Of a stretch of DNA of 64,000 bases, positions 1-64,000 are shown piece by piece; the stretch's first letter is position 1; each line of letters starts with the position of its first letter. The position numbers and the translations under genes are program-made. This stretch comes from Verrucomicrobiia bacterium (GTDB taxonomy: Bacteria > Verrucomicrobiota > Verrucomicrobiia > Verrucomicrobiales > DEV007). Where the stretch lies: NCBI GenBank assembly GCA_030425385.1, contig JAUIAH010000001.1, positions 124,001 to 188,000 on the forward strand, read 5' to 3'. The notes below the pieces were generated by a model. The model was not told where the DNA came from. It did no database searches and worked only from the letters and a program-made list of their open reading frames with translations.

Positions 1-838
1 GCGAAATGATCCGCCCACAGAGACGCTCCGCCTCATTGGAGTAGTGCGTGAGCGCACAGCCAGAGATGGCATGCAAGGCCAGCTGCAATTGGTTGAGGGC
101 AAAGAGAATCGACCGGGGAAACTCGCGTGAGAGCAAGAGGAACGACACGACCTCCCGGGCGCGGACATCGCCCACGTAGACGCGGTGATACGCCTCCAAT
201 GCCGCGCCGGCTCGCAACACGGAAACCCATTGCACCGCCTCGTCTGCACTGGATTCCGTCACGGTCTTCCCCGCAGGTAACAGCCGGTGATTGGTATCGA
301 GAATGCGCCCGGTCTTATCGACTCGCTCCAGGTAACAGCCCGCTTTGATAAATTCATAACCCACCTGACGCGGGAAGGTGGCATCGGTGACTCCCCGGAA
401 GAGGTGAGACATTTGACTGATTTGCTCAAAGAAAGCAGAGCTCCGCGTGTTCAATACCCGCGCCGGATCCTGCTGCCTGAGAAAGAGATAGAGACGGTTG
501 ATAATTTCCCACATCTCCGAACTGATCTGGTCACGGATCATTCGCGCATTCTCTCTCGCCGCGAGGACACAGCTCAGCACCGAACTCGGATTCTCTCGGC
601 TAAACGTGAGAAATTCCGCCACGCTATAGGTATCCATCCGCTCGTAATGTTTCTCAAAGAGAGGCGTGTCGCCAAGACTTTCCAAGTAATCGCGCCAATG
701 AGCCTCTTCCACTGCCTCATCGTCATGACCCACCTCCAGAAGAAGCTGGATATTCACATCGGTAAGCCGAGCAGTATTCTCTGCCCGTTCGATGTAGCGG
801 CTCAACCAGAAGAGAGAATCAGCGACGCGGCACAGCAT
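1..838 (-). CDS. Alpha-E domain protein (DUF403), 3' end cut by window edge
   Basis: Translating the minus strand from the ATG at 838 gives MLCRVADSLFWLSRYIERAE, the hallmark N-terminus of alpha-E (DUF403) proteins, followed by the family's ENxARLxDVN helix and a long helical region. About 279 codons are visible and the frame is open to position 1, so the C-terminus is missing. It lies 44 bp downstream of the circularly permuted ATP-grasp gene in the same direction. This pair is a widely conserved two-gene unit, often followed by a transglutaminase-like gene, thought to form or modify a peptide-like product. Substrate and reaction are unknown. The family call is firm and the function is not. 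Confidence 0.9.
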   Translation of the reverse strand, partial: MLCRVADSLFWLSRYIERAENTARLTDVNIQLLLEVGHDDEAVEEAHWRDYLESLGDTPLFEKHYERMDTYSVAEFLTFSRENPSSVLSCVLAARENARMIRDQISSEMWEIINRLYLFLRQQDPARVLNTRSSAFFEQISQMSHLFRGVTDATFPRQVGYEFIKAGCYLERVDKTGRILDTNHRLLPAGKTVTESSADEAVQWVSVLRAGAALEAYHRVYVGDVRAREVVSFLLLSREFPRSILFALNQLQLALHAISGCALTHYSNEAERLCGRIIS

Positions 839-882
839 GATGGCAAGTATGAATGAAGGTAGGGTCTGTCGTCGAAGGGCGT

Positions 883-2325
883 CTATTCATCTCCATAAAG
901 CACCCATGTGTCCTTACTTCCGCCTCCTTGAGACGAATTGACCACGAGGGATCCCTTGCGGAGGGCCACGCGGGTCAACCCTCCTGGGGTGACATAAGTT
1001 TCCTTTCCCGAAAGGATGTAGGGACGGAGATCGATATGACGCCCCTCCAAACTGCCATCACACCATGTGGGCGATCGCGACAGCGAAATGGGCGTTTGCG
1101 CAATGAAATTCCGAGGATCTTCCTTCACCTTGGCTCGGAAATCCTCCACCTCCCGCTTACTAGCCGCCGGACCAATGAGCATACCATAGCCGCCAGACTC
1201 ATTGGCTGATTTGACCACCAAATTCTCCATATTCTCAAGGATATATGGCAAGTCTTTCGATTCATTTGCCAACCATGTTTCGACATTGGGAAGGATCGGT
1301 TCTTCCGAAAGGTAGAACTTGATCATTTGGGGCACGAAATAGTAGATCACTTTATCGTCTGCCACCCCCGTTCCAAGCGCATTTGCTAGCGTCACATTCC
1401 CTGCTTTGTAGGCATCCACAATCCCAGGCACTCCCAAGAGGGAATCCTTGCGGAACACTTTCGGATCGAGGAAATCATCATCGATGCGTCGATAAATCAC
1501 ATCTACTTGCTGTAGCCCAGTGATGGAACGCAAATAGACACGATTGTCCTGCACGACGAGGTCTCTTCCCTCGACGATCTCCACTCCCATCTGGCGAGCT
1601 AAGAAACAATGCTCGAAATAAGCGGAATTAAACACCCCAGGCGTCAAGACGACGATGGTGGGATTCTCAATATGGTCCGGAGCGACGCCCTTGAGCAAAT
1701 TGAGGAGAATACTCGCATAATCGTCGACTGGTCGCACGCCCACTTTCGGAAAGAAGCGTGGAAACGCCTTCTTCATGACCTGGCGGTTCTCCAACACATA
1801 AGAAACCCCCGAAGGCGTTCTCGCATTATCCTCAAGGACACAGTAACGTCCTTCGTGGTCGCGGATGAGATCGCTTCCGCAAATGTGCACGTAAGTATCC
1901 AACGGAACGTCCACGTCCGCCATCTCAGGGCGGTAATGGGCCGCGGATTCGACATAATGCCGCGGGATGACGTTCTCTTTCAGAATCCGCCGCTCATGAT
2001 AGATGTCATGTAAGAACGCATTGAGAGCATGCATGCGCTGTTTCAAACCCCTCTCGACGGATACCCATTCCGAGTTGGGAATGATCCGCGGAATGAGATC
2101 GAAGGGAAAGATACGCTCCGTTCCCTCATCCCCGCTGTAGACGGTGAACGTGACGCCCTGCCGAAGGAACGCGAGGTCCACGGCTTGGCGAATGTCATGG
2201 AACTCTTCCAACGATAGATCCTCAAATCGCTGGGCAAAGGTCCGGTAATGGGGACGCGTCTTCCCCTCGGCCTCGAACATCTCGTCGTAGAAGCCGCCGC
2301 AGTCGTAGTTAGTGAAGTCCATCAT
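883..2325 (-). CDS. Circularly permuted ATP-grasp type 2 protein (DUF404/DUF407)
   Basis: This protein of about 480 residues has the family's features: an N-terminal YDEMF segment, the central block [20 protein letters not shown], the motif VVLTPG near residue 230, and the C-terminal ESGGYGM and RPYILSG motifs that form the permuted nucleotide site. The family is predicted to make an acyl-phosphate and ligate an amine, perhaps building a short peptide together with the alpha-E partner just downstream. The chosen start is the ATG at 2325. A second ATG follows directly at 2322, and the frame also extends upstream to a GTG at 2355. No signal peptide, so it is cytoplasmic. True substrates are unknown. 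Confidence 0.9.
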
Positions 2326-2483
2326 GCGTGCACCGTGCACTCCATTCCAAAGCACATCGCGTGCCCAACACCAGACAAACCGTCAACGATCTGATCTTTG
2401 GTTCACCACAGCCCTATTCTGAAGGATGCGAATGCCATGCGAAAGCAGCAGCACCCCAAGCATCTTGGTGTAGCCTATGGGTC

Positions 2484-5400
2484 ATGCACGGTTCGCACCT
2501 TTCGTTATCCATCAGCGTCTGGATGGCTCTACTCGGTGTCTCCTGGGGAGATGTCATCATCAATGAATTCAAGGCGGCACAAGACGAACGCCTCCTGGTC
2601 TGGACCGAAGATGGGATCCCTCAGTTAGGCACTGGCGCAGCCTGGTGGGATCGGGCTTTCGATGCGACCCAATGGTCCTCTGGAGAGGCGCCCTTCGGCT
2701 TTGGCCGCACAGGGATCCAAACGGACTTGGGGACGGTGCTTCACCAAAGGTCGCCCTCCGTCTATCTGAGACGAACCTTCACAGCGAGCACCTCACAAGC
2801 AGCAAGCGATCTCTCGCTCATCCTCACCATCGAATTCAACGATGGCATGGTGGCTTACCTCAATGGGAAGGAAGCGGGCCGCGCTTACATGGGACCCAGA
2901 CATGGCTTTGTCTACGCCGATCAAGTCGCTGCCAGTGCACGGCCTGCCAATGCGCCCCCAATGACTCTCGACCTCGGTCCCGCGTCGGACTGGTTGGTTC
3001 CTGGTGAGAATGTGCTGGCCTTGCAAGTGCACAATGCGAGTGTGATCGGGGACCTCACGGCCGATGCACACCTAGGCTTCGCTGGGGCGACAACCGTAGA
3101 CGATTCTGGTGGCTTGGCTCACACCTTCGAGGCCGGCAATACCGCGCCCGTCTTGCTCCACTTGCCACCCATCGATCTGGCGGCTTCCTGGGATCCAGGA
3201 CAGGTGTCCGCCTTGAACCTGGCCAACACCATCGTCTCCTTTCAAGCACTGGTGCCGCCCGGCCTTACTGCCAAGGTCGGTGTACAAGCGGGCGATGGCT
3301 CAGGCCCGGTGGCGCAGGGACTTCCCGGCTTGAATGGAGAGAACACCGCTTCTTTGTTAGGCTACTGGCGCTTCGACGAAGGCGGTGCCTCGGAGGGGAG
3401 CGCCATCACGAGTATGGACAACAGCTATGACATTCCCACCTTGGACGGGACGCGGCGGGGCACCCCCGCCTACAGTGTGGACGTGCCCGGCAGCAAGATC
3501 TGGGATCCACTCACGCAGACATTGCGTGACAATGCGTTTTCCATGGATGCGACCCTTGAGGATAGTCGGCTCCGTATTCCCAACAATGCCCTCTTAAATA
3601 CCGATAGCTTTACCATCGAGTTCTTCATCAAACTGATCGGGGAACCGGAGAGCTTCGAGACGTTCGCACGCCGAACGCAGGGCGACGGAGAGGCGCTCAG
3701 CAGCGATCGCCGCCGTTGGAAGATCGATTTCGATCATGGCCAGTCAACCTTCGGCGGCATCCGGGGGCAATGGGACACCCCTGGCACACCACCTTTGGAT
3801 TATGCTAGAGTTGTTCGTGGCAATCGCATCTACGTGGACACGGATTCTGGTGATGGGGATCCTGCCAGCTATGAGGAGGACGATCCGGCAGACGAGGGCA
3901 ACGGCGTCAACGACCGTGATCAGTGGCATCACGTGGCGATGACCTATGACGCAGCCCTCCAACAGGTGCGCTTCTACACCGATGGTCAGGTGCGTGAGCT
4001 TCTTCTCCAGGCACCCTTTGAAGTGCCGGACACGTACATCGAAGTGGGCAAGTTTGGGGAAACCTATGGCTTGCTCATTGATGAGGTCCGCTACACAGGG
4101 CGCGCCCTTGTGCCGGGCGAATTCCTCCAGGTGCAGTCCGATCCCGTCTGGCAAACCTATGAAGCCACTCTCGGCGACCTCGCGAGCGCAGACGCGGCGG
4201 CACTCACGACACACCTCAACGGAACCAGTAAGACGGCACTTCGGCTCATCCTCGAAGTGGCCCCCGACTCGGTTTCCAGTATTTCCAAGACCCTCCAGAT
4301 CGACAACTTGCGTGTCACCACGCACGAGAGTGATTTCGAGGCCTATCCGATTCGTGCTGGAAGCACATGGCGTTATCTCCCCGGACTGATGGAGCCTTCC
4401 GGTGGTGTCTTCGATCGCGCCGCTTGGGAGGATCCGAACGGAGAACGTGGCTTCTCTGACTGGATTGAGTTGCATAATGATAGTGCCACACCCGTGAATC
4501 TCTCAGGTTGGACCCTGACAGATGACCTGGACGAGCCGGACAAATGGAGTTTCCCTAACGGCACTACCATTTCGGGAAATGGCTACCTTCTCGTCCTTGC
4601 TGATGAGCAGATCGATTTGGCGGCTCCCAACTTGCTACACGCGGATTTCAAGCTCTCGGCCTCTGGCGAAGCGCTCGGTCTTTTTGACGATTCGGGAGTT
4701 CTGCAATCCTCCGTGACTTTCTACCCAACGCAATATGTCACCGCGAGTCATGGAATCGGGGCAACCGGGAACCTACGCGGCTATCTGGAATACCCGACTC
4801 CAGGAGTCGCTAACATGGGACCGGCCCTGATCGATCGCGTCGACGCGCCCGACTTCGACGTGAAAGGCGGCTTCTATGAAGATGCTGTCACCGTCACGCT
4901 CACTTCCAAGACGGAAGGTGCTCTCATACGCTACACCGAGGATGGCACTGAACCGACGCTCAGCCATGGCATGACCTACACGGCTCCTATCATCGTCACC
5001 AAACGGTCCTCCACCTCCGGCCGTATCCTCCGGGCACGCGCCTTCCTTGACGGCATGATTCCCTCTAAGACCAAGCTCCACACTTATCTCATTGATCAAG
5101 ACAGTCGACTCCGCTCGGCGCCTGCCCTGGCCTTTGCTGCCGATCTCCCGCGTCAACTCTACCGCCCCTTTGGAGTCCTCGCCATCCAAGGCGGCACCTA
5201 CATCGACAAGGATTGGGAAGCCACGGGGCCAGACGATTACAATTATCCCTTTCATCGCGGTCGCGCGCATGAGCGCCCGATCCACGCAGAATTCTATTGG
5301 CCTGACGGCACCGCTGGCTTTCGCACCGATCTTGGCGTGCGCGTGGCGGCTAGCAATGCGGCGAGACCCGAGCTCATCTTGGACCATCTCCACGAGAGTC

Positions 5401-7601
5401 CCTGGCAGAACATCAAACGAGAGAAACCCTCCTTCAATCTCTTCCTCCGCGAAGACTATGGCAACCCATCGGTCACATTGTCTCTAAACGGCCCGCAGTA
5501 TCCCGTTGATGAATTTGAACAGTTCCGCGTCCGAGCCGGCAAGAACGACATCGACAATCCATTCATCAAGGATGAATGGGTGCGTCGTCTCTATCGCGAC
5601 ATGGGCCACGTCAGCAGTCAGGGTGTGATCAATAGCCTCTACGTGAACGGCGACTTCAAGGGCTACTACAACATGGTCGAGCGCTTGCGAGAACCCTTCT
5701 TCAACGCTCACGCAGGCCTTCCGGGCAGCGCGGATTGGGATATCCTACAAGCAGGCAATCCTGACAATCTCGCCGAAGGCGACCGACTCGCGTGGGATGC
5801 CTTCATTGCCGCGCTCAATGCGCCCGTTTCCGAAGCCCACTGGAATCAATTGTTAGGGCAAGCAGACCTGGTCAACATGGCCGACTACTTTCTTCTCAAT
5901 ATCTACATGGCCATGTGGGATTGGCCGCGGAATAACTGGGTCGCGGCGCGTCTGCGCGAAACGGAAGGGCGTTACCGTTTCTATGTTTGGGATGCGGAAG
6001 GCGCCATCTTCGAGAATGAACAGAAAGACGTCGACTACGACACCATCGAGAAGGATCTGAACAGCGACTCCACGGAACTCCCCCTCTGTTGGCAAGGACT
6101 TCTCCGTTGGCCTGAGTTCCGCATGCTCATGGCCGACCGGATTCACCACCACTTCTTCAATGGCGGGGTACTTGATGATCGCGACTTTGATGATTCCATT
6201 CTCAAAGCACGCTTCGATGGCTTGGAGAGCGAGTTCGCAGGTTTGTTAGATCTCATTGAAGACGAAGCCCTCGACCGCGAGAACCTTGAGCGATGGGTCG
6301 ATGCTAGTGAGGGCCGCCGCAACTATCTCTTCGGCCCCGCGCGGCAAGATTTCGCCGACCACGGTCTCTGGCCCGGCACGGCGCCCGTGACCTTCAATCA
6401 ACACGGCGGTGATGTGCCCCCTGGCTTTGCACTCACCCTTTCACACGGTGAACCAAGTTCGGCGACCGTCTACTACACCACAGACGGGACGGATCCGCGC
6501 GCCTACGGCGGCACTGTCAATGGCACCGCACGCCCCTACCCGGCAGGGGGCATCAACCTCAACGATCCAACCACGCAGATACGCGCCCGCGTGCGAACGA
6601 CTTCAGGCGACTGGAGCCCCCTCACAGAAGCCACCTTTCTCGCGGGAACTGTCGCTCCTACACCTAACAATCTCGCCATCGTGGAAGTGCACTATCATCC
6701 GTCCGACGCGATCAACGATGAGATCACAGTGTCCACGGACCGGGACGACTACGAATTCATCCAGCTGCGCAACACGGGAACTCAGACGCTCGATCTCAAT
6801 GGCGTGTGGTTTGATGGATCCGTCGAAGGGATCGACTTCCAGTTCACTGGCAGCCGGGTGACCACCTTGGCACCGGGCGCGCATGTCATGGTCGTCAAAT
6901 TGGAAGCCGCCTTCATCGCGCGCTATGGCAATGACTTCAACGATGCCATCGCAGGCGTCTACGGGGGGCGCCTCAGCAATAGCGGTGAGCAGATCACCTT
7001 GCGCGCAGCGGACGGCACTGTTCTGCAACAGGTCACCTATGACGACAAGGCACCGTGGCCGGCCATGGCCGATGGCTTGGGGCGCTCGCTTCAGCGGAAA
7101 GCGAGCGTTCTGCCAGCCAATGATCCGGCCGCATGGGAGGCCTCGCCCGTCTACCGTGGCACGCCTGGAGGAGTCATCCCGCAATGGACCTTCTCAGAGT
7201 GGCAAGCATTACACTTTACGGAAGCCGAGCGCAATGACCCTAACATCTCCGGCCCTTTAGCCGACCCTGATGGTGATGGGCTAGTCAATCAAGCCGAGTT
7301 CGCTTTCGGCACCCTTCCCAGGCAGACGCCCTCTGCCGAAATCCCTCCCGTCGGCGAAATCATCAACCATGATGGGGACGACTATTTGGGCCTGACATTT
7401 CAACTCAACGCCACCGCCTCTGGCCTTATTCATTCGGTCGAGGTGTCCGGTGATCACGGCCAATGGACGACCGATGCGGTCGAGACGGCTTCACCTGACG
7501 ACCGCGGAAACGGTGCGGTAATCTATCAGGTTCGCGACACCGTGCCGATCCAGACGACGCTACGGCGATTTCTCCGTCTCCGCTTCACGGAAGCGCCATA
7601 A
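2484..7601 (+). CDS. Giant exported CotH kinase-like / lamin-tail / LamG protein
   Basis: A secreted protein of 1705 residues. The open frame begins at 2328, but the ATG at 2484 gives a clean signal peptide (MHGSHLSLSISVWMALLGVS). Approximate order: galactose-binding-like region (25-215); LamG/concanavalin-like domain beginning LLGYWRFDE (290-550); lamin-tail domain with WIELHN and LSGWTL (645-770); chitobiase-type C-terminal domain with YTEDGTEPT (785-870); CotH core with FRVRAGKND, NGDFKGYYNMVER and FYVWDAEG (890-1290); a second chitobiase-type domain with YYTTDGTDPR (1300-1385); a second lamin-tail domain (1390-1550); and a Ca-binding type segment DPDGDGLVNQAEF near 1595. CotH proteins include protein kinases, but whether this one is active cannot be told. 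A surface role is likely. Confidence 0.9.
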   Translation: MHGSHLSLSISVWMALLGVSWGDVIINEFKAAQDERLLVWTEDGIPQLGTGAAWWDRAFDATQWSSGEAPFGFGRTGIQTDLGTVLHQRSPSVYLRRTFTASTSQAASDLSLILTIEFNDGMVAYLNGKEAGRAYMGPRHGFVYADQVAASARPANAPPMTLDLGPASDWLVPGENVLALQVHNASVIGDLTADAHLGFAGATTVDDSGGLAHTFEAGNTAPVLLHLPPIDLAASWDPGQVSALNLANTIVSFQALVPPGLTAKVGVQAGDGSGPVAQGLPGLNGENTASLLGYWRFDEGGASEGSAITSMDNSYDIPTLDGTRRGTPAYSVDVPGSKIWDPLTQTLRDNAFSMDATLEDSRLRIPNNALLNTDSFTIEFFIKLIGEPESFETFARRTQGDGEALSSDRRRWKIDFDHGQSTFGGIRGQWDTPGTPPLDYARVVRGNRIYVDTDSGDGDPASYEEDDPADEGNGVNDRDQWHHVAMTYDAALQQVRFYTDGQVRELLLQAPFEVPDTYIEVGKFGETYGLLIDEVRYTGRALVPGEFLQVQSDPVWQTYEATLGDLASADAAALTTHLNGTSKTALRLILEVAPDSVSSISKTLQIDNLRVTTHESDFEAYPIRAGSTWRYLPGLMEPSGGVFDRAAWEDPNGERGFSDWIELHNDSATPVNLSGWTLTDDLDEPDKWSFPNGTTISGNGYLLVLADEQIDLAAPNLLHADFKLSASGEALGLFDDSGVLQSSVTFYPTQYVTASHGIGATGNLRGYLEYPTPGVANMGPALIDRVDAPDFDVKGGFYEDAVTVTLTSKTEGALIRYTEDGTEPTLSHGMTYTAPIIVTKRSSTSGRILRARAFLDGMIPSKTKLHTYLIDQDSRLRSAPALAFAADLPRQLYRPFGVLAIQGGTYIDKDWEATGPDDYNYPFHRGRAHERPIHAEFYWPDGTAGFRTDLGVRVAASNAARPELILDHLHESPWQNIKREKPSFNLFLREDYGNPSVTLSLNGPQYPVDEFEQFRVRAGKNDIDNPFIKDEWVRRLYRDMGHVSSQGVINSLYVNGDFKGYYNMVERLREPFFNAHAGLPGSADWDILQAGNPDNLAEGDRLAWDAFIAALNAPVSEAHWNQLLGQADLVNMADYFLLNIYMAMWDWPRNNWVAARLRETEGRYRFYVWDAEGAIFENEQKDVDYDTIEKDLNSDSTELPLCWQGLLRWPEFRMLMADRIHHHFFNGGVLDDRDFDDSILKARFDGLESEFAGLLDLIEDEALDRENLERWVDASEGRRNYLFGPARQDFADHGLWPGTAPVTFNQHGGDVPPGFALTLSHGEPSSATVYYTTDGTDPRAYGGTVNGTARPYPAGGINLNDPTTQIRARVRTTSGDWSPLTEATFLAGTVAPTPNNLAIVEVHYHPSDAINDEITVSTDRDDYEFIQLRNTGTQTLDLNGVWFDGSVEGIDFQFTGSRVTTLAPGAHVMVVKLEAAFIARYGNDFNDAIAGVYGGRLSNSGEQITLRAADGTVLQQVTYDDKAPWPAMADGLGRSLQRKASVLPANDPAAWEASPVYRGTPGGVIPQWTFSEWQALHFTEAERNDPNISGPLADPDGDGLVNQAEFAFGTLPRQTPSAEIPPVGEIINHDGDDYLGLTFQLNATASGLIHSVEVSGDHGQWTTDAVETASPDDRGNGAVIYQVRDTVPIQTTLRRFLRLRFTEAP

Positions 7602-7670
7602 CCATCGACTCTAACTGCACCACAAACAATCACGCTTCAATGTCTGTTAGTCACTGTTCTCGAATGAAGA

Positions 7671-8756
7671 TCAATCCAAGCGCTGTGCACGCTGGAGGAG
7701 AAGGTGATCGCAGAGAATGAGTGCGGTCATCGCTTCCACAATGGGAACCGCGCGCGGGAGCACGCAAGCATCGTGGCGACCGCGCCCTTTCAAAGTCGTG
7801 TCTTCGCCTCCCGTGGAAACCGTGTCTTGCGGCGTCATGATGGTGGCGGTGGGTTTGAAAGCGACTCGGAAGAGGATGGGTTCACCATTGCTGATGCCTC
7901 CCTGAATGCCTCCTGACCGATTGCTCGTCGTGCGGACACGATCGCCGTCCATGCGGAAGGGATCATTGTGATCGCGCCCGGTGAGTTGAGTGCCTGCGAA
8001 TCCGCTTCCGAGCTCAAAGCCTTTGGTCGCTGGCAGGCTAAGCATGGCGCCCGCCAAGGCCGCGTCGAGTTTGTCAAAGACCGGTTCACCCAGACCGGGA
8101 GGCACGCCCCGAACGACACATTCGACCACCCCACCGACGGAGTTTCCATCGCTACGGATCGCCTCAATCCGCTCGATCATGGAATCCACCATGGCGGGAT
8201 CACCCGTGCGCACGATGTTAGACTCGACTTGATCAACGCTCACTGTTGCGGGATCCACCGTCGCTTCCAGATCTTGGATCGACTTCACATAGGCGACGAT
8301 TTCCAGGGCGGGCACCAACCGCGAGAGCACTTGTTTGGCCACCGCTGCTGCCGCCACGCGCCCGATGGTTTCCCGGGCGGAGGCGCGTCCCCCACCCTGC
8401 CAATTCCGAATGCCATACTTCGCATCATAGGTGTAATCCGCGTGGCTAGGGCGGTACTTCACCGCCATTTCCTCATAGGCAGACGGCCGCGCGTCCTTAT
8501 TGCGCACCAGGACGGCGATTGGGGTGCCCAGGGTTTGATCCTCAAAGACACCAGAAAGAATCTCACACTGATCCGCTTCCGCCCGCGGGGTGACGATCTT
8601 GGACTGCCCCGGCCGACGCCGATCCAGGTCTTTCTGAATCATTGCCTCCGTCAGTGGAACCCGCGCGGGGCATCCATCGATCACCACACCCACCCCACCA
8701 CCGTGGGATTCGCCCCAGGTGCTGATTCGAAACAACTGTCCAAACTGGCTCGCCAT
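7671..8756 (-). CDS. aroC: Chorismate synthase
   Basis: 361 residues, the usual length. It converts 5-enolpyruvylshikimate-3-phosphate to chorismate, the last step of the shikimate pathway, using reduced FMN. The N-terminal [15 protein letters not shown] signature, the [14 protein letters not shown] block and the [10 protein letters not shown] motif are all present. The C-terminal part keeps [13 protein letters not shown]. It converges with the CotH-type gene and is divergent from the ROK-like gene, with 105 bp between the starts. It stands alone, with no other aromatic pathway genes nearby. The antisense open frame of 294 codons across it is a shadow. Confidence 0.97.
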
Positions 8757-8861
8757 GATCCTGGCGACCTAAGCCCTGGCCTGCGCTCGCTCAACTCGAT
8801 TCTCATCGAGACCGGCGCGGAAATCATCTGGCGAAACCGGAATCCACGGTAAGCGTGCCCC

Positions 8862-10256
8862 ATGCCCGTCTTTGACATTCAGCCTGCCTGCCAACCAGAA
8901 CTTGATCCCGACTTTCTCCCGGCTGCCCTCTGGACACGCGCCTACCGCGAGGCAGCGCAAGCATCAGACGCGACCACTGAAGCCGCCATCTGGCTGGAAG
9001 GTCAAGCCTTCGAACCGGCGGGAACGCTCACGCTACTGACGAAAGCGAAACACGCCGCTCTCACTGAGCGCCATGTCGAGCGGTGGGTGAAATTTCTCCT
9101 TTGGCAGCGCGGGGCCCACACCGTCACTTTGGAGGGACACGAATCCCTGGCAAACGCCTTACAAACGCACTATTCCGCGGCCGGAACTCGCGCCTTCGAC
9201 CAGGCCTTCTTCGGGAACAAACTGTTCTCGCAGCCACTCCGTTTCACAAGCACCCGCACCCAAGAGGGGCAAGCTCCCACCACGGGAGAAGCGTTAGGGC
9301 GCCACCTGAAAGGCTGTCGCATCGGCTTCGACCTCGGTGGCAGTGATCGCAAAGCCGCCGCTGTCATCGATGGCAAAGTGGTCTTTTCCGAAGAGATTCC
9401 CTGGGACCCATACTTCCAGAAAGATCCTCAGTATCACCTCGACGGGATTCGCGATTCCCTCCGTCGCGCGGCCTCACACTTGCCTCAAGTGGACGCCATT
9501 GGCGGCAGCGCCGCTGGCGTCTACGTGAACAATGAAGTACGTGCCGGCTCTCTCTTTCGAGGCATCCCAGAGGATCTCTTCGACAAGCATGTGAGACAGA
9601 TCTTTCACCACGTCATGGCGGAGGAAGGTTGGGCCGAGAAACCATGGAAAGTGGTCAATGACGGGGAGGTCACTGCCCTCGCGGCCTCCATGGCACTGCA
9701 GGCCAACGCGGTCCTTGGCATTTCCATGGGCACCAGTCTCGCCGCTGGGTATGTCGATCCTCACGGAAACATCAAACCCTGGCTCAACGAACTTGCCTTT
9801 GCCCCCATCGACTACCGTCCCGAGGCACCCATCGATGAATGGTCTGGCGATCATGGGTGTGGTGTGCAGTATTTCTCTCAGCAAGGAGTTGCGCGGCTCG
9901 TCCCCCTGGCTGGAATTGACCTCCCAGCGGACATGCCCTTCCCGGAACAACTCGTCGAGGTGCAGAAGCTCATGGAGGCCGGCGATGAGCGGGCCGCCAA
10001 GATCTATCAGACCATCGGCGTATGTTTCGGATATGCCATCGCTCACTATCATGACTTCTACGACTTCGAGCATCTCCTCATCCTGGGCCGGGTCACTTCC
10101 GGTGCCGGAGGAGAATGCATCCTCGACGAAGCCAAGAAGGTCCTGGAAACCGAATTCCCAGAGTTAGCCGAGCGCACCGCCATGCACACGCCCAGCGAAC
10201 AAGACAAACGCCATGGCCAGGCCATCGCCGCCGCCAGCCTCGCCCCCCTACCCTAG
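8862..10256 (+). CDS. ROK-family / sugar kinase-like ASKHA protein
   Basis: 464 residues. The stretch GFDLGGSDRKAAAVIDG near residue 155 is the phosphate-1 motif of the actin-like ATPase fold. GGSAAGVYVNNEV and GISMGTSLAAGYV match the later nucleotide-binding segments of ROK-type kinases. The first ~150 residues are an extra N-terminal region not found in ordinary ROK sugar kinases and without a recognisable motif. No helix-turn-helix is evident, so a kinase or kinase-like role is more likely than a NagC-type repressor. No signal peptide. It stands alone between aroC and the ATP-grasp gene, so the substrate cannot be inferred. Confidence 0.75.
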   Translation: MPVFDIQPACQPELDPDFLPAALWTRAYREAAQASDATTEAAIWLEGQAFEPAGTLTLLTKAKHAALTERHVERWVKFLLWQRGAHTVTLEGHESLANALQTHYSAAGTRAFDQAFFGNKLFSQPLRFTSTRTQEGQAPTTGEALGRHLKGCRIGFDLGGSDRKAAAVIDGKVVFSEEIPWDPYFQKDPQYHLDGIRDSLRRAASHLPQVDAIGGSAAGVYVNNEVRAGSLFRGIPEDLFDKHVRQIFHHVMAEEGWAEKPWKVVNDGEVTALAASMALQANAVLGISMGTSLAAGYVDPHGNIKPWLNELAFAPIDYRPEAPIDEWSGDHGCGVQYFSQQGVARLVPLAGIDLPADMPFPEQLVEVQKLMEAGDERAAKIYQTIGVCFGYAIAHYHDFYDFEHLLILGRVTSGAGGECILDEAKKVLETEFPELAERTAMHTPSEQDKRHGQAIAAASLAPLP

Positions 10257-10265
10257 CCGTTGGAT

Positions 10266-10283
10266 GGATCGGCCGCGCGATCC
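10266..10283 (+). terminator. Possible hairpin after the ROK-like gene
   Basis: GGATCG and CGATCC form a perfect 6-bp stem around GCCGCG, 10 bp after the stop of the ROK-like gene. There is no T-run, so a terminator role is only possible. Confidence 0.3.
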
Positions 10284-10422
10284 CACCTCCACTTTATAAA
10301 TAGGGTCAGGCCCTAATCTGATTGACGAGAGGCCGCGGTCGGGTCCTGTGGAAGGTCTGATTACTTCCGTTGCAAACGCTTTCCTGGTTTGGGACGCTTT
10401 GCCGCCCACCTTTCACCCGGAC

Positions 10423-11559
10423 ATGGATACGATCGTTCTGATTGGCACGCGTGCGGCGGCGCGAGAAGCAGTGGAGACGCTCGGCTACCACGCAGTGACG
10501 ATTGAGGCCGCTCGGCGGCCCGAACAGGCGGACCATGCATTCGGCGGAAAGCTTGAAGAAGCTCTGACCTCTGCGCTGCATCAACTTGGCGGCAAGCGAC
10601 TTGTGGCCGTGATTGGCGTGGCCGAAGGATCTGTCCCGTTGGCAGCCGCATTGCGGAAACAGCTAGGCCTACGTGGGCTCTCCACGCACGCTGCTCACTG
10701 GGCCCACGATAAGCTGGCAATGAAGCAGGCCGTGTCTGGCGCCGGCATTCCCTGCGCTCCCTGGGTTGAGGTGACGGAGTCGACTACCGCCGCGGCGCTC
10801 GTTGATCAGTTAGGATTCCCTGTTGTCTTAAAGGTGCCGGTAAGCTCTGGGGGACGGGGCGTCCGCATCTACCATGATTTCAAGCCACTTGAGGCTGCCT
10901 TGGTCCCGGGTCTCCTGGCGGAAGGCTTTGTGAACGGAACCGAGATGAGCGTCGAGTCCTTCATGCTCGAAGACCAAACGCTTCTGCGGAACCAGACTCG
11001 CTATCTCAAAGTCGGGCTCGCTAGCATCCTGCCTGCTCGTTTGGCAATCACCGAGGAGAACGAAGTGAACGCGCTGGCCGAGCGCGTTCATGCCGCTTTG
11101 GAACTTGGTGAGGGCCTCACTCACATGGAACTCTTTCTGACCGAAAACGGTCCCCTCTTTGGAGAAATCGCCGCGCGTCCGCCAGGTGGGCGTCTCATGA
11201 ATCTCCTGGCTCACGTCTATCATTTCAATCCCTGGGAAGCGGTCATTCGCATCGCCCTCGGAGAAGACCCTGGGATCTCAGTCTCTCCCGATGGCTTCGC
11301 CGGTGCCCACCTCCTCTACCCAGAGCCCGGACAGATTCAAACCATTGAAGGCATTCGTGAGGCTTCACGATTGCCTGGCATCTTGGAGGTCAAATGCCAT
11401 GCCAATGTCGGTGAATGGATCAAGCCCAGACGGGGCACGGGACAAATGAAGGGACACATTCTTAGCCACGGCGCAACCATGGCCCATTGCGAAGCCCAAC
11501 TCCTCGCCGCCTTCGACCGCATCCGTTTCCACATGCATCCTTCATCGCCGCATTCTTGA
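10423..11559 (+). CDS. ATP-grasp carboxylate-amine ligase-like protein
   Basis: 378 residues from the ATG at 10423. The frame is open from 10348, but MDTIVLIGTRAAA is the typical beta-alpha start of a PurK/biotin-carboxylase-like N-domain. The ATP-grasp core follows: HDKLAMKQAVSGAGIPCAPW, then GFPVVLKVPVSSGGRGV with the nucleotide-binding lysine, EMSVESFM, and GEIAARPPGGR, which carries the metal-binding acidic and Arg residues. Such enzymes join a carboxylate to an amine through an acyl-phosphate. The exact substrate is unknown. Not obviously in an operon: the sulfatase starts 70 bp downstream. Confidence 0.85.
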   Translation: MDTIVLIGTRAAAREAVETLGYHAVTIEAARRPEQADHAFGGKLEEALTSALHQLGGKRLVAVIGVAEGSVPLAAALRKQLGLRGLSTHAAHWAHDKLAMKQAVSGAGIPCAPWVEVTESTTAAALVDQLGFPVVLKVPVSSGGRGVRIYHDFKPLEAALVPGLLAEGFVNGTEMSVESFMLEDQTLLRNQTRYLKVGLASILPARLAITEENEVNALAERVHAALELGEGLTHMELFLTENGPLFGEIAARPPGGRLMNLLAHVYHFNPWEAVIRIALGEDPGISVSPDGFAGAHLLYPEPGQIQTIEGIREASRLPGILEVKCHANVGEWIKPRRGTGQMKGHILSHGATMAHCEAQLLAAFDRIRFHMHPSSPHS

Positions 11560-11629
11560 ACCTTCCTGGGCTTCATGAACGCTTAAAATCGTGATTGCCT
11601 TTGACGGGGGTCCGTCCTGAACATCAAGC

Positions 11630-13489
11630 ATGAAGCGATTTCTCTTCCTCTGCCTGACCCTCGCCCTGACAGACTCCCATGCTGTCGACGCGGATCGACC
11701 GAACATTCTCTGGATCACCAGTGAGGACAATGGCATCTCGTGGGTCAGTTGCTATGGAGGTACAAACGTCCAGACACCGGCCATCGATCAACTGGCCCAG
11801 GAGGGCTTTCGCTACCGATACTGTTTCGACAACGCAGCGGTGTGTGCGCCCACGCGCTCAACCTGGATCACGGGCATGTATGCCATTTCCAATGGCACGC
11901 AACCGATGCGAAGTCGCAATGAGATCCCACATGAGACGATCCCCTACTACCCCGATCTCCTGCGCAAGCGCGGTTACCACACTTCCAACCCCACCAAGAC
12001 GGATTATAATATCGGAGGGCGACCCGACAAGGATTGCTGGGACTACAAAGGAGGAAAGGCAACCGACGACACTCCCTACGGTTGGCGAAAGCGCGCCCCG
12101 GGGCAGCCCTTCTTCGCGGTTGTCAACATCAATGATAGTCATGAGAGCCGCGCTCATGGTGATGTCAGTGAAACCACGCACGACCCTGAGAAGATGACGC
12201 TCTTCTCTTATCATCCCGATCTTCCTGTCATTCGTCAAAACTATGCCAAGTATGCAGACGCCGTGGCCAAGATGGATCGCAAGGTGCAGGCCGCCTTGGA
12301 GGCCTTGAAGGCCGATGGCCTCTACGAGAACACGATCATCATCTACAATTCCGACCACGGCGGCGTCATGGCCCGGAGCAAACGTTTCCTCTACGCAAGT
12401 GGCGTCCATTGCCCTCTCATTGTGCGTATCCCAGAGAAATACCAACACCTCTACCCCGCAGAGATGCCAGGCATGACCGTCGATCGCTTGGTGAGCTTTG
12501 TCGATATGCCCAAGACGTGGTTGAGCCTCGCGGGTGCGGAGATTTCAGATACCTTTCAAGGTACGATCTTCTTAGGGAAAGCGCAAGAGCCAGAGCCCAA
12601 ATGGCACTTCGCGTTCCGAGAACGTGCCGATGGCCGGGCTGACAACGTTCGCATGATCCGAGACAAGCGCTTTGCCTACCACAAGAACTACTATCCCTTT
12701 GCTCCCGCAGGCCAACACCTGGCCTACCTTTGGAAAGCGCCCGCCACACCCGCCTGGGAGAAGCATCATCTGGAAGGAAAGACAAACGCCATCACGGGCC
12801 GCTTCTTTGAGCCTCGCGTGTCGGAAGAGTTTTATGACAATGAGAAGGACTTCGACAACGTCCACAACCTCATCGATATCCCCGAGCATCAGGCCAAGAT
12901 CGCCACGCTCAAGGCAGCCATGCGCCAGCGCCAATTGGAGCTCTACGATTCCGGCCTTCTCCCTGAGGGCATGCGCGAACGTCGCGCGGCCAAGCACGAC
13001 CTCACCATCTATGAAATGGTGAGGGATGCCCAACTCTATCCTCTAGCACAGTACCTAGACGCTTCCGACCGCGCCTTGGAGCGTGATTCACGGCACCTCG
13101 ATCGCTTCACTCACGAAATCAGCGACCCAGACGCCGGGATGCGCTGGTGGGCTGTCGTTGGTTTGCTTTTGTTAGATCAAGAAGCCAACCCTGCGCAGGC
13201 CGCCCTGGTGAAAGCTCTAAAGGACGATGCTCCAGAGGTTCGGATGATGGCTGCCTGGTGCCTCGTCAAGCTCGGCGAGAAGACTACGGAAAGCCTGGCG
13301 ACTTTGGATGCCATGCTCTTTGCAAAGGAAACCCCCGATTCCAACACGCGTCTCTTACACAATGTGATCGATTGGATGGGTGAACCTGCCCTTCCTCTTG
13401 TAAAGAAATACACGGAACAGGGCGGAGAACGCCAAGGACGCTACGGCATTGGCATCCTCGGCCGTATTGCTGAAATGCAAGGATGGTAG
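11630..13489 (+). CDS. Exported sulfatase with C-terminal HEAT-like repeats
   Basis: 619 residues. The signal peptide is MKRFLFLCLTLALTDSHA. RPNILWITSEDN gives the metal-binding N-terminal strand of the alkaline phosphatase superfamily. The formylglycine motif is C72-A-P-T-R, and YNSDHGG supplies further metal ligands. This resembles the group of heparan N-sulfatase-like and other glycan sulfatases common in marine PVC bacteria, so a sulfated polysaccharide is the likely substrate. After the catalytic part (about residue 430) a helical tail, WWAVVGLLLLDQEANP and the segments after it, looks like HEAT/PBS repeats. The Cys must be matured by a formylglycine-generating enzyme or anSME, neither of which is in the window. 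Confidence 0.92.
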   Translation: MKRFLFLCLTLALTDSHAVDADRPNILWITSEDNGISWVSCYGGTNVQTPAIDQLAQEGFRYRYCFDNAAVCAPTRSTWITGMYAISNGTQPMRSRNEIPHETIPYYPDLLRKRGYHTSNPTKTDYNIGGRPDKDCWDYKGGKATDDTPYGWRKRAPGQPFFAVVNINDSHESRAHGDVSETTHDPEKMTLFSYHPDLPVIRQNYAKYADAVAKMDRKVQAALEALKADGLYENTIIIYNSDHGGVMARSKRFLYASGVHCPLIVRIPEKYQHLYPAEMPGMTVDRLVSFVDMPKTWLSLAGAEISDTFQGTIFLGKAQEPEPKWHFAFRERADGRADNVRMIRDKRFAYHKNYYPFAPAGQHLAYLWKAPATPAWEKHHLEGKTNAITGRFFEPRVSEEFYDNEKDFDNVHNLIDIPEHQAKIATLKAAMRQRQLELYDSGLLPEGMRERRAAKHDLTIYEMVRDAQLYPLAQYLDASDRALERDSRHLDRFTHEISDPDAGMRWWAVVGLLLLDQEANPAQAALVKALKDDAPEVRMMAAWCLVKLGEKTTESLATLDAMLFAKETPDSNTRLLHNVIDWMGEPALPLVKKYTEQGGERQGRYGIGILGRIAEMQGW

Positions 13490-13520
13490 GAGCCTTCCGC
13501 CATCTTCGCCGGAAGGCTCC
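13489..13520. terminator. Bidirectional terminator between sulfatase and LamG genes
   Basis: GGAGCCTTCCG (13489-13499) and CGGAAGGCTCC (13510-13520) form a perfect 11-bp stem with a 10-nt loop, starting on the last base of the sulfatase stop codon and ending 13 bp before the end of the convergent LamG gene. Symmetry and placement suit termination from both sides, although U-tracts are short. Confidence 0.7.
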
Positions 13521-13533
13521 GTCACCTGGCGAG

Positions 13534-16500
13534 TCACCGCACGCGGTAGTATCCCTGTGAGCGGCCTTGGCGGTCGAGATTGGTTTCCTCAAAGGTGGCT
13601 CCGGCTTCAGTGGTGAGCACTTCCCACGTGATGAGGTCTTGCGAGTATTCGACCTCGCCGGCAGCACCTTCCGGCAAGGTGATTTCAAGGGCACCATTCG
13701 CTGACACATTCACCTCTGGCACTCCGACCATCTCGTCACCGCCACCGCCGTTGTTTCCATCTCCGAATGGCGTCTCCGTGAGCGCTAGAATCTCCGTGTC
13801 ATCGAGGGCACTGCCGTAAGTCGCCCAACCGAAGAGCGTGCTACCTTCGGGCATGGGATCGATGTTGCCTGTGGCGCCTGCGGCCATGACCCAGCCTTCC
13901 CCTTGGATGTCCACGGTGCCCAACCAATTGCCGACATGCGTGCCGTTCACGTAGAGCCGCGTCTCGTCATTGGTAAAATCTTGTACCAAAGCCACGTGCA
14001 CGCGCTCTTCAAAGACCGATGCCGGGTCATTGCCGCCTTCGGGATCAAAGACGTGGTCAGCCACTCCAAACTCCGTCGTGCCGAAGACACCTTGATCCTG
14101 CCACTGTTCTAACTTGACGCCCCAATTCGCATTGCCAGCAATGGCAGTGCTTGGACCGCCTTTGAAGGCTTCAAAGACAAACTCATACGTCGCGTCTCCT
14201 GACAAGACACCAAAGTCGACCATGGTCGGTTCCGTGAGATGCACGCCCGATCCCGCCACGGCGCCAAGACTTTCTCGTAGGGCACCCAGTTCCGCACCGC
14301 CCGCACCGGGGCCACCGGAAGTGTCCTCGGGCTCGGGATCGATCTCGAAAGCAATCTCACCGAGTCCCACCCGGTCGCCACCCGGCGCGCCACCCTCACT
14401 GCCATCGCCAGGAGCGACGAAATAGTTGTCCAAGGCAGTGAACTCGACGTAGCGCGCGACGACGGATTCCTCAAAGAAGAAGCTCTGCCGGGGGGCATCT
14501 GTATTCGCGGGCATGAACGTCGGCGCGTAGGCGATCGATTGCCCAAAGGCTTCGGGCCCTTCCGCGGCCGTGGCGAATCGCAAGCCGAACTCGCTCACGC
14601 CATTGGCATTGGACGCCGCGTAACCCCACACGCTGATCTCTTCCAAAGTCACATCCGTGCCCAAGTCTAACAAGAGAACCGGAGCGTCAGCCACGTCCAG
14701 ATAGTCGGCAGGAAAGCCCCCGGGATCAGCGGTCACCCAGGATCCGTCAGCGCCCCCGACCAAGCGGCGGAACGGCGGCTCCGCGGCAAAGCCTACCCCT
14801 GGGCCTTGGATGAGATTCTCAACCGGATAGAAATCATCGACGGCCGTCGAGCTTTCGATCGAGACGATGGGATAGAATTGTGGGAGATCAATGACCTCAG
14901 CGCGCTCTGACAAGTAGGCCTCGCTCACCGCGGTGGCGTGAATGATCGCTTCGTCGAGGAAGCCTTCAAAGCCAACGCCACCCAGCGTCACGCCTTCGCC
15001 ACTTGCAGGAGGCGCTTGATAGGCGGCTTCAGCCACTTGACTACCATTGCGCCAAACGGTGATGGTACCAGCGGCGACATCACCAATCACCGCGAGATGC
15101 GTCCAGGATTCCATGGGAATCTCAATGGCTTCTGCGATCGTAAAGGTGTCTGTAGCTCCATCGAGAGAGAAGACCAACGCATTCTCAATCGCATTGTCAG
15201 GATCAGCTTGAAGAGCCATCCGCCAGCCGTTGGCCTGTTCCCAGAATGGCACGGCGGTGGCGTTGTCGAACCGAGCCGGCCACAAGTAGGTTTCCAACGT
15301 CCAATTCTCATCGAGATTCAAGTCGTCGGAACCCGCTGCCTGCACGCGTTGCATTTCATCGGCCGAGAACGCGGCAGCTTGGCCTTCGAGCCCGGCGCCG
15401 TAGGCAGCCGTCCCGCTGGGTTGAAGGACGTCGCCCACCCCTCCAGGAGCGGTGTCGGACAAATGCCGATCAAAGAGCCACTCAGCAGCGACGGGGGGAC
15501 GCGTGGACAGGGTGCTCGTGACCACCGAACCGGGATTCTGATAGAGCCCCATCACTTGGGCTTCTGTGAGAGCACGGTCATACACCTGGAAATCATCGAG
15601 TCGACCAGCAAAGGGCAGCCCGCCCTCGAAGGCACCGAGCATGAGAGAATTGCTCACATCGAGTTCAAGAGGAAGGGGATCCGCTTGCTCCGCGACCAAA
15701 GCGCCGTTGACATAGACCGTGACCCGCTCGGGCGTGAATGCCGCCGCCACATGATAGGGCGTGCCATTCTCGATGACGGTATCTGCCTGAAACTGCGGCG
15801 CGGCATCGGCAAACCAAGTCACTTTCCCTTCTTGAAGCAAGACGGCAAAGGTGGGCGACCCCGCACTGCCTTTGGCCACCAAGGTTTGCAGTTGGCTGGC
15901 GTCCGTGGTCTCCATCCACAGGGCGACGGTGAAGATGTCCGGTGTCCCGAAATGCTCGCCCGAAACCATGGCCTGCGCGCCGCCCGAAACCGCCATGGCG
16001 TTGCCCGACGCCAAAGCCTCGGCTTCAAGACTCACATTCTCCCCATAAGTGCCATCACGGCCAAATCCCGAAGCATCAGGCATCACACTGGTGCCTGCGA
16101 TATCGTCCAACCGATAGTGCGCGACAGGACCTTCGCGATCTACCAAAGCAGCGCTCAAGGCAATGTCGATCTGCTGATCGACGGCGTCCGGATCATTCGT
16201 CGTGAGGCGCAAGATTCCGTCAAAGGTGCCAATGCGGCCCTGCCGATCAAACTGCAAGGTTATGGCGCCCTCCTGAGAAGGTCCCAACTCCGAAGGCAGC
16301 TCCGTGATCGTGAAATGAGTTCCTGACACAATCTCTGCGGCCAATGTGAGGGGTTGCGTGGCCCCACTGTTCCGCACGGGAATCGTCAGGGTTTGCACGT
16401 CATCAATGAAAGGCAACTCCCCAAAGTCTTGCACCGCGTTCACGGCCACGCCCGGGTCAGAGGCGCCCAACCAGGCCTCGGCATGAAAGAGGATGGCGCT

Positions 16501-17112
16501 CGGATCAATGGCGTCGTTGTAGACGGTGATCCGCTCGATGGTTCCCGTCATGGCCTCGGCACCACCAGGATTCGCCCCGACCGATCCCTCGCCCGTGGGC
16601 ATCTGAAATTCAGCCGCCTCCGCGTTCGTCCCGACCAAGACCCCATTGAGATAAAGCTCCATCGTCGTCGTGTCTTGCACCCAACGGAAGGTCACATGCG
16701 CAAGCTCACGGGGAGAGAGCAGGGCATTTGCATCCGCCCCTTCCGCAGACTCGAAGAGATAATCAGCCACCCCCAGGTGCGTGAACCCGAGCGCCTCCGT
16801 CTCCTGCCATTGCTCGTAACGGAGATTCCACGTCGCGTTCTCCCCCACGGCAAGGTAGCCATTCACATTGGCATCTGGATCGCCGCCCACAATGAACTCG
16901 ATCGTGCTGGAGCCATCCACGCTGCCAAAGTCGAAGGGCAGCCCGGCCGTGCCATCGAGGGTGAGGACATCTCGACTAACGGATGCATAAGGCAACGTGC
17001 CCGCATGGTCGGCAGCGATGGCAGCATCGTAAGAGGTGAGATCAGCGTGGAGGGTGGAGAGACCTGCGAGGGACAAGGCCATGGTGAGGAGAAGGGGAGA
17101 GGTCCGTTTCAT
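13534..17112 (-). CDS. Giant exported LamG / choice-of-anchor D protein
   Basis: 1192 residues with signal peptide MKRTSPLLLTMALSLAGLSTLHA. Beta-sandwich (LamG-type) segments occur near residues 30-215, 330-530 and 545-745. An anchor-D/HYDIN-like Ig domain (VNAVQDFGELPFID, about 220-320) follows the first. A discoidin-like segment lies near 760-930 (LDLGTDVTLEEISVWGYA), and a further LamG-like domain follows (about 955-1110). The C-terminus, SQDLITWEVLTT to YYRVR, is a short fibronectin-like cap shared with other giants here. No catalytic motif is visible, so a carbohydrate-binding or adhesive surface role is inferred. Several long plus-strand open frames across it (one of 462 codons at 14938-16326) are shadows. 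Confidence 0.88.
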   Translation of the reverse strand: MKRTSPLLLTMALSLAGLSTLHADLTSYDAAIAADHAGTLPYASVSRDVLTLDGTAGLPFDFGSVDGSSTIEFIVGGDPDANVNGYLAVGENATWNLRYEQWQETEALGFTHLGVADYLFESAEGADANALLSPRELAHVTFRWVQDTTTMELYLNGVLVGTNAEAAEFQMPTGEGSVGANPGGAEAMTGTIERITVYNDAIDPSAILFHAEAWLGASDPGVAVNAVQDFGELPFIDDVQTLTIPVRNSGATQPLTLAAEIVSGTHFTITELPSELGPSQEGAITLQFDRQGRIGTFDGILRLTTNDPDAVDQQIDIALSAALVDREGPVAHYRLDDIAGTSVMPDASGFGRDGTYGENVSLEAEALASGNAMAVSGGAQAMVSGEHFGTPDIFTVALWMETTDASQLQTLVAKGSAGSPTFAVLLQEGKVTWFADAAPQFQADTVIENGTPYHVAAAFTPERVTVYVNGALVAEQADPLPLELDVSNSLMLGAFEGGLPFAGRLDDFQVYDRALTEAQVMGLYQNPGSVVTSTLSTRPPVAAEWLFDRHLSDTAPGGVGDVLQPSGTAAYGAGLEGQAAAFSADEMQRVQAAGSDDLNLDENWTLETYLWPARFDNATAVPFWEQANGWRMALQADPDNAIENALVFSLDGATDTFTIAEAIEIPMESWTHLAVIGDVAAGTITVWRNGSQVAEAAYQAPPASGEGVTLGGVGFEGFLDEAIIHATAVSEAYLSERAEVIDLPQFYPIVSIESSTAVDDFYPVENLIQGPGVGFAAEPPFRRLVGGADGSWVTADPGGFPADYLDVADAPVLLLDLGTDVTLEEISVWGYAASNANGVSEFGLRFATAAEGPEAFGQSIAYAPTFMPANTDAPRQSFFFEESVVARYVEFTALDNYFVAPGDGSEGGAPGGDRVGLGEIAFEIDPEPEDTSGGPGAGGAELGALRESLGAVAGSGVHLTEPTMVDFGVLSGDATYEFVFEAFKGGPSTAIAGNANWGVKLEQWQDQGVFGTTEFGVADHVFDPEGGNDPASVFEERVHVALVQDFTNDETRLYVNGTHVGNWLGTVDIQGEGWVMAAGATGNIDPMPEGSTLFGWATYGSALDDTEILALTETPFGDGNNGGGGDEMVGVPEVNVSANGALEITLPEGAAGEVEYSQDLITWEVLTTEAGATFEETNLDRQGRSQGYYRVR

Positions 17113-17189
17113 TCTGAGGCAACAAACCTGAACGTCCGGTGGTGTCTACTTGATAAGTTTCGCTTAGCCTAACTTTAAAGGAAACCTCT

Positions 17190-17215
17190 TGACGCATCAC
17201 CGATTCGATGCGTCA
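17190..17215. promoter_or_regulatory. Inverted repeat between divergent LamG genes
   Basis: TGACGCATC (17190-17198) and GATGCGTCA (17207-17215) form a perfect 9-bp inverted repeat with an 8-nt spacer. It lies in the 290-bp intergenic region between the two divergent LamG genes, 78 bp from one start and 188 bp from the other. No T-run follows, and termination makes no sense between divergent genes, so an operator is the best reading. A TTGACG sequence overlaps the left arm and could be a -35 element. Nothing else is recognised in this intergenic region. Confidence 0.5.
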
Positions 17216-17402
17216 CGCGCCTAACTAATTGATCGCCATTCTGCCAGTCAACGCTGCAGATTGATCAGCACCGATTCGAAGGAGATCTCTCAAGGAGGCA
17301 GGCCTTGGCGTCTCCCCATCATGCCAGGGAACACACACTTTCTGCTTTCCTCTCGTCCTTGCTTTGGTCTAAATACCCGTTGCGAAACCCCTACCCATAT
17401 CC

Positions 17403-20400
17403 ATGCGAAGTCCCTCCATACAGCATCTCTCGAAACTCATTTGGGCACTAGCCCTTGCACCCCTCTTGCCTGCGCACGCCGATCTCATTGGACTCTATAC
17501 CTTCGATGAGGCCGATTTGACGCAGGACTCCAGCGGTGAAGGCAACGATCTTACCAGTGAAGGAGTGGACCCCACCGCGGACGCCAACGGCTTCGAAGGT
17601 GGCGCGGCCCTATTCGATGGCTTTCAGCGCTTCACCGCACCGATCAGTGTCGACACCGCAGCGTTGCCGATGGCGACGATGGGTGCCTGGGTGCGGACTG
17701 ACACTATTGAACCCGCATTACGGAAGGTGTTAGGAGGCGATGACGGTGGCTGGGATCGCACCATCGGATTGGACAATCGCAATGGTGCCTTCCGCTACAC
17801 GTCCTTCACCGGAACCGGGCCCCTTCCCGGAACCCCCGGCCCCACCAATACGGAAGACTGGGCGTTTATTGCGGCGAGTTACGATGAGACCGCTCAAACG
17901 ATGACGGTTTATGTCGATACCGATGCGTCCACCACTGACGATATTCCCGTTGCCGTGCGTTCCTCCTCGGCCTTCGGGCCGGGCGCGACCACTGTTTCCG
18001 TCGGATCGGTGGGACCGGGCACGGATGGCGAAGGGTGGATGGGCTCCATGGACAATGTATTCTTCTTCAATGAAGCCCTTGATGCGGGTCAGATCCGCTT
18101 GATTCGGGATGGCGGCGTGGCCGGGCTGACGGGTGAATTGCCGATGACCGATCCCGTCATCGCCGTGACCGCTCCCGATCCACTGGGCACCCTCGCCAAT
18201 CAACCAGGCTCCCAACAGCGAAGCGTCATGGTGACCAATAGCGGCGCCACCCAACGGTTGACGATATCTGGAGCGACCTTTTCAGGACCCCAGATGGCCC
18301 ATTTCGCCGTCTTATCGACACCTGAGGGATTGGATCCCGGCGCATCGGGAGAAATTGTCATCGCTTTTGATCCTGGGACGGCTTCAGGGGATTTCGATGC
18401 CACTTTAGAAATCACGAGCGATGACTTTGGCGCTCCCGTGAGCACCATTGCCTTCACTGCCAAGGTGGCCGGCGGCTTGATTGCCGAAAACCTGTTAGGG
18501 TTCTATACTTTCGATGACCCAGACAATCCCTTGCAGGATAATAGCGGTAGGGAGAATCATTTGACCTTGCCTGGTGATGGAGCTGATCCCGTTTATGGAG
18601 AGACGACAGGAGTGCAAGGAGGCGCTTATACCTTCGATGGGCAGACGCGCTTGATTGGCTCCCTCAATCTGAATCCCGATGCCGTGCCGGAATTGACGGT
18701 GGGGGCGTGGGTGAAGGCGGCCACCTTGGATCCTGGATTGCGCAAAGTGATCGGCACGGACAATGGCGGCTGGGATCGGACCATTGGTTTGGACAATCGT
18801 GAGGGGGATTTCCGCTACACCACGTTTATCGGCAATGGCCCGCCCTTAGCCGGAACGCCTGGCCCCGAAAGCACGGATGCCTGGACCTTCCTCGCAGTCA
18901 CCTTTGACCAGCCGAATAACGAGGTCACCGTTTATGTGGACACGGATGTAGCGAGTCTGAATGATGAAATGATCGTGGTCTCAGGTGCGACCGGATTCAC
19001 CGATGGATTCGAACAATTCGCGGTAGGCAGCCTTCGGATCGACAACGCCAACGAAGGCTGGCAAGGCGAGATCGATAATCTCTTCGTTGTCCCTACCGTT
19101 CTTGGCGGTGAGCAATTGGATGCCTTTCGCGCTGGCGGACGTTCCGCCATTGAGAACTACGGCTTTGGCCCGCCGCGGGAATCGTTGGTGGCGTTTTATC
19201 ACTTCGATGACCCTGAGAAATCGCTTGAGGATTCCAGCGGCAACGCGAATACCTTGGACCCGGTGTCGCCGCCGACGTATGTGCCATCGGGCGGCTTTCA
19301 AGGTGGTGCCTACGACTTCGATGGTAATCAGCGCTTTGTGGCCGATATCGATATCAATATTGACCAAATGCCGCAACTCACGGTTGGGGCCTGGGTGAAG
19401 CCTTCCAATCTCACTTCTGGATTGAAGAAGGTATTGGGCAGTGATGACGGTGGTTGGGATCGGACGATCGGCTTGGATAACCGCGAAGATGATTTCCGCT
19501 ACACAGCTTTTGTCGGCAATCAGCGTCCCGTTGTGGGCACGCCTGGCCCCGAGAATACTGAGGATTGGACCTTCTTCGCCGCCGTCTTTGACGAAACCAC
19601 CGCTGAAGTGACAGTCTACGTCGATGTCAACGCAGGCACCACCGGAGATCCCTTGATCTCGGTCACCGAGCCCACGGCATTTGGTGCCGGGCCGCCACAG
19701 ATTTCTATTGGCAGTCTGCGTCCCGATAACAACTCCGAAGGGTGGCAAGGATTATTGGACAATGTGTTCCTGTATGACGCGGCTCTCACCGAGACTCAAT
19801 TGGCGTATTTGCGCAATGGTGGCAGCCCTGTGATTCTAGGAGTCACGGGCGACGATCCCAATTTAGACTTCGATCTTACCCCGCTCTTTGGAGCCCTCGT
19901 TGATCGCGCTCCAGTCACGCGCACGCTCGAAATCTCTAATACGGGACGAACAGAGACCTTGATGGTGACTGGTGTCAGTGTGATTGGACGGGATGCGAGT
20001 CATTACACAGTGACTGGTTTTCCGGAGGCACTAGCTCCTGGAGCCTCTGGGCAAGTCACCATTACTTTCGATCCATTGCATCAGGTGGGTGACTTCACCG
20101 CTCAGTTGCAAATCGCATCAAATGACGAAAGTCTTCAACTCTCGACCGTGAATTTGGGAGCCTCGACGGCGGCCCCCACCGAGAATGATCCGGTGATTGG
20201 TCTGCCAGTGATCTCACCCTTTGGCGTCTTGGAACCTGGCACCTACACGCGCACGGTCACCATTCGGAATGACGGCTCATCGCAGCCCCTGACGATTAGT
20301 CGCATCTCGGTGAGCGGCAATGATGCCGCCGCCTACACGTTGGGCGATCTTCCAGGACCGATCGCCCCCGGAGCTTCCGGATCCTTGGAGATCACGTTCG

Positions 20401-22424
20401 ATTCCGGCGGGGAGTTTGGTCGATTTCAAGCGACTCTAGACATCGTGAGCGACCATGCCCGTGGGCGCTTCGCTTCAACCAGCATCGAAGCCAACGTTCC
20501 CATCACGGATCCCCTGACGGCGCTGATCGGCTTTTATTCCTTCGATGACGCGAGCAATACCTTAAAAGACGATTCCGAAAGTGGAAACGACCTTATGTTT
20601 GCAGAGGATATCGAACCCGTTCACGTGCCCGGTGGCGGCTTTGAAGGCGGAGGCGCGTATGAATTCGATGGGAGTCAACGCTTGATCGCTCCGATTGATA
20701 TCAATGTGGGGACCACTCCCGAACTCACCATGGGTGCCTGGGTCAAGCCGTCTTCCATTGATCCTGGACTGCGTAAGATCCTGGGGCATGACAATGGCGG
20801 GTGGGACCGGACCATTGGCCTCGATAACCGGGAGGGTAATATGCGCTATCTCGGGTTCACCGGCCAAGGTGTGATGTCGGACACACCTGAACCAACGAAT
20901 ACGGAAGATTGGACCTTTATCGCGGTGGCCTATGATGAGCCCAGTCAGGAAGTGACGCTTTATGTCGATTTGAATGCCTCCACTTTTGAAGATGCATTGC
21001 TCGTAAACACGCAACCGACTGTCTTCAATCTCGGCTTCGATACGGTATCGATCGGGAGCTTGCGTCCGGACACGTCTGCAGAAGGCTGGGCGGGATTGAT
21101 TGATAAAGTCTTCTTCTTTGATGCGGTGTTAGACGCCGCAACGATTGAGGAGATCCGAGAAGGTGGGATCCTACCAGGATCACAGGACCCCAATCTCCGC
21201 GTGACAGGTGGCTTTGGTGATTTGGGCAATAATGTCAACCCCGTGACGCGGACGCTGACTGTTCGCAACGGCGGCAGAGACCAGACCCTCACGATCACGG
21301 ACAGTCGTCTCACCGGTCCGAATGCCGACCGATTCACCTTGCTAGACGAGTTACCTGCCAGTCTCGCCCCTGGGGCCTCGGCCACGGTTGAGGTGCGATT
21401 GGATCCCGGCGGAGAGCAAGGAGGGTTCATTGCCTTCCTTGAGATTGATAGCAATGACGCGGGCGATCCGACCCTGGCAATTGACCTTTCTGCGATCGTT
21501 TCCAATGGCAACGGGTTGTTGGCGCACTACCGACTCGACGAGACGTCCGGCACGACGCTCCTCGACGCTTCTGGCTTTGGGCATCACGGCACTTACGAAT
21601 CCGTGAATGGAGGAAGTTTCACTCTTGGTGCCGACGCTTTAGCGAGTGGCGCTGCCGTCAGCTTTGATGACGCCAATGATAGTGGCGCTGCCTACGGATT
21701 GGTGCCCGCAGGAGCTGCCCCGGGTCCGCTATCGCCGTTCTCGATTGCGATGTGGGTGAATCAGGCGGCAGACGATGCCGGAGTCTCCACCCTATTCGCA
21801 AAAGGATCAGGGCCCGGCGATCCCTTCGCGGTGGCCTCGTTAGAAGGCGCGCTCGTGTGGTTCTCCAATGCCGAACAGGGCCTCATTCTGGAAGGTGCCA
21901 TGTCCCGCGGCGAGCCCCATCATTTGGTCACGACTTACGCCGCTGAGAACGATTCAGCCATGGTGACCTTCTATTTGAACGGAGAAGACATTGGTTCAGC
22001 AGAGGTGGCCGCATTTGATGATGCCAGTCCCTCCATCTTTCAGATCGGCGCCTTGAATGGACAATTCGGATTCAAGGGGCTGATCGATGACGTTCAGGTT
22101 TATAACAAAGTCCTCACCGCTGATGAGATTGCCTCTTTGCTGGCCTCTCCCGGCATGGTCTTGGCTGGCGAGCCACCCATTGTGGTGGATCCAGAGCCGG
22201 CGATCTTTAGCGTGGCAGACGTCACTAAGAATGATGGCACTATGAGCCTCACCTTCCAAAGCCAAGCTGGGGTGTCCTATGTCTTGGAATACAGCGAAAC
22301 CCTGGAGGGTGACTGGACCGTGATTCAGACCATTGATGGTCAAGATGGCACCACCTCGGCCGTCGACACCGATGCTACGCGCTTGGCCAAAGCCATCGGC
22401 TTTTACCGTGTCCGATCGAACTAG
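17403..22424 (+). CDS. Giant exported protein with five LamG repeats and anchor-D spacers
   Basis: 1673 residues with signal peptide MRSPSIQHLSKLIWALALAPLLPAHA. Four close LamG copies begin LIGLYTFDE, LLGFYTFDD, LVAFYHFDD and LIGFYSFDD (about residues 27, 363, 596 and 1041). Each carries the block GGWDRTIGLDNR. A fifth, diverged copy begins LLAHYRLDET (about 1373). Anchor-D type Ig domains (RTLTVRNGGRDQTLTI and relatives) separate them. The C-terminus is the same fibronectin-like cap (VLEYSETLEGDWTV to YRVRSN) seen in the other giants. Its last 17 bases overlap the GTG start of the CRTAC1-like selenoprotein candidate, so the two are very likely co-translated. Predicted glycan-binding surface protein. 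Confidence 0.9.
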   Translation: MRSPSIQHLSKLIWALALAPLLPAHADLIGLYTFDEADLTQDSSGEGNDLTSEGVDPTADANGFEGGAALFDGFQRFTAPISVDTAALPMATMGAWVRTDTIEPALRKVLGGDDGGWDRTIGLDNRNGAFRYTSFTGTGPLPGTPGPTNTEDWAFIAASYDETAQTMTVYVDTDASTTDDIPVAVRSSSAFGPGATTVSVGSVGPGTDGEGWMGSMDNVFFFNEALDAGQIRLIRDGGVAGLTGELPMTDPVIAVTAPDPLGTLANQPGSQQRSVMVTNSGATQRLTISGATFSGPQMAHFAVLSTPEGLDPGASGEIVIAFDPGTASGDFDATLEITSDDFGAPVSTIAFTAKVAGGLIAENLLGFYTFDDPDNPLQDNSGRENHLTLPGDGADPVYGETTGVQGGAYTFDGQTRLIGSLNLNPDAVPELTVGAWVKAATLDPGLRKVIGTDNGGWDRTIGLDNREGDFRYTTFIGNGPPLAGTPGPESTDAWTFLAVTFDQPNNEVTVYVDTDVASLNDEMIVVSGATGFTDGFEQFAVGSLRIDNANEGWQGEIDNLFVVPTVLGGEQLDAFRAGGRSAIENYGFGPPRESLVAFYHFDDPEKSLEDSSGNANTLDPVSPPTYVPSGGFQGGAYDFDGNQRFVADIDINIDQMPQLTVGAWVKPSNLTSGLKKVLGSDDGGWDRTIGLDNREDDFRYTAFVGNQRPVVGTPGPENTEDWTFFAAVFDETTAEVTVYVDVNAGTTGDPLISVTEPTAFGAGPPQISIGSLRPDNNSEGWQGLLDNVFLYDAALTETQLAYLRNGGSPVILGVTGDDPNLDFDLTPLFGALVDRAPVTRTLEISNTGRTETLMVTGVSVIGRDASHYTVTGFPEALAPGASGQVTITFDPLHQVGDFTAQLQIASNDESLQLSTVNLGASTAAPTENDPVIGLPVISPFGVLEPGTYTRTVTIRNDGSSQPLTISRISVSGNDAAAYTLGDLPGPIAPGASGSLEITFDSGGEFGRFQATLDIVSDHARGRFASTSIEANVPITDPLTALIGFYSFDDASNTLKDDSESGNDLMFAEDIEPVHVPGGGFEGGGAYEFDGSQRLIAPIDINVGTTPELTMGAWVKPSSIDPGLRKILGHDNGGWDRTIGLDNREGNMRYLGFTGQGVMSDTPEPTNTEDWTFIAVAYDEPSQEVTLYVDLNASTFEDALLVNTQPTVFNLGFDTVSIGSLRPDTSAEGWAGLIDKVFFFDAVLDAATIEEIREGGILPGSQDPNLRVTGGFGDLGNNVNPVTRTLTVRNGGRDQTLTITDSRLTGPNADRFTLLDELPASLAPGASATVEVRLDPGGEQGGFIAFLEIDSNDAGDPTLAIDLSAIVSNGNGLLAHYRLDETSGTTLLDASGFGHHGTYESVNGGSFTLGADALASGAAVSFDDANDSGAAYGLVPAGAAPGPLSPFSIAMWVNQAADDAGVSTLFAKGSGPGDPFAVASLEGALVWFSNAEQGLILEGAMSRGEPHHLVTTYAAENDSAMVTFYLNGEDIGSAEVAAFDDASPSIFQIGALNGQFGFKGLIDDVQVYNKVLTADEIASLLASPGMVLAGEPPIVVDPEPAIFSVADVTKNDGTMSLTFQSQAGVSYVLEYSETLEGDWTVIQTIDGQDGTTSAVDTDATRLAKAIGFYRVRSN
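17481..22150 (+). repeat. Five LamG-encoding repeats
   Basis: Copies lie at about 17481-18120, 18490-19150, 19189-19840, 20524-21160 and, more diverged, 21520-22150. The first four share codon-level similarity around the GGWDRTIGLDN block (near 17750, 18770, 19457 and 20809), which points to internal duplication. Boundaries are approximate. Confidence 0.75.
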
Positions 22425-25400
22425 AGTTCTCTGGCTCAGCTTCCTCACGCTAGTCGCGGGAAGCTGTTCGAAGGAATCGGAGCCCACCTCGGCGGCACCG
22501 GAGCTCATGGCTCCGGTGCCTCAGGAGGAGATTCTGCTAGAGATCCCTGGCAGACAGCGCGCAGAGAACCCGCTCACCGCGCTGGCAGATCCCCACCAAG
22601 ATTCAGATTGGGATACGGAGGCGTTCAGTTCTCGAGCGAGTACCGCATTGGCTCATCTTGCCAAAGCGATCACAGGCGAAACGGCCGTGCCCAAAGAGGT
22701 ATTGGTTCCCGGGCAGCAATGGCCCTCATTGCGACCGGCGACGTGGGCAAGCGCCTTTGACGATCCGCTTGTGCATGTCAAACGAGGGCGTGGTGATGGA
22801 GCACCGTCCTTAGAAGCTGAGGATGCTTGGGCAAGCCTCTTTGCGCCGTGGCACGATGCTCACGACAAGCACGTGAAATGCAAGATTGTTGGCGTGAAGG
22901 CAATGGGCGGACACGTGATGGAGACGGAAGTCGTGGTGGAGTCGCATGCGAGAACGGCGGAAGGGAAAGTCGCACAACAATCGCGGTGGCAATGTGAGTG
23001 GAAATGGGCGGGGCAGGACGAATCCCAGCCCTTGCTGCGTTCGCTGGTTGTGGAGGATTGTGAGGAAATCACCACCGCGAATGGCGGCATTCACTTTGCC
23101 GATCGCACCGCAGATCTGTTAGGCAACGATCCCGCATTTCAGGATCAGCTTCAGCGTGGCGCAGATTATTGGCGTCTTCGGCTCCAACTAGACTTCGGAT
23201 CCGACGTCAATGGGCTGCAAGGGATTGCCGTGGGCGATGCGGATGGCGATGGCTGGGACGATGTCTACCTGTGCCAACCAGGAGGCTTACCGAATCGATT
23301 GTATATCCGTCAGGATGATGGCACCTTGAAGGACCGGTCCGCGGCGGCCGGGGTGGATTGGATGGAATTGACGCGGGCGGCCTTGTTCCTTGATCTCGAC
23401 AATGATGGCGATCAGGATCTCGCGCTGGCGCAGGATTCCTATTACGTCTTGATGGAAAACCAGGGGAAACCCAAGCAGCCACGTTTCCGCAAGCGGCTTG
23501 AGGTGCGCGCGCCAGCCAAACTACGATCCTTGACCGCGGCCGATATCGACCTCGATGGCGATTTAGATCTGTTCTTCTGCGGTCGCAACCCCGCGAGTGA
23601 TACCACTGCACAAGGTGTTCTGGGATTTCCCCTCCCTTATCATGATGCGAACAATGGTGGGCCCAATGTGCTTTTGCGAAATGACGGGAGCTGGCAATTC
23701 TCAGATCAAACGGTGGCCCTGGGCATGGACGTCAACAATCGCCGTTTCAGCTATGCCTGTGCCTGGGAGGATTTCGATAATGACGGTGACCAGGACCTCT
23801 ATGTGGCCAATGACTTTGGGAGAAATAACCTATATCGCAATGACCTATCGACCACCGGGCGTTTTACCGATGTGGCAGCGGCAATGGGGGTGGAAGATTT
23901 GTCGGCTGGCATGGGGGTGACCTGGGCGGATGTGAATCGCGATGGCTGGATGGATCTCTATGTGAGCAACATGTTCTCCTCTGCGGGAAATCGAGTCGCG
24001 TATCAACGGCATTTCCGCGATGGCGATGACGCCGATTTGAAAGGATTCCAACGCCACGCCCGCGGAAACTCGCTGTTTCTCAATCGGCAAGGAGAAACCT
24101 TTGACGATGTGAGTGAGCCGTCCCGAGTCACCTTAGGGCGCTGGTCCTGGGGATCGCTATTTGCTGACTTTAATAATGATGGTTGGGAAGACCTTTATGT
24201 CGCCAATGGGTTTATCACGACGCCCGACACGGGCGATTTGTGAAGTTTCTATTGGCGACAGGTCGTGTCGCGTTCTCCCATCAAAGCCGATGTCGTCGCC
24301 GAGCCCCTATTTGCCTATCAACAAGGGTGGGCGGCTTTGAACCAATTGATTGGCGAAGGACGTTCCTTTAGTGGCAATGAGCGGAACTGTGCCTTTCTCA
24401 ATACGCGGGTAGAACGCTTTGCGACCGTTTCATCTATTAGCGGATTGGATTTCCCGCAAGACGGCCGTGCCGTCGCCGCAGCGGATTGGGATTTCGATGG
24501 ACGGGTCGATTTCTGGCTGACGAATCGCAATGCCCCACGCGTACGATTCCTGCGCAATGAAACCGCTTCTCCAGCTGATTACTTACTTCTATCGCTCAAA
24601 GGTGTGGAAGCCAATCGCGACGCCATCGGCGCACGCGTCGAAGTGTCGCACCCTGTGAGGCTTCCGGCGCAAGTATTCACTTTGCGAGCGGGGGAAGGTT
24701 TCTTAGCGCAGTCGAGCAAATGGCTACACATTGGTCTGGGGACAACTCACGACATGCCGGTCCAAGTGACTGTGCATTGGCCGGGAGGGGAGGCAGAAAC
24801 TTTCGAAGGCTTACAGCCGCGACAACGCTACGCATTGGTGCAAGGGAGCGGAAAGGCGGTCGTGCCAACCCTAACCATGCCGCGCGTTCAATGGGGAGCG
24901 CCGTCGGTGGACGCGCCGAAAGAAGATCCCATGCGGACGTGGATCATCGGTCGCGTGCCTCTGCCTCCTCTTGAGGGCGTCGCCGTGGGCAACGGGAATC
25001 CCGTGCTGCTCAATTTATGGTCCAACGATTGCGCCGCCTGCGCTTCCGAGCTCGCAGAGTGGACGCAAGAAGCCGACGCCCTCCAGCAGGCAGGGTTAAC
25101 CGTGCTCACCGTCAGCGTCGATAGCCTGGCAGGAAACGACAACACCACTTTGTTAGATCGCATTCAACCCCCTTTCGAACGTCTCAACGCAACCCCAGAA
25201 ATGATCGAGGCGTTAGAGGCGGTGCATCGGTCAGTCGTCGAGTTGCGACGTCCCCTACCCGTGCCTACCAGTTTCCTCATCGATGGACGCGGGCGCGTCG
25301 CCGCCATCTACAAAGGACGCGTCCGCGCGTCGCAATTGCAGAAGGATACGGCCCTGCTCAAGGCCACGCTGATCGACCAACGGGAGGCCGCTGTCCCCTA

Positions 25401-26046
25401 TCCCGGCCAATGGGCATCCACTCCCTTTCCTCCCAATCCCATGCGCATTGCCGCTCAATGGCATCAGGCAGAACGGCGCTCCCAGGCAATCGACTATTTA
25501 AAACATTTCCTGGCCGGAGCTCGGCATTATTTGGAGGATCAATATGGAGAACCTGAAGATCACTTGGCTATTGTGGTCGATACGCACGCCTATCTCGGCG
25601 ACTTATTGATCGACGAGCCTGACGGCGCTCCTCAAGCGGCTCGGGTGTATCGCAATCTTCTGCAATTGGCAGCGAATGACACCATGCTTCACAAAACGAT
25701 CGGCGAGCGCTTGCTTCGCAAGGATTTGGCAAGCGACGCACTGGCCCATTTGAATCTGGTTCTGGAAACTCTCCCTAACGATGCCACCACGTTGTTTAAC
25801 GCCGGACTGGCGGCGCGCAGTACGAACAATCCCGAAGCTGCCGTGGCGCATTTCCAGCGCTACATCCGTCAGCGTTCAGACGACCTCGGCGGCCACTACC
25901 AGTTAGCCTTGGCGTGGCAACAAAGGGGACGGATCGAAGACGCGAAGGAGGCCGTCACCGCAGGACTCGCCCGTCCCGGTGCCGAAGAGGATGCTTCCCT
26001 GCGCCTCTTGCTCCAGACGCTTATGCGCGAGCTTTCTCAGGAGTGA
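22408..26046 (+). CDS. CRTAC1-like lipoprotein: FG-GAP, UnbV, thioredoxin-like, TPR; predicted selenoprotein (UGA at 24241)
   Basis: Read as one gene of 1212 residues in which TGA 24241-24243 encodes Sec612. A conventional annotation would give two pieces, 22408-24243 and 24265-26046, in the same frame. The GTG at 22408 gives a lipoprotein signal ending VAGSC (Cys20) and overlaps the upstream LamG gene by 17 bp. Residues 270-611 hold FG-GAP/VCBS repeats (DFDNDGDQDLYVANDFG and others). After DTGDL-U comes SFYWRQVV, more VCBS sequence (DWDFDGRVDFW), an ASPIC/UnbV domain (740-815, LRAGEGFLAQSSKWLHIGLG), a TlpA-like thioredoxin domain with C875-A-A-C878, and TPR helices (1010-1210). The second half has no signal peptide of its own, no convincing ribosome site before its GTG, and exported-type domains, so read-through fits better than two genes. 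Confidence 0.8.
24241..24271 (+). promoter_or_regulatory. Predicted bacterial SECIS element, first copy
   Basis: The in-frame TGA (24241-24243) is followed by stem GCGACA (24255-24260), loop GGTCG (24261-24265) and TGTCGC (24266-24271), a perfect 6-bp stem. The loop begins at +18 after the UGA. E. coli fdhF has an 18-nt gap before its GGUC loop, closed by the same CA/UG pairs. G at loop positions 1-2 and GU at 2-3 match what SelB is known to contact. No bulged U is obvious in the lower stem, which is a departure from fdhF. Confidence 0.75.
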
Positions 26047-26162
26047 GAGCCTCGCGACCCTGGCAATTATACTAGCTCGAGATCAGAGAGAAAGGCGTAC
26101 GCTTGCCGGATCGTTTGCATCCGATCAGCGGCTTTTGCCGTTAGTTCTCTAGATCTACCCTT

Positions 26163-29100
26163 ATGATTCGATTGATGAAACTCGTTCCCCAACGCCTCTC
26201 CCGTGCATCGCTGTGTGCACTCGCCCTCGTCTTCGCCCTTCCCGGTGCCTGCCTGGCAACCACGTTCACGGTGAACTTGCCGACTGACGACCCTTTCAAC
26301 GGCGGCGATCTCTTCTCGGAATCAGCGGACGGTGGAGGGCTTTCCCTTCGAGAGGCGATCGGCCTTGCCAATCAGAACAATGGCGGGCCCAGCAGTGGAG
26401 ACGTGGACGGCGATGTCATTGGATTCTCCGCGCTTGCCTTTGGCGGCGCCAGTCCGACCGCCTTCATCACCAATGAGATCGCCATCACGGACGATGTGGT
26501 CATCGATGGCACGGCTCTTGGGATCATTGGCGGTGGTGGTGGCGCTCCGATCACCATCACGCTGGATGCCGCTGGCCTGAGCCGAATCTTCCACATCGAC
26601 ACCAGTGCGGCCGCGGGGACGGATGCAACTGTCACTCTCACCATGATCGGATTGAAGAACGGCACCAGCGCCACTGATGGCGGGGCTCTCTTCATTGCGC
26701 CCAACAGCCCTGTCAATGTCCTCACCGGAACGGTGATCGATTCCTGTAAGGCAGTGAATGGCGGCGCGATCACCAATGAAGGATCACTCCGAGTGCATGA
26801 GGCGACATTCTCTAACAACACCGCAAGTGGCGCATCGGGCAGCGGCGGCGCCATCTTCAATGCCACTGGTGGGGTGCTCAGCATCACCGACACCACGTTT
26901 TCTAACAACACCGCCAACCGTGCCGGTGGGGCCATTGAGGATCAGGCTGGGGCTGGCCTCACCACCACCATTGCGGGTACCACTTTCCTAAGCAACAACG
27001 CCGGTGTCGCGCCCGCAGCAGCCGCTCCCGGCAATGGCGGAGCCATTCACATCACGGGCGCCAGCGACATGACGATCACCGGAGGCTTGGCGGAGATGAA
27101 TGTGGCCGCTCGCGAAGGCGGCGGCTATTGGAACGGCACCGGCACCATGAGTCTCCAGTCGACGGTGATCCGACGAAACGCCGCTTACGGCGATGGTGCC
27201 GACGACGGCGGTGGCGGCATCTTCAACAATGGCGGCACGCTGAGTATTGTCGATACCACCATTTCTAACAATATCGCCAATGGAACATCGGGGAGCGGAG
27301 GAGGGATCCTCTCCACCGATGGTGAGATCACCATCAGCGGGACCACCATCATTGCCTCAAACGAAGCGAACCGCGCAGGAGGCGGCATCGAAGTCATTGA
27401 TGGGAAGTTAGACATGACCGACACGACGCTGGGAGGCGTGACCGATGCCGAGGGAAATGTGGCTGGCTCGGGAGGCAGCGCCAACCCTGGCAACGGCGGT
27501 GGTTTGCATGTGTCAGGCACCTGCACCGTGAGCGTGAACGGCGGAAGCATCCAGAAGAACGTGGCGGCTTCCGAAGGCGGCGGACTATGGAACCAAGTGG
27601 GCGCGACCATGACCGTCGCAGGTGATGCGAAGGTGGTGGAGAATACGGCACGCGGGGATGCCGCAGACAATGGCGGGGGCGGCATCTTCAACAATGGTGG
27701 CACACTCACTATCACGGGCGCAGTGATCGCCAACAACGTGGCCGATGGCGCCGCGGGAAGTGGTGGCGGACTCTTCTCGACCGATGGATTGGTCACCGTC
27801 AGCGGCACCACGATGATCTCTGCCAATGAAGCCAACCGCGCTGGCGGCGGCATTGAAGTGATCGATGGAACGCTTCACTTGATGGGCACCACCTTGGGCG
27901 GGAGCCTCGCTGCCGACGGGAATATCGCGGGTTCCCCAGGATCTGCGAGTCCTGGCAATGGCGGTGGCTTGCACGTCACCGGTTCCTGCGCCGTGAATGT
28001 GATCGGGGGCACGGTGCAGTTCAACGTCGCCGCGAAAGAAGGCGGTGGCCTATGGAACCAAGCTGGCGCGACGATGACGGTGAGTGACGATGCGCTCATC
28101 CAGGACAACGCGGCCCGCGGTGACGCTGCCGACGACGGTGGGGGCGGCCTCTTCAACAACGGCGGCACGCTCAACATCACTGGAGCGACCATTTCTAACA
28201 ATGTCGCCGAAGGCACTTCGGGCAGTGGCGGCGGTCTCTTCTCGACTGATGGCACCATAACAATCACCGGCACCACCCTCTTCACGAACAACAAGGCCAA
28301 TCGTGCCGGTGGAGGGATCGAGGTCGTTCACGGCTCGTTGATGATGACGGGCACGACCCTGGGTGGCCCCAACCCCGCCGACGGCAATGTGGCAGGACCC
28401 ACCGGCAGCGCGAATCCCGGTAGCGGCGGCGGTCTCCATGTGAGCGGCACCTGCGGGGTGACCCTTTCTGGAGGAACCGTGCAGCAGAATGTGGCCGCTC
28501 GCGAAGGTGGCGGACTGTGGAATCAGACAGGAGCCACCATGACCCTTGCCGATGGTGTGGTGGTGCGTGAGAACACCGCGAGCGGAGCGGCTGCCGATGA
28601 TGGCGGCGGGGGCATCTTCAATAACGGCGGCACCCTGACCATCACTGGGGCGACCATTTCTAACAATGTGGCGAATGGTAGTGCCGGCAGTGGCGGAGGC
28701 ATCTTCTCTACCGATGGTAACGTCTCCCTCACTGGAGCTACGATCATTCAGGCGAATGAGGCCAACCGCGCGGGCGGAGGTATCGAGGTCATCGATGGCA
28801 CTCTCAGCCTCACAGGAACCACTCTCGGGGGGATCCTTCCTGTCGACGGCAACGTGGCGGGGCCTGTGGGAAGCGCGAGTCCTGGCAATGGGGGTGGCAT
28901 TCATGTGAGTGGCAGTTGCCTGGTGACGCTCACCGGAGGCACCGTGCAGTCCAACCTGGCGGCTCGCGAAGGCGGAGGCCTATGGAACCAGACCGGAGCG
29001 ACGATGCTTCTCACCGACAACGTGCTCGTGGATGGCAACACCGCCTCCGGCGATGCGGCCGATGATGGCGGGGGTGGGATCTTCAACAACGGCGGCATCC

Positions 29101-30872
29101 TAACGATTACCGAAGCCACGATTTCGAACAATCGTGCCGATGGTGCCTCGGGCAGTGGCGGCGGCATCCTCACGGTAGGCGGCACCGTCACGGTGACTTC
29201 AGGGACGATCACGGGAAATATCGCGCACCGCGCCGGCGGAGGGATTGAAGACGCCTCTGGCAGTGGCCTAGGGCTCACCCTCACCGATTCGACGCTCGAC
29301 GGAAACAACGCTGGAGGCAGTTTGGGAACGGCGGCACCCGGCAGCGGTGGCGGATTGCACATCACTGGACCGGGCGTGGTCAACGTCACGGGCGGTTCGG
29401 TTTCAGGGAACACCGCCTACTCCGAAGGCGGCGGACTTTGGAACGGCACCGGCACCCTCACGGTCGATGGGACATCCATTGCGAACAACACCGCCCGTGG
29501 CGATGACGCTACTCAGGGCGGCGGCGGACTCTTCAATGCTGGCGGCCAACTGATCGTCAAGAATAATGCTAGCGTCACCGGCAACCGTGCCACTGGCTTG
29601 GCCGGTAGCGGCGGTGGCCTCTTCAACGATGTCGGAAGCACCCTCACCGTGACCGATACGACAATCACGAACAATGAAGCCAACCGCGCTGGGGGTGGGA
29701 TCGAGGACAACGTGGGCACGCTCGTCGAGCTCACCAGAGTGACCCTCTCGACGAACACCGCCGGCCCCGGAGGCACTGCCAATCCTGGCAATGGCGGCGG
29801 TTTCCATGTCACTGGAGCCGGGACCCTCAACGTTGCTGACAGTGTCATTGATAGCAATACCGCGGCAAACGAAGGTGGCGGGTTATGGAATTCGGGCGCC
29901 GCGACCATGACGGTCACCACATCCACTCTTTCTAACAATGCGGCCGATGATGGCGGCGGCCTGTTCCAGCAGGCTGGCGGTGGATTGCTATTCGTGGAGA
30001 ACGCCACCATTTCTAGCAACAACGCCATCAATGGAGGAGGCGTGCATACCGAGGGCGGCACCACTACAATCACACAGACCACCGTGGCGGCCAACACGGG
30101 CGGCACCGGAGGCGGGATCAACGTGCTGGCTGGCACCGTCTCGTTGCTGAATACGGTGGTTGGCGATAACAGTGCCTCTGCTAGTCCCGACGTGAACGGA
30201 CCGCTTGCGACCTCGAGCCATTCTCTCATCGAGGATCTGACTGGCACAAGTGGGTTCACCGCCGGTTCCGATGGCAACCTCGCCGAAATGGATCCCGCGT
30301 TGGCGCCATTGGCGGACAACGGCGGGGCAAGCCAAACGCACCTGCCCATGTCGACCAGTCCCCTTCTTGAGGCCGGAAGCGATGCGGTGGCCGCTAGCAT
30401 TCTCACCGATCAGCGCGGCACCGGATTTCCGCGCGTGATTGGCAATCATGTCGATATTGGCGCCGTCGAAGCCATGGTGCTGGTCTACGATGACTGGGCA
30501 GAAACGGCCTTCACGGCTGCCACGCCTGAAGATCAACGCCAGCCTGATGACAATCCAGATGGCGATGACAGCACCAATGCCTTTGAGTATCTCAACGGGA
30601 CCGACCCGGAATCGGGCAACGACGAAGCGGTGCAAGGCACTTACGACGGCAGCCAATTCATTCTCAGCTACGATCGCCTCCGATTGATCCCACCCGGCGT
30701 GGATCAGCCTCAGGTATCAGATGATCTGATGGATTGGGATCTCCTTATGAATCCCGATCGGATGGTGACTCCCATCGACGGGGAAATCGATCGCATCACC
30801 ATTACCATCCCTGTCAACGTGGGGGACTTGCGGCAGTTTGCTCAGATCATCTTGTTAGGCCTCGAAGGATGA
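26163..30872 (+). CDS. Exported repeat-built beta-helix protein (CSLREA / choice-of-anchor Q type)
   Basis: 1569 residues with a signal peptide ending near PGACLA. The GGGLSLREAI sequence at about residue 58 is the CSLREA motif found at the start of such proteins. The body is right-handed beta-helix sequence of the polymorphic outer membrane protein style (GGGIFNNGGTLTITGATISN) in units of about 155 residues. The choice-of-anchor Q segment NGGASQTHLPMSTSPLLEAG to DIGAVE ends the helix, and a TSP3-like/fibronectin cap closes the protein (NPDGDDSTNAFEYLNGTDPE). Probably a surface adhesin or a pectate-lyase-fold protein; no catalytic site is visible. Minus-strand open frames rich in Pro and Ala across it are shadows. 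Confidence 0.88.
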   Translation: MIRLMKLVPQRLSRASLCALALVFALPGACLATTFTVNLPTDDPFNGGDLFSESADGGGLSLREAIGLANQNNGGPSSGDVDGDVIGFSALAFGGASPTAFITNEIAITDDVVIDGTALGIIGGGGGAPITITLDAAGLSRIFHIDTSAAAGTDATVTLTMIGLKNGTSATDGGALFIAPNSPVNVLTGTVIDSCKAVNGGAITNEGSLRVHEATFSNNTASGASGSGGAIFNATGGVLSITDTTFSNNTANRAGGAIEDQAGAGLTTTIAGTTFLSNNAGVAPAAAAPGNGGAIHITGASDMTITGGLAEMNVAAREGGGYWNGTGTMSLQSTVIRRNAAYGDGADDGGGGIFNNGGTLSIVDTTISNNIANGTSGSGGGILSTDGEITISGTTIIASNEANRAGGGIEVIDGKLDMTDTTLGGVTDAEGNVAGSGGSANPGNGGGLHVSGTCTVSVNGGSIQKNVAASEGGGLWNQVGATMTVAGDAKVVENTARGDAADNGGGGIFNNGGTLTITGAVIANNVADGAAGSGGGLFSTDGLVTVSGTTMISANEANRAGGGIEVIDGTLHLMGTTLGGSLAADGNIAGSPGSASPGNGGGLHVTGSCAVNVIGGTVQFNVAAKEGGGLWNQAGATMTVSDDALIQDNAARGDAADDGGGGLFNNGGTLNITGATISNNVAEGTSGSGGGLFSTDGTITITGTTLFTNNKANRAGGGIEVVHGSLMMTGTTLGGPNPADGNVAGPTGSANPGSGGGLHVSGTCGVTLSGGTVQQNVAAREGGGLWNQTGATMTLADGVVVRENTASGAAADDGGGGIFNNGGTLTITGATISNNVANGSAGSGGGIFSTDGNVSLTGATIIQANEANRAGGGIEVIDGTLSLTGTTLGGILPVDGNVAGPVGSASPGNGGGIHVSGSCLVTLTGGTVQSNLAAREGGGLWNQTGATMLLTDNVLVDGNTASGDAADDGGGGIFNNGGILTITEATISNNRADGASGSGGGILTVGGTVTVTSGTITGNIAHRAGGGIEDASGSGLGLTLTDSTLDGNNAGGSLGTAAPGSGGGLHITGPGVVNVTGGSVSGNTAYSEGGGLWNGTGTLTVDGTSIANNTARGDDATQGGGGLFNAGGQLIVKNNASVTGNRATGLAGSGGGLFNDVGSTLTVTDTTITNNEANRAGGGIEDNVGTLVELTRVTLSTNTAGPGGTANPGNGGGFHVTGAGTLNVADSVIDSNTAANEGGGLWNSGAATMTVTTSTLSNNAADDGGGLFQQAGGGLLFVENATISSNNAINGGGVHTEGGTTTITQTTVAANTGGTGGGINVLAGTVSLLNTVVGDNSASASPDVNGPLATSSHSLIEDLTGTSGFTAGSDGNLAEMDPALAPLADNGGASQTHLPMSTSPLLEAGSDAVAASILTDQRGTGFPRVIGNHVDIGAVEAMVLVYDDWAETAFTAATPEDQRQPDDNPDGDDSTNAFEYLNGTDPESGNDEAVQGTYDGSQFILSYDRLRLIPPGVDQPQVSDDLMDWDLLMNPDRMVTPIDGEIDRITITIPVNVGDLRQFAQIILLGLEG
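27200..29540 (+). repeat. Tandem repeats of about 465 bp within the beta-helix gene
   Basis: The sequence encoding GGGIFNNGGTL recurs near 27212, 27675, 28140, 28604, 29068 and, diverged, 29518, a period of about 465 bp (155 codons). Each unit also repeats ANRAGGGIE and NPGNGGGLHVSG blocks. Only the inner copies are close to identical in length. Confidence 0.8.
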
Positions 30873-30886
30873 TTTCACCCAAGAGC

Positions 30887-32161
30887 TCACAACGACGGAA
30901 ACTGGACCGCCTCTTCTCCCTCTCCCGAGCGGACGAGGTAGCCACGAGGCGTCCGCACGTAAGCGAGACTCTCGCCGTTGCGAGGGTCCCGTGGTGGCTC
31001 CGCTAGGGCGTCTAGGTCCGGCGGGAGCATTCCATGTGCTAATCGATAACGCTCGATGGCAATAGCCGCCCGTTGTAGGGCGACCTTCCGAGCGGTGTCG
31101 AGAACGGCACGTGAGACCCCCGTCTGGGCCAGAAGGAAACTTTGGGCCATGGGCCACGTCCGTATCTCCCTGGCCTTCTCAAGTTCCCTTTCCCAGTGAG
31201 CGACCTGCTCTCCCAAATTCAATTTCGTTGAGAACTGATCCGCGCCTTTCTGTATGGTCTCCATCACATGGGCAAACCCACGGGTCGTCCACCCCCTTGG
31301 CATGAGGCGATATTTCCAATGGTAGTCTTCGCCCAATACTTCTTTCAAGAATTGCTTGTCGCTAGCGGACGGGCGGAAGGTCAGCGCTCTGGCCCGTTCC
31401 CCTTGAAGCGCCTGGCGATACAGGGCCGAGAAATCGATCCCCTCCAAGCGCGCTTCTAAACGTCCCAACTCCTTCTCGTTCCAGACCTGCAGGCGCAATC
31501 CATCTTCAATCGGGACCGTCATTAAGGCCAGGTCAGCCAGAAAGAGCACGTGAAAGATGAGTCCTGGCTCTTGAACGCACATTTCCCCAAGCCGAAGGCC
31601 AATCTCAATGTCTTCCAGCGCTTCGACCGGCTTTTCCATCAAAAGATGGGCACGCGCTTGCAACATTGTCAGCTTCATCACCCACAGAATCGATATGTGA
31701 TAGACGCTGTATTCATCTGCTCGCACATCGGGAGCGATCGAGCGATTCCACCGTGCGTACGGCAGGGACAACCGATCTACCAGCTCGGCTCGCGCGTCCT
31801 GCCAGGGCGCGAAGGCCTCTTGCAAAGACAACTGGCTATCATGTTTCTTCGCTAGAATTTCGAAGTCCTCAAGCGACTCGGCTTCCTCCAGATGCCGCAG
31901 CGATTCGTAGGCCGCCTGACATTCGGGATGGGCTTGGTCATCGTCAAGCGCTTGCAGAAAGGCAGCAGATCCGAAGTTCTCCTGCGCGGGAACTGTCGCC
32001 GGAATGCGATTGGCAAACACCAGCTCCTCTCCTGCCATTGTCAATTCATCGTAAACTTTCTGATAGTGTCGCTGACCCCGCCAATTCTCAATGGCATAGA
32101 AGAGCGCCACGGCAGTGGCGAGCGCGGCACAGACGAAGAGGGCTTGCTTGAGACGTTTCAT
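30887..32161 (-). CDS. Hypothetical membrane-anchored protein, third gene of sigma factor operon
   Basis: 424 residues. One N-terminal membrane segment (LKQALFVCAALATAVALFYA) is followed by a mostly helical soluble part, presumably periplasmic, with no motif I can assign. It starts 12 bp downstream of the small anti-sigma-like gene and is cotranscribed with it. Proteins of this kind are often found beside ECF sigma factors in Verrucomicrobiota, but no function is known to me. The gene converges with the beta-helix gene, with only 14 bp between their ends. Confidence 0.75.
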   Translation of the reverse strand: MKRLKQALFVCAALATAVALFYAIENWRGQRHYQKVYDELTMAGEELVFANRIPATVPAQENFGSAAFLQALDDDQAHPECQAAYESLRHLEEAESLEDFEILAKKHDSQLSLQEAFAPWQDARAELVDRLSLPYARWNRSIAPDVRADEYSVYHISILWVMKLTMLQARAHLLMEKPVEALEDIEIGLRLGEMCVQEPGLIFHVLFLADLALMTVPIEDGLRLQVWNEKELGRLEARLEGIDFSALYRQALQGERARALTFRPSASDKQFLKEVLGEDYHWKYRLMPRGWTTRGFAHVMETIQKGADQFSTKLNLGEQVAHWERELEKAREIRTWPMAQSFLLAQTGVSRAVLDTARKVALQRAAIAIERYRLAHGMLPPDLDALAEPPRDPRNGESLAYVRTPRGYLVRSGEGEEAVQFPSL

Positions 32162-32173
32162 TATGGGGTATTG

Positions 32174-32476
32174 TTAGGGTTGCGATCGATTCTGACTGAT
32201 GACGGCAAGCGCAAGAGCATAATCCTGGTGATCATAGCGAGGCGTTTCGTGGACCCTTGCCGGCGCCATCGATGGCGATGCAGGCGGTGACGCCAGGAAA
32301 TGGAGTGCGATGATCACCATCCAGCAAGCCGCGAGCATCTGCCAGGCCCGCGGTCCCGGCCACGGAGTTGCGCTCGGAGTCGCTTTCGGTAAAATGCTAT
32401 CACGCCAGTGAGCCGGCAACTGGCGGACGGGCTGCTGCCGCAAGAGAGATTCAAAGGGATCGTGTTCCGCATTCAT
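32174..32476 (-). CDS. Small anti-sigma-factor-like membrane protein
   Basis: 100 residues from the ATG at 32476, which overlaps the sigma factor stop as ATGA. The longer open frame upstream (to 32608) runs through the sigma gene and is not used. The N-terminal soluble part (DPFESLLRQQPVRQLPAHWR) is followed by one membrane segment (MLAACWMVIIALHFLA) and a short outer tail. The size, the topology and the tight coupling to a sigma gene suggest an anti-sigma factor. There is no zinc-binding HxxxCxxC motif. Confidence 0.7.
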   Translation of the reverse strand: MNAEHDPFESLLRQQPVRQLPAHWRDSILPKATPSATPWPGPRAWQMLAACWMVIIALHFLASPPASPSMAPARVHETPRYDHQDYALALAVISQNRSQP

Positions 32477-32981
32477 GTCAGGATTTCCTCGTAAAGGGGC
32501 CGAAGTTGTCCTCGCAGTTTCTCCAAACCCAATCGATAGCGGCTCGCCGCGGTATGGGGAGAGATTGAGAGTGACGCCGCAATTTCTTGAAAAGTGAGGA
32601 CCTCCCAAAGCTTGAGATAGACCACCGCACGCTGTTCCTCTGGCAAGGCATCCAGCGCGGTTTGCAATTCTGACCGGAAAGTCGCCCTGTCAGGGTCAGT
32701 TGCCTTCTCGAAAAGGGCATCCTCTTGTCGGAAAACGAGGTCTTCGCGTTGGCGGCGGCGCTCTCGGTGGCGGGCACGGTCTATTAGCCGATGGCGGGCC
32801 ATGGACAAGAGGAAGGCGCGAGGATGCTCAGCCTGTTCGAGGGCAGACGCATCCACGGCTAACTTCGCAAACAGATCCTGGAGAACATCATGCGTCTCCG
32901 ACTCAGACCTCGTCCAGTTGAGAACGAATCCAAAGAGCGCCTGTGCATGCTAATCGTAGATGCGTCCCAAGTAACTCACAC
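32473..32981 (-). pseudogene. ECF-type RNA polymerase sigma factor interrupted by an amber codon
   Basis: The intact frame from GTG 32856 (127 residues) contains the end of region 2 and all of region 4: LPEEQRAVVYLKLWE, FQEIAASLSISPHTAASRYR and a tail. Homology does not stop there. The same frame upstream reads HAQALFGFVLNWTRSESET, then HDVLQDLFAKL, the conserved region 2.1-2.2, and before that a TAG, then IYD preceded by SYLGR, which again fits a sigma N-terminus (IYD-x-HAQALF). So TAG sits where one amino acid is expected. There is no good start codon between the TAG and region 2.2. Either the gene is inactivated, the start is non-canonical, or the base is wrong in the assembly. Confidence 0.65.
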
Positions 32982-33050
32982 TCTGAGGACGTCACCACTT
33001 CTCGAATTTGTCAGGGATTCGAGAACTTTTGATCGATCGTGGAACGCAAA

Positions 33051-33078
33051 GGGCCGCACCCGTCTCCGGATGCGGCCC
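33051..33078 (-). terminator. Terminator downstream of the Hsp20 gene
   Basis: GGGCCGCA and TGCGGCCC form an 8-bp stem around a 12-nt loop, 20 bp after the Hsp20 stop. On the minus strand it is followed by TTT, as for an intrinsic terminator. Confidence 0.55.
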
Positions 33079-33097
33079 CGCTATCAACTGGGCAACG

Positions 33098-33547
33098 TCA
33101 ATTCACCTCAATGCGATGTTCCTCCGGTTCCGGTTCCTCGCCTTTCGGAAGCGTCACCTTTAGGACACCGTCTTTAAAGTCTGCCTTGATCGCCTGAGGG
33201 TCCACATTGTCCGGCACACGAAAGGAGCGCTCGTATTTGCCGTAGCTCCGTTCGACGCGATGGAACTTCTTATTCTTATCACCTTCCTCAGTCTCGCGCT
33301 TGCGCTCTCCAGAGATCGTCAGCACGCCATCTTTGACCCGAACCTGGGCATCTTCCTTCGTCACCTCAGGAAGGTCCGCTGTGATCAAATAGGCGTCGTC
33401 GTCCTCCGCCACATCCACCGCAGGATGCCAATCAGCCTCACCAAAGGAAGCCAAAGAGGCACCCTCACCGCCAAACATGGAAGCTAATCGCTTCTGGAAT
33501 TCCGTAAGATCCCTGAAAGGATCCCATTTCGCTAATCCGTTGCTCAT
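33098..33547 (-). CDS. Hsp20/alpha-crystallin small heat-shock protein
   Basis: 149 residues, the usual length. The N-terminus MSNGLAKWDPFRDLTEFQKR and the alpha-crystallin domain (WHPAVDVAEDDDAYLITADL to the end) are typical, including the GVLTISGERK and FRVPDNVD segments and the late GVLKVTLPK (the G-V-L element). It is an ATP-independent holdase that binds unfolding proteins in the cytoplasm and passes them to DnaK/ClpB. It stands alone. No CIRCE repeat is visible upstream. Confidence 0.95.
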   Translation of the reverse strand: MSNGLAKWDPFRDLTEFQKRLASMFGGEGASLASFGEADWHPAVDVAEDDDAYLITADLPEVTKEDAQVRVKDGVLTISGERKRETEEGDKNKKFHRVERSYGKYERSFRVPDNVDPQAIKADFKDGVLKVTLPKGEEPEPEEHRIEVN

Positions 33548-33753
33548 CGTTCTGTCTGGTTTGTTAGGTTAGGGTTTGTGCTTAACTTTGTGGGAACGCT
33601 CTTCCCATCCATACGATAGCTCGGATTCCCCAAGCACTCCGCTCGGCTTGAGTTGGAGTGACCAGATCTTGTCATTCCCACCGCCATCGGCCACCTGAGT
33701 GATTGGATGACGGGTAGTGATTGACTTCCCATTGAAGCCGTTGTCTCGAAGAG

Positions 33754-34221
33754 GATGGCCCTCGCATTCGTCGAGACAATCTCAATTCTTGGGATTCTCG
33801 CTATTCAACTGATCTCTGGCGGCATCTTGATGGGGGTGGTCTTCCGCATTCTGCGGCGACGAAGGGGCAGTTCATTGGAATCGCCTTTGCCGCTCTCGTC
33901 CCAATTCTGATTCTCGGCTGTATTTTAGCACGAAAGGGCAATCGCGAATACAATCCGACTGATTGTTCTCTCGATCGCGTGTCAGGAACTTACACAAACG
34001 GAGACGATGCAATCCTTCTTCGCGAAGATCGCACCTATTCTTCGGTAGGTGTAGACGGCCTGTCTTCTGGAGAATGGCATAACGCCGATTGGAATCTCCA
34101 CTTCGAGAATTCATCGCTGCAGCAACCTCGTTGGATCATTCGGAATGGCGTTCCGGCGATACTTCCCTACTATTCAGGTGTCGATGGAGCTGACGGACTT
34201 CTCTTTACGAAAGAGCAGTGA
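33754..34221 (+). pseudogene. Frameshifted small two-helix membrane protein
   Basis: From ATG 33754 the frame gives MALAFVETISILGILAIQLI and a short tail ending in RRRRG, then runs into a stop at 33909. One extra G in the GGGG run near 33867 would restore a frame reading QFIGIAFAALVPILILGCIL, a perfect second membrane segment, then ARKGNREYNPTDCSLDRVSG and on to the stop at 34221. The intact protein would be about 155 residues. The function is unknown. The defect is either a real mutation or a homopolymer error. The annotated-style fragment 33979-34221 is only its C-terminal part. Confidence 0.5.
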
Positions 34222-34395
34222 ACGACGAGAAAGCGGCAATTGGGTTTGAACCATTTCCGGGGGGCAATCGATGGTTTGAAATGCACTCGACCTCCCATGA
34301 TTCCCCGGTATATTGACAGACAGCCATCAATTCCTGGGGTGATCAACGTGCAGGAAATGCGCCCTCCAACCCCTGAAAAATACCCTTATTCTGCC

Positions 34396-35346
34396 ATGTA
34401 TGGTGCAAGCCGAGCTATTCTTCTGGCTTTCCTCGTCTTATGCTTGGGCGAGTCGATCCCTGGGGAGACTCATCCATCAAAAGGCGAAAAGCTGGTTGAT
34501 ACTGTGATCCCAATCACACCCGCAACGGGCGAAGCGTTTAAACGCATCAATCAGCATCGCGGGAAGGACATATCGGATCTCTTGGAATCGGCTGGAATCA
34601 CCTTCCCCGAGGGAGCGTTCTCTAGATACGACCATCGGCAAGGCCTTCTATTCTTAAGGTTGGAACACTCTCAAGCGCTGCAAGCGACAAAGGTCCTGGC
34701 TTCATTAATTGATGAGCCTTCCGATGAGGTGCTCACATCCTTTCACGCGGCCATTCAAGAAAGTCGCTTGAGAGGCAATACTGCCTCATCGGGAGAAAGA
34801 TCGATCCGTGGGGAAAGTCGCTTCCCAAGCTATGATTTCTGCATCGCTTATATCCTAGGAGACTCTGAGGAACAGGATGCTCGACCACGAGACGAGAGTG
34901 ATCCTTTTGAAGGGTCCTCTGCGAGCAGATCTCTTTTGAGTTTAGACAAAGGTATCGACATGGCAGCCCTCGTCTCCAGAGCAACGCACCAGCGCATCCT
35001 TGCGGCGCCCGCTATCGAGAGATTGAAGGACTGCGTTTTCAAATCCTCATCGACCACTCCGACAATGGATTGTTACGAACCCCATCACCTTTTCGTGTTC
35101 TACACTTCAACAGGACAGGCCGTCGCAGGTATCGAGGTGTGCTTTACGTGCAGTAGAGTGAAACTGTTCCCTCCCATCAAGGACACCCTCGACGATACCG
35201 GCAATGAGACCTCAGACCTCTTAGCGTTGGCGCACTTGCTCGAAGAACACGGGCTATCTTTAAGCCCATACACTTCTGCGAAAGCCTATGGAGAAATATT
35301 GGTCGAAAGGACACAGGGGGCTCAGGACGAAAGCACGAAGGATTAG
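34396..35346 (+). CDS. Exported protein of unknown function
   Basis: 316 residues from ATG 34396, which gives a signal peptide (MYGASRAILLAFLVLCLGES). The open frame begins at 34240, but those codons do not look like protein. The mature part begins after GESIPG and has no motif I recognise. There are several Cys residues (CIAY, CYEP, CFTCSR). It follows the frameshifted membrane gene in the same direction and may be unrelated to it. Base composition is lower in GC than the neighbouring giants, which may point to acquisition. Confidence 0.55.
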   Translation: MYGASRAILLAFLVLCLGESIPGETHPSKGEKLVDTVIPITPATGEAFKRINQHRGKDISDLLESAGITFPEGAFSRYDHRQGLLFLRLEHSQALQATKVLASLIDEPSDEVLTSFHAAIQESRLRGNTASSGERSIRGESRFPSYDFCIAYILGDSEEQDARPRDESDPFEGSSASRSLLSLDKGIDMAALVSRATHQRILAAPAIERLKDCVFKSSSTTPTMDCYEPHHLFVFYTSTGQAVAGIEVCFTCSRVKLFPPIKDTLDDTGNETSDLLALAHLLEEHGLSLSPYTSAKAYGEILVERTQGAQDESTKD

Positions 35347-35417
35347 AATTAGCAATTTCCTGCCGGTTGGTGACGTTCGTCGGCGTGTAGGTCTCGTCAG
35401 GTGGACGCCTCCATGCT

Positions 35418-36194
35418 ATGGCATCAGCCATGAATGTTTTTCCAGATAGGTTCCGCGATCGCGTGGTGGTCGTGACAGGAGGGGCGGATGGCATCGGCGC
35501 GGCCGTGAGCAAACGCCTGGTGGCAGAGGGCGCCCGCGTGGTCCTCTTTGATTGCGATCCAGAAATGTCGGCCAAAGCGGTGGCTGGCTTCGCAGAGCAC
35601 GGGGCGACGGTGGAGGCGGTCCACGTTGATGTGGGAGACGAGTCTCACGTGGAGGAAGGGTTCGCTCAGGTGCAGGCGACGCATGGGCGACTCGACGCCG
35701 TGGTCCACGCGGCCGGTATCGTTGGCCCCAATGCTACGAAGGTCTTGGACGTGTCCGTGGAGGCGTTTGACCACGTCTATCGTGTGAATTTGCGAGGGTC
35801 CTTTCTCGTTGCTCGGGCAGCGATCAGGCACATGATCGCGCCGAAAGACGGTCGCATCCTACTCTTCGCCTCGATCGCTGGCAAAGAAGGGAACGTTGGC
35901 ATGACCCCATATTCGACGACGAAGGCTGGCGTGATTGGCTTAACCAAGGCGTTAGGCAAAGAGTATGCCGAGACCGGGATCACGATCAATGCCATCGCAC
36001 CGGCCGTGATTCGCACGGCGATGGTGGAAGGGTTAGACGAGTGGCAGGTGACTTACATGACGGACAAGATTCCGATGAAACGTTGTGGGACCTTGGAGGA
36101 AGCGGCGGCGTTGAGTTGCTGGGCTATTTCTGACGAAGCGAGCTTCTGCACAGGCGCCGTCTTCGATCTCTCGGGTGGCCGGGCGACTTATTGA
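35418..36194 (+). CDS. Short-chain dehydrogenase/reductase (SDR)
   Basis: 258 residues, classical SDR. The cofactor motif is TGGADGIG (residues 20-27). DVGDESHVEEGF holds the Asp that contacts the adenine. HAAGIVGP is the NAG-like motif. The catalytic Ser lies in FASIAGK and the Tyr-Lys pair in YSTTK. The C-terminal CTGAVFDLSGG is typical of the 3-oxoacyl-reductase/sorbitol dehydrogenase branch. The residue after the nucleotide strand is FDCD, which favours NAD(H). The substrate cannot be named. A second in-frame ATG lies four codons in. Confidence 0.88.
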   Translation: MASAMNVFPDRFRDRVVVVTGGADGIGAAVSKRLVAEGARVVLFDCDPEMSAKAVAGFAEHGATVEAVHVDVGDESHVEEGFAQVQATHGRLDAVVHAAGIVGPNATKVLDVSVEAFDHVYRVNLRGSFLVARAAIRHMIAPKDGRILLFASIAGKEGNVGMTPYSTTKAGVIGLTKALGKEYAETGITINAIAPAVIRTAMVEGLDEWQVTYMTDKIPMKRCGTLEEAAALSCWAISDEASFCTGAVFDLSGGRATY

Positions 36195-36407
36195 CTATTG
36201 ATCATTCCGTTCCCTCAGCCAGCGACGGCAAGCCCACCAAAGAAAGCTCAACCCGATCACTCCTAGCGGAAGCACTAATGCGGCGTAAGCGCGATCCAGG
36301 TGCCAACCGAAGAGCCCGTAGATGCCGCGCTCTGCCACGCCACCAAACGCCACCCACAGAAGCAAGGCGGCGACCACCGGAGGGCGCCAGCGATCAGGAT
36401 CAAACAT
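36195..36407 (-). CDS. Small two-helix membrane protein downstream of argC
   Basis: 70 residues starting MFDPDRWRPPVVAALLLWVA, with two hydrophobic segments (PPVVAALLLWVAFGGVA and AALVLPLGVIGLSFLWWA) and a basic end, RRWLRERNDQ. The ATG at 36407 lies 2 bp after the argC stop, so it is cotranscribed and probably translationally coupled. It also abuts the convergent SDR gene end to end. The longer frame to 36572 is argC antiphase. Function unknown. Confidence 0.65.
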   Translation of the reverse strand: MFDPDRWRPPVVAALLLWVAFGGVAERGIYGLFGWHLDRAYAALVLPLGVIGLSFLWWACRRWLRERNDQ

Positions 36408-37446
36408 GGAGCAAGGCTTCCGTTTCCGGCAAGCCATGCATGAGATTGAAATTCTGCACAGCCTGACTGGCGGCCCCTTTGCCGAGGTTGTCCTCAGCGC
36501 TGCAGAGGACGAAGCGATTCGTTCGTGGATCGTGGACCCAGCCAATCTCGATGAAATTGGTGCCCACCACATTCTTGGTGTCAGGCAGATGGCCTTCGCC
36601 TAGCAGGCGCACAAACGGCTCATCCGCATAGGCTTCTTCCAAGGCTTTTCCAAGATCGGCCGCCACCGCACCTTCGGCAGCCGAGGCGTAGATGGTGGTG
36701 GCAATGCCGGCGTTCACCGGCACGAGGTGAGGGGTGAACGAGATCACGACGGGATGCCCTGCCGCAAGTGAGAGTTCTTGTTCCACTTCAGCGAGGTGAC
36801 GATGCTTAGGGATATTGTAAGGACGCACGCTTTCATTGCACTCCACGTAGAGGAGAGGGACGGCGGCTTTGCGGCCCGCTCCACTGACCCCACTCATGGA
36901 CGCCACGGCAATGGTGTCTGTCCGCACGCACCCTGCGCGTACTGCGGGCACAAGCGGGAGGATCATGCTCGTGGGATAGCATCCTGGGCAGGCGATGAGG
37001 GACGCCTTGCGAATGGATTCCCGATGCAACTCGGGCAATCCGTACACGGCCTGAGGAAGGAGATGAGGTGCCGGATGTGCATGTTCCCGGAAAGCTTCGT
37101 AGGCCTGGGCATCCTGGACGCGAAAGTCATCACTGAGATCGATGACACGCCAGCCCTCAGCGAGGAGCGGCTCGGCAAACTCGTGGGCCACGCCATGGGG
37201 CAAGGCAAGAAAGGCGACCTTCGCTCCGGAAGCCTGTAGATTCTCCATGGTCGGCTCGACAAAGCGCAGGGTATCCGCCCCCGGACAGCCTCGGAAACGC
37301 GGCTGTTCCTCTGCCAAGGAGCGTCCTGCTGCTTGCCGCGAAGTGAGGCAGGCAATCTCTGCCTGATCATGGAACAGTAAGAGCCTCAACAACTCACGTC
37401 CAGAGTAGCCACTCGCCCCAATGACCGCTACAGGTATCTTATCCAT
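36400..37446 (-). CDS. argC: N-acetyl-gamma-glutamyl-phosphate reductase
   Basis: 348 residues. It reduces N-acetylglutamyl phosphate to the semialdehyde with NADPH, the third step of arginine synthesis. GASGYSGRELLRLL is the cofactor site. IACPGCYPTS carries the catalytic Cys156. SGAGRKA, then HRHLAEVEQEL and FTPHLVPVNAGI follow as in the ArgC family. The C-terminal AEDNLGKGAASQAVQNFNLM is the family's closing motif. No other arg genes are nearby. A small membrane protein gene follows at 2 bp. Confidence 0.97.
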   Translation of the reverse strand: MDKIPVAVIGASGYSGRELLRLLLFHDQAEIACLTSRQAAGRSLAEEQPRFRGCPGADTLRFVEPTMENLQASGAKVAFLALPHGVAHEFAEPLLAEGWRVIDLSDDFRVQDAQAYEAFREHAHPAPHLLPQAVYGLPELHRESIRKASLIACPGCYPTSMILPLVPAVRAGCVRTDTIAVASMSGVSGAGRKAAVPLLYVECNESVRPYNIPKHRHLAEVEQELSLAAGHPVVISFTPHLVPVNAGIATTIYASAAEGAVAADLGKALEEAYADEPFVRLLGEGHLPDTKNVVGTNFIEIGWVHDPRTNRFVLCSAEDNLGKGAASQAVQNFNLMHGLPETEALLHV

Positions 37447-37636
37447 CCTCCTTGCATAAGGCGGAATCCCTCGGGATCAAGGCGGATAGCACTTGCCTTC
37501 TGGCTGATCGGGCGGACAATAGGGGTGGTGAGTCGACTACTGTTCTTAGGGTACAGTAGGGGACTCTCAACGACTCCATCTACCCTGGGTGCCTTGAATC
37601 TAGGCTTTGGGGGTTGTAACGATTGCAAGGGTTGAC

Positions 37637-37664
37637 AGGCCGCCCACTTCCCGGTGGGCGGCCT
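37637..37664. other. Strong GC-rich hairpin upstream of dacB
   Basis: AGGCCGCCCAC (37637-37647) and GTGGGCGGCCT (37654-37664) make a perfect 11-bp stem with loop TTCCCG. It lies in the 272-bp region between the divergent argC and dacB genes, 54 bp before the dacB start chosen here. No T-run on either side. It may be a leader structure or a terminator for an unseen short transcript. A second inverted repeat, CTACTGT with ACAGTAG near 37538-37560, lies upstream. No other feature is seen there. Confidence 0.5.
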
Positions 37665-37718
37665 CTCGCCGCCCTGGAATTCCTGGAAATTGGCTTGTTG
37701 AGAGGCATGTTGCCACCC

Positions 37719-39173
37719 ATGACCGTCAGGATTCTTCCTATCCTTCTCTTCAGCCTAATGGGCACGCTCCAGGCTGATACCGCTCCCCCTTACCAGGCGG
37801 TGGAGAATGCGGTCGCCTCTCTGGAGAAACGCCCCGGGATGGAGGCGGCGACCGTTGGTTTCGCACTCATGCGGCTGGATGATGGGGCATCGGAAATCGT
37901 CGTGGATGTGCGTGGCCGTCGTAGTTTGATCCCGGCCTCTACGATGAAAGTCGTCACCACCATCGCTGCGCTGGATCGCTTGGCGCCGGACCACACCATG
38001 ACCACTTCCGTCGGCTACCAGGGCACCCTGGCAGACGGCACGTTAACCGGCGACCTCGTCATCAAGGGAGGCGGCGATCCCACGTTGGCGGAGTACGGCT
38101 GGGAAGAATTGTTTCAAGAATGGTCCACAGCCGTGAAGGAAGCGGGCATTACCAAGATCACTGGCAGGGTCGTCGGAGACGCCTCACACTTTGGCGGCAC
38201 CCCGCGTATCGGGACTTGGGCGTGGAAAGACTTGGGCAATTATTATGCTAGTGGCGCCTCCGGTCTCACCTTTCACAAGAACACCTATCGGGTGCATTTC
38301 CGACCGGGATCCGTCGGCAAGCGCGCCCAATTCGTCGGGACGTCTCCCCCACTGCCTGGCGTCACCTTCCACAATGAAATGCTCACCGGGAGCGCCGGGT
38401 CAGGCGATCAAGGATACGTCTATGCAGCGCCGTATGCGCACGTGGTGTTTCTGCGAGGCTCCGTCCCCGCTGGTGGCACCTTCACCATCAAAGGGGCGCT
38501 GCCTGAGCCCGCTCTCACTTGTGCCGAGCGTTTCCAGGATCACCTCGCTAAGACCGTCCAGATCTCTGGCAAAGCCACTAGCATGCGCTTGGCAATGCTT
38601 TCCGAAGAGAAACCATCAGGCACCTTTGTCGAGATCCTCCAACGCGCCTCTCCTCCCCTGGACAATCTCCTTCAGCGCATGAATCACAAGAGCGACAACC
38701 TCTTCGCGGAGACCGTCCTTCGCTGCCTGGGCAAGGCACACCATGGCGAGGGCAGCACCGAATCTGGTATCGCTGCCGTGAAGGCTTATTTCCAGAAGCG
38801 CGAAATCTCCACAATAGGCTTTTCGATGGAAGATGGCTCCGGTCTCTCCCGGCTCAACCTGATCACTCCCCGCCAAATGGTGTACCTCCTCAAAGGGGCA
38901 GATCTTTTCGAACACGCCGAGACCTTCCGCCGTTCGCTCCCGGTGGCAGGGCGATCCGGCACTCTCAAAAGCGTCGCCCGAGGCACCGCTGCCGTAGGGC
39001 GCGTCCGGGCCAAGAGCGGAACTGTCGAACGGGTGAAATGTTATGCTGGCTATGTAGACGCACGCTCTGGGACCCGCTACGCCTTCGCCATCATGGTGAA
39101 CCACTTTGGGGGGAAATACAGCGCCGTGAAACCCGGGATCGAAGCGGTGATGGCACGGATGGCCGAGCTCTAG
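37719..39173 (+). CDS. dacB: D-alanyl-D-alanine carboxypeptidase/endopeptidase (PBP4 family)
   Basis: 484 residues from ATG 37719, which gives the signal peptide MTVRILPILLFSLMGTLQA. ATG 37707 is a possible alternative. The class C penicillin-binding fold is shown by S74-T-M-K77 (SxxK), SDN in HKSDNLFAE, and KSGT near the C-terminus (AKSGTVERV). The domain between the SxxK and SDN motifs is as in PBP4. It trims or cleaves cross-linked peptidoglycan stem peptides in the periplasm. Divergent from argC. Confidence 0.93.
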   Translation: MTVRILPILLFSLMGTLQADTAPPYQAVENAVASLEKRPGMEAATVGFALMRLDDGASEIVVDVRGRRSLIPASTMKVVTTIAALDRLAPDHTMTTSVGYQGTLADGTLTGDLVIKGGGDPTLAEYGWEELFQEWSTAVKEAGITKITGRVVGDASHFGGTPRIGTWAWKDLGNYYASGASGLTFHKNTYRVHFRPGSVGKRAQFVGTSPPLPGVTFHNEMLTGSAGSGDQGYVYAAPYAHVVFLRGSVPAGGTFTIKGALPEPALTCAERFQDHLAKTVQISGKATSMRLAMLSEEKPSGTFVEILQRASPPLDNLLQRMNHKSDNLFAETVLRCLGKAHHGEGSTESGIAAVKAYFQKREISTIGFSMEDGSGLSRLNLITPRQMVYLLKGADLFEHAETFRRSLPVAGRSGTLKSVARGTAAVGRVRAKSGTVERVKCYAGYVDARSGTRYAFAIMVNHFGGKYSAVKPGIEAVMARMAEL

Positions 39174-39186
39174 GTTCGGCCAAGCA

Positions 39187-40248
39187 TCAACCCTCTCCCA
39201 CCCACTTCAAGACAGCATCCCAAGTGGCGGGAGGCGCCATGGTGTGTCCCATCCCCGGCACGTGAACGTACTTGGCGGTGTAACCACATTTCTTCCACTG
39301 CGCACCCGATGCCTTGGTGAATTCGTGATTGAAATCCTTCTCTCCCGACACAAACGCCCAACGCTTGTCCGCATAACGCCGACTGAGCGCGATGTGTTTC
39401 GTCACCAAACCCGGGAGAAAGGGCGGATACGTGGCCCCTTTCTCATAAAAACGATCGCCAAAGACCTCGACACGCTTTTGCATGGTATACGGCTCTAACA
39501 AAGCCCCGCGAGCAACGTTGATCGCACCTTGGAAGTGTTCCGGCCGTAAGAAACAAACCATCGTCGATGTGATGCCTCCACCCGACACACCGCCAATGTA
39601 GCAGCGGTTTGGATCCACGTGATAAGTGGCTTTGACAGAGGCCAATGCATCGAGCGCAAGTCCGAGACGTCGACTCAAGACCTCGGAGTTCCCAGCACCG
39701 TGCGGAGAGATATAGATGAGTTGATGCTTTTGATAAACAGACCGATACGCGGCATTCGGAACACGCAAGCGATCGGAAGCGGGCACCTCCACATAGACAC
39801 CAAAGGGCTTGGATTCGTCGTAGGTGCTCGGAACAACCAATGAAGCCGTTTGTTCAGCAATCGCATAATCCAATCCTGCTGCCATCTTCTCCCGATATTC
39901 TGGCGGCGTCCGCCTGAGGTAGTTTTGAAAGACTTCGCCAGCCAGATACGCCGCATTCTCGGCATAGGCACGATGGCTCAAGCCAAAGGCGTCAAAAGCC
40001 CCTCGCAAAGCCTTCAATTGCTCAGCCCGCCTCTCCTGCCAACCCTCAATGAATTGCTGGTCCCCCTCACTAAGCCTCGCGATCTCAAAAGCGTAGGTCT
40101 TGCCCCCGCGTTCCAAGATCACCTCGTCACCTTCCACGCGGACAATCTCCGCGCTAACCTTCCTTCCCCCCACGTCTTGCCACACACGCGGCTCGGCAAA
40201 AGTGGTATGAACGTGACCAAGGAGAATCCATACCAATGCCCAACGCAT
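39187..40248 (-). CDS. Exported SHD1-domain alpha/beta hydrolase
   Basis: 353 residues from ATG 40248, which gives the signal peptide MRWALVWILLGHVHTTFA. The frame extends upstream to 40344 without protein-like sequence. Residues 20-70 (RVWQDVGGRKVSAEIVRVEG to QFIEGW) form an SHD1-like (Sla1 homology) beta domain, common as an N-terminal module in PVC bacteria. The rest is an alpha/beta hydrolase of the esterase/PHB-depolymerase sort: LIYISPHGAGNS, the nucleophile elbow GGVSGGG, and a late GMGHT histidine. The substrate is unknown. Confidence 0.8.
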   Translation of the reverse strand: MRWALVWILLGHVHTTFAEPRVWQDVGGRKVSAEIVRVEGDEVILERGGKTYAFEIARLSEGDQQFIEGWQERRAEQLKALRGAFDAFGLSHRAYAENAAYLAGEVFQNYLRRTPPEYREKMAAGLDYAIAEQTASLVVPSTYDESKPFGVYVEVPASDRLRVPNAAYRSVYQKHQLIYISPHGAGNSEVLSRRLGLALDALASVKATYHVDPNRCYIGGVSGGGITSTMVCFLRPEHFQGAINVARGALLEPYTMQKRVEVFGDRFYEKGATYPPFLPGLVTKHIALSRRYADKRWAFVSGEKDFNHEFTKASGAQWKKCGYTAKYVHVPGMGHTMAPPATWDAVLKWVGEG

Positions 40249-40500
40249 CGCCCACCATAGGCTCGCATGGCGTCTTCTGGCAATGCTCGGTCCTCTCTCA
40301 CCACACCGCCTGCGCCCCCTCTGCAAGCTCTCGCGCAGCCTCACCGTCGTTTCCTTCCGACGTCACCGAAACCCGATCCCCTCCTTCAGTCCCACCCGTG
40401 CTCCCCCGCCATGGGACGTCCTCCCACAGGAGCGGGCCGGACTCTAGCCCTGGCCGAATCCAAGTTGCCTTGCTCCGCGTTTGCGTGCACAGTCCCTCCC

Positions 40501-40761
40501 ATGCGCACCTCCTCTCTCCTATTCCTCGCCACTTCCCTCCTCTTCTCGGTCTCATGCATCACCGCGCCACCGATCGCCGGGGACGTCGATTCCTTCGAGC
40601 GCAACACCGGTGGCAACGTCTCTGACCTGCCCGATACCGGCGAGGATGCCTTCGTCCCAGCCGCTGAGCGCTACTCCAATCCCAACAGCTATCGTGGGCC
40701 CTACGGCCGCTACTACGGTGGGCAGGGTTACGGTTATGGCTACGGCTACGGAGCTTACTAA
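40501..40761 (+). CDS. Small Gly/Tyr-rich lipoprotein
   Basis: 86 residues. The lipoprotein signal MRTSSLLFLATSLLFSVSC ends in a lipobox Cys19. The mature part is acidic, then Tyr/Gly-rich at the end (RGPYGRYYGGQGYGYGYGYG). It is followed 47 bp later by another small lipoprotein gene, so the two probably form an operon. Function unknown. The upstream frame to 40267 is not protein-like. Confidence 0.65.
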   Translation: MRTSSLLFLATSLLFSVSCITAPPIAGDVDSFERNTGGNVSDLPDTGEDAFVPAAERYSNPNSYRGPYGRYYGGQGYGYGYGYGAY

Positions 40762-40808
40762 TTTCCCCATTTCCAAGTCACCAAATCCCATAACGACCAA
40801 CTGAACTC

Positions 40809-41075
40809 ATGAAAGCTTCTCTACTACTTGTCGCCCTTTCCTGCCTATTCGTGAACTGCGCTTCCTTTCAGAATGCGAATCAACTCGCTGACTACAACCG
40901 CGACGGCTTCGTCTCGGACGCGGAGAACAAGCAGTTCATGAAACAGAAGAACGTGGAAGACCGGGCCGTTTACTCCGAAAGCGTCAAGCGCCGCAACGTC
41001 ACCAACACCGTCCGCGACGTGCGCGACACCGTTGGGGCCGCGCGTTCTACCCGTTGGCTCTTGCGCAATTGGTAG
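40809..41075 (+). CDS. Small lipoprotein with an EF-hand-like loop
   Basis: 88 residues. The signal MKASLLLVALSCLFVNC ends in a lipobox Cys. The mature part holds DYNRDGFVSDAE, a plausible EF-hand loop (D-x-N-x-D-G, then an acidic residue at position 12). A helical, charged C-terminus follows. A strong terminator lies 34 bp downstream. Probably an outer-membrane or periplasmic lipoprotein of unknown function. Confidence 0.7.
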   Translation: MKASLLLVALSCLFVNCASFQNANQLADYNRDGFVSDAENKQFMKQKNVEDRAVYSESVKRRNVTNTVRDVRDTVGAARSTRWLLRNW

Positions 41076-41108
41076 GCCGCCGTTCCCATCTGCGATCACC
41101 CGATTTGA

Positions 41109-41134
41109 GAAAGCCGCAGTTTCCTGCGGCTTTC
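41109..41134 (+). terminator. Intrinsic terminator after the small lipoprotein pair
   Basis: GAAAGCCGCAG (41109-41119), loop TTTC, CTGCGGCTTTC (41124-41134): a perfect 11-bp stem followed by the T-rich TTCGTTT. Confidence 0.85.
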
Positions 41135-41210
41135 TTCGTTTCCAACCGACCTGCCCTCCCAGCTCGCTTGTCTTCCATCAGGCCGTGTGCTAGGTAGCGC
41201 CACAAGTTCG

Positions 41211-42116
41211 ATGAATCCCTGGGACAGCGCCTACTATGGAGCCAACCAGCCCTTGTTTCGTGTGGGACAGGTGCCGGTGTATGTGACCACGCTTTTCGTG
41301 GCCGCTCAGGCGTCTGCCATGATCCTCTTTGCCCTACTGGGTTACGGATCCACGCTCGAGAATGCCCTCACCTTCTCCTTCCCGGCGATCCTGGCAGGGA
41401 AACTTTGGACCCTGGTCACTTACGCCTTTGTCGATCAACTGAATTTCTTCTCAGCGCTCGGCTTGGTCTTCTTCTTTCTCTTTGGGCGTCGAGTCGAAGA
41501 GCAGCTAGGCACGCGCCGCTTTCTCATCTTGTTAGCCGTCTTGGTGATCGGTCCCACTCTCCTACTCACCGTGTTAGGATTTGTCGGTGTCAGCCACCGG
41601 GACAACGAATTCTACGGTGGTCATCACATTCACCTCACGATCCTGATCGCCTTTGTGTGGTTTCATTCACATGCCATCTTCTGGCCTGGCATTCCTGCCA
41701 AATGGTTTGGGGTCTTCTTTGTGGCGCTGGCGACGTTGCAGTTTCTGGGCATGCGCCTCTGGGTGTTCTTCTGGATGTGCTTGTTCACGCTGCTGCTCGG
41801 CTACATCACCCTGCGACGCATGGGCATGGGTATGAAATTCGCTGCCATTGAGGAGCCCTTGTTATCCCTCCTGCCCACGGGGAAATCCAAAGGCTACCGG
41901 AGTTCCAAGCGCAAACTGCGCGTCGTCAAGAAGCCGAAGAAGCACACCTACGAGTCCAAACTCACTCCCAAAGTCGAGCCCAAGACAACCTCTCCCAGCG
42001 CCTCGGTGGATCATCTGCTAGAGAAGATTTCTCGCGAAGGCATCGGAAGCCTCACAGATGCCGAACGCAAGCAGTTGGAGCAAGCGAGCGATCAGATCTC
42101 AAAGGGAGAACCCTAA
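41211..42116 (+). CDS. Rhomboid-like membrane protein lacking the catalytic serine
   Basis: 301 residues from ATG 41211 (a GTG at 41187 is less likely). Six or so membrane segments (for example TTLFVAAQASAMILFALL and FFSALGLVFFFLFGRRVEEQ) fill the first ~210 residues and match rhomboid topology, with the FGRRVEEQLGTRRF loop. The family's GxSG serine motif is missing. A cytoplasmic tail rich in Lys and Pro leads to a helical end, IGSLTDAERKQLEQASD, as in pseudo-rhomboids with a DUF6576-type tail. It is probably not a protease. It is 6 bp upstream of mazG and likely in one operon with it. Confidence 0.8.
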   Translation: MNPWDSAYYGANQPLFRVGQVPVYVTTLFVAAQASAMILFALLGYGSTLENALTFSFPAILAGKLWTLVTYAFVDQLNFFSALGLVFFFLFGRRVEEQLGTRRFLILLAVLVIGPTLLLTVLGFVGVSHRDNEFYGGHHIHLTILIAFVWFHSHAIFWPGIPAKWFGVFFVALATLQFLGMRLWVFFWMCLFTLLLGYITLRRMGMGMKFAAIEEPLLSLLPTGKSKGYRSSKRKLRVVKKPKKHTYESKLTPKVEPKTTSPSASVDHLLEKISREGIGSLTDAERKQLEQASDQISKGEP

Positions 42117-42122
42117 CACGTC

Positions 42123-42917
42123 ATGGGCCTTCCCATTCCGAATGACCCGGACCCGATCGTCCGTCTCCGCCAGATTGTCCATAGTCTGCGAGCGCCTGGC
42201 GGGTGTCCCTGGGACATCGAGCAGACGCATCAAAGCCTCATTCCGAATCTACTGGAAGAGGCCTACGAAGTGGCCGCCGCCATTCGCGAAGATGCCACCG
42301 ATGACATGGTGGAAGAATTAGGCGACCTGCTCCTTCAAGTCGTCATGCACGCCGAGATCGCTTCCGAGACGGATCGCTTTGCCCTTGAGGACATTGCCAG
42401 AGTTGTCGGAGACAAATTGATTCGGCGACACCCCCACGTCTTCGGCGAGAGTGACGCCTCCGATACCGAGTCGGTCCTCAAACAATGGGAAGCCATCAAA
42501 CGCGAAGAGAAAGGAGCCACACACGAGCCCTATCTCAAAGGCGTGGGCGAAGGCTTACCAGCGCTCATGACGGCCACCAAATTGCAGAAGAAGGCCGCCA
42601 AGGTCGGATTCGATTGGCCGGAGCCGGAAGCGGTGCTGGCGAAAGTGCGCGAAGAATTAGACGAACTTGAGGAAGCCTCGGCCACGCACGACCCGGCCGC
42701 CATCGAAGAAGAACTGGGTGATCTCTTCTTCTCTCTCGTCAACTTCGCCCGCAAACGCGGGCTGGATAGCGAGGCGGTGCTCGCCGCTGCCAACGATAAG
42801 TTTCGCCAACGCTTTCACCAAATGGAAATCCATCTCGCCACCGGGAATGCCTCCCTCGAAGAGGCGAGCTTGGATGCCATGGATCACGCGTGGAACGCGG
42901 TCAAAGAGACCGAGTGA
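42123..42917 (+). CDS. mazG: Nucleoside triphosphate pyrophosphohydrolase MazG
   Basis: 264 residues with the duplicated MazG fold. LRAPGGCPWDIEQTHQSL opens the first domain, and EEAYEV with EELGDLLLQVVMHA gives its EExxE and ExxD metal sites. A second copy is EELDELEEASATHD, then EELGDLFFSLVNFARK. It hydrolyses NTPs to NMP and pyrophosphate in house-cleaning and stress control. It starts 6 bp after the pseudo-rhomboid gene. Confidence 0.96.
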   Translation: MGLPIPNDPDPIVRLRQIVHSLRAPGGCPWDIEQTHQSLIPNLLEEAYEVAAAIREDATDDMVEELGDLLLQVVMHAEIASETDRFALEDIARVVGDKLIRRHPHVFGESDASDTESVLKQWEAIKREEKGATHEPYLKGVGEGLPALMTATKLQKKAAKVGFDWPEPEAVLAKVREELDELEEASATHDPAAIEEELGDLFFSLVNFARKRGLDSEAVLAAANDKFRQRFHQMEIHLATGNASLEEASLDAMDHAWNAVKETE

Positions 42918-42999
42918 TCAGATTGGGTAGGAATTCGTTCCTTTCTCTTGAATACAGCCATTCGGCAATCCGTCTGACGATCCGAATCCCTCTACTATC

Positions 43000-43341
43000 A
43001 TGATTCGGAATCCCCTCATTTCCCTCACCAAACGGTTCCGCGGGCACGGCACGCGATGTCTCGCCTTGGCTCTCGCTATCGGAAGTCTCGGCTTCAACGT
43101 CTCCTGCACCACGGAAGAAGGTGTCGTCGCGGGTGCCCTCGCGGGCGCTGCCTTGGGCGGCATCATCGGTCATAACCAAGAGCAGTCCCACAAGCGCGCC
43201 CGTCACTACCGCAACCGCGGCTATTACGATGACGGCTACCGCGATCCCTATCGCTACGACGACTACCGCCCCTATCGCGACAGTCGCCCCTATCGGGGGA
43301 ACTACTCTTACAATTACCGCGATCCCTATCGTTATTACTAA
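43000..43341 (+). CDS. Glycine-zipper lipoprotein with Tyr/Arg-rich tail
   Basis: 113 residues. A long N-terminus precedes the signal (RCLALALAIGSLGFNVSC), which ends in a lipobox Cys. The mature part has VVAGALAGAALGGIIG, a glycine-zipper membrane segment. The tail is built from Tyr, Arg and Asp repeats (DPYRYDDYRPYRDSRPYRG). Lipoproteins of this plan are often found on the envelope surface; function unknown. Convergent with the DUF1593 gene. Confidence 0.7.
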   Translation: MIRNPLISLTKRFRGHGTRCLALALAIGSLGFNVSCTTEEGVVAGALAGAALGGIIGHNQEQSHKRARHYRNRGYYDDGYRDPYRYDDYRPYRDSRPYRGNYSYNYRDPYRYY

Positions 43342-43359
43342 GCGAAGACACGCAGACTT

Positions 43360-44373
43360 TCACTCAGAAAGACACCATGCCATGCGCTTGGCAAAGTCTT
43401 CTTGAAAGGCAGGACGCCAGCGGTGAATTTCACCTCGCGGGTCTTCTGCTAGAGGTGGATCGATCCACCAGCCGTCGGCATCTTTCACGAAACGACCTCC
43501 CCATCCGGGCTTGGCTGGATTGGCTGGGTCGTTGCCGCCCTGAGGCAAGAAGAAGAACCACGATGGCGTGTCGCCTTCTTTGAGGCATCCGTGAGGATTG
43601 GGCGCTGTCCAGGTCTTCACCGGGTAGAGCGCTCCCAGCGGTCCTTTCGAGCGCACGTGGGTGTCGATCCATTCCCGGCTAGTCAGCGTGAGATCGCCTC
43701 CCAGATACATCCCACGAAAGACCGCCTCGCGTTTGTCTTCACCTTCAGGCGCTTTGTTGAGAATATAGAAGAGCCCCGGAAAGGTCGGCCGCATCCACGT
43801 GGCGATCCCATCCTGATCAGCAATGTCATAGACGCGCAACCGCTGGATGAAGGCCCGGTAACCCTCCTCACCGCGACCCTCACGGACACGCCAGAGCGCT
43901 TGAGCAAGATCGGTTTGACCACCCCAGATGGTGATATTGAGAGGATTCTCGGCCGTCCCGGCGTCCACGCGCTCGATCAGCCATCGGGATCCTTCCGTGT
44001 CATGGTCCTGCCCGATGTGATCACGCCCTCGATGGGGATTGCCCGATTGGATGCGGTCGAGCAGATCCTGGGTTTCAGGCCAGCCATCGGCGTGTTTGGC
44101 GAGATGAGGCCGTACCTTGCCGTAGGCCCTGACAATTTCTTGAATGAGATCTGGCCGCGTGACTGCCACCTTCAATTCCCCTGGCGTGCCCGACGCCGTC
44201 GCGATCAATCCCTCGATCTCAAAGGCGTTGCTGTATAACATGAGCCGGATCATCGATTGCTGATCGTCTGGATCACCGCCGATGTCCGTGAGCACCAGCA
44301 GCCGAGGCCGATCTTCTGCTGAGAGCACGGTGGTGAGCACCGCGAAGACGAATAGCAAGAGCACGCGTTTCAT
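43360..44373 (-). CDS. Exported DUF1593 / nucleoside-hydrolase-like protein
   Basis: 337 residues. The signal peptide is MKRVLLLFVFAVLTTVLSA. RPRLLVLTDIGGDPDDQQSM carries the DxDxxxDD-like metal motif of the nucleoside hydrolase fold. EIEGLIATASG and ITIWGGQTDLAQAL are also typical. Together with the later TFPGLFYIL this matches DUF1593 proteins, which act on glycosides or bind cellulose in some cases. The true substrate is unknown. It stands next to a sulfatase and may serve the same glycan breakdown. Confidence 0.88.
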   Translation of the reverse strand: MKRVLLLFVFAVLTTVLSAEDRPRLLVLTDIGGDPDDQQSMIRLMLYSNAFEIEGLIATASGTPGELKVAVTRPDLIQEIVRAYGKVRPHLAKHADGWPETQDLLDRIQSGNPHRGRDHIGQDHDTEGSRWLIERVDAGTAENPLNITIWGGQTDLAQALWRVREGRGEEGYRAFIQRLRVYDIADQDGIATWMRPTFPGLFYILNKAPEGEDKREAVFRGMYLGGDLTLTSREWIDTHVRSKGPLGALYPVKTWTAPNPHGCLKEGDTPSWFFFLPQGGNDPANPAKPGWGGRFVKDADGWWIDPPLAEDPRGEIHRWRPAFQEDFAKRMAWCLSE

Positions 44374-44457
44374 AGCGTCAGCCTAGCGACCTTATCGAAA
44401 GATAGCGAGTGTGTCCTTAGCCTTGTTTGTCCCTAGCGATTGTGGCCCAATGAACCC

Positions 44458-45867
44458 ATGAAAGCGCTCTTTGTCTGGCTTCTCCTGATCCCGTGGATGA
44501 TGAGACCATTGGTCGGTCAGGAAGTAGACAAGCCGTTGCCTAACATCGTCTTTATCCTTGTCGATGACCTGGGCTGGGCAGATCTCGGATGTTATGGTGC
44601 CGACCTGCACGAGACGCCTCACATCGATCGCTTCAGCCAAAGCGCCATGCGCTTCACTCAAGCCTACGCCGCCGCACCCGTCTGCACTCCCACACGTGCC
44701 GCCATCCTCACAGGACTCCATCCCGCCAGGTTGCACATGACCATTTGGCACGAAGCTTCGGCCGATCCACCGCGCGGCAAACCCCTGCTCCCACCCGTGA
44801 CCCAAGGGAATCTGGCCCTGCATCACACGACTCTAGCCGAGTGGTTACAATCGAAAGACTATGAAACGACCCATATCGGCAAATGGCATCTTGGCTCTGC
44901 CGGTTTCTATCCCGAGTTGCAGGGCTTCGATCTCAACATTGGCGGCTCGTTCTGGGGATGTCCTCCCACGTTCTTCTATCCCTATCGTGGCCCCTTTGGC
45001 AGTCGGAAAGAAATGCGCTATGTCCCACGAATGGAAGGCGGCGCTCCAGGGGAATACCTCACGGATCGACTCACCGATGAAGCCCTCAAGGTGATCGCCC
45101 AAGCAGGTGAGAAACCGTTCTTTCTGAACATGTGTTATTACACGGTGCACACGCCGATCGAAGGCAAACCCGATGTCGCCGCAAAGTATGCGGCGCGCAT
45201 CCAGGAGAATCCGAACCTGCGTCACCGCAATGCGCACTATGCCGCCATGGTAGAGGCACTCGATGAGAATGTGGGGCGCTTGTTAGGAGAACTAGAACGC
45301 CGTGATCTGGCGGAGAACACGATTGTCATCCTCACTTCAGACAATGGCGGCTTTGTCAGTGAATATCGCGGTGGTCAGGTCACGACCAACCACCCGCTTC
45401 GCTCTGGAAAAGGGTCGCTCTACGAAGGCGGCGTACGCGTACCCTTGATGGTGCGATGGCCTGGCACTACCTCTCCAGGTAGCGTCTGCGATGAACCCGT
45501 GACCAGCTGTGATTTCTTCCCCACCCTGCGCCAAGCGCTGGGATCACCCACGAGTGAACATGATGGGGTGAGTCTTCTCTCGCTGCTGAAGAACCCGCAA
45601 GCACCCTTAGATCGAGACGCCTTGTTCTGGCATTATCCGCACTACTACGCCACGACGGAACCTGTCAGTGGCGTGCGCATAGGCGATTGGAAGCTCCTGG
45701 AATATCACCGTGATCAACGTACTGAACTCTATCACCTTGCGGAAGACATGTCCGAGTTACAGAACTTGGCGGAAGCGCATCCCGAGCGCACCGCCGCCAT
45801 GCGCGAGCGTTTGCACGCCTGGCGAGTCGCCGTCGACGCGCAGATGCCCACCGTGAATCACCCATGA
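44458..45867 (+). CDS. Exported sulfatase
   Basis: 469 residues from ATG 44458 (signal peptide MKALFVWLLLIPWMMRPLVG). LPNIVFILVDDLGWADLGCY holds the metal-binding Asp pair. The formylglycine motif is C76-T-P-T-R. THIGKWHLG and TSDNGG complete the sulfatase pattern. This is an arylsulfatase A-like enzyme of the PVC type and probably desulfates a glycan in the periplasm. The next gene overlaps by 4 bp (ATGA), so they are translated together. Confidence 0.93.
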   Translation: MKALFVWLLLIPWMMRPLVGQEVDKPLPNIVFILVDDLGWADLGCYGADLHETPHIDRFSQSAMRFTQAYAAAPVCTPTRAAILTGLHPARLHMTIWHEASADPPRGKPLLPPVTQGNLALHHTTLAEWLQSKDYETTHIGKWHLGSAGFYPELQGFDLNIGGSFWGCPPTFFYPYRGPFGSRKEMRYVPRMEGGAPGEYLTDRLTDEALKVIAQAGEKPFFLNMCYYTVHTPIEGKPDVAAKYAARIQENPNLRHRNAHYAAMVEALDENVGRLLGELERRDLAENTIVILTSDNGGFVSEYRGGQVTTNHPLRSGKGSLYEGGVRVPLMVRWPGTTSPGSVCDEPVTSCDFFPTLRQALGSPTSEHDGVSLLSLLKNPQAPLDRDALFWHYPHYYATTEPVSGVRIGDWKLLEYHRDQRTELYHLAEDMSELQNLAEAHPERTAAMRERLHAWRVAVDAQMPTVNHP

Positions 45868-46676
45868 AATCACTCCCCTTGCTGGCGCTTCTACTCGCCT
45901 CGCTCTCCCTCCGTGCGGCGGATACCTGGATCCTAGACGGCCCCATCGACCTTCCGCACCGGGGCACGCTGCACCTCTATCACCCTTCCACCGACGATGA
46001 CGATGCCCCACGCAATCTCTTCCTCCATTTCCACGGAAACGCAGCCGTCGTTGCTGACAATTTCACCAAATCCAAGCTACGAGGCGTCCTCGCCGTGGTG
46101 AATTTCAAAGGCCTTTCCGCGGCCTATCGGCAACCGTTCCGCGACCATGAAGACCTCTTTGCCCAACTCCTCGCCCAGGCGGGAGGCAAGAAGCAAGCGG
46201 AACCCGGCGACTGGCAACGCGTCACCGTGTCATCCTTCAGCGCCGGCTATGGTGCCGTACGCGAGCTGCTCAAATCCGCAGAAGCCTTCGAGCGAATCGA
46301 CGCGATCTTGGCCGCTGATTCGCTCTATGCTAGCCTAGAGCCTGACACAGAGCCGCGGACGCCCCTGCGCGCACACATGCGGGACTACAAGCGCTTCGCC
46401 CAACGGGCCGCCGACCACAAGAAAGTCTTCATTCTCACACATAGTGCCCAGGAAACTCCTTACGCTAGCACCACGGAAACCGCCAATGCACTCATCGCCC
46501 ATGTCGGTGCCAAACGCGAACTCATCGATGCCGAAGCCACAGGCGCCATGCATCAAACGTCTCAAGCCGTCCAAGGACGCTTCGTCGTCTACGGCTACGC
46601 AGGCACCCGCGGCGAAGACCATCTCCAACACTTACGCCAACTAGCGCAATGGTGGCCACTGACCCTCAAAGAGTGA
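45864..46676 (+). CDS. Exported alpha/beta-hydrolase-like protein coupled to the sulfatase
   Basis: 270 residues with signal peptide MKSLPLLALLLASLSLRA. NLFLHFHGNAAVV looks like the oxyanion HG motif of a hydrolase fold, and SSFSAGYGAV supplies a G-like nucleophile elbow (FSAGYG). A late HQTSQAV may hold the histidine. Its start overlaps the sulfatase stop (ATGA). Substrate unknown. A shortened copy of its 3' end is found at 50120-50163, at the other end of the accessory block. Confidence 0.7.
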   Translation: MKSLPLLALLLASLSLRAADTWILDGPIDLPHRGTLHLYHPSTDDDDAPRNLFLHFHGNAAVVADNFTKSKLRGVLAVVNFKGLSAAYRQPFRDHEDLFAQLLAQAGGKKQAEPGDWQRVTVSSFSAGYGAVRELLKSAEAFERIDAILAADSLYASLEPDTEPRTPLRAHMRDYKRFAQRAADHKKVFILTHSAQETPYASTTETANALIAHVGAKRELIDAEATGAMHQTSQAVQGRFVVYGYAGTRGEDHLQHLRQLAQWWPLTLKE

Positions 46677-46923
46677 CGGGGAATTGCCAGGTGTTGTTAA
46701 CAACTTGGTGGCTGGTTGAAGTGACTGTATTGAATTTGAGTATCGTGTAAAGATGTTTCTTTTCGATCTGGATGTTTGTTAGATTTGAGTAATGTCTCTA
46801 ACTTTATTTCAGGTTGTTGTTGACTTTCCGCAGGCTAATGATAGTCTCTAAGCAGCTGAGGAAACGGAAGCGACCTCTGCTGAGGAGCAACTCGCCGAGG
46901 GTTACTCGGTCGTGAACGATTAG
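46677..46923. other. AT-richer spacer with a 12-bp palindrome
   Basis: This stretch between the hydrolase gene and the IS has lower GC than its neighbours and no gene I can support. It includes the perfect palindrome GTTGTTAACAAC (46693-46704), 17 bp after the hydrolase stop. It may be the border of the accessory block. Confidence 0.4.
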
Positions 46924-47884
46924 CTAGCTAGACCTTGGCCGAAAGGCATATGGGCCGATGAATGGATGTTTGATTCCATTGGCCTGAAGACCCGAATGAG
47001 TCTCTCTACGCGCGTGTAGATCTTGCCATAACGGGCTTTGCGATCCGTCTTCACGTTCTGCTTTCCTGACATCATGCTGATACGCTTGGCTTGCAGCTCA
47101 ATTTCTTCTGCGATGTCACGCGAGCGCTTGGCAGCAATGCGTCTTGCCCAGTCTGGAAGTCCCACCTTCAATCTCTTCAAGCGCTCAAAGATTCCGGTCA
47201 TGCGCATGGCTAGTGCAGCGATCAGATTGGAGTCCGTTGGGTACTTGCTGTTGGCGGTGGCCGCGGTGCTATCGACCACGAGATCTTCAAAGCTGTCTAA
47301 CCCTGAGCGTTGTGCGCGCCTCAATTGAGAACGCAAGATCAGTTCGAGCGTGGATTCTCTAACAGCATTCACATTGTCGGCCACCGTGCTTACCCCAGGA
47401 ATTGGAATTGGCGAGCTTCAAAGAAGCGGTGCAAGGTGATGGATTCATTGAGAACGAGCTGGAACTGAGCGCTCTTGGGGCCACCGATCCAGCCCCGCAC
47501 CAGCAAGAGGACGAAGACAATGATCGCGGGCATGCGAGGTCGACCGCCCTCCAGTTCAAGTGGGCAAATTTCGGGAGCGGCGAGGTCGTCCATGCCTTCG
47601 AAGGAGGGATTGAGCTCCTCATAATAGCGCCGATCCGCTTCCCGGAGTGCCTTCTTCTTCAGTGCATGAATGTCGAGGTCATGATTGATCTCGCAGACGA
47701 TGGATGGGTTCGCATTCGCGATTTCGATGGCCTCTTGGACGAAATCGTTGAGGTCTGTGCTGAGTTCCGCCTCTAGGAGGAGGCCCTGCCCCAAAGGATC
47801 GTCGGCACTGACGGGATGCAATTCATTGGATTTCAATGCCTTATCATATCTCAAGACTGACATTGACGCCAGATGAATCGTCAA
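46920..47884 (-). pseudogene. Broken DDE transposase of the IS
   Basis: Two frames cover one transposase. The first (47884-47390, 164 residues) has ELHPVSADDPLGQGLLLEA and GGRPRMPAIIVFVLLLV. After a frame change at QFLG/IPGVSTVADNVNAV the second (47384-46920) carries VVDSTAATANSKYPTDSNLI, the first catalytic Asp and the YPTDS motif seen in ISNCY/IS5-like elements. The rest of the catalytic region is missing and the frame runs off the end of the IS. No slippery heptamer is present at the junction, so decay is more likely than programmed frameshifting. Confidence 0.75.
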
Positions 47885-47914
47885 TTTATGGGTTTTCGGC
47901 TAAGGTCTAGCTAG
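46924..47914 (-). mobile_element. Insertion sequence of about 990 bp with terminal inverted repeats
   Basis: The left end CTAGCTAGACCTTGGCCGAA (from 46924) matches the reverse complement of the right end (CTAGCTAGACCTTAGCCGAA, up to 47914), with one difference in 20. Flanking CTAG tetranucleotides suggest a 4-bp target site, but this is not settled because CTAG is repeated. The transposase inside is in two frames and its stop lies outside the left end. The element is probably a defective, shortened copy. Confidence 0.8.
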
Positions 47915-47971
47915 AGAGTCAGAGGTTAGGATTCTGGGCGCTGCCCAGGCCCGCAAGGAGCGAGCGGCCCC

Positions 47972-48000
47972 TTGACCCGGCTTTGGATAACCGTTATAAG
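47972..48000 (+). promoter_or_regulatory. Sigma70-like promoter before a gene remnant
   Basis: TTGACC (47972-47977), 17 nt, TATAAG (47995-48000). The match and spacing are good, and the remnant coding frame starts about 20 bp downstream. Confidence 0.5.
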
Positions 48001-48019
48001 CCTGTCATGCGAGGCATGA

Positions 48020-48363
48020 TTGGTTGAAGGGGAGATTTACGAGAAGCTGTTCCGGTTGGTGCCCAACCTACGCCGAATCGATTACCAGAAGTTTCAAGCC
48101 ACGGGCTACATGGATCTTGGCGTCGATGTGCTGGAACGCAGCGCCATGAGAGCGGCGATCTGATTCCCGATCCAGACATGGAGATTGTGATTGATCTGGG
48201 AGCCAAGCAGGCCCGTGCAGCAACCTTTCAGGATTCCATGATGTTCCACCGCGCGGAGGGCAACCCCGCCCTTCAGGGCGAGCTGAATCGATTTCTCAAT
48301 CAGTGGCTGACGAACATCGAAAATCAAGGTTTCCGGCCTGAGAGGGCTTCTCATGGGCGGTAG
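48020..48363 (+). pseudogene. Frameshifted small hypothetical protein
   Basis: One frame from TTG 48020 reads EIYEKLFRLVPNLRRIDYQK and on to GVDVLERS. The next frame continues HESGDLIPDPDMEIVIDLGA to NQWLTNIENQGFRPE. A missing base at about 48140 explains the break. The two parts together look like one protein of about 110 residues with a GDL-x(2)-DPDM motif; I do not recognise the family with confidence. It sits in the accessory block right of the IS. Confidence 0.5.
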
Positions 48364-48380
48364 GGAAAGCAAGGAATAAT

Positions 48381-48392
48381 GTCACTGTGACG
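48381..48392 (+). promoter_or_regulatory. Palindromic site GTCACTGTGAC, left copy
   Basis: GTCACTGTGACG, with arms GTCAC and GTGAC around one T. It lies 95 bp upstream of the Fic start, and an identical 12-mer follows the Fic stop by 2 bp. Best guess: an operator for the Fic protein, which has a C-terminal helix-turn-helix, or a border repeat of the Fic cassette. Confidence 0.5.
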
Positions 48393-48486
48393 TCTTGGCC
48401 GCGCAGCAAGCTTTTCAGAACAGGTTTTAACGGCGAAATAACGGCGGTTTGTTGACGGGTTCTCGACAACTTGCTACCGAGGGGCC

Positions 48487-49569
48487 ATGGGGTTCGAACC
48501 AAGGTTTCAGATTACCGGTGAAACTGCGCAAGCGCTGATGCGGATCACGCAGGCGAAAGTTGCCTTGGAGAATCTCCCCGTCACCCCCCAGCTGCTCCGC
48601 TCTCTACGGCAGTCTGCAAGGCTGTTAGCTACGCACCACTCGACTCAGATCGAAGGAAACCGACTCACCGCTGCCGAGGTTGAAGATGTGATTCTCAACC
48701 AGCAATCGGGAACTCCCGGTCGTGAGCGAGATGAAACGGAAGTGAGGAACTACTATCGGGCGCTTGAACATGTTGAATCCTTGGCCGAGCGCTGGGAACC
48801 CCTGACAGAGCGGGATATCCGAGTGATTCATGGGCTCGTCATGAAAGGGCAAGGGAGGCCAACCCCTTTCCGAGATGGGCAGAACGTGATCAAAGACAGC
48901 GGTACGAACGCTATCGTCTACCTACCTCCAGAGCACACGGACGTGCCGGAATTGATGAAGGATCTTGTCGCCTGGCTCAACGAGGCGCTGGACAACGAAC
49001 TCTCTCCTGTTCCCGTGATCGCTGCCATCGCGCACTATCAGTTTGCAACCATTCATCCCTACTACGATGGGAACGGACGCACGGCTCGTTTGCTAACCAA
49101 TCTGGTACTTCACCGGTCCGACTACGGATTGAAGGGCATCTATTCGCTTGAAGAATATTACGCGAAGAATCTTGGAGCCTACTACGCCGCCATTTCTATC
49201 GGCGAGCACAACTATTACATGGGCAGAGCGGAGGCCGACATCACGCCGTTCATCTCTTACTTTGTTGCGGGCATGCGTGATGCTTTTGAGAGGGTTCAAC
49301 AAGAAGCCGAAAAGCTCAGCTATCAAAAAACACCCGATCGTTCCAAAGAGCTTCGAGAGCTGCGACCGCAGCAGCGCCAAGCGCTGGCATTGTTCGAGAA
49401 ATCGAAAATCATCACATCAATGGAGCTTGCGGAAACGCTAGCGATCTCTTCGCGCCGTGCCCGGGAAGTATGCAAGCAATGGGTGTCTGATGGATTCCTT
49501 GAGATCGAGAACCCTTCTAACAAGGCACGTAGCTATCGCCTTGCAGACAAGTGGGAGTCATTGGTTTAA
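48487..49569 (+). CDS. Fic family protein with inhibitory helix and C-terminal winged helix
   Basis: 360 residues. The N-terminal inhibitory motif is S52-TQI-E56-G-N58, which blocks ATP in class II Fic proteins. The catalytic Fic motif is H190-PYYDGNG-R198, intact. The C-terminus (TSMELAETLAISSRRAREVC, about 300-350) looks like a winged helix-turn-helix. Such proteins add AMP to target proteins, and many act as toxins or regulators. The gene stands alone, flanked on both sides by the same palindrome. Foreign origin is likely given the IS and remnants on either side. Confidence 0.9.
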   Translation: MGFEPRFQITGETAQALMRITQAKVALENLPVTPQLLRSLRQSARLLATHHSTQIEGNRLTAAEVEDVILNQQSGTPGRERDETEVRNYYRALEHVESLAERWEPLTERDIRVIHGLVMKGQGRPTPFRDGQNVIKDSGTNAIVYLPPEHTDVPELMKDLVAWLNEALDNELSPVPVIAAIAHYQFATIHPYYDGNGRTARLLTNLVLHRSDYGLKGIYSLEEYYAKNLGAYYAAISIGEHNYYMGRAEADITPFISYFVAGMRDAFERVQQEAEKLSYQKTPDRSKELRELRPQQRQALALFEKSKIITSMELAETLAISSRRAREVCKQWVSDGFLEIENPSNKARSYRLADKWESLV

Positions 49570-49570
49570 C

Positions 49571-49582
49571 GTCACTGTGACG
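49571..49582 (+). promoter_or_regulatory. Palindromic site GTCACTGTGAC, right copy
   Basis: The same 12-mer as at 48381, same orientation, 2 bp after the Fic stop. The 130 bp that follow up to the PadR gene hold nothing else I can identify. Confidence 0.5.
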
Positions 49583-49712
49583 ATTTAATACCAAGAATGA
49601 CGGAGCGCAACCGACATTAGAGATGTTGAGCGTGACTTCCATTCTGGCTATTCTAGCAGAAGACCGAGTCCGAAATCAATGCCCTTCCCGACTCGCCGAT
49701 TAGGCTCCTCCT

Positions 49713-50060
49713 CTAGATTGAACATGGCACTCCCTCCTTCCAAAGCCCCTCTAGTGCTCCATCTACGGCGCGCCATTGATGCTTATGCTGTTCGATGGCT
49801 TTCCTGCCAGCTGGCTTGATCCGGTAATATTTCCGATCCCGGCCACTGTCCGACTTCTTCCAGAAAGAGCTGATGAGGCCGTCCTTTTCCAATCGGTGCA
49901 AGACAGGGTAAAGCATGCCGTCTGTCCAAGCCAGTTGCCCATCCGATCGGCTTCGGACTTCTTGGATGATCTCATAGCCGTAACTTTCACCACGAGCCAG
50001 GATTGATAGAGCCAGCGGCTTCGAGGATGCAGCCACTAATTCTCTTGGTGTCTTATCCAT
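49713..50060 (-). CDS. PadR-family transcriptional regulator
   Basis: 115 residues. KPLALSILARGESYGYEIIQ and TDGMLYPVLHRLEKDGLISS are the family's winged-helix signature, and the end is KKSDSGRDRKYYRIKPAGRK, the wing. It probably represses a membrane protein or transporter gene, but no such gene is next to it. A palindrome matching PadR spacing lies just upstream of its start, so it may control itself. Confidence 0.93.
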   Translation of the reverse strand: MDKTPRELVAASSKPLALSILARGESYGYEIIQEVRSRSDGQLAWTDGMLYPVLHRLEKDGLISSFWKKSDSGRDRKYYRIKPAGRKAIEQHKHQWRAVDGALEGLWKEGVPCSI

Positions 50061-50067
50061 TGCTTAT

Positions 50068-50087
50068 CATTGCATGGCTCAGCAATG
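50068..50087 (-). promoter_or_regulatory. Likely PadR operator
   Basis: CATTGC, 8 nt, GCAATG, ending 7 bp upstream of the padR start. The N8 spacing is that of known PadR boxes. A second nested inverted repeat, AGCAAGT with ACTTGCT (50091-50118), lies next to it. Confidence 0.55.
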
Positions 50088-50119
50088 TATAGCAAGTCGT
50101 TTTCACGCTATACTTGCTC

Positions 50120-50163
50120 GATGGCTACGCAGGCACGGTGGCTTCTGACCCTCACAGAGTGAC
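50120..50163 (+). repeat. Shortened copy of the hydrolase gene 3' end
   Basis: GGCTACGCAGGCAC is followed at once by GGTGGC, then GACCCTCA and AGAGTGACG. The same pieces occur at the 3' end of the hydrolase gene (46593-46678), where about 44 bp lie between the first two. So this is a partial second copy about 3.5 kb away, at the other side of the IS/Fic/PadR block. It may be the scar of an insertion. No integrase is present. Confidence 0.6.
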
Positions 50164-50294
50164 GTATAGCCTGCCCCCGATGGCCGGGTGACTGCCCTTG
50201 TGGAATCTGACTAGACCTTGAACGTAAGCGCTAGCGATACATGACAGTGGGAAGTACGGTAGCCTCTGACATGATTGAGTTGGACCGCGAGAAT

Positions 50295-51485
50295 CTACTT
50301 CATCAAGTCCAGCAGGGTCGCTGCGCAGGTGTGGGCGAATGTGGGATCGTTGATCGCGCAATCGAGCTCGATGAGGTCGACTGCGGGATTGAGGTGCTTC
50401 CGAATGGCTTCAAAGAGCGCGGCGTCGGCTTCGGGGTCGTGGAAGGGTTGGCCTTCGGCACTGATGATGCTGATGGCTTTGCTAGGGATGAGCACCTTGA
50501 CTGGGGCGGTGTAGGCGTTGACTTTCTCCGCGAGAATCTTGCCGAGCTGGGCACAGTCGTCGACCGAGGTGCGCATAAGTGTCACTTGCGGGTTGTGAAT
50601 GTAGAAGGTGCGATAGGCAAAGGTGCTAGGCACGGAGTCTCGTTCCCCAAAGTTGACCATGTCGAGGCATCCTGGAACCACGATGGCGGGGATGCCAGCC
50701 TTGCCAGCGGCTTCCAATCGAGTGGGGCCGGCCGTGAGCGTGCCGCCCACGTATTCGTCGGCCCACTCGGTGGTGGTGATGTCTAACACTCCTGCCACCA
50801 TTCCCGATTCGATGAGTGACTCCATTGTCTTGCCACCGGTGCCGGTGGCGTGGAAGACGAGCACTTCATAGCCCGCTGCTTCTAACTCGTCTTTCGCCAG
50901 ATTCACACACTCCGTGGTGTTGCCGAACATGCTGGCGGCAATGATCGGTTTGGCCGATGCCTCATCTGCTTGACGAGCATGAGCGCGTGCCATCCCTGCG
51001 ATGGCCCCGGCGGCTTGCGTAAAGAGCGTCTTGGAGACGCGATTGAGTCCCGCGACGTCGACGATGCTCGGCATCATCACGATGTCTTTGGAGCCTACAT
51101 AGTGCGCGGTGTGGCCACTCGCGAGCGTCGACACCATCAGCTTGGGGAACCCGATGGGCAGCGCGCGCATGGCAGCCGTGGCGATCGAGGTGCCACCACC
51201 ACCTCCCAGGGAGATGATGCCGTGAATCGCTTTCTCGTCGACTAACTTTGCAACAAAGGCAGGTGCCTGAGCCACCATCTGACTCACACAGGCACCACGA
51301 TCCTGCGGTTGCGTGAGTTCGGGCACGATGGCATCTCGGGTGATGGCTGGCGTGACCTGCGGGGGGCCGCCTGTGCCGACATCGATCAGCATCGGCTCGA
51401 CGCCCTCTTGGCGCAGGCACTCGGCCACAAAGGCGTGTTCGTGACCCTTACTATCCAGCGTTCCTAACACCGCAATCTTGATCAT
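50295..51485 (-). CDS. Tm-1-like ATP-binding domain protein (UPF0261)
   Basis: 396 residues. MIKIAVLGTLDSKGHEHAF, SLGGGGGTSIATAAM and HATGTGGKTMESLIESGMV are the typical segments. Similar to the N-terminal half of the plant Tm-1 virus resistance protein; the bacterial role is not known. It overlaps the upstream PEP-hydrolase-like gene by 4 bp (ATGA), which keeps the arrangement fused in some eukaryotes. Confidence 0.92.
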   Translation of the reverse strand: MIKIAVLGTLDSKGHEHAFVAECLRQEGVEPMLIDVGTGGPPQVTPAITRDAIVPELTQPQDRGACVSQMVAQAPAFVAKLVDEKAIHGIISLGGGGGTSIATAAMRALPIGFPKLMVSTLASGHTAHYVGSKDIVMMPSIVDVAGLNRVSKTLFTQAAGAIAGMARAHARQADEASAKPIIAASMFGNTTECVNLAKDELEAAGYEVLVFHATGTGGKTMESLIESGMVAGVLDITTTEWADEYVGGTLTAGPTRLEAAGKAGIPAIVVPGCLDMVNFGERDSVPSTFAYRTFYIHNPQVTLMRTSVDDCAQLGKILAEKVNAYTAPVKVLIPSKAISIISAEGQPFHDPEADAALFEAIRKHLNPAVDLIELDCAINDPTFAHTCAATLLDLMK

Positions 51486-52354
51486 GTCTTGGCTGCAGGA
51501 CAGGGGATGGACTTGAACTCTTTGGTGAGATTGGTGAGTGATTCTTCCACCGCCATGCGCTCGAGAGAAGACGCGCCGACGAAGCCAACGGCTTCGGAAT
51601 GTTCGTTGATGTAGGCCGCATCAGTCGGCGTCGAGATGGGGCCGCCGTGACTGAGGAAGAAGATATCCTCGCGCACGGTCTTGGCCGCATCGATGATTTG
51701 CTGGGTGCGTTCCGCGGCTTGTTCAATCGTCATGGTCGCCTCCACCACGCCGATGGAGCCACCGATGGTGGTGCCGACGTGCGCAATGATGGCATCGGCA
51801 CCGACCTCTGCCATGGCTTTGGCTTCGTCTTCTGAATCGACGTAGACGATGCTGAAGAGATCCATCTTTCGAGCGATCCCTATCATTTCCACCTCCTTCT
51901 TGGTGCTCATGCCAGTCTCTTCGAGAATCTGGCGGAACTTGCCATCGACGATGGAATGGGTGGGGAAATTGTTTACTCCGCTAAAGCCCATGTCTTTCAC
52001 CTGCAGCAGCCAATGCCACATGCGGCGTCTGGGATCGGTCGCGTGCACGCCGCAGATGACAGGCACTTCCTCCACCACGGGGAGGACTTCGTGTTCACCG
52101 ATTTCCATGGCGACAGCATTGGCATCGCCATAAGCCATCAGCCCGGCAGTGGATCCGTGGCCGGCCATGCGAAAGCGGCCCGAGTTGTAGATGATGATGA
52201 GATCGGCTCCGCCCTTCTCAATGAATTTCGCGCTGATACCGGTCCCGGCACCAGCCGCGATGATCGGTTCTCCCCGCTCCAAGGTGGCACGGAGGCGTTG
52301 GATGACTTCTTCGCGTGTGTAAGGGTTTCCTATTCCAGTCCAAGGATTCGGCAT
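51482..52354 (-). CDS. Phosphoenolpyruvate hydrolase-family TIM-barrel protein
   Basis: 290 residues. PIIAAGAGTGISAKFIEKGG opens the barrel, DLIIIYNSGRFRMAG and VPVICGVHATDP follow, then GVNNFPTHSIVDGKFR, and the end has FLSHGGPISTP. This is the PEP_hydrolase family, the partner of Tm-1-like proteins. The pair overlaps by ATGA. The actual reaction is not established. Confidence 0.9.
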   Translation of the reverse strand: MPNPWTGIGNPYTREEVIQRLRATLERGEPIIAAGAGTGISAKFIEKGGADLIIIYNSGRFRMAGHGSTAGLMAYGDANAVAMEIGEHEVLPVVEEVPVICGVHATDPRRRMWHWLLQVKDMGFSGVNNFPTHSIVDGKFRQILEETGMSTKKEVEMIGIARKMDLFSIVYVDSEDEAKAMAEVGADAIIAHVGTTIGGSIGVVEATMTIEQAAERTQQIIDAAKTVREDIFFLSHGGPISTPTDAAYINEHSEAVGFVGASSLERMAVEESLTNLTKEFKSIPCPAAKT

Positions 52355-52459
52355 AGTGGTCTTCAGGTTTGGAGGTTAGTGACGCAAGCGTCCAGGCGGA
52401 TTGCGTTCATTTCTAGCAAATCTTTAGCAACATGCTACGAGCCCCTGCAGGGAGAGCAG

Positions 52460-52472
52460 GGTCAGCTTGACC
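52460..52472 (+). promoter_or_regulatory. Inverted repeat before parDE
   Basis: GGTCA, GCT, TGACC: a perfect palindrome about 17 bp upstream of a TTGACA (52489-52494) that looks like a -35 box for the toxin-antitoxin genes. A candidate ParD operator. Confidence 0.4.
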
Positions 52473-52524
52473 TAGGGCCGTGAGGAACTTGACAAAGATC
52501 GCCAAATTGTAGTAGCTTTGAGAT

Positions 52525-52800
52525 ATGCCTACGCAAAATGTAAACCTGACCCCGCAGCTTGATCGCTTTGTAAAAGAAGCGGTTGAAAGTGGTCAGTTTA
52601 ACAATGCTAGCGAAGTCCATCGTGCTGCCCTTTCTTCCATGGCGCAGCAACAGGAAGAGCGTGACTTGCGTCTTGCCCGTCTGCGTCAGGAGATCCAGAC
52701 CGGACTAGATTCCGGTGACCCCGTAGAGATCACAGACCTTGATGCCTTCATGGAGGAATGCCATGACGACGCTCTTAGCCAAGTGCGCACGAGCGCTTGA
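52525..52800 (+). CDS. parD: ParD-like antitoxin
   Basis: 91 residues. TPQLDRFVKEAVESGQFNNA to EVHRAAL is the ribbon-helix-helix of ParD/CopG antitoxins. The C-terminal half is helical and should wrap the toxin. The toxin gene starts 3 bp after its stop. Promoter-like TTGACA lies at 52489. Confidence 0.9.
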   Translation: MPTQNVNLTPQLDRFVKEAVESGQFNNASEVHRAALSSMAQQQEERDLRLARLRQEIQTGLDSGDPVEITDLDAFMEECHDDALSQVRTSA

Positions 52801-52803
52801 TGG

Positions 52804-53157
52804 ATGGCCGTTCGCTATTTTCCAGAGGCCCGTAAGGACATCACCAACGTTCTGAAATGGACAGTTGAGGAGTTTGGCGAGGGGGCATCACACAGATACA
52901 AGGCTCTGATTAGCACAGCGATCACCGAGATTGAGGCTAACCCTTATCTCGATTTTTCCTATGATCTCCAAGGATTGCAGGCCAATGTTCGACTCTATCA
53001 TTTAAAGCATAGCCGAGATCGGGCGGCAGTGAAGGGCAGGACCGTAAAGCAGCCGCGTCACTTCGTAGCGTATCAGGTGGATGGTGACGACACGGTGATT
53101 GTAAGGGTGCTACACGAAAGAATGCAGCTTGTGCAGCAGTTGAAGGATACTTTGTAG
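52804..53157 (+). CDS. parE: ParE-like toxin
   Basis: 117 residues. MAVRYFPEARKDITNVLKWT, with YFPEARKD, and VRVLHERMQLVQQL at the end mark a RelE/ParE fold. ParE toxins inhibit gyrase. Its antitoxin partner lies directly upstream. The pair sits within the accessory block. Confidence 0.9.
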   Translation: MAVRYFPEARKDITNVLKWTVEEFGEGASHRYKALISTAITEIEANPYLDFSYDLQGLQANVRLYHLKHSRDRAAVKGRTVKQPRHFVAYQVDGDDTVIVRVLHERMQLVQQLKDTL

Positions 53158-53189
53158 CTGCCGGGTGATAAGTGTTACGAGGATGAGTG

Positions 53190-53561
53190 ATGTCTCCCCG
53201 CAATTCAGAAAGCCTTGTCCATGATCTCTTGCGCCTTCCGTGGTGGGGGAACCTGATCTTGGCCGCACTTGTCTATGTGGGACTGCGTTACGGCCTACCT
53301 CTCCTAACAATCGGATCAGTGGTGCTTGATGGCTTTGCGAAGGCTTTGCCGCCGCTTGCATGGATTCCGGCGAGTATCTTGGTGATGATCGCTTGCGGAT
53401 CGTCCATGCGATCATGGGAACGCGGCGAGCTTTTGAAGAGCCAACGCAGCCTTGATGACATCAAAGCGCTGTCATGGCAGGATTTCGAACGTCTGGTAGG
53501 GGAATTCTACCGAAGGCAAGGCTACAGCATCCGCGAGACGGGTGGGGGAGGGTCAGACTGA
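53190..53561 (+). pseudogene. 3'-truncated Mrr-like restriction endonuclease with membrane segments
   Basis: 123 residues from ATG 53190. Two hydrophobic segments (WWGNLILAALVYVGL and LPPLAWIPASILVMIAC) precede LSWQDFERLVGEFYRRQGYS, the start of an Mrr_cat domain, and ETGGGGSD, where the catalytic Asp-containing strand should continue as GGxD. The frame stops right there, at the border with another gene's fragment. So the nuclease domain lacks its core and the gene is dead. Confidence 0.75.
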
Positions 53562-54429
53562 AAATGCCACCAGTGCCATCTCTGAGTTTGTGCTAGACAC
53601 GCCTCAGTCAGGGATCAATGGCATTCGGATCGTTGGGCCTGATGGCGGGACCGCTAGCGATGGGTTTATTGGTATCTTTGAATTGGAAGTCGAGACATAC
53701 TCAGGAGGGCGTGCCGTAGACATTACAAGCATCACTGCTAGTGACGGAATGGTTGGCATCAGCTTTGTTAGCGATGAACCCGATAACCCGCACATCCTTG
53801 AGCGTAGTGCAAGCCTGATGAGTTCCTCGTGGCAGGAAGTCACGGATGCCGTGCTATCCATGATAGCGGCCGATGAATGGCAGTTCACCACGGATCGTTT
53901 GGCGGAGGATTCTGCCATGTGTTACCGAGTGCGACAGCTGCCGCCACCGCCATTGTTCGAGGAGGACTTTGAGAGTGGTGCGGAGGGGTGGACGGTGGAA
54001 ACCGTCATGGGTGACACTCCGTGGGCGATCGGGGAACCTGTGAGTGGACCGGGCACGGCCTACTCTGGAACCATGGCCGCCGCCACCCAACTTGATGGCA
54101 ATTACGGGCCGGCTCTAGCAAGTTCCTTGCGTTCGCCAGTGATTGACCTCACAGACATCGCCCGCCCACGCTTGCGATTCTGGTATTGGCTCAATGTGCC
54201 AGACGGTGAAGAAGGGGCTCAGTTGCGTTATCTCAACACCGATGGCGTCGTCATCGCCCAACGGGAAGCCATCTTCACGGGCGACTCCGCTGGTTGGCAG
54301 GCCTTCAACGAAGTCATTCCTGCGGATGCTCGCGATCAAGCCATCATCATTGAACTTCGGTTCCTCACCAATGAAGACGACACCGTCGGCTCGGGCATGG
54401 TGGTCGATGATTTCTTGATTGAAGATTAG
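53560..54429 (+). pseudogene. 5'-truncated exported protein: C-terminal choice-of-anchor J fragment
   Basis: About 290 residues without any start or signal peptide. A GTG at 53542 belongs to the nuclease fragment by chance. TSAISEFVLDTPQSGINGIR and GGTASDGFIGIFELEV look like the end of a discoidin-like domain, ILERSASLMSSSWQEV is a fibronectin-like cap, and LFEEDFESGAEGWTVE to VVDDFLIED is a MAM-like (anchor-J) domain like the one closing the LamG protein at 58554-62495. The missing 5' part is not in the window. Confidence 0.75.
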
Positions 54430-54511
54430 TCAATGTAGCTCTATCACAATGATTGATTCAGTGATACAGCGCTTTCAGCAGACGACGATGGTGGGAAAGA
54501 ATCGCAATCAC

Positions 54512-57500
54512 TCACTTCCCCGCAGAAGGTTCTCGGTAAGGTTGGCGCTGTTGGTAGAGGATCAATCGCTGTTGCACGGCATTGGCCAAGGTGGCATTGC
54601 CAGCGGCTTCAGCGAGCTTCAGCGCGTGGGTGGCGGTCTTCGCGGCTGCGGCAAAGTCTCCATTGGCGGCTTGGGCGGCGGCGAGCGTGTCGAGGATACC
54701 CGCACGCGGTTGGCCTGCGCTTTCGAGAGCGCGTTGGGCGAAGATCAGGGCTTCTTGTGGGTTCCGGATCTCGTCCTGCGTGCTAGTGGCCAGGATCCAG
54801 GCGAGTTCGTTGGCGGCCAATTCAGCGTTTGGCAAGATTCGCAGAGCCTGACGAAGATGAATGAGGGCTTTGTCAGGCTGACCCGCGCGCTTGAGGCTAT
54901 GGCCTAACCACAGGTGCGCGTTGCCATCTCCAGGGGTTGCTTGTGCCAGAATCTCGAAATGAGGCACGGCCTCAGGAGAGCGATTGGTTTGCACCAATGA
55001 CAGGGCCAACATCTTGCGCGTGTTGGCATTGCCAAGATCCGTTCGCAAGGAAGCAGCGAGATGCGGCACCGCCTTACCGTATCGGCGGTGTTTGAAGAGC
55101 AAGGTGGCGAGCTCTAACCGAACCAGATGCTTGTGTGGTGCCAAGGCGTGCGCGCGTTCATAAGCGCGAATGGCTTCGAGCTCGCGCTTCTGAATGCGCA
55201 GCTCGTTGGCAACCAAGTAGTAGGATTCGGAGAGGTCTTGTTGGGCGCGTTGGTCCGTGGAACTGGTGAAGGTGTCGAGGTAGCGCTTGGCGGCGGTCGG
55301 CTTGCCAAAACTCATGAACTTATCGATCATCACCGTGGGGGTGGCTGGCCAGGGGCTTTCCATCCAGGTGCCCGGGAAATGAGCAGCCGCGAGATGACGG
55401 GCCTCATCAGGAGCGCCTAACTTCGCGACGTCTTGAAGGAGTTGCTCGCTGGAAACGGGGCCTTTGTAGAGAAAGGCGGCGCGCCCTTGGGTGTCGATAA
55501 GGAGACTGCTAGGGATGGGAAGAGTCTCGAACTTGTCGAGCAAGGCACGTCCAGCGACTTCCAAGGTTTCCAGAAAGTCGGTGGTGGCCAAGCCGGTTTC
55601 TAGAGTGAGCGCGTGTTTATTCAGAAAACGCTGCACGGTCTGTTGCCGCTCGCTGAGGGGCGCATCGACATCATCCACACTGAGCGCCAAGATATGCAAG
55701 CCCGCATCATTGAGCGCTGCCTGATGCGCGTTCCATTCTTGCATTTCTGTCAGGCAAGGATGACACCAAGTCGCCCAGAGATTGACCAGCATGGGTTGCG
55801 CGTGCGTGAGGAGCGGGCGTGCTTCGCCTCGGAATGATTGATAGGAGGTTGCGGGAAAGGGCAAGGGAGACGCCATGACGATGCGTGCCCGCTGTGATGG
55901 CGGTGTGATCGGCTTGGCGTCGTGGAGGATCGGTTGCTGCGGAGCTTGCCAGGCTTGTGCGTTGCGTTGGCCTTTGGTGAGAGTGAAGAACTGTCCGGCG
56001 CGGAGGCCTTCGATGGCTTGGTATTCGGATTGACCGGGCCAACGCACTTCGGCGCGAGTGATGGTGGCGTCTTGGGGGAGGCCAAAGTGCAGCCAAGCAC
56101 TAGACTGCGCGAGGAAACCCTGCCCGGCGCGGACAGTGCGCACGTGTGGCTTGCCATTGACGGTGAGCCGCACCCGCGCACCGATCGCTTGGCCTAACAA
56201 GCGGATGCCGACAAAGGTATTCTTCGTGACGGAACGATTCTGCTGAAGGCGGAGTCGCGGCGCCGTGCGATTGGTGATCCAGAAATCCAAACGCCCATCG
56301 AAGTCCCAGTCTGTGACCCCAATGGAACGGCCATCGTCCAAGGTATCGAGGCCGCAGGCGCCTGACACATCCGCATATCGTGGGGTGCCATCGGCTGCCG
56401 CACCGAGATTGAGGAAAGCGCTATTGCGTTCGTAGCCGCTGTAGGAACGCCCTTCTTCTAACATCGTGTTTAACGCCTTCCATGCCTTGCGATAGGCATA
56501 GCTGGCATTCGGCGTCCGATTGGCCTCGGGGGATTGCGACGACACGCGCCGCCAGGCGAAACTTCACAAGTCGCCCGTGTCTTCCGTCGTGATCATGCCA
56601 TTGGCCACAATGAGGTCCTCGTGACCGTCGTTATTGAGATCCATGAAATTCGAACTCCATGCCCAACGCGCCATGTTGGCGCCAGACACGTGGGTGGCGT
56701 CTTCGAATGTGCCATCACCCTGATTCACATAAACCGAATTGCCGCGGGCATGGCGCCGCGCTTGAGCCTTGGTGTCTTTGCTAGCTTCCGGCAGGAAGGC
56801 ATCCTGCAGGGTGATGCGATTGCCTGCGTTGGACCACATGTTGCCCACATACAAATCCATCAGACCGTCGGCATTGTGATCACCCCAAGCTGCCGACATG
56901 CCGGGGCCAATGTCGACCACACCAGCCTCGACGGCGATGTCCGTGAAGCGACCGCCGTCATTGCGGAAGAGATTGTTTCTCCCAAAGTCATTGGACACGT
57001 AGAGATCCTGATCGCCATCGTTGTCGACGTCTTCCCAAGCACAGGCAAGGCTGAAACGCCGATTGTTCACGTCCATGCCCACTTCACGTGTCACGTCCAC
57101 GAAGGCAAAGTTGCCCTTGTTTCTTAAAAGCATGTTAGGTCCTCCATTGTTGGCGTCGTAGTAGGGCATGGGAATGCCGAGAGCACCTTGCTCGGCCTTC
57201 AACGCTCCGCTGGCATCGCGTCCGCAGACATAGAGATCGAGGAAACCATCGGCATCGTAGTCCGCTGCGGCCATGGAATTGATTTGCCCATCACTAGCAA
57301 TCTTGTCACGAGGGGTGAAGGTGCCTGAACCGTCATTCTCAAAGAAGACCACCGCCCAGGCCAGCGCCACGACAAGGTCATTGTCCGCGTCCTGGTCGAG
57401 ATCGATCAAGAGCCCGCTGCGGCAGAAGTCGAGCAGGGCCACACCAGCGTCTGGAGCCACGTCCCGCGCCGTGCCATCCGTCTCATGGAGCAAGAGGCGA

Positions 57501-58411
57501 TTGGGCAAGCCACCCGGTTGCAAGACATAGACATCATCGAGCAGATCGCCATTCACATCGCCCACGACCAGACCTTGCGCGCCTAACAAATCCGCCACCA
57601 AACTGCGATCCGAGCGCGACCGCCAGTAGTCGAAACTGTAAGCCAGGTGATCCGTGTAGGCGGGTTCACCGGCGAGCACTCTGGGGGCGATGTCTTCAAA
57701 CTCCAGGCGTCCCTCACTAGGAACGGCCTCTCGATACGCGCGCACCTCCACGTGACCAAGATGATAGGGCTCTGCAGGCGTCCATTGCGTGTGCCACACT
57801 GAGGTGATCTGATGCCAGCCCTCGGGGCGTTTCCCCCGAAACTCGAACAACAGATGCGCCTCAATCGTGTCCTCCTGTTGCTGAACATGCTTCACCTTGA
57901 ACTTGGCACGTTTGTCAGACGCTCCTTTCAAAGGCACTGCCAAATCCGTCAACGCCTCAAGAAACCCGTTCGATCCTGGAGGCGCCATCTCCCGGGCAGT
58001 GCTTTCTAAGATAGCAATCTCGTGTGTCTGATAGATTGCCTTGAGAGCGCTCGGACGCAGAGCGGTGCTCGTGATGGTTTCCGCCAAGGTCTTCTTCACC
58101 TTGATGAATGCCTCCTCATCTGGCGCCACGAGCCAAGCCGCCATGCCTTTCTTCAGCAGGCTGGAGATGCTCTCGGTAAACGCCTCGCTCTCCCAAGCCT
58201 CCGTCGATGGATCCACCTGTGCCCATTCCTCGGCAAGCCGAGTATGCGCCGCCAACCCGCGTTCTGGCAACTCGCCAAGAGAAGCTGCCTCGGCTTCGGC
58301 AGCCGCTTGAGGGTCATTGGAAACAGCTGTCGGCGTTTCCTTAACCTTGTCACCACAGCTAACAAGACTCAGCCCTAGCAAGACCAATCCGATCTGATGG
58401 AACCATCGCAT
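54512..58411 (-). CDS. CRTAC1-like lipoprotein: FG-GAP, UnbV, thioredoxin-like, TPR; predicted selenoprotein (UGA at 56566-56564)
   Basis: Paralog of the gene at 22408-26046, read as one protein of 1299 residues with Sec616. A conventional annotation would give 58411-56564 and 56545-54512. Signal MRWFHQIGLVLLGLSLVSC has its lipobox at Cys19. FG-GAP repeats (NNDGHEDLIVANGMI and others) lead to DTGDL-U, then SFAWRRVSSQSPE. After it come DWDFDGRLDFW, the UnbV part (VRAGQGFLAQSSAWLHFGL), a TlpA-like domain with WATWCHPC (near 880) and TPR helices. It is divergent from a LamG giant, 142 bp between starts. The second half lacks a signal peptide, so read-through is favoured over two genes. The long plus-strand frames across it are shadows. 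Confidence 0.8.
56536..56566 (-). promoter_or_regulatory. Predicted bacterial SECIS element, second copy
   Basis: The in-frame TGA (56566-56564) is followed on the minus strand by stem GCGGCG (56552-56547), loop CGTGT (56546-56542) and CGTCGC (56541-56536). The loop starts at +18 as in the first copy. Compared with that copy, one A-U pair is G-U and another is G-C, so pairing is kept while the bases change. Loop positions 2-3 are again G-U. Confidence 0.72.
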
Positions 58412-58553
58412 GAGGGGCGACGTTACCACCGGGGTGCTGTCTTCGCCAAGAGTGCAATCTGCTCTAGCGTGCAGAAATCACCGAGCAAGGGGCGTGCCTC
58501 TTAAGGAACTCTTGGTGCTTGTTTGCCACCAAGAAATTTCTCATGCTCCGCGA

Positions 58554-61500
58554 ATGACGATGCTCCGCTTCTTTCTTCTTCCTTTGTGGTGTGTGCTGGG
58601 AATGGCTGCCTTGTCCAGCGCGCCTGGTGCCGAGATGCTGGCCTACTATGGGTTTGAAGACGATTACACCGATGCCTCCGGCAAGGGGAACGATGCCTCA
58701 CCCTCACAGAATCCTGAACAGCTGGTCTTCGTGGACGGGTTTCGCGGCAAGTCCCTGAATATCATCGATCCCGACGTGGAAGCCAACTCGGGTGGACTGG
58801 TGGAAATTCCCATCAATGCCAATCCGAGCGAGCTGCCAGAGGTGACCTTTGGTGGTTGGGTGAATGTGGCCGAGGGCTTTGAGTTCGACGGCTTCATGGC
58901 CACGGACAATGGCGGTTGGGATCGTGGCATCACGGTGAATGCTGAAGCGACCAATGCCTTTGGGGTTGCGAGCGGTGCGGCGCCGACGCCGGGTGGTGCC
59001 ATCACGCCAGGGGAATGGCAGTATGTGGTGGCAACCTTTGATAGTGGCGAAGGCGTGTCGACGATCTACGTGGGCGACAACGTGGCTGCTACGCAAGCGG
59101 TCGAGGCGGCTTCTGGAGGAGACCTCACGGACGTAGGCGAACCGATCATCGAGTTAGGGCGTTACGACAATCAGGATTTCAATGGCTTGGTCGATGACAT
59201 CTTCGTCGTTGATGAAGCCCTCGACGCCCATCGTGTCGCCGCGATTCGCAATCTCCGCCTGAGCGCGCTCAACTATTCCCCAGTGCAGGCCACAGCGCTC
59301 TTTGCTTTGTTTGAGGGCGGGCTCAGTGGCGACATCGACGGCTTGGCATGGGAACCTGTCAGTGGATTGGGCGGACCGTCTCCTGGTGCGGTCGTAGATG
59401 CGGGCGATGGGACATTTGCCGTGCTGTTAGACGATGCGGGCAATGGGATGCAGAGTGGCACCGTAGCCGTCGACACCGATTCCGACGACGATGGCCTTGA
59501 GGATGCCTGGGAGCTGGCTCAGTTTGGCAACCTCGATGAGACCGCCGAGGGCGATCCTGATGGCGATGGTCTTACCAATGCACAAGAGCAAACACGCGGC
59601 ACACGCCCTGGGGCGAGTGATTCGGACGGCGACGACCTCGCGGATGGGGCCGAGGTGAATGAGCACCAAACGGATCCCTTGGATGATGATAGTGATGATG
59701 ACGCGGCTTCGGACGGGGCAGAGATTGCCGCCGGAACCGACCCTAACAATCCCGCCAGTGTGCCTCGCGGACCATCTCCAGAGCTTCTGGCCTACTATGC
59801 CTTCGAGGACAACTACGACGATGGATCAGGAAGCGGTAACAACGCCATTCCAGCTCAGAATCCCGACGAGCTCCGTTTCGCGGACGACGGGTTCCGCGGC
59901 AAATCACTCCACATCAACGATCCAGACGCAGAGGCCAACTCCGGCGGATTGGTGACCATTCCCGTCAATGCCAACCCAAGCGAACTCCCAGGGGTCACCT
60001 TCGGTGGATGGGTCAATGTCGATGACACCTTTGAGTTCGACGGCTTCATGGCGATCGACAATGGCGGATGGGACCGCGGCATCACGGTGACGGATAACCA
60101 AGGAGGCGTCGGCTTTGGGGTGGCGAGTGGCGCGGCGCCCGTGGATGTCGGCGTCGTCACGCCGGGAGATTGGCAATATGTGGTAGCGTCCTTCGACAGT
60201 GAGGCAGGCGAAGCCTCGATCTACGTCGGCAATGCCATGGCCTCGACACAAATGTTAGAAACCGGCACAGGTGGTGACGCCACGGACGCCGGCGAAGGGG
60301 TCATTGAACTTGGTCGGTATGACAACCAAGATTACCATGGCTTAGTCGACGACGTGTTTGTCTTTGGCGCTGCGTTAGACGCCAACCGCATCGCGGCGAT
60401 TCGCAATCTCCGTCTCAGTGCACTCGACTACTCCCCCGAGCAGGTATCCTCGCTCTTCATTCTCTTCGACGGTGGCCTCACCGGTGTCGTCAACGCGTTA
60501 GGTTGGGAGCCGGTCAGCGGCTTGGACACGGCCATTCCCGGGGCCGTCGTCGACATCGGCGAGGGAAATGTCACCGTCTTGTTAGACAGTGCAGGCAACG
60601 GCATGCGGAGCGGTGCCATGGCAGATGCTGATTCGGATGGTGATGGGTTGGATGACATTTGGGAAACGGCCAATTTCGGAAACTTGGATCAGACGGCGGA
60701 AGGCGACGCCGATGCCGATGGGCTCTCCAACCTCGATGAATTCGAGCGCATGACCCGCCCTAACGTGAGCGATACCGACCGCGATGGTCTTGCCGATGGC
60801 GCCGAGGTCAACGAGCACATGACGGATCCGCTCGCCTTGGACACAGATGGCGACGGCGTTTCTGACGGTTTCGAGCTGGCCACTGGCAAAGACCCCAACG
60901 ATCCGACCAGCGTGCCCCGCGATCCAGCCCCTGAGCTCCTTGCTTACTTTGACTTCGAAGGCACCTATGAGGATTTGTCAGGGAATGGCAACGATGCCCG
61001 TCCGGAGATGAATCCCGATCAACTCGCATTCACTGACGGCTTGCGCGGTCAAGGGGTGGATATCAACGACCCGGATGCGGAAGCCAACACAGGGGGTTCC
61101 GTCAATATCCCGGTAGACGTCAATCCATCCGTGGAACCCGAGGTCTCCTTCGGTGGCTGGGTGAACGTGGAGACCTTTGAATTCGACGGCTTCATGGCGA
61201 TCGACAATGGCGGTTGGGACCGCGGGATCACGGTGACGGATAACCAAGGTGGCGTCGGCTTTGGCGTGGCCAGCGGAGCGGCACCCGTCGATGTGGGGGA
61301 GGTCATTCCAGGTGAATGGCACTATGTCATGGCGACCTTTAGCGATGCCGATGGGCAGGCCGTGGTGTATGTGGGCAATGACGACCCTGACACTCAGACC
61401 ACACTCTCAGGCATGACTCCCGATGCCGGGCGCAGCGACGGTGAACCCGAGATTGAGATTGGCCGCTATGACAATCAGGATCTCGATGGTGTCGTCGATG

Positions 61501-62495
61501 ATATCGTCGTCTTCTCTGGCGCACTCTCCGCGCATCAGGCGAACGCCATCCGCAACCTCCGCCTCAGCGTGCACGACTACTCCCCGCAGCAAGCAGCCGA
61601 AGTCTTCGACCTCTTCTCGGCGGAATCTGGCGGCACCGTGGGTGGCTTCACTTGGACACCTGTTTCCGGACTGGATCCGAGTGAACCAGGGGCGGTGGAA
61701 GCGGTTGGAGCGGGATTCACCTTAGTGTTAGACGATACCGGAAACGGCATGATGTCGAGCGCAGCGGATCGCTTCGAGATCACCTCGATCACGCGTGATA
61801 GCCTCACGAGTGCGACCATTGTTTGGGAGACAAAGCCGTCCGTCTTCTATGCGGTGGAGGTCTCACAGAATCTCATTGATTGGGAGATCCTCGCGGAAGG
61901 GATCCAACCCGAGGATGCGCCTCTGAGCTACACAGATACGTCCGCCGAGATCGCCACGCAACCGGTGCGCTACTACCGCGTGCGTGAGCAGGCTCCGCCA
62001 GCAATCTTCGCAGATGGCTTCGAATCCGGGGCGGGTGCATGGACCGTGGGCGTGATCGTCGATTTCCCTGAAACAGGGACCACTTGGGAAGCAGGCCCCC
62101 CGACCAATGGACCCGCGACCGCCTACGCTGGAGCCAATGTCTTCGGCACGGGGCTCGCCGCTAACTATGAAGAAGCCACTGGCATCTACCTTCGCTCCCC
62201 TGTCATTGATCTCACCGGCGCAGGACGCGCCAAGCTAAGCTTCCATCATTATATGGAGGCGGCCGACGGCGAGGGAGGGCGGATCAACATCCTCAACCCA
62301 GATGGATCCATCCTTGTCGGTGGCCTCAAGCTCTACGTTGGCCCTAACGGGAACACCACCGATTGGGCCAGAGAATCTATCCGCTTGCCAGATCTCAATG
62401 CACCCGTTGTCATCGAGTTTGAATTTCTGTCAGGAGACGACGGTGATCCCACCAATCGTCCCGGGTGGTTCATTGATGACGTCGAGGTGGATTGA
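58554..62495 (+). CDS. Giant exported LamG / TSP3-repeat / choice-of-anchor J protein
   Basis: 1313 residues from ATG 58554 (ATG 58560 possible). Signal: TMLRFFLLPLWCVLGMAALS. Three LamG units, beginning MLAYYGFED, LLAYYAFED and LLAYFDFEG (about residues 25, 410 and 795), each hold FMAxDNGGWDRGIT. Between them lie calcium-binding TSP3-like repeats (DTDSDDDGLEDAWE, DADSDGDGLDDIWE). A fibronectin-like cap and an anchor-J domain with a DGFESGAGAWTVG start close the protein. Divergent from the second CRTAC1-like gene. Probable glycan-binding surface protein. The open frame extends back to 58410 without protein-like sequence. Confidence 0.9.
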   Translation: MTMLRFFLLPLWCVLGMAALSSAPGAEMLAYYGFEDDYTDASGKGNDASPSQNPEQLVFVDGFRGKSLNIIDPDVEANSGGLVEIPINANPSELPEVTFGGWVNVAEGFEFDGFMATDNGGWDRGITVNAEATNAFGVASGAAPTPGGAITPGEWQYVVATFDSGEGVSTIYVGDNVAATQAVEAASGGDLTDVGEPIIELGRYDNQDFNGLVDDIFVVDEALDAHRVAAIRNLRLSALNYSPVQATALFALFEGGLSGDIDGLAWEPVSGLGGPSPGAVVDAGDGTFAVLLDDAGNGMQSGTVAVDTDSDDDGLEDAWELAQFGNLDETAEGDPDGDGLTNAQEQTRGTRPGASDSDGDDLADGAEVNEHQTDPLDDDSDDDAASDGAEIAAGTDPNNPASVPRGPSPELLAYYAFEDNYDDGSGSGNNAIPAQNPDELRFADDGFRGKSLHINDPDAEANSGGLVTIPVNANPSELPGVTFGGWVNVDDTFEFDGFMAIDNGGWDRGITVTDNQGGVGFGVASGAAPVDVGVVTPGDWQYVVASFDSEAGEASIYVGNAMASTQMLETGTGGDATDAGEGVIELGRYDNQDYHGLVDDVFVFGAALDANRIAAIRNLRLSALDYSPEQVSSLFILFDGGLTGVVNALGWEPVSGLDTAIPGAVVDIGEGNVTVLLDSAGNGMRSGAMADADSDGDGLDDIWETANFGNLDQTAEGDADADGLSNLDEFERMTRPNVSDTDRDGLADGAEVNEHMTDPLALDTDGDGVSDGFELATGKDPNDPTSVPRDPAPELLAYFDFEGTYEDLSGNGNDARPEMNPDQLAFTDGLRGQGVDINDPDAEANTGGSVNIPVDVNPSVEPEVSFGGWVNVETFEFDGFMAIDNGGWDRGITVTDNQGGVGFGVASGAAPVDVGEVIPGEWHYVMATFSDADGQAVVYVGNDDPDTQTTLSGMTPDAGRSDGEPEIEIGRYDNQDLDGVVDDIVVFSGALSAHQANAIRNLRLSVHDYSPQQAAEVFDLFSAESGGTVGGFTWTPVSGLDPSEPGAVEAVGAGFTLVLDDTGNGMMSSAADRFEITSITRDSLTSATIVWETKPSVFYAVEVSQNLIDWEILAEGIQPEDAPLSYTDTSAEIATQPVRYYRVREQAPPAIFADGFESGAGAWTVGVIVDFPETGTTWEAGPPTNGPATAYAGANVFGTGLAANYEEATGIYLRSPVIDLTGAGRAKLSFHHYMEAADGEGGRINILNPDGSILVGGLKLYVGPNGNTTDWARESIRLPDLNAPVVIEFEFLSGDDGDPTNRPGWFIDDVEVD
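58635..61590 (+). repeat. Three LamG-encoding repeats in the 58.5-62.5 kb gene
   Basis: Copies at about 58635-59280, 59785-60430 and 60940-61590 share the GGWDRGIT block and the tail IRNLRLS. TSP3 segments (about 59460-59760 and 60620-60910) separate them. Confidence 0.75.
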
Positions 62496-62523
62496 TAATG
62501 GCCATCCGTTTGGAGAAGACCTG

Positions 62524-64000
62524 GTGATTTCTAACAATCACACTTCTTGGATCTCGATGCTCGCCGCATGGTGGGCATCACTGATAGTCGGTTCGGCGCA
62601 GGACAGCGTCGTCGTCTTCAATGAGGTCCACTACCGAACCACCGAGGGCGAGTCCGAGTGGATCGAACTCCACAATCAGATGGCAGCTGATGTGGATCTG
62701 TCAGGTTGGCGCCTGCGAGGCGGCATCCGCTTTGATTTCCCCGTAGGCACCGTGCTCGGTGGCGGCGAGTATCTCGTGGTCGCTGCCGATCCCACGGCCG
62801 TTCGGAATCGAGGCCCCTTCATCGAGCTGCTAGGCCCGTATGAAGGGCGACTCAACAATGGTGGCGAGACCATTCGCCTGGAAGATCGGTCCACATTAGG
62901 GACGGTTTCCGGTGGGACCCCGCGGCATCGGGTCATGGACGAACTGTCCTACCCCGGCGACGCCGTTTCCGAGGAATCACTTGGGTTCACTTGGGCGAAA
63001 CGCGATCCCGATGGAGGCACTGCCTTCGCCAGCAATTGGATGGTGAGCGCACGCGATGGCGGCACACCAGGGGCACGTAACTTTCGAGACGGCGTGCCTG
63101 AACGATCCATCGCAAGTCATATGTTAGGACCCTTGGTGATCAATGAGATCCTGTACCGAGCCCGCCCGCACTATGAGTCCGCTGCCATTTCTGGGGACTA
63201 TGATAGTTCCGTCCTCATCGAGACAAGCAGCTCCTGGAAAGCCGATACCAGCGGCGAAGAGCCCCCCGAAACGTGGATCGCAGGGGAGACCGATTGGCCC
63301 ACGATGGATGGTCCCTTTGGCGTCGGGTTGAGCAATGCCCCGGTCGCGGTCCAAGCGACGCTCCCGCTCAAGAAGGCGAATGGTGGCAGCGTGAATGTCT
63401 ATCATTTCACCCATGCCTTCCGCATCGAAGAGGGGGTATCATCGTGGCAAGACCTCGCGCTGGATCTGCTCGTGGACGATGGGGCCATCGTCTATCTCAA
63501 TGGGGAAGAGATTTATCGGAGGAATCTGCCAGAAGGCCCGTTGACCACGCGCACCTCAGCGGTGGAGCCCATGGAGACTTTGGAATGGATCGAGGTTCCT
63601 GGCATTGATCCCAATCGTCTTCAGGTCGGCGAGAATGTGCTCGCTGTGGCGGTGCATCAGCACTTCACGCTTTTCGAAAAGAGTGATGATGCCGTCTTTG
63701 CTGCTCAATTGCGGGGTCGCGTGGAAACGAAAGCACCCGTCCCGGCGCAACCCCACCGCGAGTCGAGCGAAGAGTGGATCGAACTCTACAACCGCAGTGC
63801 AGAGATCGTGGATCTGTCAGGATGGACGCTCAGCGGCGGTGTCGAGCACGAGATCTCGGAGGGAACGACTCTACCAGCGGGTGCCTATCTTGTGATCGAT
63901 TCCTTTCGTGGCACGTTGAGCAACGGGGGGGAACCGCTCATCCTTTCCAATGCCGACGGGCAGATCATCGATGAGGTGCACTACCGCGACAATGGGCGCT
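62524..64000 (+). CDS. Exported lamin-tail protein, 3' end cut by window edge
   Basis: The frame is open from GTG 62524 to the end (492 codons). GGAG lies 8 bp before this GTG; ATG 62557 is the alternative. A signal-like N-terminus (SMLAAWWASLIVGSAQ) precedes VVVFNEVHYRTTEGESEWIE, a lamin-tail domain with LSGWRL. A second part has VYLNGEEIYRRNLPE, a galactose-binding-like domain, then another lamin-tail copy (EEWIELYNRSAEIVDLSGW). It resembles the ends of the CotH-type giant at 2484, so a CotH core may follow beyond the window. The gene starts 28 bp after the LamG giant. Confidence 0.85.
   Translation, partial: MISNNHTSWISMLAAWWASLIVGSAQDSVVVFNEVHYRTTEGESEWIELHNQMAADVDLSGWRLRGGIRFDFPVGTVLGGGEYLVVAADPTAVRNRGPFIELLGPYEGRLNNGGETIRLEDRSTLGTVSGGTPRHRVMDELSYPGDAVSEESLGFTWAKRDPDGGTAFASNWMVSARDGGTPGARNFRDGVPERSIASHMLGPLVINEILYRARPHYESAAISGDYDSSVLIETSSSWKADTSGEEPPETWIAGETDWPTMDGPFGVGLSNAPVAVQATLPLKKANGGSVNVYHFTHAFRIEEGVSSWQDLALDLLVDDGAIVYLNGEEIYRRNLPEGPLTTRTSAVEPMETLEWIEVPGIDPNRLQVGENVLAVAVHQHFTLFEKSDDAVFAAQLRGRVETKAPVPAQPHRESSEEWIELYNRSAEIVDLSGWTLSGGVEHEISEGTTLPAGAYLVIDSFRGTLSNGGEPLILSNADGQIIDEVHYRDNGR

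Follow-up and report, generated by a model that had tools for sequence, protein, structure and literature searches.

A probable selenoprotein family built on a CRTAC1-type beta-propeller with a fused thioredoxin domain in Verrucomicrobiota and Planctomycetota

The window analysed here, a stretch of 64,000 nt from a Verrucomicrobiia bacterium (contig JAUIAH010000001.1, positions 124,001-188,000, assembly GCA_030425385.1), contains two paralogous genes, hereafter Sec-CRTAC genes A and B. In gene A, the frame 22408-26046 contains a single internal TGA (24241-24243, codon 612 when numbered from GTG 22408), preceded by DTGDL and followed by SFYWRQVV, and ends at a terminal TGA (26044-26046). The frame encodes first a signal peptide, which probably includes a lipobox, and then an FG-GAP propeller; beyond the internal TGA it continues with SFYWRQVV, an UnbV/ASPIC domain, a thioredoxin domain of TlpA/ResA type and TPR-like repeats. 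Pfam recovered FG-GAP_3, UnbV_ASPIC and AhpC-TSA, and TPR_9 only below the cut-off. The features of both genes are as follows (window positions, strand, description, evidence):

22408..26046, +, Sec-CRTAC gene A (translation, Pfam, relatives)
22465..22467, +, probable lipobox Cys20 (Cys in 68/80 aligned family members)
24241..24243, +, UGA very probably read as Sec612 (TGA in 93/93 of the Trx-fused clade and 11/11 of the second Sec clade; Cys in 10/10 distant homologues)
24255..24271, +, bacterial SECIS hairpin GCGACA-GGTCG-TGTCGC (fold, shuffles, covariation, covariance scan, published rules)
24622..24831, +, UnbV/ASPIC domain, residues 739-808 (Pfam)
24991..25305, +, TlpA/ResA-like thioredoxin domain, residues 862-966, cis-Pro953 (Pfam, alignment, profile)
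25030..25041, +, thioredoxin CxxC, CAAC (Cys875, Cys878), proposed reductant of Sec612 (88/92 aligned members; lost in the Sec-less clade)
54512..58429, -, Sec-CRTAC gene B, paralogue with the architecture of gene A (homology search, alignment)
56564..56566, -, gene B in-frame UGA, followed by SFAWRRVSSQSP (translation)
56536..56552, -, gene B SECIS hairpin GCGGCG-CGTGT-CGTCGC (fold, covariance scan)

A preliminary description of this DNA had proposed that the frame of an FG-GAP protein runs through TGA 24241-24243 into SFYWRQVV and an UnbV/thioredoxin/TPR half, which translation and Pfam bear out, and that a perfect 6-bp stem with a GGTCG loop starts its loop at +18 after the TGA, which is also correct. 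Its remark that UGA is a stop elsewhere and a changed genetic code unlikely holds as well: apart from this codon, TGA ends more ORFs in the window than any other stop (13/23), and we therefore see no general recoding here. Gene B was not mentioned in that description; ORF finders split it into two genes. Very large Laminin_G_3 (and TSP3) proteins adjoin both Sec-CRTAC genes (17403-22424, 13534-17112 on the minus strand, and 58410-62495), and similar Laminin_G_3 proteins also lie next to other family members and Cys homologues. Such Laminin_G_3/TSP3 surface proteins, belonging to the same single-linkage cluster, were found beside family genes in 15/22 loci, but the domain is generic and no functional link is claimed.

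From its sequence, the product of gene A is an exported, probably lipid-anchored CRTAC1-like beta-propeller carrying UnbV, thioredoxin and TPR parts. The combination of FG-GAP propeller and UnbV domain that defines CRTAC1/ASPIC-UnbV proteins is met both by Pfam and by structure, the gene A model matching murine CRTAC1 (PDB 9etn) with a VIA-align Z of 38.0 and an rmsd of 2.5 over 451 residues at 22% identity, and a PDB profile search also retrieving CRTAC1 (E 5.6e-23). The C-terminal domain alone satisfies the TlpA/ResA definition (CxxC and cis-Pro within the fold) and matches these periplasmic thioredoxins by profile. Gene A shares propeller and UnbV fold with CRTAC1; what it adds is an inserted loop bearing Sec and, at the C-terminus, a thioredoxin domain, often with TPR. 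Alignment and a low-confidence local model place Sec612 in a loop or helix inserted next to the UnbV domain. This loop remained unresolved in two AlphaFold runs (pLDDT about 40-55), and the predicted helix starting at Sec in one of them is only a hint; because confidence is low around Sec, we claim no contact between Sec and the thioredoxin domain.

The internal TGA is not peculiar to gene A. A search of its own genome found nine homologues, each with one TGA, and a search of 57 relatives yielded roughly a hundred more. Alignment to gene A puts the TGA of 104 distinct homologous stretches precisely at residue 612, in the shared motif D-L-U-[SG]-x-x-W-R; of these stretches, 93 belong to a Trx-fused clade and the other 11 to a second Sec clade. 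At least 26 further homologues have TGA at the same codon (24 from Planctomycetota, 2 from another verrucomicrobial family). Among Planctomycetota, the TGA is present in 24/29 fetched homologues, and 53 of 294 sampled genomes have a match at E<=1e-60, which contains one TGA in nearly every case. Since a sample of the verrucomicrobial phylum contained only two carriers in 388 (the genome studied here and G394), the family is patchy in that phylum. The second, more divergent Sec clade (L025, L153-L159, L161, L063, L065) reads DL-U-SxxWRxVV and has a hairpin in a different register; several of its members are without a Trx domain. A tree separates the Trx-fused Sec proteins, as a single group, from the Cys clade and from the second Sec clade; in a wider tree members from Planctomycetota and Verrucomicrobiota are intermixed, which suggests old paralogy or transfer.

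The coding sequence continues beyond the in-frame UGA, as expected of a bacterial selenoprotein gene. The codons between UGA and GTG 24265 vary mainly synonymously (AGT/AGC, TTC/TTT, CGG/CGA/CGC), and the W and R after UGA are invariant (93/93). Ten distant homologues have Cys (TGC or TGT) at the Sec site, in the motif DYC[ST]xFWCHD and without a CxxC motif. Cys forms were also expected within the Trx-fused clade and none was found; the replacements there are Ala and Glu.

In gene A, arms GCGACA (24255-24260) and TGTCGC (24266-24271) pair perfectly around the loop GGTCG (24261-24265), with 17 nt between UGA and loop and a folding energy of -9.5 kcal/mol. Published rules for bacterial SECIS elements call for a loop of 3-9 nt, a stem of 4-16 bp, a G in the first two loop positions, a spacing of 16-37 nt and an MFE <= -7.5 (PMC13188914), all of which the hairpin satisfies. 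As an Rfam scan of 24000-24600 gave no match, the element was assessed by these rules and by covariation. The complete stem is present in 70 of 80 distinct sequences, versus a mean of 2.3 and a maximum of 11 in 2000 synonymous-codon shuffles; this excess and the recurrence of TGA in 104 stretches argue that neither hairpin nor TGA is due to chance. Across 50 sequences, 95.7% of cells were paired, and both sides had changed in 20 cells (3.8 in shuffles). Stem covariation reached 0.356 (shuffled, 0.151), a value attained in 0/500 shuffles, and pairing fell sharply when stem partners were shifted by one to three columns. A typical compensatory change is CGA..TCG to CGC..GCG, and several such compensations also alter the protein: in one case Ser TCG became Ala GCG while Arg CGA became CGC. 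Conversely, only 2-4 of the 6 stem pairs are left in the five homologues that encode Ala, Glu, Ala, Asn and Arg in place of the UGA. A covariance model of the hairpin, run against the 8-Mb genome of origin, returned eight matches at E<1e-7, each of them a Trx-fused paralogue. The match ranked after these (E 0.04) lacks a TGA at the equivalent position, and the scan missed the ninth paralogue, which is more divergent. The model was trained on the family, including members from this genome, and so it demonstrates specificity and not independent discovery. The element resembles the E. coli fdhF-type SECIS (short stem, GGUC-type loop just after UGA) with no essential difference: it is an ordinary bSECIS, and the decoding mechanism is ordinary.

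The genome also has the means to decode it: selA, selB, selC (anticodon TCA by ARAGORN, a UCA tRNA) and selD are all present, selD (L105) itself having an in-frame TGA (CG-U-AAK) followed by a hairpin with a GGTCG loop. Among the 57 relatives, selA was found in 19/19 carriers of the family (in two only as contig-end fragments), and the 31 relatives without selA include no carrier (Fisher p 1e-9, without correction for relatedness). selA is likewise present in four more carriers from outside the taxonomic family (G394, G432-G434); a fifth label, apparently the same genome as G023, was left out of this count.

We are thus highly confident that gene A encodes one full-length selenoprotein with Sec612, an exported CRTAC1-type propeller, on comparative and genomic grounds and without peptide or selenium data. 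In the proposed mechanism, SelB with the Sec-tRNA(UCA) would dock on the hairpin just after the UGA and selenocysteine would be inserted at 612. The preliminary description had inferred this decoding and had named the search for selA-D and for Cys in place of UGA as checks; the outcome of both supports it, and none of the findings that it listed as refutations, such as a lack of selB or selC, was met where this could be tested. A single premature stop in a single copy would look identical to a pseudogene or a sequencing error, but dozens of independent assemblies share this TGA, in well over a hundred genes that mostly have no other stop, and that explanation is in effect refuted. It might also be argued that the TGA is a true stop and that translation restarts at GTG 24265 to give a second, separate protein; mechanical ORF calling begins at this codon, and 72/93 family members have a GTG there. 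This GTG (24265-24267), however, overlaps the end of the hairpin loop and its 3' arm, and members swap it for TCG, GCG or ACG when the stem changes. Re-initiation moreover leaves unexplained why the stretch from TGA to GTG (S F Y/F W R Q V) drifts synonymously while its amino acid sequence is preserved. In Cys homologues the frame is uninterrupted through the site, carriers occur only among selA genomes, and we consider this reading very improbable. Equally hard to sustain is near-cognate suppression, by which UGA would be read as Trp or a similar amino acid: it would likewise yield one chain, but distant homologues have Cys and never Trp at the site, a SECIS is present, the family depends on selA and UGA is the commonest stop of the window.

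What Sec612 does is less firmly established. Proteins with an aligned Trx region fall into 119 with both Sec and CxxC, 4 with Sec only, none with CxxC only and 3 with neither (Fisher p 1e-4, not corrected for relatedness), the two being kept together in 119/126. The three with neither (L220, L221 and L222, from Planctomycetota) form one clade nested among Sec proteins, and two of them occur in genomes that also have Sec copies. They have Ala, Glu and Ala at the Sec site, no SECIS, and DxxS or DxxT in place of the CxxC, with the cis-Pro kept; to judge by these residues, they are probably redox-dead paralogues. A second Sec-less lineage (L223 and L224, with Asn and Arg) has lost the whole Trx domain, its sister L239 having Sec and CxxC. 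Because Sec and CxxC are kept together and were lost together in the Sec-less clade, we infer that they work together: Sec612 would act as nucleophile in the catalysis of a thiol/selenol redox reaction, with an unidentified extracytoplasmic substrate, and would be re-reduced in cis by the CxxC (875/878) of the fused TlpA/ResA-like thioredoxin. We lean only slightly towards this relay, because few independent events support it (the Sec-less Trx-bearing proteins are one clade, and one lineage lost both) and because one clade has Sec without CxxC. In that clade (L141, L142, L143 and L145), the Trx domain has SxxS or DxxS. An invariant Cys in a nine-sequence alignment, C451, was considered as the Sec partner and discarded, being mostly Ala in 91 sequences.

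It remains possible, though we find it less persuasive, that in a genuine selenoprotein Sec612 is a metal ligand or acts alone, independently of the fused thioredoxin. Some Sec members are without Trx or CxxC, and the distant Cys homologues have a Cys pair and a His (CxxxxCHD) that might bind metal, with no CxxC. The retention of CxxC in 119/123 Sec members with a Trx domain, and the loss of both cysteines from a retained fold in the Sec-less clade, speak rather for a Sec612 coupled to the thioredoxin.

The family and its architecture appear new. UGC-TlpA and WAxxUGC selenoproteins have Sec inside the Trx motif, whereas gene A has a plain CxxC and its Sec about 263 residues upstream, in another domain. 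The DYC-[ST]-x-FWCHD Cys homologues (L026, L028, L160 and others, in the same genomes) share propeller and UnbV with a Cys at the Sec site; they differ in having no CxxC and no SECIS and a second Cys where Sec forms have Arg617, and they form a separate clade. To our knowledge, the described CRTAC1 kind is not a selenoprotein. No FG-GAP/CRTAC1/UnbV selenoprotein is found among the 119 prokaryotic selenoprotein families catalogued in 2026 (PMC13188914) or among the new families of deep-Sep (PMC12013277); NCBIfam 20.0 has no such selenoprotein family, its matches lying far below cut-off, and searches of the open-access literature (supplements and GenBank annotations excluded) turned up no paper on an FG-GAP, ASPIC/UnbV or CRTAC1 selenoprotein. 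The catalogue and NCBIfam thus agree with the earlier statement that no described selenoprotein was known in this protein family.

Taken as a whole, the data favour, if narrowly, a large and repeatedly duplicated family of exported PVC selenoenzymes, represented here by nine genes. A propeller would bear a catalytic Sec and a fused thioredoxin would regenerate it in cis, so that the selenoenzyme would carry its own reductase domain and act on a yet unidentified substrate, either extracellular or periplasmic. This appears to be a new selenoprotein family on a beta-propeller, with many copies per genome, in two phyla whose selenoproteomes are little studied; we infer that its genes would ordinarily be recorded as two fragments or as pseudogenes. 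The natural Sec-less paralogues, without hairpin and Trx cysteines, provide a ready-made comparison for the role of Sec and suggest the CxxC as its partner. We know of no biochemical activity for CRTAC1-type proteins, and a Sec active-site residue would make such an activity testable.
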